Shown here in pieces: positions 1 through 64,000 of a stretch of 64,000 nucleotides of DNA. This DNA is from a virus, in IMG/VR virus record IMGVR_UViG_3300021389_000012, positions 1 through 64,000 of that record; one strand, 5' to 3'. The notes under the pieces are model-generated. The model was not told the origin of the DNA. It worked only from the letters and a program-made list of their open reading frames with translations, and did not search any database. Position numbers and translations under genes: made by a program. Position 1 is the first letter of the stretch. Each line of letters begins with the position of its first letter.

Positions 1-1336
1 CGCCGTTTGTATTACCTAACATTGTATTATAATCTTGTGCAGTAATCATTCTGTCTTGGCTAGCATAATTCTTTGGAGCATTTTCTCTTATTTCATCAAT
101 ACTTTCGTTTGAACTTGCATTTGATATTGGTTGTTTCATTTGCAGGCTAAACGCTGCGGTATATGTATTTCCATCAAATCCAGTATAATTTATTTGTACT
201 TTTTTAGTTGATAAGTCGTCTGGTCTTAAAATGTATGTGTTATTCTTACTAGTTCTATACCATACTCTAATAGTATCTTTTGGTAAATTACCAAATGTAC
301 TGTCAGGAAATAAAATAGATATTTGATTATTTTCTCTTGTTTTAACACTGAATATATTTCGCTCACCATTTGATAAGTTATTGTAAATTACATTACTATT
401 AACATCTCTTACTTTTGTCCATTCTTTAGTAATGTTTCCTGTTGCATTAATATTTTGTACCCAACAGTCTGTGTTGTTTACGTTAGTAGCATCAATGTCT
501 AACGACATACTATCAATTGGGTTATCTATGTTAAAGTCTTGATACTGTAATGTTCCTTGTTTAATGCCAAAGAAGAATCCGGCATTGGAACTGTTTATTC
601 CCTTACCATCATCTTTATAATATATTCCAAAGCCTCCGATTGGGTCTGGTGTCTTTTCCATAAACCCTTTTGTATCATTATCATAGTCACTGCTTATAAT
701 GTCAAATGAAGATGCTTTTCCTAATACCGCACCTTGCACATCAAATTTAATTTGATTAGGCGTATTGTTAATATCATAAAATTCTGTTTTTATATTATTA
801 ATTACTACTGATTTTTTTGGACTACCGTAATTATTACTATTTTGTAATACGGAATTTAATACAGTAATAAAATCATCTAAGTTATTAACGTTGTTTGAAA
901 TTTCGTATTTAATTGGCTGACCGCCTAAACTTGTTCCATCACTTCCAATAATATCTTCGTTTGTTTTAACACTTATTACTTTCATCTCACCGTACGCTGG
1001 CACATTGCGTCTTGGTTGATAACCTAAAAATTCTGCTAATTTGTAAACTGATTCTTGTCTTTGTGATGTACTTAAAAAGTTATTCCTTGCATTCATATCT
1101 ACTCGATATGCCAAGTTGTGTCCAAACTGTGCAACTACATCTAGTAGCGATACAAATTCAGCTGATTCAACCCAGTCATTGTAGTTCTCTGGGTAATTGT
1201 TGCGTACATAGTCAACCATTGCAGTTCTAATAGTATCAAAATCAAATGCTTGAAAGTTTGCATTGATATATGATTCATAGATTACTGTAAAGTCCTCTGC
1301 CGCAAAAAGTTTGTTTTGTCGTGATTTCTGTGCCAT
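1..1336 (-). CDS. gp6: Baseplate wedge protein gp6 (C-terminus cut by window edge)
   Basis: The reading frame opens at ATG 1336 and stays open to the left edge, giving at least 445 residues. The N-terminus (MAQKSRQNKLFAAEDF) and the conserved stretch around residues 20-95 (YESYINANFQAFDFDT, then DWVESAEF, then LAYRVDMNARNNFLSTSQR) are typical of T4 gp6, the protein that links baseplate wedges into a ring. It starts 2 nt after the gp25 stop, so the two are almost certainly co-transcribed and translationally coupled. The order gp25-gp6 matches T4-like marine phages. The C-terminal portion lies outside the window. Confidence 0.93.
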   Translation of the reverse strand, partial: MAQKSRQNKLFAAEDFTVIYESYINANFQAFDFDTIRTAMVDYVRNNYPENYNDWVESAEFVSLLDVVAQFGHNLAYRVDMNARNNFLSTSQRQESVYKLAEFLGYQPRRNVPAYGEMKVISVKTNEDIIGSDGTSLGGQPIKYEISNNVNNLDDFITVLNSVLQNSNNYGSPKKSVVINNIKTEFYDINNTPNQIKFDVQGAVLGKASSFDIISSDYDNDTKGFMEKTPDPIGGFGIYYKDDGKGINSSNAGFFFGIKQGTLQYQDFNIDNPIDSMSLDIDATNVNNTDCWVQNINATGNITKEWTKVRDVNSNVIYNNLSNGERNIFSVKTRENNQISILFPDSTFGNLPKDTIRVWYRTSKNNTYILRPDDLSTKKVQINYTGFDGNTYTAAFSLQMKQPISNASSNESIDEIRENAPKNYASQDRMITAQDYNTMLGNTNG

Positions 1337-1338
1337 AA

Positions 1339-1722
1339 TTAAAACTCTGTGTTTTCTGAAAATTCTCTATCGAATTTAACTTGCAACTCTGTTGCAGTTG
1401 TTGTTGGTAAGTAAATTAGTTTTACACTAATTGTTACTGAATGTGCGTCCTGCACAACATTTACATTTGTATCATCAACCTTGAATCTAGGATCATAGTT
1501 TATTACGTTGTATACTTCTTGATTAATGTCGTCTTGTGTTGATTGATCTAGTGGTTCAAAGATGTATAGTTCTAAATCGCAACCAAACGTAGGATCGGAC
1601 CATTTTTCTCCTTTACGGATTTTAAAATGATTTATTAGGTCTTGTTTGGCTAATTCTAAGCCACTCAGACTTTTACTTGTATAAGATTCGTTTATTGTTG
1701 TATATCCAAATATATTGCTCAT
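1339..1722 (-). CDS. gp25: Baseplate wedge subunit gp25 (GPW/gp25 family)
   Basis: This 127-residue protein has the length and pattern of the gp25/GPW lysozyme-fold family. It shows the central LINHFKIRKGEKWSDPTFG segment (about residues 29-47), followed by a conserved acidic region and a final beta-rich part. gp25 sits in the inner baseplate and contacts the first sheath ring. A late-promoter-like CATAAATAG lies only 5 nt upstream of the ATG, so a transcript made there would have almost no leader and no Shine-Dalgarno sequence. It could also be read from further upstream in the operon. Confidence 0.92.
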   Translation of the reverse strand: MSNIFGYTTINESYTSKSLSGLELAKQDLINHFKIRKGEKWSDPTFGCDLELYIFEPLDQSTQDDINQEVYNVINYDPRFKVDDTNVNVVQDAHSVTISVKLIYLPTTTATELQVKFDREFSENTEF

Positions 1723-1726
1723 ACAA

Positions 1727-1735
1727 CTATTTATG
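1727..1735 (-). promoter_or_regulatory. T4-type late promoter (CATAAATAG) at gp25
   Basis: Read on the minus strand, the element CATAAATAG ends 4 nt before the gp25 ATG. T4-type late promoters use an ATAAATA -10 box with the transcription start about 6-7 nt downstream, which would place the start at or inside the first codons. It is either a leaderless promoter or a chance match. Confidence 0.4.
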
Positions 1736-1746
1736 CAAAAGATTAA

Positions 1747-2301
1747 CTACGTAGATAAAGATTCAATAATTAGTTTATCTTCTTGCCAATGTATGTACTT
1801 TTGCCAGGCTGCATCTGGTATTGTAAGTGTGTGATGCTGATAAGCATAGTTTATTTGGTACCACGAAGGGTGTGTTGGTCGTTGCATAGGTAAAGGATAT
1901 AAGCTATCACCTTTCTTTACATTGCATGGACCACAAGCAGTAACACTGTTTTCCCATGTTAGTCTTCCGCCTTTTGATTTTGGAATAACATGATCAATTG
2001 TCAAGTCAGCATAAGCAAACCTATCGCCACAGTATTGGCAACAGTATTTGTCTCTGACATATAAATTTCTACGAGTGAATTTTGCTTTGGAGGGTTGTTT
2101 GTGATAAGTGTTAAGCATAATAATGCTTGGGTATGGAATAGTTACTGTGGGTGACCGGAGAAACTCATTATCGTAATTTTTAATCACGTGTACTCGCTGA
2201 CTCCACATGGCCTTGATTGCATTCTGCCAACTCACTGTACTAAGTGGCATTTGTGATAATGGTTGCCCATCAGCATTAAGTAATAAAACGCTTTTATTCA
2301 A
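1747..2301 (-). CDS. HNH endonuclease
   Basis: This 184-residue protein carries a complete HNH nuclease core. A CxxC pair lies at residues 88-91, the catalytic DH at 103-104 within DHVIPKSKGG, then the conserved N and a second CxxC at 123-126 (CGPC). The N-terminal VLLLNADGQPLS...WQNAIKAMW pattern is common in stand-alone HNH proteins of cyanobacteria and their phages. It sits inside the baseplate operon between structural genes, as free-standing homing-type endonucleases often do. Target DNA is unknown. Zinc binding by the two CxxC pairs is inferred from the family. Confidence 0.9.
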   Translation of the reverse strand: MNKSVLLLNADGQPLSQMPLSTVSWQNAIKAMWSQRVHVIKNYDNEFLRSPTVTIPYPSIIMLNTYHKQPSKAKFTRRNLYVRDKYCCQYCGDRFAYADLTIDHVIPKSKGGRLTWENSVTACGPCNVKKGDSLYPLPMQRPTHPSWYQINYAYQHHTLTIPDAAWQKYIHWQEDKLIIESLST

Positions 2302-2348
2302 GATAAATTCCTTGTATTATAATAGTATTTAAATAGTTTTGAGGTGAG

Positions 2349-3056
2349 TTAACTGAGTTGTTTTGCTAAAAGTCTTTTTCTACTTTCAATCATATTTGGA
2401 AGAAATCGTTTTGTTTCTGCATAGTAAATATATTCTGCTTGTTTCTTTTGTTCGTCATTTAATTGATTAGTGGTATAGTCTTTTACAAGTGTTTGTATTC
2501 CTTCTTCTTTAATGTAACTTCTGTTTTTATATGTTCCATAATCAGCAAGTACTAATACCTTTGCCTCAGATTGTCTTGTAAGTCTGTTAGCACCACTAAG
2601 CGTTAATGCAGTAGCTACATAATTCCATTTTCTATCTAAAATAAAATCAAATATTTCAAATTGCCTAGTTGTATTACCTACACGTGAAAATGTACCAGTA
2701 TCTGCGTACAGGCTTAATAATGCGTCATACTGTGTTTGGGATAATGTAGTTAGTGGGAATTGTTTTTTAAAGGCTCTTTCTTTGTCTTTGAATTCTTCTA
2801 TCCATATTGTGTATGCTTCAGCTTCAGTTAGTCCGTCACTGGTTAATCCTACAGTTCCTTTGTATCCAATGACTGAGTTTTTTGAATAACCTAACCATTT
2901 AGCAGTTCTAATTTTAAGATTAATTAATTTATCACTTGCTTCTAGTTCTGATAAATTTATCATTGTACTTGTGGCAGTACTATCAATTACAGTAAAAAAA
3001 CCGTAATCTATAAGATTTTTGCTATCAATTATTGATTGTAAATTAAAACTTGGCAT
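2349..3056 (-). CDS. Lysozyme-like (GH24-fold) baseplate-associated protein, probably inactive
   Basis: This 235-residue protein overlaps the gp5 start/stop by 1 nt, so it is coupled to the hub gene. Its middle (about residues 65-175) follows the GH24/T4-lysozyme pattern: GTVGLTSDGLTEAEAY, then LSQTQYDALLSLYADTG, then RKWNYVATAL...NRLTRQSEAK. The N-terminal catalytic glutamate motif (DEG/EG..) is not visible. T4 gp5 carries its lysozyme domain internally. Here gp5 lacks it and this neighbour has the fold, which suggests a detached or decayed lysozyme module. Assignment is by pattern only. Confidence 0.6.
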   Translation of the reverse strand: MPSFNLQSIIDSKNLIDYGFFTVIDSTATSTMINLSELEASDKLINLKIRTAKWLGYSKNSVIGYKGTVGLTSDGLTEAEAYTIWIEEFKDKERAFKKQFPLTTLSQTQYDALLSLYADTGTFSRVGNTTRQFEIFDFILDRKWNYVATALTLSGANRLTRQSEAKVLVLADYGTYKNRSYIKEEGIQTLVKDYTTNQLNDEQKKQAEYIYYAETKRFLPNMIESRKRLLAKQLS

Positions 3057-4264
3057 TATATAATATTTCCTTTACCTGTAGTAAATGTTTCTTCTACACC
3101 ACTAACTCCTTGCCATGGATGTTTTTCTGGTACTCTACTTGCTACACTAGTTTTTACATTAGTATTTGCTACTTGATTTTGTACTGCAATCTTTTGTGCT
3201 TGGGTATTAACCGGTGGTCCATTCATATCTATTCTAGAACCTACAGAAATTATGTTTCCAGTAACGTTTAAATTATAGTCTGTGTCTGCATGTGAGTTTA
3301 TATCTAATGCACTATAAATATCAATAGTACCTACTGTTGTTTCTAGTTTTATTCCATCACCACCAGAACTTTTTATATTAACTCCAATTTCAGCTTGCAT
3401 ATTAATACTGCCTTTAGCATGTACATTGTAATCACCTTCAGTATGCATACTGATACCTGCTTTACTGTAAACATCTATGTGTCCAGCTAAATCCATTTCA
3501 ATCCACGCATCGCCTGATTGATTTGTAATGAAAACAAAACCATTACTATCGTCCATTAAAATTTGTGCGCCGCTTTTAGTTCTTAATCTAATATTGTTAC
3601 TAGCGCCACTATTATCACCATCGTCCATCGACAGTACATGTCCTTGACGTGTTGTAATACCAAATACTTTACTTGGCGATTCTCTTCTAGCACTACTTTG
3701 ACTGTGTCCTCTAACATAGTCTAAACTTAAACCTTGCTGATTTAACACTGATTGAAAATACTCATCAAGTGGTTTAGTGTCTGCATCATTTGTATCTTTG
3801 GGATTTTTTTCTACTGCTGGTCCGCAAGAAGTGCCGTCATCTGTATATACTTGTCCACTTGCTCTGCCGCCCATCATTGCATTTCTGTCTTTAGCAATTA
3901 ATGATCCCATTACAATACCTTGTTCAATACTACCAGTGTATGCTACTACAACATTTGTTCCTACCTCTGGCGGTTGTGGCCACAATCCATAACTTGCTGG
4001 TGCTTGTGCTTCTTTTTTCTCATCATTACCACTATCTTGAATTTTACTATGTCCACCATAAGGTGTAGCGAGTAAGCAAATTCTGTCTGATGTCTTAGCA
4101 CCAAATTCAGATATGCGTACAGATATTCTACCTGTATATAAACTATCAGCGTTATCAATAACTTCTCCAACATATATTCCACTTAGGTTATTAATACCTG
4201 CTTCGTTGCTTTGTTTGGCTATACCTGATACTTTAACGCCTGTATGTTTTATTAAGCCTGCCAT
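3056..4264 (-). CDS. gp5: Baseplate hub / tail spike protein gp5, without lysozyme domain
   Basis: This 402-residue protein has an N-terminal OB-fold of the gp5/VgrG type (about residues 28-130: GEVIDNADSLYTGRISVRI, then YGLWPQPPEVGTNVVVAYT, then GIVMGSL). A triple-stranded beta-helix needle follows from about residue 205 (HVLSMDDGD, IRLRTKSGAQILMDD, and repeated short strands such as GDYNVHAKGSINMQAEIGVNI). T4 gp5 is 575 residues because a lysozyme domain separates these two parts; that domain is absent here. It would form the membrane-piercing spike at the tail tip. Confidence 0.88.
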   Translation of the reverse strand: MAGLIKHTGVKVSGIAKQSNEAGINNLSGIYVGEVIDNADSLYTGRISVRISEFGAKTSDRICLLATPYGGHSKIQDSGNDEKKEAQAPASYGLWPQPPEVGTNVVVAYTGSIEQGIVMGSLIAKDRNAMMGGRASGQVYTDDGTSCGPAVEKNPKDTNDADTKPLDEYFQSVLNQQGLSLDYVRGHSQSSARRESPSKVFGITTRQGHVLSMDDGDNSGASNNIRLRTKSGAQILMDDSNGFVFITNQSGDAWIEMDLAGHIDVYSKAGISMHTEGDYNVHAKGSINMQAEIGVNIKSSGGDGIKLETTVGTIDIYSALDINSHADTDYNLNVTGNIISVGSRIDMNGPPVNTQAQKIAVQNQVANTNVKTSVASRVPEKHPWQGVSGVEETFTTGKGNII

Positions 4265-4265
4265 A

Positions 4266-6689
4266 TTATACTCCTGATAGTTCTATTATTTTTGGTAACA
4301 ACAAAGCTGTGTTTGAATTAACATCTTTGTATCCGTTTAATGTTTGGGTGAATCTTCCACCTTGAAATCTACTTTCTATTGTAACTAATTTATATAATCC
4401 TGAACTGATTGGATCAATTTCACCTTTGATTTGTTCTTCTAATAACCTATCAGGGTTTGGATTAAATTGTAAAAAACTTATAAATGCATCTTGTTTAGCA
4501 TAATCTTTTGTCTCAAGTTTTCCTTGTACTACAGCTTGCATGTTACCTAGCCAATGCGGATCACCTTTAATTTCCATAGTAAATTGATATGCATCACGTT
4601 CACGCTTAGCCATATCTTGTACCCTACGTGCAAGAGCAGATTGTGTTTCGTCTAAGTACTCAGTTACTTGTGCTTTTTCTCCAGAGTCTGCTTTTGCTAC
4701 GCCTCCAACTACTGGATTAAAATAAGATGAATCCACTGATGCTTGTTTTAAATCTGATATGTATATAGATTCTGGTATTTCTGCAGGAGAAAATTGTGCT
4801 TGTCCATCAGCAGTTCTTCCTGCTAAGAATGTAGCAGAACCTGGTTGATCAAGTACAAAGAATAAGTTTTGTATATCTATTTCGTAATTTATTACTTCTG
4901 TGTTTAGTCCACTATACATATATGTGTAGCTCTTTTCAATAGGCAATGACGCAAATCTGTCTGCTTGGTGTTGAGAATCATTTAAATTTTTATTACCTTT
5001 TTCTATACTAGGAGGATACGTAGTATTATTATATGCAATCTTAATTGTATATGTAACCAATATAGGTTCTACGTTTCCGTAGTTTTCTTTCTTTTGCTGT
5101 TTTTTTATTCTAGGAGAATATTTTGTACGTGATTCGACAACTATATGTGGAGTTAATCCATACTCGTTTGCTTCAAGGACCCACTGTGTCCAGGCAGGAC
5201 AGTTATTTCTTATTGTCTTCTCAAGCCACATTGATATATTAGTTTCTCGTTCTGCAGTAATTGTATTTGTATCTGGATTGTCTACTGTCTGACCAGATCT
5301 ATTACTAGACGCTGTATCTGTTGTACCAGCATAAGGCTTTGATTCTAAATTAAAATATTTAAGTGCTCTGCCGTTGACTTTTATATTAGCAGATGGTCTT
5401 TGATCTGCTGAAGGATCAAATACTATTTTAATTTGTTTAGGGGCTTCTCTTCCTTGCTGTTTTGCAAATGGTCCCATTGCATCAAACTGTCCTTTGTTAA
5501 ATTCTTCTTCAAAGTTGTTAACAAAGTCTCCTATAGTTCTAACATTTTTAACAGTAATATCAGAATCCAATACAGTTTCTGTTTGAGCATGTTTAATGGC
5601 AGACCAGGCAATAATATTATATCTTGTTCCTTCTGGTCCTGTAGTACTTCTTATTTGATTAAACTTAATAGGGTATAAGAATACGCCATCGAATGGAACA
5701 CTTGCGGCAGTGACTGGGTCTCTGCCTAAGAATTCTAATTTTAGTATAAAGTTTTGTGAATATAAGTTAGCTGGCTTGCCAAGATTCTTGGCGGCTAATA
5801 ATACTTTATCCAACAACCTAAAGCCTAGGTTTTCAAATAAATCAAATTGAATTATGCCTGGTGTAACATTACCATGCCGTTGTCCTGGTGTTACTGTTGC
5901 AAGTGACAAAAAGTTATCTAAACTAAATTCAGTTGTTACGCCTTGTTTAGCAATAACAAATGCCTGTTTATTATTCAATACGCTATCGTCGTTTCCTATT
6001 AAATTAGGATTGTTCCAAAGTTCATTGTTCACAATATACAATGACCAACGATATGTTGGACTATCAACTGTACTCATCCAATTTGGTGTAACACTATCTG
6101 TTAATTTTGTTTGTTTACCTAATTTTTTAATTTGTGCGATATCCCACATAGTATTTTCATCATCAGTAAATCCTTGTTCTACATCTACTTGCTCTCCAAA
6201 CGGTTCGTCATTAAAATCTTTATCTTGGTCTGCAAATGTAACCTCTGATGCAGGTTTACCATTTGCCATAGCTACACCATTTGTAAGTACGCCATCTGTG
6301 TATTTTCCATCATTACCTACACTAGCGCCTTCCATTTCTGCTATTGATTTTATTAAGTCTCTAGTTAGTTGTGGATTATCTCGTAAACTGCCTAAGTCAT
6401 CATATGGACTGACACCCAAATCATTTGCTACTTTGCTTATGTATGCATCTGTGGGATTTTCACCAGGTGGTGCCCAACGACTAATAATGGCTGCTACTGA
6501 ATTATTTCCATGTTTTTCTTGACTTGTGTATAAATTCTTTGCAACTGCTCGTACACCATACTCAGGATTATCAAACTTAACAAAGCCAGCATTACTGCCA
6601 TTAGCGCCTTGCCAAGCATCGCTGCTTGTTCTAATGTTTCCTGGATTGTTGTTTCTATCCGCTAGTGTCGTGTCTGTTGCATTTGCCAT
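4266..6689 (-). CDS. Large baseplate hub-associated structural protein with N-terminal peptidoglycan-hydrolase-like domain
   Basis: This 807-residue protein begins with a lysozyme/transglycosylase-like domain (about residues 10-110) containing NNNPGNIRTSSDAW, GFVKFDNPEYGVRA and ISRWAPPGENPTDAYI. This domain is known from several virion-associated muralytic proteins. The remaining ~690 residues are beta-rich with no repeats and end in a region (about 740-800: GLYKLVTIESRFQGGRFTQTLNGYKD) that resembles baseplate hub or LysM-adjacent tail proteins. It lies between gp53 and gp5, where cyanophage genomes carry a large structural ORF of unassigned role. It probably replaces the missing gp5 lysozyme activity. 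Whether the rest corresponds to T4 gp27 is undecided. Confidence 0.7.
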   Translation of the reverse strand: MANATDTTLADRNNNPGNIRTSSDAWQGANGSNAGFVKFDNPEYGVRAVAKNLYTSQEKHGNNSVAAIISRWAPPGENPTDAYISKVANDLGVSPYDDLGSLRDNPQLTRDLIKSIAEMEGASVGNDGKYTDGVLTNGVAMANGKPASEVTFADQDKDFNDEPFGEQVDVEQGFTDDENTMWDIAQIKKLGKQTKLTDSVTPNWMSTVDSPTYRWSLYIVNNELWNNPNLIGNDDSVLNNKQAFVIAKQGVTTEFSLDNFLSLATVTPGQRHGNVTPGIIQFDLFENLGFRLLDKVLLAAKNLGKPANLYSQNFILKLEFLGRDPVTAASVPFDGVFLYPIKFNQIRSTTGPEGTRYNIIAWSAIKHAQTETVLDSDITVKNVRTIGDFVNNFEEEFNKGQFDAMGPFAKQQGREAPKQIKIVFDPSADQRPSANIKVNGRALKYFNLESKPYAGTTDTASSNRSGQTVDNPDTNTITAERETNISMWLEKTIRNNCPAWTQWVLEANEYGLTPHIVVESRTKYSPRIKKQQKKENYGNVEPILVTYTIKIAYNNTTYPPSIEKGNKNLNDSQHQADRFASLPIEKSYTYMYSGLNTEVINYEIDIQNLFFVLDQPGSATFLAGRTADGQAQFSPAEIPESIYISDLKQASVDSSYFNPVVGGVAKADSGEKAQVTEYLDETQSALARRVQDMAKRERDAYQFTMEIKGDPHWLGNMQAVVQGKLETKDYAKQDAFISFLQFNPNPDRLLEEQIKGEIDPISSGLYKLVTIESRFQGGRFTQTLNGYKDVNSNTALLLPKIIELSGV

Positions 6690-6690
6690 G

Positions 6691-6972
6691 TTATGAGAAC
6701 CTTGTAGGAACTTTAATTTTTAAACCTGCTTTAAAATCTAAAATAGGATCTACTAATTCATCTTGATTAAATAAACCAAACACCCACCATAGTTTTGCGT
6801 TACCATATAAGTCATACGCTAATAAATCTGGTTTCTCATTATATTTTTCTTCTAACGTAATATTTGTAGTTGTTGTATTGTCTACGTCAATGCTATTAAC
6901 ATCTAATATATCTAAATATTGGCCATTAATTTCTGTATCTCTATATAAACTATCTTTTCTATAAGTTGTCAT
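6691..6972 (-). CDS. gp53: Baseplate wedge subunit gp53
   Basis: This short 93-residue protein matches the conserved part of T4 gp53, the LysM-like wedge protein. The segment EKYNEKPDLLAYDLYGNAKLWW...FGLFNQDELVDPI ends in a lysine-rich FKAGLKIKVPTRF, the usual final strand. T4 gp53 is longer (196 residues), but marine T4-like phages have compact versions. It sits 1 nt from its upstream neighbour and 1 nt before the 807-aa gene, inside the baseplate operon. Confidence 0.82.
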   Translation of the reverse strand: MTTYRKDSLYRDTEINGQYLDILDVNSIDVDNTTTTNITLEEKYNEKPDLLAYDLYGNAKLWWVFGLFNQDELVDPILDFKAGLKIKVPTRFS

Positions 6973-7619
6973 TAAATAAATCCTCCCGAATTTCCACCTC
7001 TCATTAAATTACCACTTGCAAATTTTCTAATATCAAATTGATCTTTAACTGCCTTAGGTGGTAGTTGTGGAACTAATTCAAGTGATAGTAACGATAATGT
7101 TGGCACTGCATGCTTATCGCCAGCAATATCAATTTCTACGTAATCTGTGTCTTCAGGTAATGTATATGTAAAGTTTCTAATAACACATGGAACATTTTGT
7201 GCATGTATAGAACCATAAGCTGTAAACTTTAAAATAGGAGGAGGTGTACCTGCAGTTATGCCTGCACTTGCTCCGAAGTCTGATTTTGTACAAGTTTTAA
7301 AAAAATGTAAAGCAGCAGCACTGTAACGTGCTTCTTCTTCTGTGTTAGCAGGAAATAATGCTGTAATCGACATTGGTGGATTTGGAGTATTAATATAATA
7401 ATTCTGTTGATAAATTGAGCCTGTTACATCATATGTTCCGTAGTTTGCACTGTGTGACATCTGAATAGTTGGAGTAAGTGGAAATACTACACCCAACTTG
7501 TCTCCGCCATTATATACAAGTGGACTTAATATATGACTTGTAAGTCCGCCAGTACCAGCATCAAACGGTTTACCTTTTTGTTTCATTATTAAACTTGCTT
7601 TGTTTGTTACGCCTGCCAT
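6972..7619 (-). CDS. Tail-tube/baseplate junction protein, gp48-like
   Basis: This 215-residue protein looks like a tail-tube family member. The middle has a beta-sandwich pattern with YYINTPNPPMSITALFPANT followed by a helix (EEEARYSAAALHFFKTCTKS), then PPILKFTAYGSIHAQNVPCVIRNFTYTLPEDTDYVEI. Similar proteins next to gp53 in marine T4-like phages are annotated as gp48 or simply as virion structural proteins. The C-terminal tail is glycine- and asparagine-rich. It overlaps its neighbours by single nucleotides. gp48 versus gp54 identity cannot be settled by eye. Confidence 0.55.
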   Translation of the reverse strand: MAGVTNKASLIMKQKGKPFDAGTGGLTSHILSPLVYNGGDKLGVVFPLTPTIQMSHSANYGTYDVTGSIYQQNYYINTPNPPMSITALFPANTEEEARYSAAALHFFKTCTKSDFGASAGITAGTPPPILKFTAYGSIHAQNVPCVIRNFTYTLPEDTDYVEIDIAGDKHAVPTLSLLSLELVPQLPPKAVKDQFDIRKFASGNLMRGGNSGGFI

Positions 7620-8266
7620 TATGTTAACCTCTCTTCTATAAATTTAAAAATCTGTTCGTTGTACTTGCCAAAGAACTTAGTAAATGCTTGCTTTTTAGCT
7701 TCTTCATCACCTTCGCTTGCCATGTCAACACGGAAATCGCTTGCACTCATTCCACCTTGCATAAGAGGTGCTACATATACATAGCCTCTTTCTTGTGCAG
7801 TTGGAATCAATTCATTCATATCTTTTGGTAATTCATGTAAGAACCCTTCACCACCTGTTGCAAGTCTACTTGCATCCTTTTCACCATATACAAGTATCTG
7901 TGCAGTAGTATTTTCATCTCTACCAGCAGCAGCCATGTCTGGTCTGTATGGATTTGTGTTGATAATTTTATCTCCAGGTATATTAAACATCTTATTCATA
8001 ATGCTTGCTTTTTCATCAAATGTAAATGGATTCTTACTTAATTCGCCTCGTTGAATATCAGTAAGTTTTCCACCTGCATTAGTTTTTGTGATAAGTCCTT
8101 GCACTTTTGCAGACACCATTGTGGCGATAAATACATTATCCGCACCAAACTTTTGAACCAGATGTTTATAAACATCGTGATGTCCTTGGTGCATAGGTTG
8201 GAAACGACCGCCATAAAATACAGCTATGTTCTCAACTCCCTCTTTTAAAACATGTTCAATTAACAT
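7619..8266 (-). CDS. Nucleotidyltransferase of the NMNAT/cytidylyltransferase superfamily
   Basis: This 215-residue protein has the HxGH signature early (residues 19-30, GGRFQPMHQGHH) and an (I/M)SxSxxR-like motif near the C-terminus (GGMSASDFR). Both bind the nucleotide triphosphate in this superfamily. Marine T4-like phages commonly carry such a gene, labelled cytidylyltransferase or nicotinamide-nucleotide adenylyltransferase; the true substrate is unknown. It is the first gene of the minus-strand baseplate operon, directly behind a GATAAATAC late promoter. The first ten residues (MLIEHVLKEG) fit a gp21 protease site (L-K-E/G), so packaging into the head is conceivable but unproven. Confidence 0.8.
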   Translation of the reverse strand: MLIEHVLKEGVENIAVFYGGRFQPMHQGHHDVYKHLVQKFGADNVFIATMVSAKVQGLITKTNAGGKLTDIQRGELSKNPFTFDEKASIMNKMFNIPGDKIINTNPYRPDMAAAGRDENTTAQILVYGEKDASRLATGGEGFLHELPKDMNELIPTAQERGYVYVAPLMQGGMSASDFRVDMASEGDEEAKKQAFTKFFGKYNEQIFKFIEERLT

Positions 8267-8285
8267 AATTACTTCTCCGTTCGTA

Positions 8286-8294
8286 GTATTTATC
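8286..8294 (-). promoter_or_regulatory. T4-type late promoter (GATAAATAC) for the baseplate operon
   Basis: The minus-strand sequence GATAAATAC lies 19 nt upstream of the nucleotidyltransferase ATG at 8266. It is back to back with the sigma70 promoter for gp55 (8311-8340), so this 100-bp gap divides late leftward from early/middle rightward transcription. Confidence 0.75.
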
Positions 8295-8310
8295 TAATTG
8301 AAAAAACCGG

Positions 8311-8340
8311 TTGACACTTAGGCCATATATGCTGTATAAT
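8311..8340 (+). promoter_or_regulatory. Consensus sigma70 promoter for gp55-gp47-gp46
   Basis: A perfect -35 TTGACA (8311-8316) and a perfect -10 TATAAT (8335-8340) are separated by 18 nt. The predicted start is near 8347, giving a 20-nt leader that contains AAGGAAAT before the gp55 ATG at 8367. Host RNA polymerase should read it without phage factors. Confidence 0.9.
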
Positions 8341-8366
8341 ACTAACTATATAAAGGAAATCTCAAT

Positions 8367-9284
8367 ATGAATAAACCAAAAAAGACTTTTTACTTAACAA
8401 ACAAAGACTTGTTAAGAGAAATACATAACAGTAAAATGACGTATTGTTGGACGCACGACGAAAACTATACACATTTTGATCTCATTGTAACAGGTTTTGA
8501 TGAGGTTACTCCAGAAGCTGTTGCTGAAGCAAAACAAAACAGAGCAACAAGACTACAAAAACTAGCTCATCAGGTAGAAGTTGCCCGTTGGGAAAAAGGA
8601 TTAACAGGCAAAAAGACTAAGCCAAGAGCGGCTGATTTTGCAGTAGATGTTGAAACTATTAAAGATGACGACATTGTAGTAAGGGTAATGACATTTGAAC
8701 ATGTACCAGAAGAGAACAGAAAAAATAAACCAAAGACTGAAGCAGACTTACATGCTAAATGTAACTTTCCTCCTTTTAAACACTATGCAGTAATTAAAGG
8801 TGAGTGGACAGAAGTAGCTCGTAGTCATTGGGAAGGTGGCAGAGATAATGGACATTTTAATGTTCATCACGGACAAACAAACGATATGTTAGCAAAGATG
8901 TATATTAAACTATGCGAGCGTTATAGCATGCGTGGTAACTGGAGAGGTTACACATATGTAGACGAAATGCGTGGACAAGCATTATTGCAACTAGCACAAA
9001 TTGGATTGCAATTTAATGAACTTAAATCACAAAATCCATTTGCATATTACACTGCGGCAATTAATAATAGTTTTACTAGAGTATTAAATTTAGAAAAGCG
9101 TAGTCAAAATATTAGAGATGACTTACTAGAAGAAGAAGGATTAAACCCAAGTAGCACTAGAACATTTAATGCTGAATGGGAAGCTCATATTAGAAACGAA
9201 GCTAAGAAGAAAGAAATCAATCCTACGGTTAAAGTAACAACGTATGATACATCAGATTTAGATACAGAAGAAACTGGAGAATAA
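8367..9284 (+). CDS. gp55: Late transcription sigma factor gp55
   Basis: The last ~150 residues carry the sigma-region-2-like core of T4 gp55. Examples are YIKLCERYSMRGNWRGYTYVDEMRGQALLQL and then NPFAYYTAAINNSFTRVLNLEKRSQN, which are the core-binding and -10-recognition helices. The protein is 305 residues, against 185 in T4; the extra ~150 N-terminal residues are basic and of unknown role. gp55 directs host polymerase to the ATAAATA late promoters that precede the structural genes here. It is followed without a gap by gp47. The ribosome binding site is AAGGAAA. Confidence 0.9.
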   Translation: MNKPKKTFYLTNKDLLREIHNSKMTYCWTHDENYTHFDLIVTGFDEVTPEAVAEAKQNRATRLQKLAHQVEVARWEKGLTGKKTKPRAADFAVDVETIKDDDIVVRVMTFEHVPEENRKNKPKTEADLHAKCNFPPFKHYAVIKGEWTEVARSHWEGGRDNGHFNVHHGQTNDMLAKMYIKLCERYSMRGNWRGYTYVDEMRGQALLQLAQIGLQFNELKSQNPFAYYTAAINNSFTRVLNLEKRSQNIRDDLLEEEGLNPSSTRTFNAEWEAHIRNEAKKKEINPTVKVTTYDTSDLDTEETGE

Positions 9285-10307
9285 ATGTTTTTTGATAAAG
9301 CAGTAATTTTTACTGACATCCACTTCGGTATGAAGAATAACAGTAGATATCACAATCAAGATTGTGAAGATTTTATTATATGGATGATAGACGAGGCACA
9401 AAAACGAGGCATAAAAAAATGTTTCTTTCTAGGTGATTGGCATCACAACCGTGCAAGTATTAATGTTAGTACACTAAACTATACCACAAGTAATTTACGC
9501 AGACTAAGTGAATCATTTGAAGAAGTTATTATGATTACAGGCAATCACGATTTATATTATCGTGAGAAGCGTGAGATACATAGCTTATCAATGATTGAAG
9601 AATTTAAAAACATCAGAATGATAAACAATGAAATGTTTATCGAAGATGGTGTTGCATTTATTCCTTGGCTATGTGATGACGAGTGGAAAAAATTAAAAGA
9701 AGTTGAATGTAAATTTATGTTTGGTCATTTTGAGCTACCACAGTTTTATATGAATGCTCTTGTACAAATGCCAGACCATGGTGGATTAAAAGCAGAAGAC
9801 TTAGCAAAACCCGAAATGGTGTTTAGTGGTCACTTTCATAAAAGACAAAAGCGTGGTAATGTAATTTATCCAGGTAACTGCTTCCCTCATAACTATGCTG
9901 ATGCATGGGATGATGACAGAGGTTGTATGTTCTTAGATTGGGACGGCACTATTGAATACCAAGCATGGCCAGATGCACCAAAGTATCGCACACTAACATT
10001 GAGTAAACTAATTGACAACCCAGACAAGTACTTGGGCTCTAAGACACATGCTCGTGTTAGTTTAGATGTAGGCATTACATACGAAGAAGCAAACTTTATT
10101 AAAGAAACATTTGCTAAACAATATGACTTGCGTGAGATTAATCTTATGCCAAGTAAAAAAGAAGAACACACACAAGACTGGAACAAAGGTGTAGACATTC
10201 AAGTAGAAAATGTAGACACTATTGTATTATCGCAGCTCGAATCAGTACAAAGCGATACTATTAAGAAACAAATACTAGTAGACATTTATACAGGACTAAC
10301 AACTTAA
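9285..10307 (+). CDS. gp47: Recombination nuclease subunit gp47 (Mre11-like)
   Basis: This 340-residue metallophosphoesterase shows all five family motifs in order: DIHFG (residues 11-15), GDWHHNR (~48-54), GNHD (~86-89), GHFE (~146-149) and GHFHKRQ (~182-188). With gp46 it forms the T4 counterpart of SbcCD/Mre11-Rad50. That complex resects double-strand ends for recombination-dependent replication and host DNA breakdown. Start and stop are tightly packed between gp55 and gp46, as in other T4-like phages. Confidence 0.95.
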   Translation: MFFDKAVIFTDIHFGMKNNSRYHNQDCEDFIIWMIDEAQKRGIKKCFFLGDWHHNRASINVSTLNYTTSNLRRLSESFEEVIMITGNHDLYYREKREIHSLSMIEEFKNIRMINNEMFIEDGVAFIPWLCDDEWKKLKEVECKFMFGHFELPQFYMNALVQMPDHGGLKAEDLAKPEMVFSGHFHKRQKRGNVIYPGNCFPHNYADAWDDDRGCMFLDWDGTIEYQAWPDAPKYRTLTLSKLIDNPDKYLGSKTHARVSLDVGITYEEANFIKETFAKQYDLREINLMPSKKEEHTQDWNKGVDIQVENVDTIVLSQLESVQSDTIKKQILVDIYTGLTT

Positions 10308-10309
10308 AC

Positions 10310-12085
10310 ATGCTAACAATTAAAAATATCACCGTAAAGAATTTTATGAGTGTGGGCAATGTCACACAGGCAGTTCACTTTGACAACGCAGGATTAACAC
10401 TTGTATTGGGTAACAACTTAGACTTAGGTGGCGATGGCTCTCGTAATGGTACAGGTAAAACTACTATTGTTAACGCACTCAGTTATGCACTATATGGTGC
10501 CGCACTTTATAATATTAAAAAAGATAATCTAGTTAACAAAACTAATAATAAAAATATGATGGTTACTGTTGACTTTGAAGTAAATGGTACACCATATAGA
10601 ATTGAGCGTGGACGTAAACCTAATATATTTAAATATCTAATCAACGATGTAGATAACAACGAAGGTATTACAGATGAGATGCAAGGCGAAGGTAGACAAA
10701 GTCAAGCAGTAATTGAACAACTACTAGGTATGAGTCATACAATGTTTAAGCACATTGTTGCACTAAACACTTACACCGATCCATTCCTAAGTATGCGAGC
10801 AAACGATCAGCGTGAAATGATTGAACAGTTGCTAGGTATTACTAAACTTAGTGAGAAGGCAGACATATTAAAAGACCTTCTTAAAGGTACTAAAGATAGA
10901 ATTACAGAAGAAACATACAGGATTAAAGGCATCGAGGATGCTAACGAACGTATTGGTAGTAGCATTAAAGATTTAGAGCGTAGACAAAAAACTTGGGCTA
11001 CTCAATTACAAGAACGCATACAAGAAAGTACTAGCGAACTATCTGCACTAGAACACATAGACATTGATGTAGAAATAACATCGCACGAAGAATTTACAAA
11101 ATTTAACGAAAAGAAGAATCAAATAGATACATTAACTGCCGAGATTGCTAGACTAACAAGTAGTGTTGAGCGTGAGAACAAGCGTTTAACTAAAGCACAA
11201 ACTGATCTAGATTCAACATTAGAACACAAATGTTATGCGTGTGGACAAGAAATACATGACGAACAACACGATAAAATTGTAATACAAAAAACAGAACTTG
11301 TAGATGAAAGTCAAAAACACATTGACGATGATAATCAATTGATTACAGAATACAATACTGCAATTGCAGACTTAGGAGAGTTAGGTACTGCACCACGCAC
11401 AGAGTATAACACATTACAAGAAGCATACAAACATCAAAGCAAAATGGATAAGTTACAAACTGCATTAAGCAATGCTAAAGAAGAAACTAATCCATACATA
11501 GAACAAATTGACAGTCTAAAAGAAACTGGCCTACAAGAAGTAAACTGGGCAGAGGTAAATAGACTTGAGGAACTAAGAGAGCATCAAGACTTTTTATTAA
11601 AACTATTAACTAACAAAGATAGTTTTATTCGTAAAAAGATTATTGAACAAAACTTGCAGTTCTTAAACACACGATTAGAATATTATATTACACGTTTAGG
11701 TTTGCCACATGAAGTACAATTTCAAAGTGACCTAACTGTAACTATTACACAACTTGGACAAGACTTAGACTTTGATAACTTGTCAAGAGGTGAGCGTAAC
11801 AGGTTAATACTTGGACTAAGTTGGAGTTTCCGTGATGTCTTTGAAAGTATGAACCACCCTATTAACTTTGTTTGTATTGACGAACTAGTTGATAGTGGAA
11901 TGGATACAATTGGTGTAGAAAGTGCATTGGGTGTATTAAAGAAGATGGAACGTGATAGACAAAAAAATATTCTACTTATCTCACATAGAGATGAGCTAGT
12001 TGGTCGTGTACAAAGTGTATTGCAAGTTACAAAAGAAAATGGCTTCACTACATTTAATACAGAGATAGAAGTAATTGATGCATAA
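10310..12085 (+). CDS. gp46: Recombination nuclease subunit gp46 (Rad50/SbcC-like ATPase)
   Basis: This 591-residue SMC-type ATPase has Walker A RNGTGKT (residues 45-51), two coiled-coil arms, a zinc hook CYAC at about 307-310, the ABC signature LSRGERNR near 491-498 and Walker B FVCIDELVDSG near 518-528. It partners with gp47, whose stop is 2 nt upstream. The length is near T4 gp46 (560). Its last codons overlap a small ORF in the +1 frame. Confidence 0.95.
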   Translation: MLTIKNITVKNFMSVGNVTQAVHFDNAGLTLVLGNNLDLGGDGSRNGTGKTTIVNALSYALYGAALYNIKKDNLVNKTNNKNMMVTVDFEVNGTPYRIERGRKPNIFKYLINDVDNNEGITDEMQGEGRQSQAVIEQLLGMSHTMFKHIVALNTYTDPFLSMRANDQREMIEQLLGITKLSEKADILKDLLKGTKDRITEETYRIKGIEDANERIGSSIKDLERRQKTWATQLQERIQESTSELSALEHIDIDVEITSHEEFTKFNEKKNQIDTLTAEIARLTSSVERENKRLTKAQTDLDSTLEHKCYACGQEIHDEQHDKIVIQKTELVDESQKHIDDDNQLITEYNTAIADLGELGTAPRTEYNTLQEAYKHQSKMDKLQTALSNAKEETNPYIEQIDSLKETGLQEVNWAEVNRLEELREHQDFLLKLLTNKDSFIRKKIIEQNLQFLNTRLEYYITRLGLPHEVQFQSDLTVTITQLGQDLDFDNLSRGERNRLILGLSWSFRDVFESMNHPINFVCIDELVDSGMDTIGVESALGVLKKMERDRQKNILLISHRDELVGRVQSVLQVTKENGFTTFNTEIEVIDA

Positions 12086-12245
12086 TCATTATGGTGAAGA
12101 AATACAAACTGAATTAGAGATAAATGATCCTACGTATGTATTATTACACGCACCAAACACAATAAATGAATCAACTTTGGGTGTAGACACATTAGAGATG
12201 ATTAGGAAAACAATCAATGAGTGGGTTGAAGAAGAACAACGGTAA
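12078..12245 (+). CDS. Small hypothetical protein overlapping gp46 and the next gene
   Basis: A 55-residue ORF (MHNHYGEEIQTELEINDP..., ending INEWVEEEQR) starts inside the last codons of gp46 and ends 29 nt inside the GIY-YIG-like gene. It fills the otherwise unused 130-nt gap and is acidic. No Shine-Dalgarno is evident, so expression would rely on coupling to gp46 termination. No family is recognised. Confidence 0.5.
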   Translation: MHNHYGEEIQTELEINDPTYVLLHAPNTINESTLGVDTLEMIRKTINEWVEEEQR

Positions 12246-12669
12246 ATGTCCGTGGACTTACAACAATGAAGTTGTAGATGAACTTCCTGCTGACTGCGAA
12301 GGATTTGTTTATCTAATCACAAATACTACTAACAATAAGAAATACGTTGGTAAAAAACTAGCAAGATTTAAAACAACAAAGCCGCCTCTTAAAGGTAAAA
12401 AGAATAAAAGACGTGGAACAAAAGAAAGTGACTGGCAAACCTATTGGGGTTCATCAGATCATTTAAATGCAGACGTATTAACAATTGGCGAAGAAAACTT
12501 TACTAGAGAAATATTACATTATTGTCCTAGTAGAGGCGTACTAAGTTATATGGAAGCAAAAGAACAATTTGACCGTAGAGTATTAGAAACCGATGAATAC
12601 TACAACGGAATAATTAATGTAAGAGTAGGTAGTTCAAAGATTCTTACAGAACACTTAAAAAAAGGTTGA
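12217..12669 (+). CDS. GIY-YIG-like nuclease
   Basis: This 150-residue protein has a motif-1 pair resembling GIY-YIG: VYLITN (residues 31-36) and YVGKK (43-47), separated by the usual short turn (TTNNKK). A basic stretch follows (KPPLKGKKNKRRGTKESDWQTYWGSS). A glutamate (SYMEAKEQF) in the second half may be the metal ligand, and the end has EYYNGIINVR, also common in GIY-YIG enzymes. Similar proteins follow gp46 in marine T4-like phages. Immediately downstream is a non-coding region with ribozyme-like motifs. Start chosen at ATG 12217. Confidence 0.65.
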   Translation: MSGLKKNNGKCPWTYNNEVVDELPADCEGFVYLITNTTNNKKYVGKKLARFKTTKPPLKGKKNKRRGTKESDWQTYWGSSDHLNADVLTIGEENFTREILHYCPSRGVLSYMEAKEQFDRRVLETDEYYNGIINVRVGSSKILTEHLKKG

Positions 12670-12694
12670 CAACGCATAACTTTCTTGTTATTAT
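12666..12694 (+). promoter_or_regulatory. Sigma70 promoter driving the 12.7-13.2 kb non-coding region
   Basis: TTGACA (12666-12671) and TATTAT (12689-12694) are spaced by 17 nt, with the start expected near 12701. The -35 box overlaps the stop codon of the GIY-YIG-like gene. There is no ribosome binding site or ORF directly downstream, so the product is probably an RNA. Confidence 0.8.
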
Positions 12695-12700
12695 AACAAA

Positions 12701-13185
12701 AGTAGCGTTTTAACTTTGTTTGAAGCAAATAATTAAAGCATCAGATAATTAATAGTGTAAAACCAAAACTCACACAGACATAAAGTCAAGCAATTACTGG
12801 CACAGTTCAAACCACAATCAGGCTAATAAAAACTAACACAGGCTTCAAAGCTCCGATTGGTCGGCATAGGTCGACTCACCTTGAGGTTACGTAATCACGT
12901 GACTAGATACTGGTGTGCTTAATAATGTCAATACACTGATTTGACAAATCAAAAAGATCAAGCTCTACGAACGCTCGTAACTTGAGGATAGTCCAAAAGT
13001 CGATACCATGGCTTCGGATGTTTCTGCGTTAGAAAAGCAGTATGTAATAAGGGTACAGCGTAACCGCCCTTCCTAGGTGTTAAACTAGGTTTACTATGGT
13101 AATGTGGGTGCTGTTCTATGCCAAGAACTCATTTTACACTTGGCCCGTAGTAGGCTAAGTGTGAATAAAATATCTTGCCAAGTAA
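12701..13185 (+). ncRNA. Candidate large structured non-coding RNA (group-I-intron-like core motifs)
   Basis: About 480 nt lack coding potential on either strand beyond a shadow ORF, and are more GC-rich than the neighbouring genes. Many hairpins can be drawn: CCGA/TCGG (12853-12864), AGGT/ACCT (12868-12881), CAAG...CTTG around TACGA/TCGTA (12958-12984), AAGGG/CCCTT (13049-13071), CCTAG/CTAGG (13073-13090), and a perfect 10-bp stem ACACTTGGCC/GGCTAAGTGT with a 7-nt loop (13136-13162). GTGACTAGATAC (12899-12910) and GAGGATAGTCC (12984-12994) resemble group I R and S elements and would pair as P7, with a P8-like hairpin between them. No flanking exon gene is evident. Class unknown. Confidence 0.55.
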
Positions 13186-13344
13186 CCATCTTATAATCAC
13201 ATAAATAATAGTAAGACATAATATTTACAATAATCACTATTAAACAAATATTAAAAGCGTAAGCAACATACAGTGAACAAAGCGTTAGCTTTGTGAAACT
13301 GATGATATCGTAGATATCAATTACATGAGAGAACAATAACACAT
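13186..13344. other. AT-rich leader of the 13.3-kb gene
   Basis: This non-coding stretch holds a plus-strand late-promoter-like CATAAATAA (about 13200), a perfect 7-bp hairpin ACAAAGC/GCTTTGT around 13276-13293, and the inverted GATATC pair around 13303-13318. It probably carries the promoter and 5' leader of the next gene. No ORF is supported. Confidence 0.4.
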
Positions 13345-13788
13345 ATGACGTTGGACGAATTTCAGAGTAAATTTTTAGAGTTTACTGAAAAGCAAGTTGA
13401 ACCCCTTAAAGATGACGGATATCCAGTATGTCCGTATGCAAAAAGTGCCAGAATTAAACGGGCGTTGCAGTTCATTGATGGTCGTGATGATTTAACAGTA
13501 ATGGATACTTTTGATCCTGAAACATATCAAATGGGTATTGTTTGGTTAGGTGATATTGATGATATTACTCCTGTAGAAAAAATTTGCGAGGAGTACAGAA
13601 AAAAGAATCCACATCTCTTATACTTTACTAGTACAAGACAAAGTGGACATTTTGTTAAAAACTTTACTGATTGTGTGTTTATTCAACGTGCTAACGACTT
13701 GTTAGAAAAACGCAAACACTTACATGATAATACAAACTATTACGATAGTTGGCCCGAAGATTATTATAAACTAATAATGGGTCACTGA
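13345..13788 (+). CDS. Conserved hypothetical protein
   Basis: This 147-residue soluble protein is not recognised. It is acidic to neutral and has a CPYAKSARIKRALQFI segment near the start, where YPVCPYAK is reminiscent of a thiol-containing active-site loop. A later region reads VWLGDIDDITPVEKICEEY. It ends YDSWPEDYYKLIMGH. It converges with the gp51-like ORF, and their 3' ends overlap by 7 nt. No Shine-Dalgarno stronger than GAGAGA precedes the ATG. Confidence 0.7.
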   Translation: MTLDEFQSKFLEFTEKQVEPLKDDGYPVCPYAKSARIKRALQFIDGRDDLTVMDTFDPETYQMGIVWLGDIDDITPVEKICEEYRKKNPHLLYFTSTRQSGHFVKNFTDCVFIQRANDLLEKRKHLHDNTNYYDSWPEDYYKLIMGH

Positions 13789-14054
13789 GTAGGACCCTTC
13801 CTCATATTATTAATTTCTTCAACACGTTTATTCATACGTTCAATTAACAGTCTTATACTGTCAACTGGCATTGTCATAATATCTTGATAATTGATAGAAC
13901 CTTCGCTACGAATCACTATATCTAAATAGCTAGCTTCTGTATCTTTTAGAATTTTATTATAACGTTCAATTAGCTCTACGATTTGCTCGGGCTGACGAGA
14001 AGCTATCAGCCCCCGAAAAAATTTGCAATATCTAAATCTACACCAGTTTTCCAA
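13782..14054 (-). CDS. gp51: gp51-like ORF, probably expressed as a -1 frameshift extension of gp26
   Basis: This 90-residue ORF overlaps the end of gp26 in the -1 frame. Its true coding part is probably the ~78 residues from position 14018 (RGLIASRQPEQIVELIERYNK to KRVEEINNMRKGPTQ), rich in helix. No ribosome binding site or second ATG lies near the gp26 stop, so independent initiation is doubtful. A slippery A-AAT-TTT-TTC (14024-14015) followed by a 7-bp GC-rich hairpin supports frameshifting, giving a gp26-gp51 fusion of about 351 residues. In T4, gp26 and gp51 are separate hub-assembly proteins; the gp51 equivalence is by position and size. Confidence 0.7.
   Translation of the reverse strand: MENWCRFRYCKFFRGLIASRQPEQIVELIERYNKILKDTEASYLDIVIRSEGSINYQDIMTMPVDSIRLLIERMNKRVEEINNMRKGPTQ
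13989..14024 (-). promoter_or_regulatory. Candidate programmed -1 frameshift site with stimulatory hairpin
   Basis: Read on the minus strand in the gp26 frame: A AAT TTT (14024-14018) overlaps T TTT TTC (14021-14015), and both fit X-XXY-YYZ. Five nucleotides after the first heptamer begins GGGCTGA (14012-14006), which pairs perfectly with TCAGCCC (13995-13989) across a 10-nt loop. The gp26 stop codon TGA is inside the stem. This geometry is that of bacterial -1 frameshift cassettes. Confidence 0.8.
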
Positions 14055-14836
14055 CTATGTCCACAATCTTGACAGTTAGCATTAAATTCAGTTTCTAATC
14101 CACTTTCACTTAATTCTTCTATCTTAGATTTGATTAGTTCATAATCTTTTTTAGTAATAGTTTGTAGCCATTCACGAATTGTTTCTTTGTCAGTAATCAA
14201 GTCAGTATCTTTGCCCTGAACACTTACAGTACTATTAGTAATTAAATCAACTGTAAGTTCTGCTATCTCAATAAATGTTTTTCCAAAAAGTTCCTGTTGC
14301 ATGGCCTCGTCAAGTTTTTGACTTGCTAATCCTTGTATCATTTTACTTTGTTTAATTTGCTGAATTTGAAGTATAGTTCTATCTTTTAACGTGTAAGGAT
14401 TACAAACAATTTTAAATTCACTTGGCAATGTTATACTTTTTTCGACAGGCTCTTTTTTAGCCTTTGATAACATTATGTTTGCATCTAACTGTAATTGATT
14501 TTCATATTCACATTTGGGACATTTAACATCCATTTCAATATGTTTACCATAGCTTGCTTGTCTAATCCCTACTAAGATTACAAGTAAATCACTTACTGGC
14601 ATTGATTCTGGATTTTCAATGTCAGGGCAACAACTTTTAATCAAACTTATTGTAGCTTCTCCGTTAAACAAAGCATCTGGTGTCTTAGTTATAAGTTCAT
14701 CCCTTGCTGTCATGGCATACACAGCTAGCTCGTTATCTATACTAAGTTTTGGCTTTGTTTCATAATATTCACCGTTACTTGGTAATGGAACATATAAAGC
14801 AGGCTTTCTGTATGCTTGAATTAATGGGTTTGTCAT
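14006..14836 (-). CDS. gp26: Baseplate hub subunit / tail assembly protein gp26
   Basis: This 276-residue protein matches the T4 gp26 family. The N-terminus reads YVPLPSNGEYYE...LSIDNELAVYAMTARDELITKTPDALFNG, followed by a zinc-ribbon CPKC (residues 106-109), a helical middle and a second CQDC (255-258) close to the C-terminus FFGG. It sits opposite two tape-measure-like genes, as tail-chaperone genes do in other tailed phages. It is transcribed leftward from a GATAAATAC promoter. Translation probably shifts frame at its last codons (see 13989-14024). Confidence 0.88.
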   Translation of the reverse strand: MTNPLIQAYRKPALYVPLPSNGEYYETKPKLSIDNELAVYAMTARDELITKTPDALFNGEATISLIKSCCPDIENPESMPVSDLLVILVGIRQASYGKHIEMDVKCPKCEYENQLQLDANIMLSKAKKEPVEKSITLPSEFKIVCNPYTLKDRTILQIQQIKQSKMIQGLASQKLDEAMQQELFGKTFIEIAELTVDLITNSTVSVQGKDTDLITDKETIREWLQTITKKDYELIKSKIEELSESGLETEFNANCQDCGHSWKTGVDLDIANFFGG

Positions 14837-14877
14837 AATTTGTATTTCTCCAATTATCTACATAGTTTATGATTTCC

Positions 14878-14884
14878 ATAAATA
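14878..14884 (+). promoter_or_regulatory. Late promoter (ATAAATA) for the tape-measure-like genes
   Basis: The sequence CATAAATAG surrounds this core, about 54 nt before the ATG at 14939. It lies 16 nt from a divergent late promoter for gp26. Confidence 0.6.
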
Positions 14885-14899
14885 GTAGTATATACAATA

Positions 14900-14908
14900 G
14901 TATTTATC
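14900..14908 (-). promoter_or_regulatory. Late promoter (GATAAATAC) for gp26
   Basis: The minus-strand GATAAATAC lies 63 nt upstream of the gp26 ATG, giving divergent late transcription from one 100-bp gap. Confidence 0.65.
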
Positions 14909-14938
14909 TGAATTAAAATACCACTTAATAGGAATAAC

Positions 14939-16891
14939 ATGAACCAAGAAGATATCAATAACATATTAGCTAGTTTGCCACCCTGGGTAACTGAAACTAC
15001 ACTACAATCAGTGAGCTCCAGTATGTTCAAGCAAAATGTTAATATGTCTTCTGTAGCGGCAGTATTAAGCAAAAAAGATGCTGCTACAATCAGAGAGATG
15101 GTTGATGACGCTAAAAAAAGTGAGCAACAATCAGATAAACTAGGTGACGCATCAGTTAAAGCTGCACAAATAGCCAGTGGCGCAATGGGTAAAATTATGA
15201 GTAGCAGTCAGCCAGCTAATGCAGTTGCAGAACTTTCACATGAAGCAGCCAAACTATTAGCAAATGCAGGTATCGGGTTATCCAATATGGGAACAGGTCT
15301 TGGAAAATGGTCTAATATATTAAAAGGAATATCCAGGCATGCAGGTACTCCACTTGTAGTTGGTACAGGGTTAGGTGTATTATTTGCAGGAATGTTAACA
15401 GAGCAAACAAAACAAGCACAAAAATTAATTAGCTTTGGTGCCGTAGTTGCTGATACAGAACACTGGAACTACCTTAGACATGCTACTAGAGATTTAGGTA
15501 TGGGGTTAAAAGATTTTGAAGGTGTTATGCAAGAAGCTAAACCATTTATAGTACAAGCCGAAGGTAATGCATTTAATGGTGCATTAAAGTTAGCCGAATT
15601 TGCAAAAGCCGTTGATGCTGATAAAACATTTCGAGACTATGGTATGGGTTTACAAGACCAAACTAGAGTTATTGCACAAGAAATTGAAACATTATTTGAG
15701 TTAGGAGAAATTACTGAATTTAATAATAAAACTAAAGAACGTGTAATTAGATCATATGCTTCAGCAAATAAACTTGCAATGTTTACAGGTGATATCTTTG
15801 GTATGCAACGAGACGAAGCACTAAGACTTAGAGAAGAAGCAAGAAATAGTGTTGATCTAAGAGTGTCAGTAAAACAAAATGCACAGCATATCAATGACAC
15901 ATTTGGTGAACATGCATCAGAGTACATTGAACAAGCAGCTGGTATGGTTCATCCTATACTTACACAATTATTAGGAACAGACTTTGCAAATAAAATAAAA
16001 ACCATGCATGAGAGTTTTGTTGGTGATATTGAGTTTGATCAAACAGCAGCAAATGATATAACAGGAGAAATGGTAAAAACATTAGCACGTTCGCCAGATG
16101 CAACTCCGGCACTGATTAAACTTGTTGAACAAATGGGTACAGGACAATTAAAAAATGAAAAAGAAGTACTAGAGGCCATTAAACCTCTTATATCAGCAAT
16201 TTCGGATACTGCAATGTCAATAACTACTTCAGATCCAAATCTAGAAGAATTAAATCAGATAATAGCTAACTTAACAACTGCCGCAGGCTCTGAGGCTTTT
16301 TTACAATCAGATACAGATGTAATGTTGTCAAATTATTATGCTAATTTTGCCGATGCATCTGACACTAGCGTTGAAGTAATAAATAATTTAACAGTTGCAT
16401 TTCAAAACATGCAAGAATTATTAACACCAGGGTTTGATACATTATCTGGAGGATTTACTTTACTATCAGACGGTATGATGACATTTGGTAAAGCAATAAG
16501 TAAAGCGTTCAATGATGGTGATGATTCACATTTTAAATTAAATTTAAAAGAGTTTGAAGATAAAAGAATAGAAAAGCGTTTATCAATGGTAAACGAACAC
16601 AATATAGACTCTAACATAGAAATAGTTGACATGCAATTAAAAACGTTAAATGAACAGCTTAAACTAAATGAAGAGTTACAAAAGTCTGGAGTGACTCCAG
16701 AGGTTGTAGATGAAGAAACTGGCGAAGTAACTGGCGGCGTGGCTTTTGAAGAAGAAGATAAATTTATACTTAAACAACAAGCGTTGCAATTAAAAGAGTC
16801 TATTCTAGATACAACTGACTACCTGCAATTATTAAGAGATAAAGATGCAAAATTGGATGCTAAAAAGGAGGCGACAGTAGTAGATGGCTGA
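14939..16891 (+). CDS. Tape-measure-like virion protein, paralogue 1
   Basis: This 650-residue, mostly helical protein has a hydrophobic segment at about 137-157 (PLVVGTGLGVLFAGML), as in tape measure proteins. It opens with ASLPPWVTETTLQSV, matched by VPAWATESTLEAL at the same place in the next gene, and both continue with KLL/AAVLSKK-type helices, so the two are tandem paralogues. The C-terminal ~130 residues are charged and coiled-coil-like. Position next to gp26 and length close to T4 gp29 (590) support a tape-measure or central-hub role. No enzymatic domain is seen. The ribosome binding site is AATAGGAATA. Confidence 0.6.
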   Translation: MNQEDINNILASLPPWVTETTLQSVSSSMFKQNVNMSSVAAVLSKKDAATIREMVDDAKKSEQQSDKLGDASVKAAQIASGAMGKIMSSSQPANAVAELSHEAAKLLANAGIGLSNMGTGLGKWSNILKGISRHAGTPLVVGTGLGVLFAGMLTEQTKQAQKLISFGAVVADTEHWNYLRHATRDLGMGLKDFEGVMQEAKPFIVQAEGNAFNGALKLAEFAKAVDADKTFRDYGMGLQDQTRVIAQEIETLFELGEITEFNNKTKERVIRSYASANKLAMFTGDIFGMQRDEALRLREEARNSVDLRVSVKQNAQHINDTFGEHASEYIEQAAGMVHPILTQLLGTDFANKIKTMHESFVGDIEFDQTAANDITGEMVKTLARSPDATPALIKLVEQMGTGQLKNEKEVLEAIKPLISAISDTAMSITTSDPNLEELNQIIANLTTAAGSEAFLQSDTDVMLSNYYANFADASDTSVEVINNLTVAFQNMQELLTPGFDTLSGGFTLLSDGMMTFGKAISKAFNDGDDSHFKLNLKEFEDKRIEKRLSMVNEHNIDSNIEIVDMQLKTLNEQLKLNEELQKSGVTPEVVDEETGEVTGGVAFEEEDKFILKQQALQLKESILDTTDYLQLLRDKDAKLDAKKEATVVDG

Positions 16892-18863
16892 TAAAACATA
16901 TAATCTCCCAATAGGAGACGGAGCTATTGAAGTTCCTGCATGGGCAACCGAATCAACATTAGAAGCATTAGCTAATCAATCTTCTTCTTCAGTACGTCTC
17001 ACTTCTAAACTTCTAAACACGGTTACAAAGAATGGTAAACTAGATGATGATATTATTGAAGCAGTTAAAACAAATACACAAATTGGAGTAACCAATGCTA
17101 AAGCAAACAGCGAAGAAGCAAGTCATAGATCAAGTCTGCTATTAAAAGGAGCTCAAACAGTTAGAGATACTGCTGGTTTCTTTGGTGATTCAGAAAAACC
17201 ATTATCAAGTATGGTATCGGCTGCAGAAAAAGTAGTAGGCAGTTTAAAAGGAACAGACGGTAAACTTAGCAAAGCATCTAAAAATCTAATAGCAGGCGAC
17301 AGTGCAACAAGCGAAGTTTGGAAAAAAATTGGTGGTGTTGCAGTAGATATTGGTTTTGCATGGGCAGGTTGGAACGCAGCTAAGTTTGAACAATTTGCTG
17401 AAGTTCAAAAAAGTATGATAAACAGTGGTGCTATTGTGTTTGAAACAGCTGACGCATTTGATGAATTATATACTGATGCATTTAAGTCAGGAATAACATA
17501 TAAAACATTTGCAGATGTAGTTGCTAACTTTGGTGGAACAATGGTTGGGCTAGGTGGAAACGTGTCAGTGGGTTCTCAAAACATGATGAAGTTATTTAAA
17601 AGATTGGAAGTTAATGCTGATGAATTTGGAGACTTTGGACTAACAAATAAAGAATTATTAAACACATACGCTCAGTATATTGAAACACAACGTTTGACAG
17701 GTTCCCTAGATAGAAAACTAGCTGATGGCGGAGAATTACTTGAAGCAGGATATAAGGAATTAATGGTTGAATCAACTGCACTAGCTAGCCTATCAGCTTT
17801 AGATAGAAGCGATATCTTTCAGAAACAAATGTCTGCGTTGAGTGATGTATCTTTAGCAGCAGGTACATCTAAATTAGAAGATCAAGGATTACAAGATACA
17901 TCTAAGGTTGCTAAGGAACTAGTTAAACAATTAGCAGTTCTTGATGGTATTGGACCCTCTGATTTTGTAGGCCAGCTTACCCAAGGAATTAGCAGAGGTA
18001 TTGCTCAGTATAGTGAGAATCCGGAAAATTTTGATATTAGACAAATTATATCTGGAATGGATGGTAAATTAGTAGGGCAATTAGAATACATTATGCCGGG
18101 CTTGTTTGACACAATTAATAGTTCAATAATAAATGCAGAAGAAACTAATGGAGAAATATCAGAAACCTTAATATTAGATGCGGTACGAGACTTTAATCAA
18201 AAAAGGTTAGTAGCAGTTCAGGCAGCAGGTACTGATATGGGTAATATACAAGATATACAAGATACTTCTTTTCTAATATTAGAAATGTTTGGTAGTGTAA
18301 CAAGTGAAGCCTATTTACAAGCCAAAAAAGATGGTAAAAAGCACCTTGATGCAAGTGGAGAAGGAGTAGAGGCAATAAACGATTTGTCAAAAATGTTCTT
18401 AACAGCACAAGAATTCATTACATTGCCAATGCAAGATTTTGGAGAAAAAATGGATTTTGTATCAGGATTATTAGGCGATGGCGCAGGTTTTTTAAGTAAC
18501 TTATTTAATGATTATACAGGCGAAAACGATGCTAAAGCAGTTGGTGAAAGAGTCGTAGAACAGGTTACAGAACCCTTTAAAAACAATTATACTGGTGTTT
18601 CAGACGAAAGACAGGCAGAAATAACTAACGCAACAATGCCACAATTAGTACAATGGTTGACAGATAACGAAAAGAATGCTAAAATAATAGAAAATGAATC
18701 ACATCCTCATAGTAAAATAGCCCGTAAAGAAATTGGGATATTAAACAGAGAAAATGATTTGATAGAAGCACAAGTGAAAACATTAGAAGAACAAGTAAGG
18801 ATAAAACAAAATATTCAGAATGCCGAAGAAGCAAAAATACTAGATGATTTAGTAAATGGTTAA
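16884..18863 (+). CDS. Tape-measure-like virion protein, paralogue 2
   Basis: This 659-residue protein overlaps the previous gene by 8 nt (ATGGCTGA). An AAGGAGGCG Shine-Dalgarno inside the upstream coding region marks the start. It shares the N-terminal PAWATESTLEALANQSSSSVRL motif pattern with paralogue 1. A glycine/alanine hydrophobic stretch lies near 145-170 (IGGVAVDIGFAWAGWNAAKF), followed by long helices and a charged C-terminal coiled coil (EIGILNRENDLIEAQVKTLEEQV). One of the pair is likely the tail length ruler; which one is unclear. Confidence 0.58.
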   Translation: MADKTYNLPIGDGAIEVPAWATESTLEALANQSSSSVRLTSKLLNTVTKNGKLDDDIIEAVKTNTQIGVTNAKANSEEASHRSSLLLKGAQTVRDTAGFFGDSEKPLSSMVSAAEKVVGSLKGTDGKLSKASKNLIAGDSATSEVWKKIGGVAVDIGFAWAGWNAAKFEQFAEVQKSMINSGAIVFETADAFDELYTDAFKSGITYKTFADVVANFGGTMVGLGGNVSVGSQNMMKLFKRLEVNADEFGDFGLTNKELLNTYAQYIETQRLTGSLDRKLADGGELLEAGYKELMVESTALASLSALDRSDIFQKQMSALSDVSLAAGTSKLEDQGLQDTSKVAKELVKQLAVLDGIGPSDFVGQLTQGISRGIAQYSENPENFDIRQIISGMDGKLVGQLEYIMPGLFDTINSSIINAEETNGEISETLILDAVRDFNQKRLVAVQAAGTDMGNIQDIQDTSFLILEMFGSVTSEAYLQAKKDGKKHLDASGEGVEAINDLSKMFLTAQEFITLPMQDFGEKMDFVSGLLGDGAGFLSNLFNDYTGENDAKAVGERVVEQVTEPFKNNYTGVSDERQAEITNATMPQLVQWLTDNEKNAKIIENESHPHSKIARKEIGILNRENDLIEAQVKTLEEQVRIKQNIQNAEEAKILDDLVNG

Positions 18864-18870
18864 TAATATG

Positions 18871-18879
18871 GATAAATAC
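18871..18879 (+). promoter_or_regulatory. Late promoter (GATAAATAC) for gp20
   Basis: GATAAATAC lies 23 nt before the portal ATG in a 39-nt intergenic gap, right after the stop of the second tape-measure-like gene. Confidence 0.75.
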
Positions 18880-18902
18880 AAATACAATAAAAGGCACACA
18901 TT

Positions 18903-20573
18903 ATGAGTTGGAAAAAACACTTTACAAAATACGACCCATCGGGTACAAGTAGCGGAAACGCTAAAACAAACCGTTGGCAAAGTTGGTTACCGGAAGTATA
19001 TTCGGGACAACCAAACCGTATTGAAAGATATACACAGTATGATCAGATGGATCAGGACAGTGAGATAAACGCGGCATTAGATACTATTGCAGAATTTAGT
19101 ACACAATTAAATCCAGAATCAAATTTGCCGTTTGAAGTTAATTATAAAACAACTCCAACTGACTCAGAAGTAACTGCATTAGAAACAACACTAAAGCAAT
19201 GGGTTAATATTAACAACTTTGAACGTAGAATATTTACTATGTTTAGATCAGCTATTAAGTATGGTGATCAGTTCTTTATTAGAGATCCGGAAACATACAA
19301 ACTTATATTTGTACAACCTGGCGATGTTGCTAAAGCTATTGTTAACGAAAGCGAAGGCAGAGAAATTGATCAATATGTTATTAAAAATATTGCACTTAAT
19401 CTACAAGACTTAGTTGCAACTGATACTAAAAAACATTCTGATGCAACTGCGGTAAATCCAACAACAGGTTATACAGTTGGTAAAGGAAACGCAGGAATTG
19501 TAACACCAAACTCATCAGGCGGACAAAATTCAGAATTTGCAGTAGACTCACAGCATGTTGTTCACGTAAGTTTAAGTGATGGCATGAACAGTAACTGGCC
19601 ATTTGGTGACAGTATACTAGAACCAGTATTTAAAGTATACAAACAAAAAGAATTATTAGAAGATAGTATTATTATCTATCGTGTACAACGTGCACCAGAA
19701 CGTAGAGTATTTTACATTGACGTTGGTAACATGCCAGCACACAAGGCAATGGGCTTTGTAGAAAGAGTTAAAAACGAAGTACACCAAACACGTATTCCAA
19801 ATATGAGTGGTGGCGGTACAAAAGTTGTTGACGCTTCATATAACCCATTATCAATTATGGAAGATTACTTCTTTGCCCAAACGGCAGAAGGACGTGGATC
19901 TAAAGTTGAAGTATTACCAGGTGGTGAAAACCTTGGTGAGATTGATGATTTAAAGTACTTTAATAACAAGTTAATGCGTGGACTTCGTGTACCAACATCG
20001 TACCTTCCTACTGGAAGTGAAGACGGTATTGCGGCGTTTAATGACGGACGTATAGGTACTGCAATGATCCAAGAATTCCGTTTTGCAAAGTATTGCGAAA
20101 GATTACAACTAACACTACAACAAACATTAGACCACGAGTTTAAATTATTTTGTAAACACAGAGGTCTAGATGTTAGTGCCAGCTTATTTAATTTATCATT
20201 TAGTGAGCCACAAAGTTTCTCACAATATAGAACAATTGAAATTGATGCTCAAAAGGCAAACCTATTCAGTTCTATCGAAGGTGTTCCATACTTATCTAAG
20301 AGATTTATACTTCAAAGATATTTGGGTCTTAACGAAGAAGAAATGGTTGAGAACGAAAGAATGTGGAAAGAAGAAAATCAAGCTGGTAACAAGCCAGCCG
20401 GATCAGCAACAGGTGACTTGGGCGGAATGGGTCTTAGAGGCTCAGATGTAGACAGCTTTGAACCTACAGATGTAGGAGCAGAAAATGCCGATGACGAAGG
20501 ATTAGATGATCTACCAGACGGCGGCGATGCCGATCTAGGTGGAGACACAGGAGTACCAGACGATGCGATTTAA
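18903..20573 (+). CDS. gp20: Portal vertex protein gp20
   Basis: This 556-residue protein is close to T4 gp20 (524). Recognisable portal-family stretches include TQYDQMDQDSEINAALDTIAEF (about 41-62), FRSAIKYGDQFFI, QHVVHVSLSDGMN, the ERRVFYIDVGNMP region, and LMRGLRVPTSYLPTGSEDG near 357-375, with an acidic low-complexity tail. It forms the dodecameric ring through which DNA is packaged by gp16/gp17. This gene is the standard marker for marine T4-like phages. Its end overlaps the next small ORF by 11 nt. Confidence 0.96.
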   Translation: MSWKKHFTKYDPSGTSSGNAKTNRWQSWLPEVYSGQPNRIERYTQYDQMDQDSEINAALDTIAEFSTQLNPESNLPFEVNYKTTPTDSEVTALETTLKQWVNINNFERRIFTMFRSAIKYGDQFFIRDPETYKLIFVQPGDVAKAIVNESEGREIDQYVIKNIALNLQDLVATDTKKHSDATAVNPTTGYTVGKGNAGIVTPNSSGGQNSEFAVDSQHVVHVSLSDGMNSNWPFGDSILEPVFKVYKQKELLEDSIIIYRVQRAPERRVFYIDVGNMPAHKAMGFVERVKNEVHQTRIPNMSGGGTKVVDASYNPLSIMEDYFFAQTAEGRGSKVEVLPGGENLGEIDDLKYFNNKLMRGLRVPTSYLPTGSEDGIAAFNDGRIGTAMIQEFRFAKYCERLQLTLQQTLDHEFKLFCKHRGLDVSASLFNLSFSEPQSFSQYRTIEIDAQKANLFSSIEGVPYLSKRFILQRYLGLNEEEMVENERMWKEENQAGNKPAGSATGDLGGMGLRGSDVDSFEPTDVGAENADDEGLDDLPDGGDADLGGDTGVPDDAI

Positions 20574-20757
20574 TGAATTAGCACAAAACGAAAAAGATGA
20601 TAACTTCAATAAATGGGACGAGGATGATACTCGTAGACCTAAATTGACACTAAAACATCTAAATAAAATGCGTAATAGACGCGAAATGACTCGTAGTGAG
20701 CATGCAGATAAGATAGAAGATGTGCAACTACAGTACGGCGCTAGCCCCGAAGCATAG
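20563..20757 (+). CDS. Small hypothetical protein between gp20 and the prohead core gene
   Basis: This 64-residue highly charged protein (MRFNELAQNEKDDNFNKWDED..., ending EDVQLQYGASPEA) starts at ATG 20563 inside the portal's last codons. A GTG 24 nt upstream is also possible but less likely. The position equals that of short prohead-core genes (gp67/gp68) in T4. It has both acidic and basic clusters and no motif, so the identity is left open. Confidence 0.6.
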   Translation: MRFNELAQNEKDDNFNKWDEDDTRRPKLTLKHLNKMRNRREMTRSEHADKIEDVQLQYGASPEA

Positions 20758-20786
20758 TAAGTAATATACACTTATAATGCACAAAA

Positions 20787-20820
20787 ACCTAGCCGTGGCA
20801 TCAAAACCACGGTTTTTTTT
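20787..20820 (+). terminator. Rho-independent terminator
   Basis: CCGTGG (20794-20799) pairs with CCACGG (20808-20813) and is followed by eight T residues. It ends the gp20 transcription unit before the late promoter of the core-protein gene. Confidence 0.88.
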
Positions 20821-20850
20821 GTATTTAAGACATCTTGCCATCGGCCAAGA

Positions 20851-20858
20851 CTAAATAC
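20851..20858 (+). promoter_or_regulatory. Late promoter-like CTAAATAC
   Basis: CTAAATAC sits 31 nt upstream of the acidic core-protein ATG at 20890, between a terminator and a strong AAAGGAGAA ribosome binding site. It differs from the usual motif at the first positions. Confidence 0.5.
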
Positions 20859-20889
20859 ATACGTTATAACCTTTAAAGGAGAATGTCAA

Positions 20890-21750
20890 ATGAGTACTCG
20901 CGAACGTTATATTAAAGTAATAGAAAGCCTAGTGAATGGTGAAGAAGCAAAAGCCTCTGATCTCCTACACGAAGCATTCGTAGAAAAAGCACGTGAAATC
21001 TGGAATGACCTAGTCGAAGCTGATGAAGTTGTTGAAGATGAAGTAGCGGAAGAAGAAATAGATGAAGCGATCGGTGACGAAAAAGCTGACGACTTCATTG
21101 ACGACATCGAAGAAGATGATGACGAAATCAAAGCAGAAGAAATGTACGGCGAAGACGAAGAGGGCGAAGACGCTCCTGAATCAGATCTAAGCGACCCTGA
21201 AGCTGAAATGGAATTATCAGATGAAGATGGCGACATGGACTTTGATGGTGATGGTGAAGAATCAGCACACGAAGAAGAGCATGAAGAAATTGAAGATAAG
21301 TTAGTAAACGTCGAAGACGCACTAGCAGATCTTAAAGCAGAATTTGCCAAAGTAATGGGTGATTCAGAAGAAGAAGCTATGCCAGAAATGGAACCAGAAA
21401 TGGAACCAGAAATGGACATGGAACCAGAAATGGAAGAAGCAGTATCTCCAGTAATTGAAGAAACTGATGCTGAAACTGATGAAGACTCAGAAGAAATCGA
21501 AGAAGGTGCAGAACTAAAAGCAGCTCCAGTAAGTATGCCAGCAGGCGATGACGGTAAATCGTCACCAGTTGCAGGTAAGAACGACATGGGCGGCAAAACA
21601 GTAGACATGTCTAAGAAATCTTCAGAAGGTGCAAAAAAAGGTCTTACAGGCGATGCTAAAGATATGAACGTTGATGGTCCACAAGACATAGACGATCTTA
21701 AAGCAGAACCAAAAGGACATGGCGCTGAGAAAAAAGGCAAAAGTAACTAA
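20890..21750 (+). CDS. Highly acidic prohead core protein, gp67/gp68-like
   Basis: This 286-residue protein is dominated by Asp and Glu. After a helical N-terminus (MSTRERYIKVIESLVNGEEAKAS), residues ~45-125 are almost continuous acidic runs. Around residues 158-178 there are tandem EMEPEMEPEMDMEPEME-type repeats, and the last ~80 residues are Gly/Lys-rich. T4 gp67 is a small, very acidic core protein cleaved by gp21 and retained as internal peptides; this gene occupies its place between portal and protease. Start supported by AAAGGAGAA. An equally long antisense frame is a Ser-rich shadow. Confidence 0.65.
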   Translation: MSTRERYIKVIESLVNGEEAKASDLLHEAFVEKAREIWNDLVEADEVVEDEVAEEEIDEAIGDEKADDFIDDIEEDDDEIKAEEMYGEDEEGEDAPESDLSDPEAEMELSDEDGDMDFDGDGEESAHEEEHEEIEDKLVNVEDALADLKAEFAKVMGDSEEEAMPEMEPEMEPEMDMEPEMEEAVSPVIEETDAETDEDSEEIEEGAELKAAPVSMPAGDDGKSSPVAGKNDMGGKTVDMSKKSSEGAKKGLTGDAKDMNVDGPQDIDDLKAEPKGHGAEKKGKSN

Positions 21751-21752
21751 TT

Positions 21753-22382
21753 ATGCTTACACTTAAAGAGAACCTAACTTACGATCAAGCGAAAATCATC
21801 ACTGAGTCAGATCATGATGGTAAGAACTTGTTTATGCAAGGTATCTTTGTACAAGGTGACAAGCGTAATCAGAATAGTAGAGTTTATCCAGTTAATGAAA
21901 TTTCAAAAGCCGTTAAGGCAATACAAGAAAAAATTGAAACTGGTTATTCAGTATTAGGCGAAGCAGATCATCCAGATGATTTGCAAGTCAATTTGGACCG
22001 TGTATCTCACATGATTGAAAAAATGTGGATGGATGGTCAAGACGGTTATGGTCGTTTAAAACTATTACCTACTCCGATGGGAAATATTTGTAAAACCCTA
22101 TTAGAGAATGGAGTGAAACTTGGCGTTTCGTCAAGAGGTAGTGGTAATGTAGCAGAAAGCGGTAATGTTAGTGAGTTTGAAATTCAAACTGTTGATATTG
22201 TTGCTAACCCAAGTGCACCAGATGCCTACCCAGATCCTTTATATGAACAAATTATGAATGGTCATCGTGGTAACATCTTACTTGACGTTGCTGCAGCGGC
22301 AAAAGACGATAATGTAGCCGAAACATACCTCCAGAAGGAAGTATTAAAGTTCATTGAAAAACTAAACATTAGGAGAAGCTAG
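21753..22382 (+). CDS. gp21: Prohead core protease gp21
   Basis: This 209-residue protein matches T4 gp21, the maturation protease. It has FMQGIFVQGDKRNQNSRVYP at about 28-48, catalytic His in GEADHPDD (about 69-76), catalytic Ser in GVSSRGSGNV (about 122-131) and the terminal EIQTVDIVANPSAPDAYP. It processes scaffold, core and capsid proteins at (L/I)-x-E/(A,G,S) sites during head maturation. It lies 2 nt after the acidic core gene and directly abuts gp22. Confidence 0.95.
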   Translation: MLTLKENLTYDQAKIITESDHDGKNLFMQGIFVQGDKRNQNSRVYPVNEISKAVKAIQEKIETGYSVLGEADHPDDLQVNLDRVSHMIEKMWMDGQDGYGRLKLLPTPMGNICKTLLENGVKLGVSSRGSGNVAESGNVSEFEIQTVDIVANPSAPDAYPDPLYEQIMNGHRGNILLDVAAAAKDDNVAETYLQKEVLKFIEKLNIRRS

Positions 22383-23480
22383 ATGGCTAATAATGCAATA
22401 GAACAACTCCTAAGTTCCGAAGTCCTTTCTGAGGAAGTGCGTTCAACACTTTCAGAAGCATGGGAAGAACGTTTAACAGAAGCTCGAGAAGAGATCACTG
22501 CTGAATTACGTGAAGAATTCGCTAACAGGTACGAAACTGATAAGACATCAATGGTGGAAGCACTAGATGCCATGGTATCAGATACGATTAATACCGAATT
22601 GAAAGAATTTGCAGCGGACAAAAAAGCGGCAGTAGAAGCTCAAGTTGAGTATAAACGTCAAATTTCGCAACATGCAGAAATACTTGATAAGTTTGTTATG
22701 GAAACGCTTAACAAGGAAATTACAGAACTACGCAAAGACAGAAAACTTCAAGAAGGTAACTTTGAGAAGTTAGAAGACTTTGTGATGGAACAACTTACTT
22801 CAGAACTTAATGAATTCCATAATGACAAGAAAGACCTTATTGAACAGAAGGTAAAACTTGTCGCGGAAGGTAAAGAAATGATCACTAAAGCTAAAGAAGA
22901 CTTTATAAACAAAGCTTCAGGTAAACTAGCTAGTATTGTTGACACAACATTGTCAACAGAATTAGGTACGTTGAAAGAAGATATTAAGCAAGCAAAAGAA
23001 AATATGTTTGGACGTAAACTGTTCGAAACTTTTGCAGCTGAGTTTATGAGTTCACATATAGCTGAAGGAACACATATTTCTAAACTTTCAAAAGAACTTT
23101 CAGATGCGAAGATTCAAATTGAAGAATCGCAAAAAGAAATTGCAGATAGAGAGGCAAAAATTATTATAGAAACTAATAAAGTTACTAAAATTAATGAAAG
23201 CCGTGAGCGTGAGTCAGTTATGACTGAACTTATGTCTCCACTATCTAAAGATAAGCGTGAGTTAATGAACAACTTACTTGAAAGCGTAAGCACAAGTAAA
23301 CTTAAAGCTCAATTCAACAAATACTTACCAACAGTATTAAACGAATCAAGCACAGTTAAATCACAAAAACTAACAGAATCACAGAAGACTGTGATTACCG
23401 GTAACAAGGCAAGCACTACTCAGGAAACTGAAAGCGAAGCCGAAATTATTAACCTTAAAAAGTTAGCAGGAATCAACTAA
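22383..23480 (+). CDS. gp22: Prohead scaffold core protein gp22
   Basis: This 365-residue, almost wholly helical and charged protein has long coiled-coil stretches and no cysteines, as expected of the T4 major scaffold gp22 (269 residues). It sits exactly between protease gp21 and capsid gp23. It ends IINLKKLAGIN; this tail resembles the RLKELSGI peptide found in several acidic proteins at 56.8-63.2 kb. The ribosome binding site is AGGAGAAG. Confidence 0.92.
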   Translation: MANNAIEQLLSSEVLSEEVRSTLSEAWEERLTEAREEITAELREEFANRYETDKTSMVEALDAMVSDTINTELKEFAADKKAAVEAQVEYKRQISQHAEILDKFVMETLNKEITELRKDRKLQEGNFEKLEDFVMEQLTSELNEFHNDKKDLIEQKVKLVAEGKEMITKAKEDFINKASGKLASIVDTTLSTELGTLKEDIKQAKENMFGRKLFETFAAEFMSSHIAEGTHISKLSKELSDAKIQIEESQKEIADREAKIIIETNKVTKINESRERESVMTELMSPLSKDKRELMNNLLESVSTSKLKAQFNKYLPTVLNESSTVKSQKLTESQKTVITGNKASTTQETESEAEIINLKKLAGIN

Positions 23481-23492
23481 GGAGAATTCCAA

Positions 23493-24665
23493 ATGACACA
23501 GAATCTATTTGAAAATTGGGACGTAACAAAAGACGCCCTTACAGATGGCTTAGAAGGTAACAAAAAAGTTGTAATGGAGAGCGTTCTTGAGAATACTAAG
23601 AGCTATCTTTCAGAATCAGCTGCAGCTGGCTCAACTATGGCAGGTAACGTTGCATCACTTAACAAAGTGATTCTTCCAGTTATTCGTCGTGTTATGCCAA
23701 CAGTTATCGCAAACGAACTAGTAGGCGTACAGCCTATGACTGGTCCAGTAGGACAAATTCACACACTACGTGTAAGATATGGCCAAACAGCAGCTGGTGT
23801 TACAGCTGGTGACGAAGCACTATCACCTTTCGCAATTGCAAAAGGTTACTCAGGTGACGCATCAAACGGTACGGCAACTTCAACTTCTTCAATGGAAGCA
23901 GAAGCTGGTAAGAAACTTTCAATCCAAGTATTGAAACAAACTGTTGAAGCGAAAACACGTAAACTATCAGCACGTTGGACTTTTGAAGCGGCACAAGATG
24001 CTAATTCAATGCACGGTCTAGATGTTGAAGCAGAAATCATGCAAGCACTTGCACAAGAGATTACTGCTGAAATCGATCAAGAAGTGATCGGTTCACTACG
24101 TACACTTGCTGGAACGGCAACTGATACGTTTGATCAGGCAGCAATTGCAACAGCTCACCCAGGACATACTTTTGTCGGTGATACGCATGCGGCGTTGGCA
24201 GTTCTTATTAACAGATCAGCTAACTTAATTGCAGCACGTACACGTCGTGGCGCAGGTAACTACGTGGTGATTTCACCAACTATGTTAACTGTACTACAAA
24301 GTGCAACAACTTCAGCGTTCGCAAGAACAACTGAAGGTCCATTTGAAGCTCCAACTAACACTAAATTTGTTGGTACTTTAAACGGCACTATGCGTGTTTT
24401 TGTTGACCAGTACGCGGCGGATAACGCTCCTGTACTAGTTGGCTACAAAGGCGACGGTGAAATTGATGCGGCAGCTTTCTATTGCCCATACATCCCACTA
24501 ATGTCTTCAGGCACAGTACTTGATCCATCAACTTTCGAGCCAACAGTATCATTTATGACACGTTATGGCTATGTAGAGCTAAACAACCAGGCTTCATCTC
24601 TTGGTAACGCAGCTGACTACCTAAGCAAAATTGATGTAACAGCAGCTAACCTTTCTTTTGCATAA
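23493..24665 (+). CDS. gp23: Major capsid protein gp23
   Basis: This 390-residue HK97-fold capsid protein is shorter than T4 gp23 (521) and similar to other marine T4-like phages. Diagnostic segments are VIRRVMPTVIANELVGVQPMTGPVGQIHTLRVRY (residues ~65-98), RKLSARWTFEAAQDANSMHGLD, AARTRRGAGNYVVISPTMLTVLQ and YCPYIPLMSSG. Codon use is less AT-biased than the neighbours, as expected of a very highly expressed gene. It has a strong TAAGGAG ribosome binding site and a terminator downstream. Confidence 0.97.
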   Translation: MTQNLFENWDVTKDALTDGLEGNKKVVMESVLENTKSYLSESAAAGSTMAGNVASLNKVILPVIRRVMPTVIANELVGVQPMTGPVGQIHTLRVRYGQTAAGVTAGDEALSPFAIAKGYSGDASNGTATSTSSMEAEAGKKLSIQVLKQTVEAKTRKLSARWTFEAAQDANSMHGLDVEAEIMQALAQEITAEIDQEVIGSLRTLAGTATDTFDQAAIATAHPGHTFVGDTHAALAVLINRSANLIAARTRRGAGNYVVISPTMLTVLQSATTSAFARTTEGPFEAPTNTKFVGTLNGTMRVFVDQYAADNAPVLVGYKGDGEIDAAAFYCPYIPLMSSGTVLDPSTFEPTVSFMTRYGYVELNNQASSLGNAADYLSKIDVTAANLSFA

Positions 24666-24689
24666 TATTTGCAAATAAAAAGTTACACT

Positions 24690-24720
24690 AAAATAGGGCC
24701 TTTAGGGGCCCTATTTTTTT
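24690..24720 (+). terminator. Rho-independent terminator after gp23
   Basis: AATAGGGCC pairs with GGCCCTATT around a TTTAG loop and is followed by a run of T residues. It separates capsid mRNA from the riboswitch region. Confidence 0.9.
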
Positions 24721-24725
24721 CACTC

Positions 24726-24775
24726 ACGTTCATCCTATTATAGGACGGAAGTAGCAATAGCGAAGGAACGCACTT
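24726..24775 (+). promoter_or_regulatory. Glutamine riboswitch (glnA / Downstream-peptide motif family)
   Basis: The sequence has the complete layout of this aptamer class. P1 pairs CGTTC (24727-24731) with GAACG (24766-24770). A perfect TCCTAT/ATAGGA hairpin follows, then the invariant core CGGAAGTAG (24745-24753), a short GC/GC stem, and CGAAGGAACGCAC. Downstream-peptide RNAs are known from cyanobacteria, their phages and marine metagenomes, typically upstream of short ORFs. Here a 50-codon ORF with a strong ribosome binding site begins 22 nt later. It would sense L-glutamine, a nitrogen-status signal. Recognised from memory of the consensus, not by a covariance search. Confidence 0.85.
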
Positions 24776-24796
24776 AACTGTAAAAAGGAGAGTGTT

Positions 24797-24949
24797 ATGA
24801 ATCACAGAGACTTCGAACTAGCTCGTAAAAAAGAGCGTACAAAACGATCACACAAAGCAATTCACAAGAAACAACTGCAAAGACCTTTGTCTAGACCACG
24901 TGCTGACAAGAATATACTAAGTTCAGACCCTAGATTACAGAAAATTTAA
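24797..24949 (+). CDS. Downstream peptide: small basic protein under the glutamine riboswitch
   Basis: This 50-residue, strongly basic protein (MNHRDFELARKKERTKRSHK..., ending ILSSDPRLQKI) has an AAAGGAGAG ribosome binding site. It follows a glutamine riboswitch, the arrangement that defines Downstream-peptide RNAs. Its Lys/Arg content suggests nucleic-acid or ribosome binding, but no family is recognised. The T-rich tract just after the stop, with adjoining A-runs, may act as a weak terminator before the next promoter. Confidence 0.8.
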   Translation: MNHRDFELARKKERTKRSHKAIHKKQLQRPLSRPRADKNILSSDPRLQKI

Positions 24950-24968
24950 TTTTTTTTAAAAAAAAAGG

Positions 24969-24997
24969 TTGACCTTTATGCAAAAACGTTGTATATT
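24969..24997 (+). promoter_or_regulatory. Sigma70 promoter of the 25.0-25.25 kb RNA
   Basis: TTGACC (24969-24974), a 17-nt spacer and TATATT (24992-24997) give an expected start near 25004. The upstream AAAAAAGG context is shared with the promoters at 12666 and 44445. Confidence 0.8.
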
Positions 24998-25003
24998 AAG
25001 TAT

Positions 25004-25247
25004 ATAAGCAACAAAGAGTTTAGCGGCTCAATGTTTATAGTGCAAGGAAGAGGCGTTACCTAGGCGTCGAACTTGACTGCTCAGGGGTTATACCCAGGCT
25101 TTACATGGAAAACATGGGGAGTCACATTGCGGATACGCAGGAGTAGGTGGTAGTGTAAATAGAAAAGGTATCTAGATGTGCTACTTGGAGGTGTACCCCA
25201 GTCCTCCCTATTTTGCTTATTCTAAAAAGACGCTTCGGCGTCTTTTT
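25004..25247 (+). ncRNA. Candidate structured small RNA with its own promoter and terminator
   Basis: This ~245-nt unit has no ORF and is clearly bounded by a promoter and a strong terminator. Visible pairings include GAG/CTC near the 5' end, TGACT (25073-25077) with AGTCA closing a multibranch containing a GGGT/ACCC hairpin and a CATG-GAAAA-CATG hairpin, GCG-GATA-CGC, and GGAGG (25183-25187) with CCTCC near the 3' end. Base composition is richer in G than surrounding genes. No known RNA class was recognised. It is not a tRNA or tmRNA by eye. Confidence 0.65.
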
Positions 25248-25252
25248 CTTTG
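25224..25252 (+). terminator. Rho-independent terminator with TTCG tetraloop
   Basis: AAAAAGACGC pairs with GCGTCTTTTT around a TTCG loop, giving a perfect 10-bp stem that ends in a T tract. It ends the small-RNA transcript and could work in both directions. Confidence 0.93.
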
Positions 25253-25276
25253 AGCAGCCAAAAAAGGTTTGTCTTT

Positions 25277-25285
25277 GATAAATAC
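25277..25285 (+). promoter_or_regulatory. Late promoter (GATAAATAC) opening the tail-fibre region
   Basis: GATAAATAC lies 45 nt upstream of the ATG at 25331, followed by a second AATAAATAA and a GGAAG-type ribosome binding site. Confidence 0.75.
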
Positions 25286-25330
25286 ATATATAATAAATAA
25301 CATATAAGGAAGTAGTAGGAAGAAAGCATT

Positions 25331-25933
25331 ATGTCATCACACATTAACCCAGACTCTGGAACATTAGTTGTAGAAAGCACTAACGCATTAGACGTTACAG
25401 CATCACCTGTAGATCCTGTTGGCGCAGCTCTACATGTTAAAGGCGGAACATACACAGAACATAATTTGTATGTTGGTGGAACATTACTTGTAAACGGAGA
25501 TGTTATCTCGTTAGGTAATGGAAACGCATCTATTACAATTAATGCAAATGTTAGCAGTGATGTACTACCAAACGTAGCATCAGGTATACAATATAATTTA
25601 GGTAGTAACGGTAATCCGTGGAATAAAGCATACTTACAGAAAATAGTAATAACAACTACATCAGTAACTAATTCATCAACCCTCAATACAACAGGTTTAG
25701 TATATATAAACTCAAGTACAAGTCTTGCATTGGCTTTGGCAAATGGGACAGAAGGTGAGAAAAAATCATTAGTTGTTACTACATCACTACCTAGCACAGT
25801 AGTTATAACTCCAGATACTTTTGTAAACGGTACAAGCGTGTCATTTACAACAATAGGACAAAGTATTGAGTTAATATATACAAGTGCTGGATGGGCTATT
25901 ACTTCTAGTTTTGGAAATCCTAGCGTAAGCTAG
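25331..25933 (+). CDS. Virion structural / tail-fibre-associated protein
   Basis: This 200-residue, Ser/Thr/Asn/Gly-rich protein lacks Cys and catalytic motifs. A beta-rich pattern (LHVKGGTYTEHNLYVGGTLLVNGDVISLGNGNAS) resembles the short beta-helical collar segments of phage fibres. The second half (STSLALALANGTEGEKKSLVVTTS...SIELIYTSAGWAI) is a domain seen at the ends of several phage structural proteins. As first gene of the fibre cluster behind a late promoter it is probably a virion component. Specific role unknown. Confidence 0.6.
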   Translation: MSSHINPDSGTLVVESTNALDVTASPVDPVGAALHVKGGTYTEHNLYVGGTLLVNGDVISLGNGNASITINANVSSDVLPNVASGIQYNLGSNGNPWNKAYLQKIVITTTSVTNSSTLNTTGLVYINSSTSLALALANGTEGEKKSLVVTTSLPSTVVITPDTFVNGTSVSFTTIGQSIELIYTSAGWAITSSFGNPSVS

Positions 25934-25992
25934 TATTCTAAGACATTAAATACAAAAACGCAAGAGCGAAGCGAAATTGTGAGGAATAGAAG

Positions 25993-28900
25993 TTGGCTAT
26001 AAATATAAACCATCAGGCAGATAAAATTAAATCTGAATCTGACCTAATACTAGATGCAGGATCAACCAGCAACATTGATGTTTCAACGAAAATTGTTAAA
26101 AATGCATCAGACCCAGTAGATCAACAAGACCTTGTAACAAAAGCATACTTTGAAGCAAACAGTGGTAGCAATGCTATTGACTTAACATTAGGTGTAAGTT
26201 CGGATAGTAGTTGGACAGATGGTGCAATTGAAGGATGGCTAAGCAGTACAACAGTTGGTGATGCTATTGATGACATTAATGAAGCACTACTAAATGTACA
26301 AAATAATACTTTTGTTAAAGGTATTGATTTTACAGCTGACGTTGTTACAGGTGGCGCAGGACTAACTTCTACTCTTACTATTACCGCTGACGGAAATCCA
26401 AACAGATATACTATTAATTGGGGTGATGGCAACTCAACAACTGCAACAACAGATTCAACTCCAACTCATACTTACGCAACTAATACAGGAAGCCCGTTTG
26501 ATGTAACAGTAACAGCATTTAATAATACTGGTGCAGGAACAGGTTCAACTTCTACTAAATTAAGAGAAGATTACATAACAATTTTTACAGGCGATCCAGC
26601 AGTTTCATTTGTAGTATACGATGCGCCAACTGGCGGCAACGCAATTACATATTGGGATGATGGCGATACTGTCTATTTTGAAAATACAACAACTAACACA
26701 TCAGGAGCAGTAATTCAATACACATGGGATTGGAGCGATGGTTCCGCAGATGATGTTATTAATAGCGATAGTGTAGCAGGCGGTGTAGGCGGAGGACGAT
26801 TGTCTCATACGTTTGCTCTTAGTACAGAAGCAGAAGTACAAAGAACCGTTACACTAACATTAGACAGTCATAGCACAGCTACGCCATCAATACTCCCATT
26901 AGACGATGATGCTTCATATAAAATTTACGATGATCATACACCTGATACTACTTCAAATATTACAACAGGTATTAATGAAGAATCAAATGCAGGACTAACA
27001 GTAACATTTACTAACAACACTGAAAATACTATAGGAAGTTACAGTACATACGGAACAACTTATAGATGGGACTTTGGTGATGGAACAATTACAACAGTAA
27101 ATGCAGGCAGTAATCAAAGTGGTGATACTGGACAAACAATAACGCACAAATACACACTTTCAAATAATAGCACGCCAGCAGATTATACAGGTAACTTACA
27201 AGTTTTAAGTAATCACACAAGCAGTCCATTTACAAGTTCAGATTTTACAATTCATGTAGAACCAGATGTTAGAGCAAACATCTCAGGTAGTGCAGATACA
27301 GTTTCAGATCGCAATAGCGATGACATATATGATGTATATGACGGCGTAGATTATAACGGCGTAAACAGAGCATTAGTTACTGTAAGTAACACAAGTGAAA
27401 ATGGTGACAATCATGAATACGATTGGAACGATGGCAGTGCTAATGATAATGAAGCAGGACTAAACAGTGTACAACATGACTTTACAGGAGTAACACCAGG
27501 CAACTATCAATTAGATTTTACTGCAACAGGTACTCCAGATATAACTGCTCAAACAGATTCGGCCAACTTAACTTTTCAAGTTAATGCAGTGCCAAACGCA
27601 CCGGGTGGATTAAGTACAAAAACAATTACACTTACTGATTCCACACAGGGTATTGATCCTAAACTAGCTAATAACTTTACTGACAATAGTGCAACGTCAC
27701 CAGTGATTGCTGGAGCAAGTTTAAACACAAATACCGAAAGACGATATACTAGCGGTAACCTTGACACCAGCATTGCACAAAATGTGTATAATGGTTTAAG
27801 TGGTACTGCAACAGCAATTGTTAACGGTTCGGCAGATGGATCAAAGACGTTTACTACTTCCTTAAATGAAAACGGTACCTTTGATAGTTTAGTAATTAGC
27901 GATCAACGTGATGCAAATGATAGTATAAGTTCTACAACTTACCCCACTGGATTTTATCAAACATTTGACGCAAAAATTACTAAACCATTTGCTGAATACT
28001 CAACAGGTGTTAATGATCAAAGAATAGAGCACAATGCAACAGGAAATACTAACTACGTAACAGTTATTTGTGATGACTTAACTAGCGTTCCTACTATTGA
28101 CTTAGCAAGTGCTACTTTGACAGAAAGCACCGCAGGTAGTTACAGATATATTTCTGGAATTCCTTACTACAACACAGGAAACCCACAACTTACACTAAGT
28201 GGTGCATCGCTTTCTAACTGGATTGGTCAAGCATATAGAGATACAAGCAATGTATTTGAAATTGCTAATGGTACCAATTCAGAAAGCACAAGTGGTGCTA
28301 CTATTAGTACACAGTATAAAGGGTATTCAGACCTAGAAGCAGTTTCTTATTTAACAGCAGGTATACCAAATGCTAATACTGGATTTGGTTCATCATATGC
28401 ATTAGCAGACCAAACAATTAACGTTACTACAAGTAGTGTTAAAGCAGTCGAAACGCTTAAATTTAAAGCGAATAATGTAAATGGTAGCTCAAACTATACA
28501 GAACTAACAAACACCGCTGTACAGGTGCATACTGCTAATCCTACGGGTGTTTTAGAGGATGATATACCAGTAGCAAGTGGATTAGGTAACGGTGTAATTA
28601 CTGATGACGGAATTCGTATTGCTGACTTTATATCTTCTACTACAGATAATCCAGCAATATCAAGTTCTACTAATTATACTTCTACACCATTCACTGGTGC
28701 AATTAGTGTAAGTGGAACACAAGAAGCAACTGTACGTTGGGGTATATTAAAACATGATACTACTGATTATTCTACTGGATTTTTACCAGTAGGTCCTGAT
28801 AGAAGCTCAGATACCGGAACACAGTATTTTACTTTTGCTTTCCGTAGACAAGTTGTTGCTAACTTTAATATCAGTATAAACAGTACGGGTATTGCAGGAC

Positions 28901-29208
28901 TATGGATTGCAGCACCAGGTACTGGTGTAGATACTGCAAGTGGATTAAATGGCTGGCTAGATTGTACAGGTCAATATGCTGGTGCAGGTGTTCCTGGTAG
29001 TGATACTGGAAACGGAGGTAACGGCAGTGACGGTTGTGCCTTGACAGGTTCAGATACAGTACCAACAGGTTCAAGTATTAATTCAAGTTATACAATGACG
29101 CTAGGTAGTGAAAATATGAGTAATGCAACAAATAATGTTGTGTTAGTTAGAGTAGCATTAGCAAGCGGTAAGCAACTTACAAGTATATCTATCGGGGAGA
29201 CTAGTTAA
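25993..29208 (+). CDS. Large virion adhesin-like protein with PKD repeats
   Basis: This 1071-residue protein appears to start at TTG 25993 with GAGGAATAG upstream, as no nearby ATG fits. The N-terminus (residues 1-60) is a fibre-attachment-type segment with DPVDQQDLVTKAYFE. Then come at least four PKD/Ig-like domains, each with the W-x-(F/W)-G/S-DG signature and a closing HxY/F: YTINWGDGN, YTWDWSDGS, YRWDFGDGT and HEYDWNDGS. A distinct Gly-rich C-terminal domain (IAGLWIAAPGTG..., NGWLDCTGQYAGAGVPGSD) is common on cyanophage structural proteins. It is likely exposed and binds polysaccharide. The next gene's ATG overlaps its stop. Confidence 0.72.
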   Translation: MAININHQADKIKSESDLILDAGSTSNIDVSTKIVKNASDPVDQQDLVTKAYFEANSGSNAIDLTLGVSSDSSWTDGAIEGWLSSTTVGDAIDDINEALLNVQNNTFVKGIDFTADVVTGGAGLTSTLTITADGNPNRYTINWGDGNSTTATTDSTPTHTYATNTGSPFDVTVTAFNNTGAGTGSTSTKLREDYITIFTGDPAVSFVVYDAPTGGNAITYWDDGDTVYFENTTTNTSGAVIQYTWDWSDGSADDVINSDSVAGGVGGGRLSHTFALSTEAEVQRTVTLTLDSHSTATPSILPLDDDASYKIYDDHTPDTTSNITTGINEESNAGLTVTFTNNTENTIGSYSTYGTTYRWDFGDGTITTVNAGSNQSGDTGQTITHKYTLSNNSTPADYTGNLQVLSNHTSSPFTSSDFTIHVEPDVRANISGSADTVSDRNSDDIYDVYDGVDYNGVNRALVTVSNTSENGDNHEYDWNDGSANDNEAGLNSVQHDFTGVTPGNYQLDFTATGTPDITAQTDSANLTFQVNAVPNAPGGLSTKTITLTDSTQGIDPKLANNFTDNSATSPVIAGASLNTNTERRYTSGNLDTSIAQNVYNGLSGTATAIVNGSADGSKTFTTSLNENGTFDSLVISDQRDANDSISSTTYPTGFYQTFDAKITKPFAEYSTGVNDQRIEHNATGNTNYVTVICDDLTSVPTIDLASATLTESTAGSYRYISGIPYYNTGNPQLTLSGASLSNWIGQAYRDTSNVFEIANGTNSESTSGATISTQYKGYSDLEAVSYLTAGIPNANTGFGSSYALADQTINVTTSSVKAVETLKFKANNVNGSSNYTELTNTAVQVHTANPTGVLEDDIPVASGLGNGVITDDGIRIADFISSTTDNPAISSSTNYTSTPFTGAISVSGTQEATVRWGILKHDTTDYSTGFLPVGPDRSSDTGTQYFTFAFRRQVVANFNISINSTGIAGLWIAAPGTGVDTASGLNGWLDCTGQYAGAGVPGSDTGNGGNGSDGCALTGSDTVPTGSSINSSYTMTLGSENMSNATNNVVLVRVALASGKQLTSISIGETS

Positions 29209-30791
29209 TGGCAATTTCCGATAATCAAAAGTTAGACTATCTATTTAAGAAAGTTGGTTTTGGTGCAACCAAAACTGATATTAATTCTAACAAACTTGCT
29301 GCCAACGAAAGCATTGCAAGTCCGTTATTAATACGTGGTGATACAATTTGGGCAGAATCTGGTAGTATTCCTTCAGTTAAGCCCAGTACTACAACAAGCC
29401 CAGTAACAATACAAACAGCCGTTGAAGCAACTGCTGATATTACTGCAAGTACTAATAGAACTTGGAAAACAGGAGTAACAGATTGGATTCCAACTGAATT
29501 TGGTGCAACATATCTTGTAAATGTTTATATTCATACCAGCGGTGATGCCGCAGGTGCTGAATCATTATCTAATAAAGTATTTACAACTGGTAGTGGTAAC
29601 AATGACGAATGGTTCTTTGATTATCAATCAGGTGTATTAAACTTTATTGGCACAAACTTACCCAATGGTGTAAACTTCTCAGGTAAGAGTGTTTACATAT
29701 CTGGTGCAACATATTCTGGAACTAAAGGTACTGCATCATCTAGTCAAGCTGCCGACATCAGTACACTACAGACACAAGTAGCTAGTATATTAACAAACAC
29801 AGATCCAGCCGCATTAGACTCACTTACAGAGATTGTAAATGCGTTTCAAACAGCTGATGGAACGTTTGCAACATCAACAGAGCTTGCTAACGTAAACACC
29901 GCTATACGAAGCGATTTGGCACTTACAGTTGAAGAAATAAACGATCCAGTATCAAACGTAAGTGTATCAGATGTAACAGGACTAAAATTTGACGTCGACG
30001 GTGGTTTTGCACTAACAGACAACAGTGATGGTACAGTTACAATTACACTTGAGTCAACCTTTAAAACGTGGCACGTTTACGATACGGCTAGTGACACAAC
30101 ACCAACTGATATTGTTGCAAGTGCAGTTGACGAAATTGATATACGTGCTGGTAATAATATTACACTTACTCCAGTTACTACTACTGGTTCTAAAGGGATA
30201 ACAATTGCTAGTGATATTAGTGATTTATTAGACCTTGGTATAAGTGATGGTACAGTTGGTCAAGTATTACAAACAGATGGTAACGGTAACTTCTCGTTTA
30301 CAAATAATAGTATTACATCTAATTCAATTCCTACTTCTCAAGCATTTACAGGAGACGGATCAACAGTTGATTATACATTAACAGATTCTCCAGCAGATGA
30401 AGAATCTATAGACGTTTATGTAAATGATGTTTTGCAACGTCCTAGCATATACTCGTTAAGTGGAACAACATTATCATTTAATGAGACTCCTGCTAATAAT
30501 GATGAGATTTATGTTAAGTATAGATATCCAAATGCAACAAATGTAAGTTTAGTGAATAACTCTGTAGAAAACCAACACTTAGATTTGATATATACTAGTA
30601 ACCAGTATACAGGAGACAACACTACAACGCAATATACTATTCCAACTGGACACACAGTTGATAGCGTATTAGCCATAGTAGATGGATTAATTTTGCAACC
30701 AACTGAATATAGTGTTAGTGGAGCAACTTTAACTTTTACAACTGCACCGTCAACTAGTTCAACAGTTGACTTTAGATATTTTCCAATTTAA
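29208..30791 (+). CDS. Virion structural protein, tail-fibre-like
   Basis: This 527-residue beta-rich protein is coupled to the PKD gene by a 1-nt overlap. Residues ~1-190 hold an attachment-like region. A DPAALDSLTEIVNAFQTADG segment (~200) is also present, varied, in the neighbouring fibres. The C-terminal ~130 residues contain two copies of a module: FTGDGSTVDYTLTDSPADEES...DEIYVKYRYPN, and YTGDNTTTQYTIPTGHTVDS...VDFRYFPI. This module forms small beta-sandwich heads in other phage fibres. No chaperone domain is seen. Confidence 0.65.
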   Translation: MAISDNQKLDYLFKKVGFGATKTDINSNKLAANESIASPLLIRGDTIWAESGSIPSVKPSTTTSPVTIQTAVEATADITASTNRTWKTGVTDWIPTEFGATYLVNVYIHTSGDAAGAESLSNKVFTTGSGNNDEWFFDYQSGVLNFIGTNLPNGVNFSGKSVYISGATYSGTKGTASSSQAADISTLQTQVASILTNTDPAALDSLTEIVNAFQTADGTFATSTELANVNTAIRSDLALTVEEINDPVSNVSVSDVTGLKFDVDGGFALTDNSDGTVTITLESTFKTWHVYDTASDTTPTDIVASAVDEIDIRAGNNITLTPVTTTGSKGITIASDISDLLDLGISDGTVGQVLQTDGNGNFSFTNNSITSNSIPTSQAFTGDGSTVDYTLTDSPADEESIDVYVNDVLQRPSIYSLSGTTLSFNETPANNDEIYVKYRYPNATNVSLVNNSVENQHLDLIYTSNQYTGDNTTTQYTIPTGHTVDSVLAIVDGLILQPTEYSVSGATLTFTTAPSTSSTVDFRYFPI

Positions 30792-30963
30792 GGAAATATT
30801 TTTTTAAAATCCTAGTTCACAAATAACTTAATTCCACCCAAATATAGGTAAATACATTGCACGGGTTCTTACCTGTGTGTTAATTGCGGAGTTCATATAC
30901 CGCAGTTGACCTTTCCTTATAAAGATTATAAGGAATCAAATATATTTGATTGGAGAAATCTAT
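30792..30963 (+). promoter_or_regulatory. Structured late leader of the 31-kb tail-fibre gene
   Basis: GGTAAATAC (30847-30855) is a variant late promoter. After it come two hairpins, CACGGG/CCTGTG and TGCGG/CCGCA (30858-30904), then TTCCTTATA/TATAAGGAA and a CAAATATATTTG palindrome next to the GGAGAAAT ribosome binding site. The leader of ~110 nt is longer than usual for this genome. Confidence 0.5.
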
Positions 30964-33585
30964 ATGGCTTTTAGACAAATTAAAACTCCTGCTCTAGCAG
31001 ATCAGGCAGTTATCACAGCCAAGCTCGACGTTACAGCAGTTTCAGGCCACTCTGCGGTTACTTCGCTTATCGGTGCAGACGAGTTTTTAGTACATGATTC
31101 AGCAAACGGTGCCTTGAAAAAGATCACCTCAGCTAATTTAATTGCTAACTACGACACTGACGATATTACAGAAGGTTCAAGTAACTTATACTATACTGAT
31201 GCTCGTGTTGAATCAGCAATAGACGGTTATGTAACTGGCGGGACTGGTGTTACAGTTTCAAGTGGTGCTATTTCGATTGGACAGGACGTTTCTACTACAG
31301 CAAACGTAACGTTTAACAACATAGCAGTAGACGGTACACTAACAACAGACGACATTACAGCAGCTACAGTAACAGCTTCTGGTAACATGATTGTTGGTGG
31401 TGACTTAACAGTTCAAGGTACAACAACATCAGTTAACTCAACAACAGTTGAAATTTCTGATAACATTCTTGTATTAAACAAAGACGCAACAAGCGGTACA
31501 ATAGACGCAGGTATCGTAGTTGAACGTGGATCAGATGGCGACAAGCAGTTCATCTGGGACGAAACAAACGATCGTTGGTCAACAGACGGCGAATCACTTG
31601 CAGCATCAATAATTGGTAACGTAGTAGGTAATGTAACTGGTACAGTTTCATCTATTGCTAACCATGACACTGATTCTTTAAGTGAAGGTTCAAGCAACCT
31701 ATATTATACATCAGCTCGTTTTGATGCAGCCTTGGCAGCATCAGATACAGATGATTTAAGTGAAGGTTCAAGTAACTTATACTTTACATCAGCTCGTTCA
31801 GAAGCATCATTTGACACAAAATTAGCAGCAGCTGATTCAGATGATTTGAGCGAAGGTTCAACTAACTTATATTTCACAAACGCTCGTGCAGACGCAGTAA
31901 TTGCCGCAGCATCAGTTGGTGATTTATCAGACGTTGATATTTCATCTATTGCAGGCGGTAACACTATCGTTTGGGATGGAGTAAATAGCACATTTACAAC
32001 TGCAGATCATTTTGATTCGGCAGACTTTGCTACAGCAGTTGCGTTGTTAGACACAAACGATATTGCTGAAGGTACAAACTTGTACTTTACAGACGCAAGA
32101 GCACGTGGTGCCATTAGTGCTGGTGGTGATTTAGCATATAACTCATCTACGGGTGTTATGTCATTCACACAACGTACAAACTCAGAAGTTGAAGGCTTAG
32201 CAAAAGCGGCTTTATCAGCAACTGGCGATTTAACATACAACTCATCTACGGGTGCATTTGGTGTTACAACTTATAAGACAGCAGATTTTACTACAGATCT
32301 TGCAACAAAAACAACTGACAACTTAACTGAAGGTTCAAGCAACTTATACTTTACAGATGCTCGTGTAGCCTCTTACCTTTCTTCTAACTCATATGCAACA
32401 GAAACATATGTAGATACAGCAGTACAGGCAGTTATTGACTCAGCTCCAGCAGCTTTAGACACATTGAACGAATTAGCGGCAGCACTAGGTGATGACGCCA
32501 ACTTCGCAGGTACAATGACAACATCTTTAGCAGGCAAACTAGCACTAGCTGGTGGAACAATGACTGGCGACATCGCAATGGGTTCAAACTCAATTACAGG
32601 TCTTGCAGCTCCGGCAGCAGGTGGCGATGCAGCTAACAAAACTTACGTTGATGGTGAAGTTACAACAATCAACAGCACAATCTCAGCGTTAGACACTGAT
32701 GATGTTGCTGAAGGTTCAACTAACTTATATTACACATCAGCACGTGGTGAAGCAATGTTTGATACAAAGATTGCAGCAGCTTCAATCAATGCTCTTTTAG
32801 ACGTTGATACAACAGGCGCAGCAGCTGATAAGGTTCTGAAATATGATGCCGTAAACAGCAAATGGGTAGTTGGCGATGCAGCAGCAACAGTTCTAACATT
32901 AACAGACGTTACAGATAACGACTATACAAACAAAGCTGATTATGTTTTACAAGTAAATACCGGTGCAACCGCTATGGAACTTGTAGATCCAGCAACAGTT
33001 GTATGGGGTTCACAAGATCGTGTAGTATTAAACGGTTCAGGAGTAGCAACTTACTCACTAGGCTTTACTGGCTCACAGAGTCACGCTTATGTGTTTGTAG
33101 GTGGTGTTATTCAAGATCCAACAACTCACTACACTATCACTGGTTCATCAATTACATTTACTTCTAACATTCCATCTGGAACGCAAGCAGTTGTAATTAA
33201 CCCAGCAGTAGCTTCAGTACCATACTTACAACCAGCGTCAGTTACAGCTGATAAACTAGGTGCAAGCGTTAAAGCGTATGTACAAGGTTCAGATGTATCG
33301 GCAACTGGTTCAACTACTATTGATACTTTTGCAGGCGGAACATACCGTTCAGCAAAATACATCATGCAAGTTGATGATGGTTCTGGTAACTATGAAACAA
33401 GAGAAGCATTGGTTGTACACGATGGTACAACTGCATACATTACAGAATATGCTATGGTTTATACCGGCGCAGATTTATTGGGTGATGCAAGTGTTACTAT
33501 GTCGGGCAGCGATGTTTTACTTCAGTATACACCAACTTCAGGTACAGTCACAGTGAAAGTTATTGCAACTTACATTGATGTCTAA
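30964..33585 (+). CDS. Long tail-fibre protein with repeated SEGSSNLYFTxAR motif
   Basis: This 873-residue protein starts at ATG 30964 (GGAGAAAT upstream). It contains about seven copies of a (D)xLSEGSSNLYYTSAR-like repeat spaced along residues 65-600, each probably a short trimeric beta-strand collar of a fibre shaft. It also has an APAALDTLNELAAALGDDANF segment near 500 that is shared with the three downstream fibres. The C-terminal third is a distinct domain (VVLNGSGVATYSLGFTGSQSHAYVFVGGV and YETREALVVHDG). It lacks an S74 chaperone. Its AT-rich repeats are near-identical at DNA level, which favours recombination. Confidence 0.75.
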   Translation: MAFRQIKTPALADQAVITAKLDVTAVSGHSAVTSLIGADEFLVHDSANGALKKITSANLIANYDTDDITEGSSNLYYTDARVESAIDGYVTGGTGVTVSSGAISIGQDVSTTANVTFNNIAVDGTLTTDDITAATVTASGNMIVGGDLTVQGTTTSVNSTTVEISDNILVLNKDATSGTIDAGIVVERGSDGDKQFIWDETNDRWSTDGESLAASIIGNVVGNVTGTVSSIANHDTDSLSEGSSNLYYTSARFDAALAASDTDDLSEGSSNLYFTSARSEASFDTKLAAADSDDLSEGSTNLYFTNARADAVIAAASVGDLSDVDISSIAGGNTIVWDGVNSTFTTADHFDSADFATAVALLDTNDIAEGTNLYFTDARARGAISAGGDLAYNSSTGVMSFTQRTNSEVEGLAKAALSATGDLTYNSSTGAFGVTTYKTADFTTDLATKTTDNLTEGSSNLYFTDARVASYLSSNSYATETYVDTAVQAVIDSAPAALDTLNELAAALGDDANFAGTMTTSLAGKLALAGGTMTGDIAMGSNSITGLAAPAAGGDAANKTYVDGEVTTINSTISALDTDDVAEGSTNLYYTSARGEAMFDTKIAAASINALLDVDTTGAAADKVLKYDAVNSKWVVGDAAATVLTLTDVTDNDYTNKADYVLQVNTGATAMELVDPATVVWGSQDRVVLNGSGVATYSLGFTGSQSHAYVFVGGVIQDPTTHYTITGSSITFTSNIPSGTQAVVINPAVASVPYLQPASVTADKLGASVKAYVQGSDVSATGSTTIDTFAGGTYRSAKYIMQVDDGSGNYETREALVVHDGTTAYITEYAMVYTGADLLGDASVTMSGSDVLLQYTPTSGTVTVKVIATYIDV

Positions 33586-33594
33586 GTACTAGAT

Positions 33595-33661
33595 TAACAT
33601 AGGGGCGTTGCGTAAGCGGCGTCCCATTAATTGTAAAATTTTTAATAATAGTATTTTACAG
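33595..33661 (+). terminator. Pair of hairpins between tail-fibre genes
   Basis: GGGGCGTTGC/GCGGCGTCCC (33601-33624, GTAA loop, some G-T pairs) is followed by TGTAAAAT/ATTTTACA (33632-33661). The first stem with trailing AT-rich sequence may terminate; the second may protect or terminate the message. Confidence 0.45.
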
Positions 33662-33731
33662 TTAAGAAAAAGAGATAAACAAATTCGATACTCTATGTAT
33701 TGAAAACTTTTTGATCAAAAGGAGTCATAAA

Positions 33732-34871
33732 ATGGCACAAAGAAAATTTAAAATCGATGGTGGTTTTTCTACTGATGATGCTTCCGAGTTACTAGCTAAT
33801 TTGACTATGGGTGGTACAATTGATATGGATTCTAATAAAATCCTTAACGTTGCTACTCCATCAGCAGACACAGATGCAGCTAACAAGGCATATGTTGACG
33901 GCGTTGTTGACGCGGCACCCGGTGCGTTAGATACATTAAATGAACTAGCAGCAGCACTAGGTGATGATGCAAACTTCAGTACAACAATCACAAACTCAAT
34001 TGCTACTAAGGCAGCGACAACATATGTTGACGCCGAAATAGCAACTGTACAAGGCGAATTTGCAACAGCAGATACAAACTTAACAACAAGTTTGCAATCA
34101 TATGCAGATACAGCCGAAGCAGATGCAATAGCAACTGCGGCAGCAGATGCAACATCTAAAGCAGATGCGGCACAGGCGGCAGCAGAAGCAACGGCGGCAG
34201 GTGCAAACACATCACTACAAACTGCTATGGAAACATATGCAGATACAGCCGAAGCAGACGCAATTTCTACAGCGGCAGCAGATGCAACATCTAAAGCAAA
34301 TGCGGCAGTTGTAACAGCAAATGGTTACACTGATACGCAAGTAGCGGCACTAGTTGACTCAGCTCCAGGTACATTAGATACATTAAATGAACTTGCAGCA
34401 GCACTAGGTGATGACGCCAACTATGCGGCATCAGTAACATCGGCTATTTCAGCGGCACAAACTGCAGCTCAAAACTATGCAGATGCAAACGATGCCAACA
34501 CTACATACACAGCAGGTAACGGTATGACGTTAAGTGGTACTGAATTCTTAATGAGTGGTTCATATACTGGTAGCTTTACAGCAACTGGTGACATTACTGC
34601 TTATTCAGATGATAGTTTGAAAACTAACGTTCAAGTTATTGACGGTGCATTAGGCAAAGTTGAAGCAATTCGCGGTGTTACGTTTGAAAGAATTGAAGAC
34701 GGTTCAGTATCAACAGGTGTTATCGCCCAGGAACTTAAAGCAGTACTTCCTGAAGCAGTACACACAGATGCAGAAGGTGTTCATTCAGTAGCATACGGAA
34801 ACATTACAGGTCTACTAATTGAAGCGGTTAAGGAATTATCAGCTCAAGTAGAAGAACTTAAAGCTAAGTAA
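33732..34871 (+). CDS. Tail-fibre protein with C-terminal S74 intramolecular chaperone (copy 1)
   Basis: This 379-residue protein starts at ATG 33732 (AAAAGGAGTC upstream). Shaft region: PGALDTLNELAAALGDDANF appears twice (about residues 62-85 and 215-240), flanking an alanine-rich helical stretch (ADTAEADAIATAAADATSKADAA) likely to form a trimeric coiled coil. The last ~95 residues are a peptidase-S74/endosialidase chaperone domain: YSDDSLKTNVQVIDGALGKV, then STGVIAQELKAVLPEAV, then HSVAYGNITGLLIEAVKEL. This domain trimerises the fibre and cleaves itself off with a Ser-Lys dyad. A strong terminator follows. Confidence 0.82.
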   Translation: MAQRKFKIDGGFSTDDASELLANLTMGGTIDMDSNKILNVATPSADTDAANKAYVDGVVDAAPGALDTLNELAAALGDDANFSTTITNSIATKAATTYVDAEIATVQGEFATADTNLTTSLQSYADTAEADAIATAAADATSKADAAQAAAEATAAGANTSLQTAMETYADTAEADAISTAAADATSKANAAVVTANGYTDTQVAALVDSAPGTLDTLNELAAALGDDANYAASVTSAISAAQTAAQNYADANDANTTYTAGNGMTLSGTEFLMSGSYTGSFTATGDITAYSDDSLKTNVQVIDGALGKVEAIRGVTFERIEDGSVSTGVIAQELKAVLPEAVHTDAEGVHSVAYGNITGLLIEAVKELSAQVEELKAK

Positions 34872-34892
34872 TTAGAATTTAATTACAAAACT

Positions 34893-34920
34893 AAAGCAGG
34901 GTGAAAGCCCTGCTTTTTTT
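34893..34920 (+). terminator. Rho-independent terminator
   Basis: AGCAGGG pairs with CCCTGCT around a 6-nt loop and is followed by seven T residues, closing the first S74-fibre transcript. Confidence 0.9.
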
Positions 34921-34944
34921 ATGGCCGTATAAAAGTTTGTTTGT

Positions 34945-34983
34945 GATAAATACTACTATAATTAATAAATACTACTATAATTA
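34945..34983 (+). promoter_or_regulatory. Duplicated late promoter (tandem 19-nt repeat)
   Basis: Two perfect copies of a 19-nt unit beginning ATAAATACTACT (34946-34964 and 34965-34983) place two late promoter boxes in tandem ahead of the gene at 34999. An AAAGGAAAT ribosome binding site follows. Confidence 0.75.
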
Positions 34984-34998
34984 AAGGAAATTACTATC

Positions 34999-36207
34999 AT
35001 GGCGTTTAGAGGAATACAATCAACTAATATAATCAGTACAGAAGTCGGATTCACAGATCCAGTTCTTATACTGAACAAAGATGGATCAACTGCTGTTGAT
35101 GTTGGATTTTTAGGTAAAATAGGATCTACATCATATGCAGGACTTGTTAAAGACAGTACTACAGAAGATTTTCTTTTAATAAAATCAATCAGTATAAATT
35201 CAAGTTCAATTAATGATATTGATGCTACAGATTTAAGTTTAGTAAAAGGTGATCTTGTAGTAGAAACAGTTACAGGTGATCTTGTAGGCGATGTTACCGG
35301 ACAAGTAAGTGATATCAGCAATTTTAACACAGATAGTTTAAGTGAAGGTTCGACTAATCTTTATTATACAACAACACGAGCAGATGCAGATTTTGATACT
35401 AGAATTGCAACTAAAAATACAGACAATTTAAGCGAAGGATCAACTAATTTATATTTTACTAATGCTAGAGCAGACGCAAGAGCACAATTAAAATTTGATG
35501 AACTAGTAGGCGCTGCTCCTTCGGCACTAAACACACTAGATGAACTTGCTGCAGCCTTAGGCGATGATGCTAATTTTAGTACAACTGTTACAAACAGTAT
35601 TGCCGCAAAGTTACCACTTGCTGGTGGTACACTAACAGGTAATTTAGTATTTGGTGATAATGTTAAAGCTACTTTTGGAGATAGCAGTGATTTACAAATA
35701 TATCACGATGGTTCTAATAGTTTTATTACAGAAGCCTCTGGTACAGGTGAGCTTTACATTAGAGGAACAAACATAATATTTAAATCTGGTGCAGACAATG
35801 ACGATTATATTAAATGTCACGAAAATGGAGATGTAATACTGTATTATTCAAATGCACAAAAATTAGCAACAACTAGTGCAGGTATATCGGTAACAGGTGC
35901 TATTACAGCCTCAGGAGATATTACTGCTTACTCAGATGATAGTTTAAAAACCAATGTACAAGTCATTGACAACGCAGTAGGTAAAGTAGAGCAATTACGA
36001 GGAGTAACATTTGATCGTATAGAAGATGGATCTACTTCTACTGGTGTTATTGCACAAGAACTCAAAGAAGTACTTCCAGAAGCAGTACACACAGATGAAC
36101 AAGGAGTACACTCTGTTGCATATGGTAATGTTGTTGGCTTATTAATTGAAGCAATCAAAGAACAACAGAAACAAATTGATGAACTTATAAAAGCTAATAA
36201 GTCATAA
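34999..36207 (+). CDS. Tail-fibre protein with C-terminal S74 intramolecular chaperone (copy 2)
   Basis: This 402-residue protein has the N-terminal GFTDPVLILNKDGSTAVDVGF segment and two SEGSTNLYYTTTR-type collar repeats near 115 and 145. It also has the APSALNTLDELAAALGDDANFSTTVTNSI segment and a short receptor-type middle (FGDSSDLQIYHDGSNSFITEASGTGELYIRG). The final S74 domain reads YSDDSLKTNVQVIDNAVGKV...TGVIAQELKEVLPEAVHTDEQG. The chaperone is close to copy 1 whereas the middle differs, consistent with exchange of receptor-binding modules. Confidence 0.82.
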   Translation: MAFRGIQSTNIISTEVGFTDPVLILNKDGSTAVDVGFLGKIGSTSYAGLVKDSTTEDFLLIKSISINSSSINDIDATDLSLVKGDLVVETVTGDLVGDVTGQVSDISNFNTDSLSEGSTNLYYTTTRADADFDTRIATKNTDNLSEGSTNLYFTNARADARAQLKFDELVGAAPSALNTLDELAAALGDDANFSTTVTNSIAAKLPLAGGTLTGNLVFGDNVKATFGDSSDLQIYHDGSNSFITEASGTGELYIRGTNIIFKSGADNDDYIKCHENGDVILYYSNAQKLATTSAGISVTGAITASGDITAYSDDSLKTNVQVIDNAVGKVEQLRGVTFDRIEDGSTSTGVIAQELKEVLPEAVHTDEQGVHSVAYGNVVGLLIEAIKEQQKQIDELIKANKS

Positions 36208-36211
36208 ATAC
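36203..36211 (+). promoter_or_regulatory. Late promoter (CATAAATAC)
   Basis: CATAAATAC overlaps the stop codon of the upstream fibre gene and lies 24 nt before the ATG at 36236. Confidence 0.65.
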
Positions 36212-36235
36212 ATTAAATAGAACGGAGAAAGAGCA

Positions 36236-37819
36236 ATGGCTTTTTATATAGGAACAGACAAAGTAATTGAAGATACAGATGCAACGGCAGGTATTTCCAC
36301 TAGTAGTAATTTAGATAAATTACAAATTAATGGAACTGATGTACTAACGCATGATGGTAGTACAGTTACATTAAAAAATGTAGATATTAATGATGCAATT
36401 GAAGGCTCAATAAATACCGATAATCTTACAGAAGGTTCTACAAACCTGTTCTATGCAACAAGTTTATTTAATACAGATTTAGCATCTAAATCAACAAGTG
36501 ATTTAGCAGAAGGCACAAACTTATATTACACAGACGCAAGAGCAGATGCTAGAGTTGACGCAGGATTTAGTGCAAAGTCAACAACAAATTTATCAGAAGG
36601 TACTAACTTATATTATACAGACGCAAGAGTTAGTGCATTATTAGGCGGCGGTGGCGGTACTACTTATGCAACACAAACATACGTTGACACAGCCGAAACA
36701 GACGCAAATACATACACAGATACTGCAATATCAAATTTAGTAGATACTGCACCAGCAACATTAGACACATTAAACGAGTTGGCTGCAGCACTTGGCGATG
36801 ATCCTGCTTTTGCAACAACAGTAACAAATAACATTGCAACAAAAATTGGCAATGTTGTAGAAGATACAACACCACAACTTGGTGGAGATTTAGATGTAAA
36901 TGACCATCGAATAGTTTCAACTGGATCAAATGATATTGAAATATTAACAGGTACAGGCGCAGACCAATTGAGTATAGGACTTGGGTCAATAGCAGGTACA
37001 GGATACACAGGACAAGGAATGGGAATTGCATCATCTACTAATGCAGGGTCAGATCTTATACTATTAGGAGATCTTGATTTTACAGGTAGTGGATATGTAG
37101 GTGAATTTATAGGAACAGTAGCACTAGATGGAGCAACTAGTAATTTAGGTTATTTTGGATTAACATCATCAACATTTAATGGATCTTCTGTAGCATTTAA
37201 TACAATGTTTGCGCCATCAATACCTTGCGAGATAGCAGGTATGACTGGAACAGCAAATGAAGTTGGATTAGTAATAGGCTCATCAACTGAAGCAAGAATT
37301 CATCAAATTGATAGTTCCGGTAATACAATATTTAAATTACCAGCAACAGATGGAACAGCAAACCAAGTTTTAAAAACGGATGGTGCTGGAGATCTATCAT
37401 GGGTTGCACAAACAAGTAATACCAACACTACATACACAGCAGGTAATGGATTAACATTAAACACTACAGAATTTGAAATGAGTGGTTCATATACTGGTAG
37501 CTTTACAGCAACTGGTGACATTACTGCATATTCAGATGCAAGATTAAAAAGAAACGTAGAAACTATTAGTAACCCAGTAGATTTAGTTAACTGTTTAAGA
37601 GGTGTAAACTTTGAAAAAGACGGTAGACACAGCACTGGTGTTATTGCACAAGAAGTAGAAGAGTTTTTACCTGAGGTAGTTCATACAGATGCTGAAGGAA
37701 TGAAGTCTGTAGCATATGGAAATATATCAGGATTGTTAATCGAAGCAATCAAAGAACAACAAAAGACTATAGAACATCTACAAAAACAAATCACAGATTT
37801 GCAAAATAAAAATTCTTAA
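36236..37819 (+). CDS. Tail-fibre protein with C-terminal S74 intramolecular chaperone (copy 3)
   Basis: This 527-residue protein has three (S/T)EGTNLYYTDAR collar repeats (about 64-135), a Gly-rich hinge (GGGGGTTY), the APATLDTLNELAAALGDDPAF segment and a unique central domain of ~200 residues (GLGSIAGTGYTGQGMGIASS to EARIHQIDSSG). It then has NTTYTAGNGL followed by the S74 domain (YSDARLKRNVETISNPV...STGVIAQEVEEFLPEVV...SVAYGNISGLLIEAIKEQQK). A 50-nt stretch at 37479-37528 is identical to one in copy 1. It ends in a helical coiled-coil tail. Confidence 0.83.
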   Translation: MAFYIGTDKVIEDTDATAGISTSSNLDKLQINGTDVLTHDGSTVTLKNVDINDAIEGSINTDNLTEGSTNLFYATSLFNTDLASKSTSDLAEGTNLYYTDARADARVDAGFSAKSTTNLSEGTNLYYTDARVSALLGGGGGTTYATQTYVDTAETDANTYTDTAISNLVDTAPATLDTLNELAAALGDDPAFATTVTNNIATKIGNVVEDTTPQLGGDLDVNDHRIVSTGSNDIEILTGTGADQLSIGLGSIAGTGYTGQGMGIASSTNAGSDLILLGDLDFTGSGYVGEFIGTVALDGATSNLGYFGLTSSTFNGSSVAFNTMFAPSIPCEIAGMTGTANEVGLVIGSSTEARIHQIDSSGNTIFKLPATDGTANQVLKTDGAGDLSWVAQTSNTNTTYTAGNGLTLNTTEFEMSGSYTGSFTATGDITAYSDARLKRNVETISNPVDLVNCLRGVNFEKDGRHSTGVIAQEVEEFLPEVVHTDAEGMKSVAYGNISGLLIEAIKEQQKTIEHLQKQITDLQNKNS

Positions 37820-37861
37820 TAATACAGAATAATATACTACTATATGCTATGAAGCGTTTAG

Positions 37862-37870
37862 GATAAATAT
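37862..37870 (+). promoter_or_regulatory. Late promoter (GATAAATAT)
   Basis: GATAAATAT lies 54 nt before the ATG at 37925, in a gap that has no other feature apart from an AAGGAGTC ribosome binding site. Confidence 0.6.
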
Positions 37871-37924
37871 AAATGCAAGCAATAAGCATGCAATTATCGA
37901 TAATTACAAGCAAGGAGTCAACAC

Positions 37925-38110
37925 ATGGCATTACCAGCAACAGGCGCCGCAATAACAATGGGTCAAGTACGAACTTACTTTGGACTTAGTGGAACAATTT
38001 CAATGAGTACACTTGGTAACTTCATTTCACCATCAGTAACAACAAACATTCAGCTTTCAGCTACGTTTGGCGGATGGCAGAATCCAAACTCAACAGGTGC
38101 GGACGGTTAA
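37925..38110 (+). CDS. Short virion structural protein (ALPATGxxITMGQV type)
   Basis: This 61-residue protein begins MALPATGAAITMGQVRTYFGLSGTISMSTLG, a pattern found as the N-terminal domain of many phage tail or fibre proteins. Here it stands alone with a short Gly/Asn tail (FGGWQNPNSTGADG). It has a good ribosome binding site and its own late promoter, so it is probably a small decoration or fibre-linked subunit rather than a broken gene. Confidence 0.6.
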   Translation: MALPATGAAITMGQVRTYFGLSGTISMSTLGNFISPSVTTNIQLSATFGGWQNPNSTGADG

Positions 38111-38134
38111 TTTAATTAACTAAATAAAACTAGT

Positions 38135-38182
38135 AATAACGCTGTTATTTTACTTGACAGCGTTATTCTTTTATAGTAAAAT
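38135..38182 (+). promoter_or_regulatory. Overlapping terminator hairpin and sigma70 promoter
   Basis: A perfect 11-bp inverted repeat (AATAACGCTGT 38135-38145 with ACAGCGTTATT 38157-38167, followed by CTTTTAT) looks like a terminator for the fibre genes. Its 3' arm contains the end of the -35 box TTGACA (38154-38159). A 17-nt spacer leads to TAAAAT (38177-38182), serving the gene at 38223. Confidence 0.75.
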
Positions 38183-38222
38183 ATAATAAATTACAAAAGT
38201 AAACTCAACACAGGAGAAAACA

Positions 38223-38645
38223 ATGAGTATTAGAACACGCTTCGAAATCGAAACGTTTGTGCTTGGTGCACACCCAACAGCGGCACGTAAGGCACACGCA
38301 TTAACACAAGAGCTTATGCAAGCTCGAGAACAACAACACCCAGACCTTCCAGTATTAGAAGAAATATATGCAAACTTTAGTGCAGAACATGATGTAGATG
38401 CATTATTGTCTAGCATTAATGATTCAGAGGAAGAATATTGGGTACATCGACTAGCCAAGCTAGCGGCAATTGATATTTTAACAATTGGTAAAGTACAACC
38501 AGAACATATGAATTATATGGTAGCATTAGAAGATGAAGCCTTTGCAGCATGTGTTAAAGAAACAACTTCAATTGCTAAACAATTGAATTACGAAGTACAG
38601 CAAATTGAAGCTGAACTTCAGTCAGAACTAGCTTCTGAAAAGTAA
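38223..38645 (+). CDS. Conserved hypothetical protein of marine T4-like phages
   Basis: This 140-residue, acidic, helical protein opens MSIRTRFEIETFVLGAHPTAARKA and has a regular helix-rich middle. It has an excellent AGGAGAAA ribosome binding site and a sigma70 promoter, implying early expression. It is followed 3 nt later by a glycosyltransferase-like gene. No motif reveals its function. Confidence 0.72.
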   Translation: MSIRTRFEIETFVLGAHPTAARKAHALTQELMQAREQQHPDLPVLEEIYANFSAEHDVDALLSSINDSEEEYWVHRLAKLAAIDILTIGKVQPEHMNYMVALEDEAFAACVKETTSIAKQLNYEVQQIEAELQSELASEK

Positions 38646-38648
38646 TTA

Positions 38649-39299
38649 ATGGTCAGTACAACTAACCATTATTACAAAAAAGACAATTCCGCAAATGTAG
38701 CCATTTGTGTTCCTGTGCAGAATCAAACTACGGCGGTCTTTGCTTATAGTTTAGCCATGCTTCAAAAAAAGTGTGGCGAGACTGGACTTGCAACTTCATT
38801 ACATTTTAATATGGGTAGTGAAGTAGCAATGCAAAGACAACAGTTAGTAGATCAAGCACTAGAAACAGATTGCACCCACATTATGTGGATTGATGCAGAT
38901 ATGCAATTTCCAGTAGATACGCTAAATATATTATTAGCATCTGATAAAGATATTATAGCTGGAAATTATTCAACAAGAGTTCCGCCCCACAGGCCGGTTG
39001 CCTTTAAAAGCAAAACTAATTTAGACAGTAGAGTTTTTACAGGAAAAGGAATTGAAAAAGTATGGGCAGTAGGAAGTGGAATGATGTTAGTAAAAAGAGA
39101 AGTATACGAGAATATTTCTCGCCCTCATTATAAAATTGAGTATAACGAAGGTTATACTAGTTTAGTAGGAGAAGATATTTACTTTTGTAATCTAGCAAAT
39201 GAAAATGGATACGAAGTAAATATTAGTCACGATTTAAGTGATAGAATTGCACATATAGGAACTCGTGCATACACAATTAAAGGCGATTGCAATGATTAA
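38649..39299 (+). CDS. Glycosyltransferase-like protein (GT-A fold)
   Basis: This 216-residue protein has an N-terminal nucleotide-binding pattern (VAICVPVQNQTTAVFAYSLA, residues ~10-30) and a metal-binding DxD motif in HIMWIDADMQFP (about 75-86). A further ASDKDIIAGNYSTRVPP stretch is typical of small phage GT2-type enzymes. Such proteins in marine T4-like phages are assumed to sugar-modify virion or host surface components. Its last 8 nt overlap the next gene, so the two are coupled. Confidence 0.75.
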   Translation: MVSTTNHYYKKDNSANVAICVPVQNQTTAVFAYSLAMLQKKCGETGLATSLHFNMGSEVAMQRQQLVDQALETDCTHIMWIDADMQFPVDTLNILLASDKDIIAGNYSTRVPPHRPVAFKSKTNLDSRVFTGKGIEKVWAVGSGMMLVKREVYENISRPHYKIEYNEGYTSLVGEDIYFCNLANENGYEVNISHDLSDRIAHIGTRAYTIKGDCND

Positions 39300-40374
39300 T
39301 TTAGTTAACACAAAAAAAGGATTTCAAGGACAAAGTGTAGTAACACCTTGGGATAGATTAAAAAGGTTTATGTTTGATTCATACCCAGTTATTAAGACAC
39401 CCATTAAAGTAACAGACGAAGGTGCATTACTTGATCTAGCATCTAAGTACAAAGATACACACGATATGGTTTGGGTAGTTTTTGATGAAATTGAAGTAAA
39501 CCCAAATTTTACATGGCAATATAGACCTGACGGAGAAATTGGTAAGAGCTTTATTCACACATTTCCTAGAGTAGTCAAAAGAACTAGTAGACCAGTTAGT
39601 TGGGGCGATATTCATTTAGTTCCTACACACGGAGTATCACATGGAGTACTGCAAAACAAACTTGTATCAAGTTATCACGTAGCAGAATTTGATATATTCA
39701 TGATTAGTTTCCATGAAGCAGAAGCAGACGAAAACTTTCAAAAACTAAGAGAAAGGTTTAAAGATGCACAACATGTTAAAAATGTTGAAGGTATTGGTAA
39801 TGCACATAGACGTGTAGGAGAATTAGCAAAAACAGAAATGGTTTATATTGTTGATGCTGATGCAGACATAACAGGACATTTTAGTTTTGATTATATTCCA
39901 CCAATGAGTAGTAGAAAAAATACAACATTTGTATGGAGTGCAAGAAATCCAATTAATGATTTAGAATACGGTTATGGTGGTGTTAAATTATTCCCACGCG
40001 AACAGTTACTATCATTAGGACATGAGTTACCAGACTATACAACAGGTGTAGCATTTTATCAGCCAATCTCTGATATATCAAATATTACACGATTCAATAA
40101 AGACCCATATAGAACATGGCGTAGTGCATTCCGTGAATGTGTTAAGTTAGCAAGTTCTGTAAATCCAAATCAAAAACAAGAAGAAACAGATGCAAGACTT
40201 GAAACTTGGTGTACTGTAGACAACGGTGGACGTTTTGGACGCTACTGTCTTAAAGGCGCAAACGAAGGTAAAGCATATGGACTTGAAAACAAAGACAATA
40301 CAGAAGCATTAAATAAAATTAATGATTTTGAATGGTTACGTGAACAGTTTGTTGCTAGTATGAAAAAACGATAA
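39292..40374 (+). CDS. Second glycosyltransferase-like protein
   Basis: This 360-residue protein starts at ATG 39292 within the end of the previous gene, with AAAGGCG upstream. An upstream in-frame start at 39265 would lie deeper in the other gene. Its core reads NAHRRVGELAKTEMVYIVDADADITGHF (about 165-193), giving a DxDxD metal-binding motif, and later DLEYGYGGVKLFPREQLL, a conserved acceptor-side motif in these phage enzymes. It is probably an accessory partner of the first enzyme. Substrate unknown. Confidence 0.68.
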   Translation: MINLVNTKKGFQGQSVVTPWDRLKRFMFDSYPVIKTPIKVTDEGALLDLASKYKDTHDMVWVVFDEIEVNPNFTWQYRPDGEIGKSFIHTFPRVVKRTSRPVSWGDIHLVPTHGVSHGVLQNKLVSSYHVAEFDIFMISFHEAEADENFQKLRERFKDAQHVKNVEGIGNAHRRVGELAKTEMVYIVDADADITGHFSFDYIPPMSSRKNTTFVWSARNPINDLEYGYGGVKLFPREQLLSLGHELPDYTTGVAFYQPISDISNITRFNKDPYRTWRSAFRECVKLASSVNPNQKQEETDARLETWCTVDNGGRFGRYCLKGANEGKAYGLENKDNTEALNKINDFEWLREQFVASMKKR

Positions 40375-40375
40375 G

Positions 40376-40807
40376 TTATTTTTGTTTTGTTTGATGTGTG
40401 TATACAGTTTTAAGTTTCTTAATAAACTGTTTTGAATTAAATTGTATCTTTGCTCCAGGATGAACAGGTCTAGGCCAATTCCCAATTTTAACCCAACAAT
40501 ATCCATCACTTTCGTTGTTTAGTACAGGAATGAATTCATCTTCTACTGTAACAACAAAACTGTGATATATAAATTTCTTATTAGGGCTTGTAAATTTGTT
40601 TAAAGGAATAACCTTTTCAATAGATGGAACTATTCCTACTTCTTCTTCTATTTCTCTATATAAAGTTTCAATAGGTCTCTCATTACCTTCAGATTTGCCA
40701 CCAAAAAAGCCCCATGTTCTAGGATGATTAACTTCGCCACTTCTTTGTTGTAGCATTACTCTGCCAGTATCTTTACTTAAAAATATACATCCGCTTGCAG
40801 TTATCAT
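40376..40807 (-). CDS. Nudix hydrolase
   Basis: This 143-residue protein has a perfect Nudix box, G-x5-E-x7-REIEEEVGI at residues 37-59, within a typical Nudix fold (CIFLSKDTGRVMLQQRSG before it). It would hydrolyse a nucleoside diphosphate linked to another moiety. Candidates are oxidised dNTPs, ADP-ribose or nucleotide sugars. It is convergent with the glycosyltransferase pair and is transcribed in the same direction as gp15/gp14. No promoter of its own is obvious. Confidence 0.9.
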   Translation of the reverse strand: MITASGCIFLSKDTGRVMLQQRSGEVNHPRTWGFFGGKSEGNERPIETLYREIEEEVGIVPSIEKVIPLNKFTSPNKKFIYHSFVVTVEDEFIPVLNNESDGYCWVKIGNWPRPVHPGAKIQFNSKQFIKKLKTVYTHQTKQK

Positions 40808-40852
40808 ATATGTCCTATCCAGTGTGTAACATCATCGCAAGGATCGTCTGTG

Positions 40853-42211
40853 CTATAAATAGATTCGCCAGTATCCAGCATTATAAATTCCTTCATAACT
40901 GTTGATCCATTCAGTTCCATTCCATTCTAACTGATCGTTGCTTGAAGTATTTGTTACGTATTGTGTTGAGTTGTTTGTAGAACTATCAAAACTAATAGTC
41001 CATGCAGTACCATTGTACTCTATAATATCATTTTTGTGTGCAACTACATTAGTCCATACTGCATTTATAGGAGTATCATTTAATATAATGTAACGTTGTC
41101 CGGTAACTGCTGAAGGAACACTTCCATCTCCAGGATAATTTTTAGTAGGATCTACTATAGCATTTACGGCTGTCAGTGTATTAGTTGGCAATGTTGAATT
41201 ATCTATAGTAACACTTAAAAGATTTGGATCACTTGGGTGGTCTTCTAATCTTCCAATAATATCATTATCATCATCAGTTATATCCGAGCCTTTTTTAAGT
41301 CGTAATTGACTTATACCGGATCTTAATGTGCCAAATGGTAATAATTCTTTGTCCCATTCCATTACTAATCCATCGTCACCTAAATTTGTACCCTTGTCGT
41401 TTAAAATTTGTAAATTACCATTTTCGTATTTGACTTTTTTATCTTTGTATGTAACGATAGTATATTTTAATGTGTCTTTATCAAACACTTTTTGTTCTTT
41501 AAAATTATCTAAATCATCATCGTCTAAACTATATAGTTGACTGATGATAGTATGAATTAGTTTTTGTTGTTTTAATTTTGCAGGTGGAGTAATATAAACT
41601 GGAATATTAAAAGTTAGTGTAGCAACGTCAATAATATCGTCAATACTCGATCCTACACTTCTAGTACTCCATGTAGTATTAGTTAGTTCTACATGACTTA
41701 ATGAAGTCCAGTCAACTGGGCTATCATTAGTTCTTATATCAAGAGTAGGATTAAACAATACTAGTATCTGTTCCATAAGTTGTAATTTTTGATCTGTATT
41801 TGATGTCCATACATCGCAGTTCATTACTAACATATAAGGAACGGGTGCATGTCTTTCAACTGTATATTGGTTACCTAATTCGTTTACATATTCTCCAGTT
41901 GTTTGATCGTATTTCTTTTCGTTTACTTGAACTTTATCTACGTGATCTTGATATGTACGTCTTTCAGCAAACATATCTAATGATGTTACATAACAACTAA
42001 TAAATGGAACAGTGTTAACAATGTTTTCACTGTTTTCTCTTGTTATGTGTGCTGCCATACGATTAATATCACCGTAGCGTACAGGTACTTGTTGATAGAT
42101 AGGTAAGTCGTTATCGTTCTTGCCCATTTGTACACTGAATCCACTAAACAGTCTTATAAACTGTTGAATGTATCTTCTAATTTGTTTATCGTAAAAGTAT
42201 TGTTGTGCCAT
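40853..42211 (-). CDS. gp15: Tail sheath terminator / completion protein gp15 with repeat-bearing C-terminus
   Basis: The first ~250 residues match T4 gp15: YFYDKQIRRYIQQFIRLFSGFSVQ at the N-terminus, VPVRYGDINRMAAHI (about 42-56), PVPYMLVMNCDVWTSNTDQKLQLMEQILVLFNP and FNIPVYITPPAKLK. T4 gp15 has 272 residues; this one has 452. The extension ends with IIEYNGTAWTISF and LEWNGTEWINSYEG, small beta repeats that also occur in gp18. gp15 caps the sheath and tube and joins the tail to the neck. It is adjacent to gp14 as expected. Confidence 0.85.
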   Translation of the reverse strand: MAQQYFYDKQIRRYIQQFIRLFSGFSVQMGKNDNDLPIYQQVPVRYGDINRMAAHITRENSENIVNTVPFISCYVTSLDMFAERRTYQDHVDKVQVNEKKYDQTTGEYVNELGNQYTVERHAPVPYMLVMNCDVWTSNTDQKLQLMEQILVLFNPTLDIRTNDSPVDWTSLSHVELTNTTWSTRSVGSSIDDIIDVATLTFNIPVYITPPAKLKQQKLIHTIISQLYSLDDDDLDNFKEQKVFDKDTLKYTIVTYKDKKVKYENGNLQILNDKGTNLGDDGLVMEWDKELLPFGTLRSGISQLRLKKGSDITDDDNDIIGRLEDHPSDPNLLSVTIDNSTLPTNTLTAVNAIVDPTKNYPGDGSVPSAVTGQRYIILNDTPINAVWTNVVAHKNDIIEYNGTAWTISFDSSTNNSTQYVTNTSSNDQLEWNGTEWINSYEGIYNAGYWRIYL

Positions 42212-43278
42212 TATTCAAAATCACTCTTTGGTTTAATTACTTGAGACAGAGGTTGCTTCTCTGGTGTCTCGATATTATCAACTATTGTTGTAGCATCATT
42301 GTTAATAAATTGGCTAGCGTTATAAGTCTTATCACTCCAAGTTTGGGCAGTAATATTATCATATAATCTATGCCATTTACTTCCTCGTCTAACAAAAAGT
42401 CTGTTAGGAGTAAAATCTGTTCTTACAAAATACTCACCTTCGTTTGGTTGAGCAGGAAATTGATCACCTTGTTGTAATACTTCACCATGATCGTATGTTG
42501 TATTAGTATCTTCTTGACCAAATAAATGATCAGCTAATGGTAAATTATTTGGATTTGCTGCTTCGGCACTCTTAACAATAGCATTACTAATATTAAGTTC
42601 TGTTTTGTAAGAACTGATATCATTTTTAAGGCTATTTGGATCATTTGCAGTACCAAGTATATCTGCGTATTCTTGTGTATCTGTTAATGGTGCTACTTTA
42701 ACACGCCAAATATGTGGATACCAAGTTTGTGAAAATCCTTCACTTCCTCTTGCGGCATCTTGTACAACATAAAACTTATTAATAGCATCTCTATCGTTAG
42801 TAAGTAATAATTCATCACGTAAATGTGGTAACTCAATTACATCACCAGGCATAAGTCTACGCCCCATACGTTCTACCATATCATTGATATGAAAACTAAT
42901 AAACAACGTATCATTTGTTAAAAACAAACCAAATTGTGTTAAATCAAAGTCATTATCACTAACATTGTATACACCTCGTAGTTCAAAAATATCAGGATCG
43001 TATTTACGATCTCTGTTTTCCATAAACAGCAAGTCTTGTATGTTAGTTTCGTCAATTAGACCTTCTGGATTAATTTCTTCACCAGTAATGTTGTCAATTT
43101 CTAATCCACTGCCATAGTTAGGCTCACTTGGGTCATTGCTTTTATTCTGTACATCTGGTCCTAGGTATTTGTGTACATGTATACCTGTTCCACCTATATC
43201 AAATTGTTCACGGATACTGTGATCCATAAAAGTGTAATCATTTCCCTTAAAAGGTTTGTATAAACTGAGTCTTGGCAT
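42211..43278 (-). CDS. gp14: Neck protein gp14
   Basis: This 355-residue protein contains the gp14 markers GIHVHKYLGP (about 32-41), IQDLLFMENRDRKYDPDIFELRGVYNV and RLMPGDVIELPHLRDELLL (about 139-157). It ends with EGEYFVRTDFTPNRLFVRRGSKWHRLYDN, a beta repeat related to those in gp15 and gp18. gp14 with gp13 forms the neck that closes the filled head. Its start is supported by AAGGAAAACC and an upstream GATAAATAC; its stop overlaps the gp15 start. Confidence 0.87.
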   Translation of the reverse strand: MPRLSLYKPFKGNDYTFMDHSIREQFDIGGTGIHVHKYLGPDVQNKSNDPSEPNYGSGLEIDNITGEEINPEGLIDETNIQDLLFMENRDRKYDPDIFELRGVYNVSDNDFDLTQFGLFLTNDTLFISFHINDMVERMGRRLMPGDVIELPHLRDELLLTNDRDAINKFYVVQDAARGSEGFSQTWYPHIWRVKVAPLTDTQEYADILGTANDPNSLKNDISSYKTELNISNAIVKSAEAANPNNLPLADHLFGQEDTNTTYDHGEVLQQGDQFPAQPNEGEYFVRTDFTPNRLFVRRGSKWHRLYDNITAQTWSDKTYNASQFINNDATTIVDNIETPEKQPLSQVIKPKSDFE

Positions 43279-43298
43279 GTGGTTTTCCTTGTTATAAT

Positions 43299-43307
43299 GT
43301 ATTTATC
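43299..43307 (-). promoter_or_regulatory. Late promoter (GATAAATAC) for gp14-gp15
   Basis: The minus-strand GATAAATAC lies 20 nt upstream of the gp14 ATG. It is divergent from a CTAAATAG box (43337-43344) that precedes the transporter gene. Confidence 0.75.
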
Positions 43308-43336
43308 CATTTTTATAATAACATATTGCAGAAAGG

Positions 43337-43344
43337 CTAAATAG
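43337..43344 (+). promoter_or_regulatory. Late promoter-like CTAAATAG ahead of the transporter gene
   Basis: CTAAATAG lies 45 nt before ATG 43390. TGCAG...CTGCA flanks the leader and could form a hairpin. No sigma70 promoter is evident, so late expression is suggested. Confidence 0.45.
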
Positions 43345-43389
43345 TTATGTATGCAGTTAATAATCTGCATTTTATATAAGGAAAAGACT

Positions 43390-44361
43390 ATGTTTAGATT
43401 TTTCACAGAAAAGAAATGGGCATTGTGGTCCTGGTTAGGATCTGCAATAATTTTATCATCACTTTGGGTTCAGGTCGAAATTGATGTTAAAATTAACGAA
43501 TGGTTTGGTCAGTTTTATGATATGATCCAGAAAGCCCTAGCAACACCCAATGCAATCACCATAGGTGAGTATTGGAGTAGTTTAGCAAGTTTCTTATACT
43601 TAGCCGCCATATACGTAGGTATTGCAGTTGTAGTAAGTTATTTTACAGCTCACTTTCTATTTAGATGGCGTACGGCAATGGTAGAATGGTATCATTCAGT
43701 ATATGACAAAGCTAGAACTATAGAAGGTGCCGCACAAAGGGTACAAGAAGATACGATTAAGTTTAGTCGTATTATGGAAGGTCTAGGTACAAGTTTTATT
43801 GAATCAATTATGGTTCTAGTACAGTTTGTTCCTATTCTATTAGGATTATCAGTTGGTATTCCAATCTTCTTCTTTGGTGATTGGCAATATGGACTTGTAA
43901 CAGGTGCCATTATATGGTCAGTAGGTGGAACATTATTCTTAATCGCGTTAGGTTGGATATTACGCTTAGTTGGTGTAGAATATGACTTGCAAAAGAAAGA
44001 AGCCGCATACAGAAAAATACTTGTTATTGCAGAAGATGATGAAACTGTAAGACCAAAGACTATTAACGAACTTTTCCAAGATGTTCGTAGTATTCACTTT
44101 AAGTCTTATTTGCGTTATTTGTACTTTAATGTAGGACGTATTACATACTTACAAGCAAACGTGTTATCAGCTTATGTGTTCTTAGCACCAGCTATTGTAG
44201 CCGGCGTTGTAACACTGGGTGTAATGCAACAGATTATTCGTGCATTTGGAAGAGTAGAAGGCAGTATGCAATATCTCTTTAGAGCATGGCCAACACTTAT
44301 TGAGTTAATGAGTGTGTTTAAACGTTTAAGAGAATTTGAGCGTCAAATTAACGAAAAATAG
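43390..44361 (+). CDS. sbmA: SbmA/BacA-type peptide transporter
   Basis: This 323-residue polytopic membrane protein matches E. coli SbmA (406 residues) almost end to end from SbmA residue ~85. Shared blocks are WYxxFYDxIQxAL-like (NEWFGQFYDMIQKAL), HFLFRWRTAMVEWY, ARTIEGAAQRVQEDTIKF, KKEAAYRKILVIAEDDETVRP and TLIELMSVFKRLREFE. The N-terminal ~80 residues of SbmA are missing. Family members are proton-driven importers of peptides and peptide antibiotics in the inner membrane. Start at ATG 43390 has AAGGAAAAG upstream. I am not aware of this as a standard T4-like phage gene; it is probably acquired from a proteobacterium. Confidence 0.92.
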   Translation: MFRFFTEKKWALWSWLGSAIILSSLWVQVEIDVKINEWFGQFYDMIQKALATPNAITIGEYWSSLASFLYLAAIYVGIAVVVSYFTAHFLFRWRTAMVEWYHSVYDKARTIEGAAQRVQEDTIKFSRIMEGLGTSFIESIMVLVQFVPILLGLSVGIPIFFFGDWQYGLVTGAIIWSVGGTLFLIALGWILRLVGVEYDLQKKEAAYRKILVIAEDDETVRPKTINELFQDVRSIHFKSYLRYLYFNVGRITYLQANVLSAYVFLAPAIVAGVVTLGVMQQIIRAFGRVEGSMQYLFRAWPTLIELMSVFKRLREFERQINEK

Positions 44362-44395
44362 CAAAAATAACAAAATAAAAGCCAAAAAAAAAATA

Positions 44396-44433
44396 AAAAC
44401 CCTGTAAGTTATTGAAATTGCAGGGTTTTTTTA
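44396..44433 (+). terminator. Rho-independent terminator after the transporter gene
   Basis: AAAACCCTG (44396-44404) pairs with CAGGGTTTT (44421-44429), then more T residues. It isolates the transporter message from the next promoter. Confidence 0.88.
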
Positions 44434-44444
44434 TGACTGAAAAG

Positions 44445-44473
44445 GTTGACAAGTAAGACATCTTACCGTATAC
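44445..44473 (+). promoter_or_regulatory. Sigma70 promoter of the 44.5-45.9 kb small-gene cluster
   Basis: TTGACA (44445-44450), a 17-nt spacer and TATACT (44468-44473) are present, with AAAAGG immediately upstream as at 12666 and 24969. The first gene starts at 44507 after AAAAGGAGC. Confidence 0.9.
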
Positions 44474-44506
44474 TATATGTATAGTTAATAAAAAAGGAGC
44501 TAAAAT

Positions 44507-44809
44507 ATGTTTAAAAAAGAGATGTTTGATTATTACGGTGGATACTTAACTTACGAAGGTAACTTTGTTGCTCGTTTTAAATATGTAACTTACCAGGGTT
44601 CTTTCAAGAACTTTCTAATTAAGAACTTTACTCCTGAAGAGTATTTTACTCGTTACAAAGAAGGTGAATCACCTTTAGCAATTTTAGAGTCAAAAGGATT
44701 TATGACTCCTCAGGCAAAGAAATTGTGTAAACAAAACTTTATGAAACCTACACAAGAAAATTATAAAATTTGTATTCATGCTATAGCAGAAGCAAGGATG
44801 TCAGCATAA
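44507..44809 (+). CDS. Small hypothetical protein, early-type
   Basis: This 100-residue basic, aromatic-rich protein (MFKKEMFDYYGGYLTYEGNFVARFKY...) has a strong AAAAGGAGC ribosome binding site and is the first gene behind a sigma70 promoter. It is probably expressed soon after infection. No recognised family; small genes like this often take over host functions. The stop overlaps the next ATG by 1 nt. Confidence 0.75.
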   Translation: MFKKEMFDYYGGYLTYEGNFVARFKYVTYQGSFKNFLIKNFTPEEYFTRYKEGESPLAILESKGFMTPQAKKLCKQNFMKPTQENYKICIHAIAEARMSA

Positions 44810-45309
44810 TGAAAGAACTACTTACAGAAATTAAATCACGTAACATTAAAGCTAAGGCTTGGATGGAAGAAAATCCAGGTAGTTGGTCAGGTATGTATTC
44901 TGAAGATGAAGCTTATTGGATTGAACGTGGTATTACTAATCTTGTAGAGCTTGAACGTGATGAGTTAGCAACTTATATTTACGAAGGTCATAAAGATGCT
45001 TATGGTACAAAAGGTCGTCATTATGATTTTGAAGCAATGACTACACAAGAGCTTAAAAGTGAAGCTGATAGAATTTCTGTAGCAGTTAATGAACAAATGG
45101 AATTAGAAGCCAAATGGGAAGCTGAAGCAGTTTCTAAGTTTGAAACTTCAATTAAAAAATACATGGATATGGGTCAAACTCGTAAAGATTCTATTCGTTG
45201 GATATTGCAAGCAGAAGAACTTGACAATGAAAGAGATGCAGACTATATTTGTTATAGTCTTGGATTACCGTACAGTATGAAAACTGAATTTAACAACATA
45301 GGAGTGTAA
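44809..45309 (+). CDS. Hypothetical protein, early-type
   Basis: This 166-residue, acidic, helical protein (MKELLTEIKSRNIKAKAWMEENPGSW...) starts at ATG 44809, sharing one base with the upstream stop, so translation is coupled. An alternative upstream start at 44770 lies inside the previous gene and is less likely. It has two Trp-rich motifs (WMEENPGSWSGMY and DEAYWIERG). Function not recognised. Confidence 0.75.
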   Translation: MKELLTEIKSRNIKAKAWMEENPGSWSGMYSEDEAYWIERGITNLVELERDELATYIYEGHKDAYGTKGRHYDFEAMTTQELKSEADRISVAVNEQMELEAKWEAEAVSKFETSIKKYMDMGQTRKDSIRWILQAEELDNERDADYICYSLGLPYSMKTEFNNIGV

Positions 45310-45311
45310 TA

Positions 45312-45680
45312 ATGGAAAAATTTAAAGTATATCAAATTAGACTAACAGACGCTGAAATTGATCTTATTAATGAAGAAGGACATGATGCAGTTCATAAAAA
45401 TTCTTTGAGATTAGATATGAATCTTGGTAGAGAAGATACAGGCAGACTTGCCGCAGATGCATTCAACAGAGGATATTACACACATGTTAGTAACATTACT
45501 GCACTAGATCTTGAAGGTGTGTTTCATGTAGGAAACATGGGTCCAGAAGAATTAATTGAAAGATTAGCACCTATGCACAGTCTTAGTGTTGGTGATATTG
45601 TTGAAAATGCAGATGGTGAAAAACAGGTAGTTGCTGACTTTGGATTTAAAAAGGTTGACGAAATTAAAGTTTTAGCGTAA
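45312..45680 (+). CDS. Hypothetical protein, early-type
   Basis: This 122-residue protein (MEKFKVYQIRLTDAEIDLINEEGHD...) starts 2 nt after the previous stop with AGGAGTG upstream. The C-terminal half (HSLSVGDIVENADGEKQVVADFGFKKV) reads like a small beta-barrel. This type recurs as a conserved hypothetical in marine T4-like phages. No function assigned. Confidence 0.75.
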   Translation: MEKFKVYQIRLTDAEIDLINEEGHDAVHKNSLRLDMNLGREDTGRLAADAFNRGYYTHVSNITALDLEGVFHVGNMGPEELIERLAPMHSLSVGDIVENADGEKQVVADFGFKKVDEIKVLA

Positions 45681-45717
45681 ACTTGTTTTAATTTACATCA
45701 ACTAGGAGTGACAACTA

Positions 45718-45894
45718 ATGATAGAAATTTTATCTTTCATAGACGAATTAAATGATTTATATTCTAAAACCACTGATTTAACCTCTAAACGACAGATTTC
45801 TTCTGTTATTGATAAGTATCAAAAAATAGCCGACGACATGGAACGTAGGCTATTTGACGAATATAACGGAGACGATAACAATGGCAATGCCTAG
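45718..45894 (+). CDS. Small hypothetical protein
   Basis: This 58-residue, acidic, helical ORF (MIEILSFIDELNDLYSKTTD..., ending FDEYNGDDNNGNA) has an excellent ACTAGGAGTG ribosome binding site at the right distance. Its last codons overlap the next gene's start by 14 nt, typical of coupled phage genes. No family recognised. Confidence 0.65.
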   Translation: MIEILSFIDELNDLYSKTTDLTSKRQISSVIDKYQKIADDMERRLFDEYNGDDNNGNA

Positions 45895-47167
45895 AACAAA
45901 GCGTAAGCAACCTAGAAGACCATCTGAAAGAATTAGAGCTAATCAACTAAAAGATCCTAGTTGGGAAGGCGCAGACGGATGGTCTGGCAAAGAGTATCAT
46001 CATGCTCGACAAGCCGCAACTGATTATTATTACAGAAATTATAAAACTTCTGTTCTTATTGATTATGCTTGGGATTGGATGCTTGCTAATGGTTATAATA
46101 AAAAAGATATAAAATGCGTCAAAGCAGCCAAAGCCGGAGCCATTAATGCAACTACAGGATATTACTGTCGTATGCTTACAATGGGTTGCCCAGATCAGCA
46201 TTTGGCCTGGAATGCATATTGGGAAAGTCTACCCGGCACAATGGGTACTCCAACTTCAATCAGTGAATTTATTAATAAAACAGTTAAACAAGCAATTGAA
46301 GATGGCAAAGAACATGTAGAAGAAGCAGAGCGTTTAGCAGAAGCAGAAGCAAAAAGAAATGCTAGACCAAAGCCAACTATACAACAACTACTACATGCAG
46401 CCGCATTGCAAATGACTAATGAAATAGAAGACTTTCTAGAACAATGGGTAGTTAGCGGATATGATCCAAAACTTGTAAAAGATTTTAAGCCAGATGCATT
46501 ATTGCGTAGAGCATCGGCTAAACAGGCACATGTAAGAATTATTCGTAATATATACAAAGACAATGTTGTAGAGTTTACTGAGCTTGCTAAAAAAGTTAAA
46601 AAAGAAAACAAAGACGATATGCGTTTGCAGTTGGAAGAAGGATATGAACACATGTCCACTGCACAACAAAAAGGTGCATTAGAATTATATCGTAAAATTA
46701 CAGATGCATGTGATATTGTAGAGGCAGAAAGCAAAGCAGGTCGTAAGCCACGCAAAACACGTATAAAGAGCCCAGAAGACATTGTTAAGAAGCTCAAATT
46801 TAAGCAAACAGACGCCGAATACGGTTTAGGTAGCATAACACCAGCAGAAATCGTTTACGCCCGTATACTGGTGGTTTTTAACACTAAAAACCGTAAGGTT
46901 GGATTGTATTATGCTAAGAATGTAGACCCTATGGGATTAAAACGAGAAGGTAGTGGGCTAAGTGTTAAAGGAACTACCATAACAGGATATGATGAAGAAA
47001 AGAGTTTACAACGCACAATTCGTAAGCCACAAGAATTTCTACCAGAACTTAAAAAAGCCACAAGAGCCAAAACAGAAAAGTTGTTTGAAACACTAAAAAC
47101 AACTGAAACTAAGTTAAATGGACGTATTAATGGAGAGACTATCTTATTAGCCGCCTTTAATAAGTGA
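45881..47167 (+). CDS. Conserved hypothetical protein
   Basis: This 428-residue basic protein starts at ATG 45881 (ACGGAGACG upstream); ATG 45887 is also possible. The N-terminus is Arg/Lys-rich (MPRTKRKQPRRPSERIRANQL). The middle is helical with acidic/basic alternation (VEEAERLAEAEAKRNARPKP). The C-terminal third has a beta-rich segment (RILVVFNTKNRKVGLYYAK...GTTITGYDEEKSLQRTIRKP). Similar ORFs occur in marine T4-like phages without assigned role. DNA or RNA binding is plausible from composition only. Confidence 0.72.
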   Translation: MAMPRTKRKQPRRPSERIRANQLKDPSWEGADGWSGKEYHHARQAATDYYYRNYKTSVLIDYAWDWMLANGYNKKDIKCVKAAKAGAINATTGYYCRMLTMGCPDQHLAWNAYWESLPGTMGTPTSISEFINKTVKQAIEDGKEHVEEAERLAEAEAKRNARPKPTIQQLLHAAALQMTNEIEDFLEQWVVSGYDPKLVKDFKPDALLRRASAKQAHVRIIRNIYKDNVVEFTELAKKVKKENKDDMRLQLEEGYEHMSTAQQKGALELYRKITDACDIVEAESKAGRKPRKTRIKSPEDIVKKLKFKQTDAEYGLGSITPAEIVYARILVVFNTKNRKVGLYYAKNVDPMGLKREGSGLSVKGTTITGYDEEKSLQRTIRKPQEFLPELKKATRAKTEKLFETLKTTETKLNGRINGETILLAAFNK

Positions 47168-47173
47168 TACTAT

Positions 47174-47182
47174 GATAAATAC
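47174..47182 (+). promoter_or_regulatory. Late promoter (GATAAATAC) for gp13
   Basis: GATAAATAC sits 17 nt before the gp13 ATG at 47200, within the 32-nt gap after the previous gene; GTAGGAGAA provides the ribosome binding site. Confidence 0.8.
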
Positions 47183-47199
47183 ATAGTAGGAGAATTTAA

Positions 47200-47937
47200 A
47201 TGGCAGCTATAAACAAACTTCAAAAAGAAATAGAACTACGCTTAGGCGGTGGAATGGTCGATGTTGAACTCGATCCAGAACACTATGAACTTGCCGCCGA
47301 AAAAGCATTAGCAAAATACAGACAACGTGCCGAAAATGCCGTAGAAGAAAGTTTTATCATTCTTGAAATAATAAAAGATCAAAGTGAATATACACTTCCA
47401 TCAGAAGTAATGGAAGTACGTGATATTTACAGACGTACAACTGGTGTGAGCAGTGGAACAGGAAATGATATAGAACCATTCCAAGCGGCTTACCTTAACA
47501 CATACTTGTTAGGTAGTAGCAGAAACGGTGGACTATCAAGTTTTGATTTCCTACAACAAAACAGAGAAACAATGGGTAGACTGTTTGGTGCAGAGCTATT
47601 GTTTACTTGGCGCCCACAAGATAAAAAATTAATTCTACAAAGAAAAATTAAAGCAGATGACAATGCAGTATTACATTGTTATAACTACAGACCTACAGAA
47701 AGTTTACTAGAAGATACATATGCTGGTCCTTGGATAAAGGATTACGCATTTGCACACGCAAGATTAATGCTTGCAGAAGCACGTGGTAAATTTACACAGA
47801 TAGCAGGACCACAGGGTGGTACTACAATGAACGCAGACCAATTACGTACAGATTCTTTAACAGAAATTGATAAGCTAGAGACAGAACTTACATTGTTTAA
47901 TGATGGAAGTACTGGTCTCGGATTTGTTATAGGTTAA
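47200..47937 (+). CDS. gp13: Neck protein gp13
   Basis: This 245-residue protein is typical of gp13: INKLQKEIELRLGGGMVDVELDPEHYELAAEKALAKYRQR at the N-terminus, then EYTLPSEVMEVRDIYRR (about 66-82), LLFTWRPQDKKLILQRKIK and WIKDYAFAHARLMLAEARGKF (about 178-198). gp13 joins the portal to the tail with gp14, which lies on the opposite strand 4 kb away, so the T4 order 13-14-15 is broken by an inversion. The downstream gene begins at the next base after the stop. Confidence 0.9.
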   Translation: MAAINKLQKEIELRLGGGMVDVELDPEHYELAAEKALAKYRQRAENAVEESFIILEIIKDQSEYTLPSEVMEVRDIYRRTTGVSSGTGNDIEPFQAAYLNTYLLGSSRNGGLSSFDFLQQNRETMGRLFGAELLFTWRPQDKKLILQRKIKADDNAVLHCYNYRPTESLLEDTYAGPWIKDYAFAHARLMLAEARGKFTQIAGPQGGTTMNADQLRTDSLTEIDKLETELTLFNDGSTGLGFVIG

Positions 47938-48198
47938 ATGCATCTCAACACAATCCATGATCACAATGGCGGCTCATGTCAGAATTGTGGTTGGGGATCA
48001 CATTGTGGAACAGCCAGATATGCAGAAGCACAAGACTATGCAATAGACGGCGGAGAATATAGACAAATTAAAATTTGTGATCATTGCAGATGTAATCAAT
48101 GCATACCTACTATTCCTAAAACATATCTCATACCCAAAAAACCAATAGTTACTTGGAAGCAATTATTAAAACACATGCGTGATTTAAGTAAAAGATAA
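47938..48198 (+). CDS. Small Cys-rich, zinc-ribbon-like protein
   Basis: This 86-residue protein has CxxC (CQNC, residues 14-17) plus Cys 23, and a second cluster CDHCRCNQC (about 47-55), consistent with one or two zinc sites. It is basic at the C-terminus. It directly follows gp13 without a gap. It could be a transcription or virion-assembly accessory; no family recognised. Confidence 0.65.
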   Translation: MHLNTIHDHNGGSCQNCGWGSHCGTARYAEAQDYAIDGGEYRQIKICDHCRCNQCIPTIPKTYLIPKKPIVTWKQLLKHMRDLSKR

Positions 48199-48199
48199 C

Positions 48200-48228
48200 T
48201 TGACATTTTTATAGAAAGTTAGTATAAT
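48200..48228 (+). promoter_or_regulatory. Sigma70 promoter of the dNMP kinase gene (leaderless arrangement)
   Basis: TTGACA (48200-48205), a 17-nt spacer and a perfect TATAAT (48223-48228) are present. The ATG at 48235 is 7 nt after the -10 box, so the predicted start coincides with the start codon. No Shine-Dalgarno lies between them. Confidence 0.88.
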
Positions 48229-48234
48229 ATACAC

Positions 48235-48876
48235 ATGAAGAAAAAAATAATTGGTATATGTGGACTTATTGGACACGGCAAAGACACTGCAGCCGGATTC
48301 TTAATTGAACAAGGATTTGAGCGAGTCAGTTTTGCTGGTGTGCTAAAAGATGCATGTGCTAATATTTTTGGATGGGATAGAATACTACTAGAAGGTAACA
48401 CACCAGAAAGCAGAGTTTGGAGAGAAACTGTTGATGAATGGTGGGCTACACGTTTAAACATTCCAAATTTCACACCTCGCCTTGCATTACAACATGTAGG
48501 CACTGATGCACTAAGAACACACTTTCATCCAGATATATGGGTTGCGGCGTGCGAAAGACAAATTATCAATTCAGAAAAAAATGTAGTTATAAGTGATTGT
48601 AGATTTTTTAATGAACTACAAGCAATCAAAAACTTAGGTGGAGATACTGTAGTTGTATGGAGAGGTGATAAACCAGATTGGTGGAACATCGCTTCTACAA
48701 CAAACATAGCACATGCATCAGGTAAACGAACACACCTCGTAGATGGTATGGCTGGTAAATATTCAGATGTACATAAAAGTGAATGGAGTTGGGCAGGTTG
48801 GGAGTTTGATGTAGAACTTCTAAATTCATCTACTCTTGAAGAACTTAAACAGCATACTATAGAAAAGCTAGCATAA
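48235..48876 (+). CDS. gp1: Deoxynucleoside monophosphate kinase (T4 gp1 type)
   Basis: This 213-residue kinase has a P-loop GLIGHGKDT (residues 10-18). A lid/substrate region follows (FTPRLALQHVGTDALRTHFHPDIW, about 82-105), then VVISDCRFFNELQAI (about 119-133), as in T4 gene 1 and adenylate-kinase-like dNMP kinases. It phosphorylates dTMP, dGMP and similar to diphosphates for phage DNA synthesis. The sigma70 promoter places the transcription start at the ATG. It is not in an obvious operon with gp13. Confidence 0.85.
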   Translation: MKKKIIGICGLIGHGKDTAAGFLIEQGFERVSFAGVLKDACANIFGWDRILLEGNTPESRVWRETVDEWWATRLNIPNFTPRLALQHVGTDALRTHFHPDIWVAACERQIINSEKNVVISDCRFFNELQAIKNLGGDTVVVWRGDKPDWWNIASTTNIAHASGKRTHLVDGMAGKYSDVHKSEWSWAGWEFDVELLNSSTLEELKQHTIEKLA

Positions 48877-48894
48877 AACATCACAATTGTTTAA

Positions 48895-48903
48895 CATAAA
48901 TAT
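48895..48903 (+). promoter_or_regulatory. Late promoter (CATAAATAT)
   Basis: CATAAATAT lies 28 nt before the ATG at 48932 of the 481-aa gene, with a TAAGGAATAA ribosome binding site between. Confidence 0.6.
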
Positions 48904-48931
48904 ATTAAATAATTGATATAAGGAATAACGT

Positions 48932-50377
48932 ATGTTTAATGAAACATGGTGGAATAAAAAAAATAAATCAAAAGAATTAACAATAGGTTGGTTATATAAT
49001 AACAACATTAAAGATGACTTTGCAAAAGGTTATACAAAAAATTTAACTGACTATTGGACAGTTGAAATGGGGTTGTTTGTGCCAAATCAGTTCGCAGGTG
49101 AAACAATAGACGACTTATTAAAACAAGCATACGATAGCGGGTTTGCACAAATGATTGTTTTTAAACAAGGTTCTATTCTCAAAGGTGATAACTTTTATAA
49201 TGAATTTAGAAAATTCTATACAGAAAATAAAGATACTAAATTTATTGGACACATATTAGATAATAATGAAAGTTATTATAGGGTTCATCCACAAGCATTT
49301 TTTATAGATCTTAATTGGTGGGCTGACGCTGGATTTCCTGAATGGGGCGAGCAAAAACAAAATTCACCATTTGAAACTATAGAACCAATACGTAGTGAAG
49401 AAAACCATCATGATCAATATACTCCACATTGGATAGCACCAAGTAACCAATTAAAAACATATTCAGGAAAACGTGAAGGTTGGAATATAGTAAAATCATT
49501 AATAGAATCAGGTGAAAAGATATTATCATGGTCACATAAGTGTAGAGTATCAAAACACTATACGTACGAAGAAGTAAAAGAAGATGGACCTAGACATAGA
49601 GCTGACACATTGCTAGAGGCTACTGGACACGAAGTATTTTTTATTGCTAATACAGAAAGTTTACCATCTGACCGCCATTTAAAAGAACTATTTACTCATA
49701 GAAAAATGGTCACAGATAAAAATTGGAATGAAAAATTTCAGCACGTAATTACTCCAGCCGCTGGACTTAGTACACTTTTTTTTGCATTTAAACTTGGGTT
49801 AAAAGCAGGAGACCGTATTACTATATACGACTGCTCTGCAACAGCTCTTAGGCTTACACGTAGAATACTGCTTCAGTGGGATGGTACAGAATATACTAAA
49901 TTTGCTAAAAAGTTGATAAAACAAAATATAAATACAGAATTCAGAGGCCATGCTCAACTCAAGGATATTGAACAAGCTATAGAAAAATTAAATTGGATAG
50001 GATTTAGTGATTGGATTAAAAATGAATTTAGCCGTATTGAGATTGACGATTATAAAGTTGATATCCTAAATGAGCATAAACAACAGGAGTTAGTAAATCT
50101 GATAACAAGCGATGAGATTACTTACTTGCATTTAACTAATATATTTCATTACACTCCTACAGCCTTCTATTACAGTCTACAACAAAGATGGCAGTTGTTT
50201 AATGATTTATTAATTAAACTAAAGAAACGATCTAATAATAATAATATATTGTTATATGCCGCAAGAGGACCTGGCACTGATAATCCAATTATAAATTGGA
50301 TAGATGATTGGGATCCATATGATTTTTATGATATTCCAAAAGACAGTATAATGAGGTTATTAAAATGGAACAAATAA
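48932..50377 (+). CDS. Unknown two-part protein coupled to an oxygenase
   Basis: This 481-residue, aromatic-rich soluble protein was not recognised. The N-terminal ~210 residues have strand-helix alternation and conserved-looking spots such as FIGHILDNNESYYRVHPQAFFIDLNWWADAG (about 109-139), reminiscent of nucleotide-sugar enzymes. The C-terminal half has a Rossmann-like stretch, ITPAAGLSTLFFAFKLGLKAGDRITIYDCSATALRLTRRIL (about 272-312). It resembles class I methyltransferases without a canonical GxGxG. It overlaps the oxygenase gene downstream by 13 nt, implying a joint pathway. Confidence 0.6.
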   Translation: MFNETWWNKKNKSKELTIGWLYNNNIKDDFAKGYTKNLTDYWTVEMGLFVPNQFAGETIDDLLKQAYDSGFAQMIVFKQGSILKGDNFYNEFRKFYTENKDTKFIGHILDNNESYYRVHPQAFFIDLNWWADAGFPEWGEQKQNSPFETIEPIRSEENHHDQYTPHWIAPSNQLKTYSGKREGWNIVKSLIESGEKILSWSHKCRVSKHYTYEEVKEDGPRHRADTLLEATGHEVFFIANTESLPSDRHLKELFTHRKMVTDKNWNEKFQHVITPAAGLSTLFFAFKLGLKAGDRITIYDCSATALRLTRRILLQWDGTEYTKFAKKLIKQNINTEFRGHAQLKDIEQAIEKLNWIGFSDWIKNEFSRIEIDDYKVDILNEHKQQELVNLITSDEITYLHLTNIFHYTPTAFYYSLQQRWQLFNDLLIKLKKRSNNNNILLYAARGPGTDNPIINWIDDWDPYDFYDIPKDSIMRLLKWNK

Positions 50378-51159
50378 AAAAAGATAAAGAATACTTTAGT
50401 AACTTAACACAGGTAAAAAGATTTATTACTGAATGTGAACAAAAAGAACACTATCAGGATTTAAAAATACCTGGCAATGAATATGACAATTGGAAAACTG
50501 ATAAACGTATTGAAAATGAATATGCAAAATGGATTATAAGACATAGCAATTGTCCTAGTTTACTTTTAAATATACCAGTACCTTATAAAGAAATGACTGC
50601 TGAAGCTGAACAGTTTCTTGATAGGTTTGTTAAACATAGAGGCGGTTGGAATCCAGGATGGAGCAGTATTGCAGTACATGGCCAATCAGCTGAAAGAACA
50701 CAACCTGCAAATTATTATGTAGAAGAAGGCATTGATACTGAAGATAATATAGCACCCTATGATTGGACAGAAATTGCAAAAGATTGTCCAGTAACAGTAG
50801 AATGGCTAACGAATTCTTTTCCAATAAAAGAATTTCAAAGAGTTAGATTTATGTTATTAGAACCTGGCGGTTTTATTCAACCACATAGTGATTTTGATGA
50901 AAGAAGAATGGCAGCATTTAATATATCTTTAAGTAATCCAGACGGAGTGCATTTTGCACAGGAAGAAGCAGGACTAATACCATGGCAACCAGGCGAAGCT
51001 CGTGCTATTGATATTGGAAGACAGCATAGTGTATTGCATACAGGAACAGAAAATAGAATCCATATGATTGTTCATGGAAAATGGGCAGATAACTTTGAAA
51101 GGTGCATTTGCGAAAGTTTTGAGGCCCTTTTGATAAATATAGCCTTAAATAACAACTAA
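50365..51159 (+). CDS. Aspartyl/asparaginyl beta-hydroxylase-like 2-oxoglutarate oxygenase
   Basis: This 264-residue protein has the Fe(II)/2OG cupin pattern of the Asp/Asn hydroxylase family. LEPGGFIQPHSDFDERRMAAFNISLSNPDG gives the H-x-D pair near residues 173-175, and the distal His lies in DIGRQHSVLHTGTENRIHMIVHG (about 215-237), with Arg for 2OG. Oxygenases of several kinds are frequent in marine T4-like phages, but the substrates are usually unknown. The start is inside the last codons of the 481-residue gene, so they are coupled. It is followed by the sheath gene under its own late promoter. Confidence 0.8.
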   Translation: MEQIKKDKEYFSNLTQVKRFITECEQKEHYQDLKIPGNEYDNWKTDKRIENEYAKWIIRHSNCPSLLLNIPVPYKEMTAEAEQFLDRFVKHRGGWNPGWSSIAVHGQSAERTQPANYYVEEGIDTEDNIAPYDWTEIAKDCPVTVEWLTNSFPIKEFQRVRFMLLEPGGFIQPHSDFDERRMAAFNISLSNPDGVHFAQEEAGLIPWQPGEARAIDIGRQHSVLHTGTENRIHMIVHGKWADNFERCICESFEALLINIALNNN

Positions 51160-51194
51160 GTTAACTCTGTAAACCCCCGATTTAAGCAAAATCA

Positions 51195-51203
51195 AATAAA
51201 TAC
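51195..51203 (+). promoter_or_regulatory. Late promoter (AATAAATAC) for gp18
   Basis: AATAAATAC lies 48 nt before the gp18 ATG; the leader contains AAAAAGGAGC, a strong ribosome binding site. Confidence 0.7.
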
Positions 51204-51251
51204 ATGTATAGTAAATTTAGGCATTTAGCCTATTAGAAAAAGGAGCTTAAC

Positions 51252-53654
51252 ATGGCAAATCTTACTTCACCTGGCGTACAGGTTTCAGTAACAGACGAAT
51301 CAGTATACGGCCCAGCAGGAGCCGGAACTGTTCCTATGTTATTTATTGCTACTGGTGAGGATAAGGCAGACCCTACCTCAACTGAAACAGATGGCATTGC
51401 AAAATACACAAAGTCTGCACAATCAAAAAAACCTATTCTAGTTACTTCACAAAGAGAACTTACACAGTACTTTGGAAACATTGATTTCCGTAAAGTAAGT
51501 GGTACAGTTCAACAAGGTGACGAAACTAACGAATACGGACTTTTGGCAGCATATTCATTTTTAGGACAAGCTTCGGCGGCGTATGTAGTACGTGCTGATG
51601 TTAACCTAACAGAACTTAGACCAAGTTCATCAGCACCAGGCGGTGCAGCAGCAAATAACACTTATTGGGTCAGTCCAACAGGTGCAAGCTGGGGTATTTT
51701 TGAAAGCGATGGTACATCGTGGACTGAACAAACTCCAACAGTAGAAATTGTTAATTCAGGTGCACCTACAACTGTAACAACAACTGCAGGTGAATACTTA
51801 GTATTAATTACGAATGATACATCAAGTACAACTATTAGTTACTTTAAAAGTAACGGTACGGCATGGGTGGCATTAGTAGATGGCGACACTACATTTGCTC
51901 CACATTATTCAGCACCATCTAGCCCATCGGCAGCTGATGTATGGATTAAAACAACTCAAGCAGGTGGTATAAAATTTGTACCAAGTTTGTACACAACAGC
52001 ATCAGGTTCGTTTGTTGGACAAGCAATTGAATACGCTGGAGACACAGCACCAACTAATACTGCTGGTATATTTGCAGATGGATCTACATACTCAGCTAGA
52101 ACGTTATTAGATGGCGATCTTTGGCTTGATTTCACTGACGCAAGTTCAAGTATTGAACTTAAACGTTATGATGGATCATCATGGGCCAGTATTGGTTCAA
52201 CAGGATCATATCCAGTATCAGTATCAACTACAGAACCAACTGGTAATCCAGTAAATGGTCAACTTTGGTTTGATCCAGATGTAAACGAATTAGCAGTTTA
52301 TGAAGTTAAATCAGACTCAGGAACACAAAAATGGGAACGTGCAGCAGACGTACAATACACTACAACTGCACCAACAACAGACACAGGCGGTAACGCACTA
52401 GTTGACGGTGACTATTGGGTTGATACAGACGCAAGCGGTTATCCTGTAATTTACAGACATAACGGTACAGCATGGGCAGTAAAAGATGCTACAGATCAAA
52501 GCACAAGTGCAGGTGTTGTATTTGGCGATATTACAGCGTTAGACACAACTGCAGGTGGTTTTGAAGCAACTCTATTAGCAGGCGCTCCAGATCCATTAGT
52601 ACACCCAGTTGGAATGACTGGTATTAATATGTGTCGTTCAGCTAACACAGTTAGAGAATATGATACTTCATTAAACACACCTTGGAAATGGCGTAACAAA
52701 GCAAGCAATCAAGCAAGCGGCAAAGGTTCGTTTGGTAGATTAGCTCAGCGTAAAGTTGTTACAACAGCTATGCAGGCAGCAGCAGGCGGATCAGAACTAC
52801 GTGAAGATACAGTAGCGTTCCGTTTAATTGCAGCTCCAGGTTATACAGAGTTATATGATGAAATGGTAACATTAAACGCAGACAGAGACGAAACAGCATT
52901 TATTATTGTTGACGCTCCATTCCGTTTAAATGCAACCGAGGCAGTAGCTTGGAAACAAGGTACAACTGCTACAGAAAATGGCGAAGATGGATTAGTAACA
53001 TCAAACACTTATAGTGCGGTTTATTATCCACACGCATTAACAACTAACCCTTCTACAGGTGATAACGTTGTTGCTCCAGCATCACACATTGCATTATACA
53101 CATATGCATACAGTGATAACGTGAGCTTTCAATGGTTTGCACCAGCAGGTTTAACACGTGGTGTTGTACAAAATGCAACTAACGTTGGTTACTTAAATTC
53201 AGAAGATGAGTTTGTTAAATTATCATTAACTCAAGGTTCTAGAGATGCAATGTATGAGCAGAAGATGAATCCAATTGCAAAATTCCCTACAGAGGGTGTT
53301 GTAGTATTTGGACAGAAATCAATGCATGCAAGTGCTTCTGCATTAGATAGAGTTAACGTAGCAAGACTTACAGCTTATTTAAGAGAACGTTTTGCCGTAA
53401 TAGCAAGACCTTTCTTGTTTGAGCCAAATGATGCAAGTACTCGTTCAAATGCTAAAGCAACATTTGATGGGTTCTTATCAAACATTATGCAACAACGTGG
53501 TGTTTATGACTTTGCGGTAGTTTGTGATACAACAAACAATACGCCTGCAAGAATTGATGCAAATGAATTTTATGTTGATGTAGCAATTGAGCCTACAAAA
53601 TCAGCAGAATTTATTTATATTCCAATTAGAATCGTAAATACTGGCGAAATTTAA
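51252..53654 (+). CDS. gp18: Tail sheath protein gp18 with a large surface insertion
   Basis: This 800-residue protein compares with 659 for T4 gp18. Sheath landmarks are ANLTSPGVQVSVTDESVYG at the N-terminus, DETNEYGLLAAYSFLGQASAAYVVRADVN (about 91-119), and the conserved C-terminal half from HPVGMTGINMCRSANTVREYDTS to EFIYIPIRIVNTGEI. Between about 130 and 420 lies an insertion made of repeated small beta units: SDGTSWTEQ, SNGTAWVAL, YDGSSWASI, YWVDTDASGYPVIYRHNGTAWAV. Related units appear in gp15 and gp14. The insertion would project from the tail surface. Confidence 0.95.
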   Translation: MANLTSPGVQVSVTDESVYGPAGAGTVPMLFIATGEDKADPTSTETDGIAKYTKSAQSKKPILVTSQRELTQYFGNIDFRKVSGTVQQGDETNEYGLLAAYSFLGQASAAYVVRADVNLTELRPSSSAPGGAAANNTYWVSPTGASWGIFESDGTSWTEQTPTVEIVNSGAPTTVTTTAGEYLVLITNDTSSTTISYFKSNGTAWVALVDGDTTFAPHYSAPSSPSAADVWIKTTQAGGIKFVPSLYTTASGSFVGQAIEYAGDTAPTNTAGIFADGSTYSARTLLDGDLWLDFTDASSSIELKRYDGSSWASIGSTGSYPVSVSTTEPTGNPVNGQLWFDPDVNELAVYEVKSDSGTQKWERAADVQYTTTAPTTDTGGNALVDGDYWVDTDASGYPVIYRHNGTAWAVKDATDQSTSAGVVFGDITALDTTAGGFEATLLAGAPDPLVHPVGMTGINMCRSANTVREYDTSLNTPWKWRNKASNQASGKGSFGRLAQRKVVTTAMQAAAGGSELREDTVAFRLIAAPGYTELYDEMVTLNADRDETAFIIVDAPFRLNATEAVAWKQGTTATENGEDGLVTSNTYSAVYYPHALTTNPSTGDNVVAPASHIALYTYAYSDNVSFQWFAPAGLTRGVVQNATNVGYLNSEDEFVKLSLTQGSRDAMYEQKMNPIAKFPTEGVVVFGQKSMHASASALDRVNVARLTAYLRERFAVIARPFLFEPNDASTRSNAKATFDGFLSNIMQQRGVYDFAVVCDTTNNTPARIDANEFYVDVAIEPTKSAEFIYIPIRIVNTGEI

Positions 53655-53680
53655 GTTAAAAGTTTAATTTAATTAAAAAT

Positions 53681-53710
53681 AAGGGCTACTATAGAAATAT
53701 AGTAGCCTTT
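53681..53710 (+). terminator. Hairpin after gp18 (probable terminator)
   Basis: A 13-bp stem AAGGGCTACTATA / TATAGTAGCCTTT closes on a GAAA tetraloop, with one G-T pair. The T tract is short, so it may be a terminator or an mRNA-stabilising hairpin between sheath and tube. Confidence 0.7.
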
Positions 53711-53753
53711 AATATGACAAATTTTAAATATTGTAATTTTTCAGCAATGATTT

Positions 53754-53762
53754 GATAAATAC
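53754..53762 (+). promoter_or_regulatory. Late promoter (GATAAATAC) for gp19
   Basis: GATAAATAC lies 44 nt before the tube gene ATG, followed by ATAGGAGAAAA. Confidence 0.78.
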
Positions 53763-53806
53763 AATATAACAGAAATACTACAGTATTAGTATATAGGAGA
53801 AAACAA

Positions 53807-54406
53807 ATGGCTGTAATTACAAATTTTGGTGTACCAACTGATGCAACACCTGGTACAACATTGATGCCTAAACTACAATATAGATTTAGAGTATCATTTA
53901 ACAATTTAGGTGTATCTGCAACTAGCGATACAACAACACAAAACGTTATTAGTGCTTCAAGACCTAATTTAACACATGAAGAAGTTGTCGTTGATTCATA
54001 CAACTCAAAAATGTATCTAGCAGGTAAGCATACTTGGGAACCAGTAACAGTAGTGTTACGTGATGATATGAATTCACATGTTATTAAAGAGCTAGGTGCA
54101 CAATTAAACAAACAAGTTGATCATGCAGATCAGCAAAGTGCTAAAGCAGGAAGTTCGTATAAATTTGAAACTATTATTGAAACATTAGATGGTGCTAACG
54201 GAACAACTAAACCAGAAACTTTTGATAAATGGCAACTACAAGGTTGCTTTATTAGTAATATACAATATGGTGATTTAAATTATGCAGATTCAAGTATGGT
54301 TCAAGTTACACTAACAATACGTTATGATCATGCAGAGCATACAGTAAATAGTGTTGATCTATTATCTGGAGCTGACATGAAAGACGGCTCAGGCGCTACA
54401 CAATAG
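53807..54406 (+). CDS. gp19: Tail tube protein gp19
   Basis: This 199-residue protein is close in length to T4 gp19 (163). Tube-family stretches: YRFRVSFNNLGVSATSDTTTQNVISASRPNLTHEEVVVDSYNSKMYLAGKHTWEPVTVVLRDD (about 25-87) and WQLQGCFISNIQYGDLNYADSSMVQVTLTIRYDHAEH (about 143-179). It forms the inner tube. It follows gp18 as in T4, with its own promoter because tube is needed in large amounts. Confidence 0.93.
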   Translation: MAVITNFGVPTDATPGTTLMPKLQYRFRVSFNNLGVSATSDTTTQNVISASRPNLTHEEVVVDSYNSKMYLAGKHTWEPVTVVLRDDMNSHVIKELGAQLNKQVDHADQQSAKAGSSYKFETIIETLDGANGTTKPETFDKWQLQGCFISNIQYGDLNYADSSMVQVTLTIRYDHAEHTVNSVDLLSGADMKDGSGATQ

Positions 54407-54426
54407 TAAATTAAGGACTAGTAACA

Positions 54427-55299
54427 ATGGCAATAGGCAATGACGCACATCTATTGTATGGTCAAACGCTACCGCATAGACCAGACCTTAAGATGACAGC
54501 GATACCAAGGAACAAGTATCTCTTCGCAGTTAGATTAACTATGCATGACGGTAGTAACCTTAATCTTACACGTATAGCTAATGTGTCAATGCCATCGTTT
54601 GTATATAGAACACAAACACTTAATAATTATAATAATAAAAGCATAGTACAAACAGGAATAGATTATACTCCTATAACACTGACAGCATACGATACCAAAG
54701 ATGCTGTATTTGAAAATTTCCTTAAGAAGTACGCTAATCATTATTTTACAGGACCAATGAACGATGATAGTTACGTAGAGTGGCTAAACAGTCCAAAAGG
54801 ATTTGATTTAAAAACAACAAATCATTACATTAAAATGATGACTATTACTAGACTTGATACTAGTGAACAAGAAAATGTAATTGAAATATTTCATCCATTT
54901 ATACAAAATGCAGATGCTGATACGCTAGATTATTCAGATAGTAGCCCTACTACTTTTAGAGTAACACTTGCATACGAAGGTTATAGAATTAAAACTCCTA
55001 CAAACGATACTTCATCGGAAACGCTAAAAGCAGTTGCTGATAGACATCCAGACATTTCAAATGCTGTTATAGAAGGAAGCAATACAGTAGACCCAGGTTT
55101 ATTGAAAGCTCTAGAAGATGCACCAAATGAAGTTGATCCAGCATTATTAAGAGCTCTCGACGAAGTAAACACTGAATCAGCTCAAACCCAGGCTAAACAA
55201 CTAGAAAAATTTAAAGAAGCTGAAATTGATCACGAAGCATTTGCTAGAGCGTTAGCTGATAACCCTGCTCTTGTTGCCGATATGAAAAACAGATTTTAA
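54427..55299 (+). CDS. Tail-tube-like paralogue, possible gp54-type initiator or tail cap
   Basis: This 290-residue protein repeats the tube-fold pattern: NKYLFAVRLTMHDGSNLNLTRIANVSMPSFVYRTQTLNNYNNKS (about 29-72) and DADTLDYSDSSPTTFRVTLAYEGYRI (about 161-186). It then adds a ~100-residue charged helical tail with two similar units, VDPGLLKALEDAPNE and VDPALLRALDEVNTE. Tube-fold proteins that start (gp54, gp48) or cap the tube share this design. Position after gp19 fits either. Co-transcribed with gp19. Confidence 0.6.
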   Translation: MAIGNDAHLLYGQTLPHRPDLKMTAIPRNKYLFAVRLTMHDGSNLNLTRIANVSMPSFVYRTQTLNNYNNKSIVQTGIDYTPITLTAYDTKDAVFENFLKKYANHYFTGPMNDDSYVEWLNSPKGFDLKTTNHYIKMMTITRLDTSEQENVIEIFHPFIQNADADTLDYSDSSPTTFRVTLAYEGYRIKTPTNDTSSETLKAVADRHPDISNAVIEGSNTVDPGLLKALEDAPNEVDPALLRALDEVNTESAQTQAKQLEKFKEAEIDHEAFARALADNPALVADMKNRF

Positions 55300-55317
55300 A
55301 TATATGGAGTAACACTA

Positions 55318-55764
55318 ATGCCGAAATTCCAAAATGGAAAATTCGTACCTTCTAACCCAGATAAATACTTAGGTAAAAGAACACCACATTACAGAAGTGG
55401 ATGGGAATTAGCAGTATTTCGTATGTGTGATAATCACCCAGCAATACTAGGTTGGGGCAGCGAAACACACAGAATCCCATATAAAAACCCACTTACTGGA
55501 AAAATGAGTACTTATGTACCTGACTTGTTATTAGTATACAAAGACAAGAAAGGACAAAATCATGCTGAGATGGTTGAGATTAAACCAGCTAGTCAGACAT
55601 TGAGCGAAGCAAGAACACAAGCTCAAAAGGCAGCAGCAGTGGTTAATCACTCAAAATGGGCAGCCGCACATGCCTGGTGTAAACAACAAGGAATGGCGTT
55701 TAGGGTTATTACCGAACATCAAATTTTTAATAAACCTCAAAACTCTAAAAAGAAAAGAAAATGA
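55318..55764 (+). CDS. gp4: Head completion nuclease gp4 (PD-(D/E)XK-like)
   Basis: This 148-residue basic protein matches T4 gp4 in length (150) and pattern. FQNGKFVPSNPDKYLGK and HYRSGWEL (Glu 30) are followed by IPYKNPLTGKMSTYVPDLLLVY (Asp 69), EMVEIKP (Glu 87, Lys 89) and HSKWAAAHAWCKQQGMAFRVITEHQI. These acidic/lysine positions form a PD-(D/E)XK nuclease site. It acts in head completion before tail joining. It overlaps the gp16 start by 4 nt. Confidence 0.88.
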   Translation: MPKFQNGKFVPSNPDKYLGKRTPHYRSGWELAVFRMCDNHPAILGWGSETHRIPYKNPLTGKMSTYVPDLLLVYKDKKGQNHAEMVEIKPASQTLSEARTQAQKAAAVVNHSKWAAAHAWCKQQGMAFRVITEHQIFNKPQNSKKKRK

Positions 55765-56297
55765 CAAAAAAATTAGAAGAAGAATTAAATTTACCAGATT
55801 TAGATGAATTACTTCCTGATGAAACAGAACAGGAAGCGCCTACTACTGAAGAACTTAAAACAGAAATAGCAAACATTGAAGGCGAAATGAGTATGGTAGA
55901 ACGTGCCAACATTGCATTGCCTACAGTTGAAGGTTTAGAACAGTTAGATAGAGAAATGGACGAATATGCAAAGAAGGCCATGGAAACATTTGAAGATTTA
56001 GTAGATCTTGGTAAAAATGTAGAAGATAGACATGCTGCTCCTATATTTGATAGTGCAAGCAAAATGATATCAGCAGCTCTACAGGCAAAACAAGCCAAAA
56101 TGGACAAGAAAATGAAAATGATTGAGTTACAAATGCGTCAAGCTAGACTTGAAAAAGACAGTGAGAAGATAGATGCGTATGTAGCCGGTAAAAAACACGA
56201 ATTGGGCGAAGAAGAAGAGACAGAAGGGCGTATAGTTGGTGATAGAACTGCTATGCTTGCCGAAATAATGAAAAACTTGCCTGAAAAAGATAAATAG
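55761..56297 (+). CDS. gp16: Small terminase subunit gp16
   Basis: This 178-residue, strongly helical, acidic protein (T4 gp16 is 164) has a long central coiled coil (LDREMDEYAKKAMETFEDLVDLG, then AKQAKMDKKMKMIELQMRQARLEKDS). It ends RTAMLAEIMKNLPEKDK, a tail seen in gp16 of marine T4-like phages. It regulates gp17 packaging. The large subunit is 3.5 kb downstream rather than adjacent; four genes intervene. A GATAAATAG promoter-like box overlaps its stop. Confidence 0.82.
   Translation: MTKKLEEELNLPDLDELLPDETEQEAPTTEELKTEIANIEGEMSMVERANIALPTVEGLEQLDREMDEYAKKAMETFEDLVDLGKNVEDRHAAPIFDSASKMISAALQAKQAKMDKKMKMIELQMRQARLEKDSEKIDAYVAGKKHELGEEEETEGRIVGDRTAMLAEIMKNLPEKDK
56289..56297 (+). promoter_or_regulatory. 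Late promoter-like GATAAATAG at the gp16 stop
   Basis: GATAAATAG includes the gp16 stop codon and lies 21 nt upstream of the ATG at 56319; ATAGGAGATAA follows. Confidence 0.55.
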
Positions 56298-56318
56298 TAT
56301 TAATAGGAGATAACCGCA

Positions 56319-56813
56319 ATGAAAAAACTATTTTCACAATACTTAAACGAATCAAAAAAATCGTGGAAGTTTAGTATTAAAACAATACACGATTTAACTG
56401 ATGATCAATGTGATCGCATAGAGAAGCACCTCGGAAAATACGACTCTAAAGGACTCGGTGCTGCAAAGAAAACAATACTACAAAGTGCACCACGTGATTT
56501 TCCAAATCATAAAGGATACGAAGTTTTTATACATGAATTTGAATGTGATAGAATTGCTAGCGGTTGGCAAGTACAAAATGACATTCGTAATATGCTTGGT
56601 TTAGCAGACGGCGTACTTAAAGTAATAGGCGAACATGAACCAGATGATTTAATTCCACCTATGAGCGAACGTGTTGAAAGCGTTCTAGCTGATAAAGATT
56701 ACAAAGATGCAGAAAAAGTAAATGCATCAGATCATTACGGTGACGAGTATAACTCCAGTTTCATTAAAGAATTAATGAAAGTAAAAAAAGAAAAGGAAAA
56801 AGGCAATGAGTGA
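56319..56813 (+). CDS. Putative internal head protein with a capsid-targeting-like N-terminus
   Basis: This 164-residue protein begins MKKLFSQYLNESKK. This resembles the short helical capsid-targeting peptides of T4 internal proteins (such as MKTYQEFIAEA) and contains L-N-E/S, a fit to the gp21 cleavage rule (L/I)-x-E/(A,G,S). The rest is a compact alpha/beta domain (WKFSIKTIHDLTDDQCDRIEKHLGKYD..., GYEVFIHEFECDRIASGWQVQNDIRNMLGL) followed by a Lys/Glu tail. It lies between the terminase subunits and overlaps the next acidic gene by 8 nt. Function beyond this is not recognised. Confidence 0.6.
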   Translation: MKKLFSQYLNESKKSWKFSIKTIHDLTDDQCDRIEKHLGKYDSKGLGAAKKTILQSAPRDFPNHKGYEVFIHEFECDRIASGWQVQNDIRNMLGLADGVLKVIGEHEPDDLIPPMSERVESVLADKDYKDAEKVNASDHYGDEYNSSFIKELMKVKKEKEKGNE

Positions 56814-58374
56814 TTTAGACAGAATATTAAAACTTGCTAGCCACGGCACAGCAGATGCTCAAAGCCAGGCTCCAGCAGAAAGAGAATTAAAAGAAGCACC
56901 AGGTAGAGAATTAAAACCACATGCCAAATTGGCATTAGAAGATTGGTGTAAAAGATGGTCCAAGTACAAAGGAATGAATGGTGATCCATTACCAATGGGA
57001 ATGGTACTAGCTAAAGTAGATGCAGGTATTACAACAGACGGAATTGAAGCAGGCGAAGCCGATAAAGCAATGGAAATTATATATCCAGGCAAAGGCGCTG
57101 AAATGAAAAGCGACATGAACGACGGTGATTCTCATGCACATGATGTTGATTGGGGTGATTATGAAATTCAAAAGCACTTGCCAATTACAAATAAAATGCA
57201 AGATGAATTTATAGCTATTATGGGCAACGATGACGAATCAACAATGCAAGGTGTTTATGATATTGTTAAAAATGCATGTATGGAAACAACACAAGAAGCA
57301 GTTGGTGAATTTGCAGATCCAATTTTAGATTTATGTGATGAATTAGAATGTGATTCAGATCATCCAGTACTTGGCGAATTAATTCGTTATTTAGATGGCG
57401 ATACAATTAAAGATTTTGTAGCAGACTTCCGTAGACACAACGATATGAATGGTGACATGGATGAAGCACAGCAATTAAACGCATCAGACTATCATTGTAG
57501 TGACTGTGGTGACACAATGCATAAACCAACTACAGATTGTTCAAATGATCCACATGATGAAACAGGTAGTTGGTGGGTTGACAAAGACGGCAATGGTGTT
57601 CCAGATTCATTAGAAGAAGCTCCAAATGAAGGCAATGAATTCTCAGGCGAATTAGCAAAAGCTAAAGCATCTGGTAAAAAAGAATTTGAAGTTGACGGCA
57701 AAAAATACAAAGTAGAATCTGAAGAAGCAGTAACTGAAGGCGATGTTCCTGAATATGCATGTATTAACACTGAAACAGGTGCTTTTGGATATTGTGACAA
57801 AGACGAACTTCACAACTTTACACACATGATGCCATCAAGTGAATTTACATATTTTGAACCACAAGATAATAACTTCCAAGGCATGGATGACGAAATGGCT
57901 GACCAAGAAGGTTGGACAAAAATTGCATCAATGGAATCTGATACGAACAGATTAAAAGAACTATCTGGAATTAGAGAAGCACAAAGTCAAGCACAAAAAG
58001 ACGCATTTGCAAAAATGTTAGCTTCTAAAAAAGGTGCTAAAAAAGATGACAAAGCTGATGAAGTTGAAGAAACTAACAAAGAAGAATTAGAGGAGTCTCC
58101 AACTATGGATACAACACAATTAATTAACTTAATGAAAAATTCAGGTTTAAGCGAAGAGAAAATTAAAACAAAATTAGACGAATGGGCAAACACACCAGCC
58201 GGTGCAGCAGAAGAAGAAGCTACATCACATGGTGAACCATACGAAAACTTTGCACAAAGCGTTAACCTAAGTTTAAAAAGATATTTAGATGCAGAAGATA
58301 TGAAAGTAGGCTTAAAAGAACATAAAGTTGAAGATATCAAAGAAGCATATAAGAAATCTAAAGGGGAAAAGTAA
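56806..58374 (+). CDS. Acidic protein with gp21-site-like motifs; putative prohead/internal protein
   Basis: This 522-residue, very acidic protein is built from short low-complexity linkers and small domains. It contains RELKEAPG (about 27-34), DSLEEAPNEG, and RLKELSGIREA at 57948-57980 (about residues 382-392), all matching gp21 sites, (L/I)-x-E/A. It also has a Cys/His cluster YHCSDCGDTMHKPTTDC (about 227-243) that may bind zinc. It overlaps both neighbours and shares its signature peptide with the next gene and the last gene of the window. A role in the head core or as ejected protein is inferred. Confidence 0.55.
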   Translation: MSDLDRILKLASHGTADAQSQAPAERELKEAPGRELKPHAKLALEDWCKRWSKYKGMNGDPLPMGMVLAKVDAGITTDGIEAGEADKAMEIIYPGKGAEMKSDMNDGDSHAHDVDWGDYEIQKHLPITNKMQDEFIAIMGNDDESTMQGVYDIVKNACMETTQEAVGEFADPILDLCDELECDSDHPVLGELIRYLDGDTIKDFVADFRRHNDMNGDMDEAQQLNASDYHCSDCGDTMHKPTTDCSNDPHDETGSWWVDKDGNGVPDSLEEAPNEGNEFSGELAKAKASGKKEFEVDGKKYKVESEEAVTEGDVPEYACINTETGAFGYCDKDELHNFTHMMPSSEFTYFEPQDNNFQGMDDEMADQEGWTKIASMESDTNRLKELSGIREAQSQAQKDAFAKMLASKKGAKKDDKADEVEETNKEELEESPTMDTTQLINLMKNSGLSEEKIKTKLDEWANTPAGAAEEEATSHGEPYENFAQSVNLSLKRYLDAEDMKVGLKEHKVEDIKEAYKKSKGEK

Positions 58375-59054
58375 TGCATAACGAAGAAATACGCAGATTA
58401 AAAGAACTTTCAGGTATTAAAGAAGAAGCTAAAAGTTCAGAAGTCTTCCAAATAATGAAAAAATCATTATTAAGACACAAGTGGTATCTTGAGAATGAAG
58501 AAATGGATCCAAACATGGTTTCATCAGAATTACGTGATGTTAACAATATGATTGACGCTGTTGATCAGGGCGAACATGAACCTTATTTTGATACAGCAGT
58601 AAACGATGATTACAGATATTTAATGAAAAACGTTGTTGACAAGTTAAAAGGCGAAAAGACTTCTATATATGGAGTAGACAATGACGTTCTGTCACCAAAT
58701 GCAAAACCTAATCCAAATTCAGCATATAATTCAGGTGAAGTAGAAAAAGCTGATGCTGAGGAAGACGCTTTAAATCCTACTGAATCAGAATTACGCAGAT
58801 TAAAAGAACTATCTGGAATTAAAGAAGCTCCAATCAAAGAGAATTTTGTAGACGATATGCCTTATGGATTACTTGATGGTATGACATTCACAGATGGCGA
58901 TGCAGACTATGATTATAGAGGTGCTCCAATGAATAATGGTGAAGTTGATTGGCCAGAAATTAACGAGTGGCATTTAGATGCAGATGGCAATGTAAAGCCA
59001 GAAGCAACAATAAAACCAGAAGATTTTGAAGTAAGCGATCTTGTTCCATTTTAA
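58374..59054 (+). CDS. Acidic protein with two RLKELSGIKE motifs; putative prohead/internal protein
   Basis: This 226-residue protein has the motif at its N-terminus (NEEIRRLKELSGIKEE, residues 3-18) and again near residue 142 (ELRRLKELSGIKEAP, DNA 58797-58829). The second matches a gp21 cleavage site (I-K-E/A). Between them is a helical domain (SSEVFQIMKKSLLRHKWYLENEE...). The tail is acidic, ending KPEDFEVSDLVPF. The start overlaps the previous stop by 1 nt. The layout suggests two modules each led by the same targeting or protease-recognition peptide. Confidence 0.55.
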   Translation: MHNEEIRRLKELSGIKEEAKSSEVFQIMKKSLLRHKWYLENEEMDPNMVSSELRDVNNMIDAVDQGEHEPYFDTAVNDDYRYLMKNVVDKLKGEKTSIYGVDNDVLSPNAKPNPNSAYNSGEVEKADAEEDALNPTESELRRLKELSGIKEAPIKENFVDDMPYGLLDGMTFTDGDADYDYRGAPMNNGEVDWPEINEWHLDADGNVKPEATIKPEDFEVSDLVPF

Positions 59055-59093
59055 AAAATTTAAAAAGTTCACGTTTCCTCCCAGGTGAAAATT

Positions 59094-59126
59094 AAAGCGG
59101 TGTAGTTAATTAACTACGCCGTTTTT
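59094..59126 (+). terminator. Rho-independent terminator
   Basis: GCGGTGTAGTTAA pairs with TTAACTACGCCGT (one G-T) and is followed by six T residues, closing the gp4-gp16-acidic protein transcript. Confidence 0.88.
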
Positions 59127-59130
59127 TCTT

Positions 59131-59139
59131 TATAAATAG
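59131..59139 (+). promoter_or_regulatory. Late promoter (TATAAATAG) at the QueC-like gene
   Basis: TATAAATAG, a perfect T4 late box, ends 4 nt before ATG 59144, so the transcript would begin at about the start codon. The spacing equals that at gp25. Confidence 0.65.
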
Positions 59140-59143
59140 TAAT

Positions 59144-59836
59144 ATGAAAAGACCTATTGAAACATATACAGATAGTTTTGGTCAAACTATACATTTTACT
59201 GTACCAGAACCACATAAACAGATTTGCATTAACATCTCAGGTGGAGCCGATAGTGCTATACTGTTATGGATGTTAATACAATACTGTGAAAAACATATAC
59301 CAGATGCTGAACTACATGTTATAACATCAGCTAATCCTATTAAGGGCTGGTACAATGCTAAATGGAGTACTAGTGTACTCGATAAAGTACTCCATCTCAC
59401 AGGAACTAAATTAATTAAAAGCCATTATACATTTTATAGTACAGATCAAATTAGATCAGAACTAGATGAGGTAGAAAAAATGCAACAAGATTTACATGGA
59501 ATAACATTTACTTTACATGGAACTACACAAAATCCTCCAATGGAAATAGTTGAATTATTAGAAGGTCGTTATGAACCACGTGATGCAGGACATGGTAGAA
59601 TGATAATTAGAGAATATGTACCAGGAATAACACGTTGGACACCATTAATGGAAGTAGATAAACGTATGGTAGCATATTTGTATAAACATTTTGATATGAT
59701 GGAAATTTTATTTCCATATACTAGAAGTTGTGAACAAGAGGCACGACACAACAAAGATGAACCAGACTGGATGATAACACACTGTGGCGAATGCTGGTGG
59801 TGTAAAGAACGTCACTGGGCATTTGGGAGACACTAA
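59144..59836 (+). CDS. queC: QueC-like PP-loop ATPase
   Basis: This 230-residue protein has the PP-loop SGGADS at residues 32-37 (INISGGADSAILLWML) and the zinc-site C-terminus of QueC: RSCEQEARHNKDEPDW...HCGECWWCKERHWAF (about 197-228), with four cysteines and the CxxCxxCxxR spacing. QueC makes 7-cyano-7-deazaguanine (preQ0), used for tRNA queuosine and for 7-deazaguanine DNA modification in some phages. The middle is divergent and no other que/dpd gene is in this window, so a different adenylation substrate is possible. The large terminase ATG overlaps its stop. Confidence 0.72.
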   Translation: MKRPIETYTDSFGQTIHFTVPEPHKQICINISGGADSAILLWMLIQYCEKHIPDAELHVITSANPIKGWYNAKWSTSVLDKVLHLTGTKLIKSHYTFYSTDQIRSELDEVEKMQQDLHGITFTLHGTTQNPPMEIVELLEGRYEPRDAGHGRMIIREYVPGITRWTPLMEVDKRMVAYLYKHFDMMEILFPYTRSCEQEARHNKDEPDWMITHCGECWWCKERHWAFGRH

Positions 59837-61392
59837 TGGCAGTAGATACAAAATTAACTAAAACCCCATATAGAAAAGAAAAATATACAGAAGAGCAGTT
59901 ATTAGAACTTGCTTTATGTACACAAGACCCTAAACACTTTATGAAGGAACACTGTTTTATTCAGCATCCTACACAAGGTCGTATGAAATTTGCATTATAT
60001 GATTTCCAAGAAGAACTAGTAGATGTATATCACAATAATAGATACAGTATTAGTATGCTTGCACGACAAACAGGTAAAAGTACTTGTGCGGCAGGATACT
60101 TGTTATGGTATGCAATGTTTAATCCAGACCAAACTATTCTTATAGCGGCACACAAGTATAGTGGTGCTAGTGAAATTATGCAACGTATACGTTTTGCGTA
60201 CGAAACATTACCGGATTATATAAGAGCTGGTGTTACTGCATATAACAAAGGATCGTTGGAATTTGATAACGGTTCACGTATTGTAGCACAGTCAACAACA
60301 GAAAATACTGGACGTGGTTTGAGTATATCATTAGCATACTTAGACGAGTTTGCATTTGTGCGTCCAAACATAGCTAAAGAATTTTGGACTTCACTGTCCC
60401 CTACACTAGCAACAGGTGGTAAGTGTATTATTACATCAACACCAAATATGGACGATGACCAATTTGCACAAATTTGGAGAGATGCACAAAAGAATCAAGA
60501 CGAATTTGGTAATGCAACAAACGAGGGTATTAATGGATTTGCACATTATCTTGCTACATGGGAAGTACACCCAGACAGAGATCAAGAATGGGCAGATATA
60601 GAACAAGGTAAAATTGGTGAAGAACGATTTAGACGTGAACACAAATGTGAGTTTATTGCATTTGATGAAACACTAATTGATAGTATTAAACTTAGTAATA
60701 TGGAAGCACGTGATCCATACGCTATATCAGGACAAGTACGCTGGTATGCACCAGTTGCCAAGGGCAAATTATATATGATAGCATTAGATCCTAGTTTAGG
60801 TACAGGAGGAGACAATAGTGCTATACAAGTGTATAGTATGCCAGGAATGAAACAAGTAGCAGAATGGATGCACAATAGAACAACAGTTCAAGGGCAGATA
60901 AAAATTTTGCGAGAAATAGCACAGTTTATAGAAAGCGAAACAAATGGTGATTGTGAAATATATTACAGTATGGAAAACAATACATTAGGTGAAGCAGCAC
61001 TAGTTGTTGTAGAAGAAACAGGCGAAGAAAACTTTCCAGGTACATTTTTAAGTGAAACAAGACAACATGGTAATGCTAAACGTTATAGACGAGGCTTTAC
61101 AACTACACACAAAAGTAAAATTAGTGCATGTAGTAAACTAAAATACTGGGTAGAAACAGAGAAACTAGAAATAGCAAGTAAGCCATTGCTAAGAGAATTA
61201 AAAACATTTATTGCACGTGGTAATAGTTATGCAGCCAAAGACGGCGAACACGATGACCTTGTAATGGCAGTCAATTTAATAGTGCGTATGAGTTTAGAAG
61301 TATCTAAGTATGAAGAAGACGCTTTTGACTATTTAAACGATGATTTTGAAGATGGTGATGGCATGGAGCCAATGCCGTTTAGTCTAATATAA
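59836..61392 (+). CDS. gp17: Large terminase subunit gp17
   Basis: This 518-residue protein (T4 gp17 is 610) has Walker A ARQTGKST (about 77-84), Walker B with catalytic Glu in SLAYLDEFAF (about 165-174) and the coupling motif IITSTPN. The RNase-H-fold nuclease carries Asp in MIALDPSLGTGGDNSAIQ (about 314-331), a central Glu in YYSMENNTLGE (about 375-385), and the terminal HDDLVMA (about 473-479). It packages DNA through the gp20 portal. It is coupled to the QueC-like gene by a 1-nt overlap. Confidence 0.97.
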   Translation: MAVDTKLTKTPYRKEKYTEEQLLELALCTQDPKHFMKEHCFIQHPTQGRMKFALYDFQEELVDVYHNNRYSISMLARQTGKSTCAAGYLLWYAMFNPDQTILIAAHKYSGASEIMQRIRFAYETLPDYIRAGVTAYNKGSLEFDNGSRIVAQSTTENTGRGLSISLAYLDEFAFVRPNIAKEFWTSLSPTLATGGKCIITSTPNMDDDQFAQIWRDAQKNQDEFGNATNEGINGFAHYLATWEVHPDRDQEWADIEQGKIGEERFRREHKCEFIAFDETLIDSIKLSNMEARDPYAISGQVRWYAPVAKGKLYMIALDPSLGTGGDNSAIQVYSMPGMKQVAEWMHNRTTVQGQIKILREIAQFIESETNGDCEIYYSMENNTLGEAALVVVEETGEENFPGTFLSETRQHGNAKRYRRGFTTTHKSKISACSKLKYWVETEKLEIASKPLLRELKTFIARGNSYAAKDGEHDDLVMAVNLIVRMSLEVSKYEEDAFDYLNDDFEDGDGMEPMPFSLI

Positions 61393-61404
61393 GAGAAAAA
61401 TAAA

Positions 61405-62439
61405 ATGAACAATAAATATAAATCTTGGTGTAAATGGGATCCATTAAAAACAGTTATGATTGGAAGATCATATTATCCAGAATATTATAGAGATATAAAA
61501 AATGCTAAAGTAAAAGACTGCTTAGTTAGAATAGCAGAAGAAACTGAAGAAGATTTTAAAAATTATGAAAAAGTTTTAAAACAATTTGGTTGCGAAGTTA
61601 TTAGACCAGAACTAGATATAGATGAAAATTTAGCAGAATATATTGAACAACATGAAAGACAGCATAAAAAGTTTACGAGACCACCAGCTCAACCAAGAGA
61701 TGGACAACAGGTTATGGGCGAAGAAATGCTTTACTCAATGAGAGATCATCCTAGCATAAAGGCAGCTTTAGATAATTATAATTCAGTTGATTCGTTTGAT
61801 TTAACAGAAGCAATTACAAAACCTGGCGAAATGAGAAGCCACTTTTTTGATGCACCTGGAGTAACATGTGTTGGAAATAGAGTTTACGTTGATAAAAAAG
61901 AAGTACCAACAGACGTCATTGATATATTAACAGAAAGATATCCAGAAAGAGAATTTATATTTGTAAAAATAGGTGGACACAATGATGGGTGCTTTCATAC
62001 ATTAAAACCTGGAGCAATATTATCTTTAGAAAGATATACACAATATGAAGAAACATTTCCTGGGTGGGATGTATGTTATCTTCCTAATCAGTCTTGGTCG
62101 CTAGTACGTGACTTTACAGATCTAAAGAAGAAAAATAGTGGAAAATGGTGGCTAGCAGGAGAAGAAAAAAATAATAATTTTACTGACTTTGTAGAAACAT
62201 GGTTAACAGATTGGGTAGGATATTGTGAAGAAAGTGTATTTGACGTTAATGTACTGATGCTAGATGATAAGCATGTATGTGTAAATGGCTATAATAAGAC
62301 TGTATTTGATTTTTTAAAGAAACATGATATAGAACCAATTATTGTTCCGTTTAGGCATAGATTTTTTTGGGACGGTGGATTGCATTGTGTTTCTTTGGAC
62401 TTATATCGAGAAGGCGACATGCAAAACTACTTTAAATAA
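61405..62439 (+). CDS. Amidinotransferase-family protein (glycine/inosamine amidinotransferase-like)
   Basis: This 344-residue protein follows the GATM/arginine-deiminase superfamily. The N-terminus reads WCKWDPLKTVMIGRSYYPEYY (about 8-28). The GE-x-RSHFFDAPG region (about 147-157) and GGHNDGCFHTLKPGA (about 190-204) hold the His/Asp dyad. Catalytic Cys lies in FRHRFFWDGGLHCVSLDLYR (about 316-335). Members transfer or hydrolyse the amidino group of arginine. It follows gp17 by 12 nt, with AAGAGAAA upstream. An auxiliary metabolic role (arginine use) or small-molecule modification is possible; the exact reaction cannot be read from motifs. Confidence 0.85.
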   Translation: MNNKYKSWCKWDPLKTVMIGRSYYPEYYRDIKNAKVKDCLVRIAEETEEDFKNYEKVLKQFGCEVIRPELDIDENLAEYIEQHERQHKKFTRPPAQPRDGQQVMGEEMLYSMRDHPSIKAALDNYNSVDSFDLTEAITKPGEMRSHFFDAPGVTCVGNRVYVDKKEVPTDVIDILTERYPEREFIFVKIGGHNDGCFHTLKPGAILSLERYTQYEETFPGWDVCYLPNQSWSLVRDFTDLKKKNSGKWWLAGEEKNNNFTDFVETWLTDWVGYCEESVFDVNVLMLDDKHVCVNGYNKTVFDFLKKHDIEPIIVPFRHRFFWDGGLHCVSLDLYREGDMQNYFK

Positions 62440-62459
62440 TAACATTTTGAATGTTTATT

Positions 62460-62468
62460 GATAAATAC
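62460..62468 (+). promoter_or_regulatory. Late promoter (GATAAATAC)
   Basis: GATAAATAC lies 19 nt before ATG 62488 in the 48-nt gap after the amidinotransferase gene; TAAAGGAAT supplies the ribosome binding site. Confidence 0.78.
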
Positions 62469-62487
62469 ATTAAAGGAATACTATACA

Positions 62488-64000
62488 ATGCAACTATCAC
62501 AAGAGATTTTTAACATCCTAAAGGGTGCAAACATTAAATTAAAATTGTTTGATCCAATGGGAAATAAAACATTAGATCCTGAAATATCAGCGAGATTTTA
62601 CGCATATGATAATGATTTTCTTGTCACTATTAGAGAAGAAGAAGATGGAGTTGAACTAGTTGTACAAGCAGGAGCTAGTTTCAATTTTAATGAACACAAA
62701 GATTTATTGAATAGTATTAAAAAAGCAGGACACAACGCTATGGCAGAATATAACATTAGAAAATTTGATAAGAATATTGAATTAAAAGACTTCGCTCACG
62801 ATGTAGTAAAAGAAGATGAGCGTACTGAAAAGGCAATGAAAGACATGCAACCAAGCGCCGTTACAGGCTATTACGAGATCACAGACTTCTGGAAAGAACA
62901 CACGCAGATGTGGGACAAAAGTGTCGACGAAGTGATGCAAATGATTTATGAGTGGACTTGGATTGAAATGACAACAGCCACTCGAGACAGAGATGAATTA
63001 GCAAAACGTACATTAGCAATAGTAGTTGACGCATTGAGGAACAAAAAAGACGATATGACATTTGATGATATGATTGCTCAGTTGGAATCAAAAAATGAAG
63101 AAATACGCAGATTAAAAGAACTATCTGGAATTAAAGAAGCAGATAGAAGTGATGTTACACATGCTCAACTTTTACCTCACATTAAAAACGTTAAAGCAGC
63201 AATGATAAGACACGCTCAAGAAGATCCTAGCGAAGCAAATGAATTTATTGAACATCTTGATGATATGATGCAGGTTGGCGATGTAGAGGTTGTAGACATG
63301 ATGCAACCAGACTATATGGATACTGAAGCAAGAGATAGCCTAATAGGGTATTTTAAAGTTTCAATATCACAAGATCCTACATTATATAACATGTTATTCC
63401 CAGGTGAAGATATTAAGTGGGACCAAAGCGAATACAAAGACATGTTTGAATCAATGAACGAAGGCGGAAATTCAGTAGAGGCATTTATGGCACATGTAGT
63501 TGATCATGCTAAAGAAATTCAAGCAGATAACTATAGAATGACTGATAGTTCATATTACGAATTCACAGATGAAATAGATACAGATGATGAAGAATTTATG
63601 AGTATGCCACAAGTGCAAGCTATATTAAAAGCAATACCACATGTGGATATGGAAAACACAGATATTAAACATGCAATTGATGTTTTAGCATCAGGCGAAT
63701 TACTTGAAGCAGAAACTGAATCATATTCACCAGGTGATGAGTATGCTGATTCAGAAGGCATGGTAAGTAATTGCTGTGGTGCTCCTATGTATGATTATGA
63801 TGATGGACATGGTAGATGTAGCGATTGTCACGATATGGCAGCCGGTGAAACTGATGAAGAATTTTATGAAAATACATACGATACTAAAGATTTTGAAGTA
63901 AATCCTAGAGCAGGTCACAGAGACCAAATGGCACACCCAGAAAATCAAATGGGCACAGGTCCAGGAATTAAAACTAAGCCAAAGTTGCGTCCAAAAAACT
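62488..64000 (+). CDS. Acidic motif-bearing protein, cut by right window edge
   Basis: The frame from ATG 62488 is open to the window end (at least 504 residues). Residues 1-205 form a helical domain (MQLSQEIFNILKGANIKLKLFDPMG...). Then comes KNEEIRRLKELSGIKEA (about 202-218; motif at 63109-63141), followed by acidic linkers with L-L-E/A (another gp21-like site) and a zinc-ribbon CCGAPMYDYDDGHGRCSDC near 430-448. The DNA around the motif is nearly identical to that at 58378-58424. It is the same family as the acidic proteins at 56806 and 58374 and is probably a head-associated protein. Late promoter upstream. Confidence 0.6.
   Translation, partial: MQLSQEIFNILKGANIKLKLFDPMGNKTLDPEISARFYAYDNDFLVTIREEEDGVELVVQAGASFNFNEHKDLLNSIKKAGHNAMAEYNIRKFDKNIELKDFAHDVVKEDERTEKAMKDMQPSAVTGYYEITDFWKEHTQMWDKSVDEVMQMIYEWTWIEMTTATRDRDELAKRTLAIVVDALRNKKDDMTFDDMIAQLESKNEEIRRLKELSGIKEADRSDVTHAQLLPHIKNVKAAMIRHAQEDPSEANEFIEHLDDMMQVGDVEVVDMMQPDYMDTEARDSLIGYFKVSISQDPTLYNMLFPGEDIKWDQSEYKDMFESMNEGGNSVEAFMAHVVDHAKEIQADNYRMTDSSYYEFTDEIDTDDEEFMSMPQVQAILKAIPHVDMENTDIKHAIDVLASGELLEAETESYSPGDEYADSEGMVSNCCGAPMYDYDDGHGRCSDCHDMAAGETDEEFYENTYDTKDFEVNPRAGHRDQMAHPENQMGTGPGIKTKPKLRPKN

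Follow-up and report, generated by a model that had tools for sequence, protein, structure and literature searches.

In the 64,000-nucleotide stretch of viral DNA analysed here (the window), a single gene of the gp26 family would give rise to two proteins, a short form, TAC-N, and a long form, TAC-NC, by a -1 slip of the ribosome on the heptamer T_TTT_TTC; we put the probability of this reading at roughly 93%, on comparative sequence evidence. The majority of ribosomes would terminate at the gp26 stop codon and produce the short form, the counterpart of T4 gp26. A minority would slip on T_TTT_TTC, and perhaps on the overlapping heptamer A_AAT_TTT too, probably aided in the marine clade by a downstream hairpin, and would read 77 further codons to make the long form, the counterpart of T4 gp51. 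If the system works as lambda gpG/gpGT does, a large number of short-form and a small number of long-form molecules may then cover the tape measure protein and bring tube subunits to it.

The short form is encoded on the minus strand by an ORF of 276 aa (14006..14836), taken from the list of open reading frames and assigned through Pfam PF12322, T4_baseplate (70.3 bits, cut-off 24.5), and PHROG 150, baseplate hub (4.9e-22). At its end, the zero frame of the minus strand reads GAT ATT GCA AAT TTT TTC GGG GGC TGA. This string holds the slippery heptamer T_TTT_TTC (14015..14021, minus strand) and, overlapping it upstream, A_AAT_TTT (14018..14024, minus strand), both of which the earlier note had placed correctly at 14024-14015; a slip on either would yield an identical protein. 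The -1 frame opens with CGG (14015) and closes with a stop codon at 13784-13782, and this extension, TAC-C (13782..14015, minus strand), consists of 77 codons plus stop and, according to hhalign, is a homologue of the T4 gp51 C-terminus. The predicted frameshift product, TAC-NC (13782..14836, minus strand), identified as the T4 gp51 counterpart by hhalign against the gp51 family, would comprise 274+77 = 351 aa, with the predicted junction-spanning peptide ..DIANFFRGLIASR..; the computed lengths of 276 and 351 aa agree with the 276-residue protein and ~351-residue fusion expected beforehand. The downstream ORF lies exactly in the -1 frame and, as had been noticed, has no start near the junction: ATG, GTG and TTG are absent from the first 15 post-slip codons in the window, and the listed start of the ORF, TTG at 14054, lies upstream of the junction. 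The short ORF is hence overlapped by a -1 frame that has no start of its own, a feature that defines membership in this type of locus.

Evidence from the single sequence is unremarkable, and the comparative evidence is decisive. TTTTTTC is not enriched in the window (26 observed vs 28.7 expected), and the folding of the hairpin, evaluated on the window sequence alone against shuffles, reaches z = -1.31. Among 45 gene ends in the window, that of gp26 alone combines an in-phase heptamer near the stop with at least 40 open codons in the -1 frame. An in-phase heptamer is also found at the 3' end of a 150-aa ORF (12217-12669, plus strand), which by eye resembles a GIY-YIG endonuclease (VYLIT...KYVGKK); there, the -1 frame meets a stop after 15 codons.

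Across relatives, the heptamer is in phase and, beyond the gp26 stop, at least 45 further codons of the -1 frame are open at all 152 evaluable IMG/VR loci (152/152), as compared with only 2 of 152 for the +1 frame. Loci L015-L021 recur within L034-L083, and the figure of 152 is given without the separate earlier set; because many of these loci are near-identical, the 119 distinct junctions are the better count. Jumbo-phage relatives of gp26 were found by tblastn, and in 12 of 12 jumbo-type phages, including Salicola SCTP-2, Sinorhizobium Phosso, Agrobacterium Atu_ph07, 121Q, RaK2, GAP32 and XacN1, gp26 ends with NNT TTT TT[C/T] and the -1 frame continues for 69-80 codons. The shift site and an open -1 frame occur in seven other named phages (the cyanophages Sf-FS3 and S-SM2, Pseudomonas pf16, Aeromonas Aeh1, a KVP40-like Vibrio phage, OLIVR5 and IC12), so that T_TTT_TT[C/T] is in phase in 19 named phages overall in addition to the IMG/VR loci. 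A programmed -1 frameshift of the lambda G/GT kind joining gp26 to the downstream ORF, as originally proposed, is thus well supported by the conservation of heptamer and frame at 152 of 152 loci. That the ORF is truly continuous and is interrupted here by gene decay or by a mistake in sequencing or assembly has a negligible probability: homopolymer runs are indeed error-prone and T4 gp51 is continuous, but the frame relation is identical in finished genomes of isolates and across 119 distinct junctions drawn from many data sets, and the extension is conserved at the protein level, so that conservation already refutes this explanation.

The choice of codons at the site is constrained as well. 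The codon preceding TTT TTC varies (AAT, AGT, GGT, CAT, CGT, TCT) but has T as its last base in every case; the second Phe codon is TTC at 151 of 152 loci, though TTT makes up 71-79% of the Phe codons in those genes; the heptamer accordingly has the form TTTTTTC at 151 of the 152 IMG/VR loci and TTTTTTT at one. Constraint on the T-ending codon together with the choice of TTC indicates that selection acts on the nucleotide string and not on the protein only, and these comparisons constitute direct evidence, at the level of sequence, for selection on the slippery string itself. Of the two heptamers proposed in the earlier note, T_TTT_TTC thereby proved universal; A_AAT_TTT, considered as the main shift site, was rejected, being conserved mainly in the marine clade, where most of the relatives carry it, and absent from most other groups. 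At loci L078-L080, gcaAAT is changed to gcgGGT, which turns A_AAT_TTT into G_GGT_TTT, also a canonical heptamer. In the Ackermannviridae (Mutine; L028:3280-3320), a conserved -1 ORF follows gp26 at the site ATT TTC ATT TAA, which lacks a canonical heptamer, and PF12322 is present in a single copy.

The -1 ORF might instead be a separate small gene, translated from its own start or by termination-reinitiation, with no fusion being made. It is annotated in this way in Sf-FS3, S-SM2, OLIVR5 and EniLVp02, the cyanophage label being 'baseplate hub assembly catalyst', and an ATG occurs within the first 15 extension codons at 77 of 77 cyanophage loci. In the marine clade and its nearest outgroup, however, neither an ATG within these first 15 codons nor an SD-like start was found (0/62 loci); moreover, a separate gene would not need a conserved heptamer and codon choice, and T4 gp51 is one continuous protein across the junction. 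We regard independent translation as very improbable, and the same holds for slippage of RNA polymerase on the T6 run, by which one U would be added and the long form translated from the edited mRNA. A six-T run is present at every site, and there are other genes in which polymerase is known to slip on homopolymers (PMC5009743), but selection for such slippage should lengthen the run, which is held at TTTTTTC in 151 of 152 cases and reads TTTTTTT only once, and both the conserved X_XXY_YYZ phasing and the covariation of the RNA hairpin are hallmarks of a ribosomal shift.

For the ribosomal slip, this hairpin (13989..14012, minus strand) is a putative stimulator, identified by folding and by covariation in 27 distinct marine sequences. 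Its stem pairs GGGCTGA (14012-14006) with TCAGCCC (13995-13989) over 7 bp, with a 10-nt loop, and the gp26 stop codon TGA (14008-14006) sits inside the 5' arm; the sequence confirmed this description, including the distance of 5 nt from the first heptamer. The hairpin begins 5 nt past A_AAT_TTT, a typical spacing, and 2 nt past T_TTT_TTC, which is short for a stimulator. Of the hairpin cells in these 27 sequences, 95.8% are paired, a value that falls to 13-50% if the partner columns are shifted by 1-3 positions. In the marine set, pair 15/32 is U-A in 14, C-G in 9 and U-G in 4 sequences, never C-A, and pair 12/35 covaries between G-C and A-U; for 28 distinct sequences, the Fisher test gives p 1.5e-4, a value that ignores relatedness. 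The changes in columns 15/32 exchange CTG/TTG (Leu) and CAG/CAA (Gln), which leaves the protein of the -1 frame unchanged; the CTG/TTG change is synonymous in the zero frame also. Because the stem covaries through synonymous changes, the hairpin is likely a real RNA structure in the marine clade.

As a general stimulator, the hairpin was rejected: the window-type stem is confined to the marine clade, many shift sites in the comparison set have no obvious hairpin, and inspection of the jumbo phages by eye revealed no common stem at this position. Alignment of the junction in relatives, which had been suggested as a check, therefore upheld heptamer and frame at all evaluable loci and the stem within the marine clade only. 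Many cyanophage junctions (L097-L176) carry a hairpin of 5 bp with a 4-nt loop, approximately 10 nt past T_TTT_TTC, the arms of which change together (GGTCC-ATAT-GGACC, GATCC..GGATC, GGTTC..GAACC); several loci are without it. A tentative possibility, which we hold somewhat less probable than even, is that the marine clade has put a control of its own on an old site, tuning how much long chaperone is made relative to short by two-site slippage with the covarying hairpin and the extra overlapping heptamer, and that cyanophages evolved a different hairpin at this place.

The relation of the two forms to T4 proteins emerges from profile comparisons. T4 gp26 and gp51 are paralogues (profile probability 99.3%), and the short forms match T4 gp26 with 99.1%. 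All fusions taken together match the gp51 family with 98.6% (hhalign, E 1.1e-15, 229 columns), and cyanophage-type fusions do so with 99.5% (E 4e-23) in an alignment that crosses the junction unbroken. The extensions reach 92.8-96.8% against the gp51 C-terminus in sets with cyanophage-type members (hhalign), as opposed to just 0.2-1.4% against gp26. The jumbo/marine set alone is weaker against gp51 (fusion 91%, extension 74.5%), and its link to gp51 runs via the cyanophage-type proteins. PF12322 is present once in the window's 76.5-kb record and in every frameshifting genome that gave a match, vs two copies in T4 and two in Stupor. These matches, together with the copy-number contrast, indicate that the -1 ORF represents the C-terminal domain of gp51 only. 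By these profile comparisons, the short form corresponds to gp26, to which it is homologous, and the long form, along its entire length, to gp51. The earlier note had called the downstream ORF gp51-like and equated it with T4 gp51 in position, an equation that does not hold: it is the whole fusion that matches gp51, the extension aligning with only the last ~50 residues, and T4 gene 51 is a separate gene of 249 aa, transcribed divergently from gene 26. In T4, the equivalent two proteins come from two divergent paralogous genes with no frameshift, whereas here one gene with a -1 site would suffice; since the window's record contains no separate long-form gene, the fusion is a counterpart of gp51 and not gene 51 itself.

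Both gp26 and gp51 of T4 have been classed as hub assembly chaperones, and gp51 has been described as an essential hub assembly protein of long unknown function (PMC3004832); in one Acinetobacter phage record, gp26 and gp51 are named tape measure protein assembly chaperones. In lambda, the short form coats the tape measure and the long form recruits tube subunits (PMC5009743). The locus resembles lambda gpG/gpGT, P2 E/E' and HK97 gp13/gp14 in that a short ORF has a -1 slippery site near its 3' end and a C-terminal extension; it differs from them in that no sequence similarity was found, and the window protein is larger and contains two CxxC pairs. The AlphaFold model of the window gp26 (pLDDT 82.8) has as its best VIA-align match in the PDB the HK97 tail assembly chaperone 2ob9, which spans 101 of 107 residues at an rmsd of 5.0 and a Z of 6.5 (<8). 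This match is suggestive of a shared fold, with Z below the secure level. Foldseek of the gp26 model against the PDB yielded no match at E <= 0.001, and a sequence search of solved structures with the gp51 or the cyanophage-type gp26 profile found nothing.

In lambda, P2 and HK97, the large ORF beside the chaperone genes is located downstream, whereas that beside the window gp26 is divergent: an ORF of 650 aa (14939..16891, plus strand), a conserved gp26 neighbour and tape measure candidate, is followed by a second large ORF and then the portal gene. The two large ORFs (650 and 659 aa) occupy 14939-18863 (plus strand) between gp26 and the portal gene, and neither has a PHROG match at E <= 0.001. 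Jumbo phages, too, have the 650-aa ORF next to gp26 (hhalign 96.7% for marine vs jumbo neighbours). Its identification as a T4 gp29 homologue was rejected, no similarity being detectable by hhalign; the earlier note's description of the genes lying opposite as tape-measure-like finds no support in similarity to gp29, and the ORF is a conserved companion of gp26. On the same strand, no tape measure gene follows 3' of the gp26 locus. Farther along the window, a glutamine riboswitch aptamer (RF01739, 55.1 bits) is located at 24725-24774 (plus strand), directly after the major head protein gene.

Frameshifting is reportedly conserved in several T4-like groups, the T4 group having separate genes, according to the abstract of Vladimirov and colleagues. 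To the extent that citing papers describe that work, T4-like phages have short and long TAC genes, some groups using polyT -1 sites and others a separate gene for each form (Vladimirov, Gautam and Davidson, Virology 2022, 566:9-15; via PMC10885494, PMC12846349). The PRFect summary of the study has some T4-like phages carrying a short gene plus a long fusion gene instead of frameshifting, and the Adele paper (PMC12846349) cites it for polyT -1 signals in T4-like TAC-N genes. The earlier note's statement that it knew of no description for T4-type gp26/gp51 does not stand, the 2022 study having already identified the T4-like TACs. As the frameshift type was already described then, and with it, as cited, the gp26/gp51 counterpart, the window locus, which fits the frameshifting class, is a further example and not a new mechanism. 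It differs from the T4-like TACs of that study, as far as they are described by the citing papers, in the extra overlapping heptamer and the covarying hairpin of the marine clade. The TAC of Pakpunavirus Adele and the Vandenendeviridae also has a conserved -1 frame and a polyT motif (GTTTTT) at the TAC-N end (PMC12846349); these belong to a different phage group, and the likeness lies in motif and frame. The present analysis contributes a broader set of loci, the contrast in copy number and the covarying hairpin, of which the clade-specific hairpin is the main addition; in the literature searched, no description was found of the putative combination of covarying hairpin and doubled heptamer in the marine clade.

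In jumbo, marine and cyanobacterial T4-like phages, one frameshifting gene, represented by more than 100 distinct junctions, would thus do the job of T4 genes 26 and 51. Genes that carry the 'gp51' label in cyanophage annotations probably encode just the C-terminal end of a larger protein, and gp51 gains a concrete meaning as the counterpart of the long-form chaperone.
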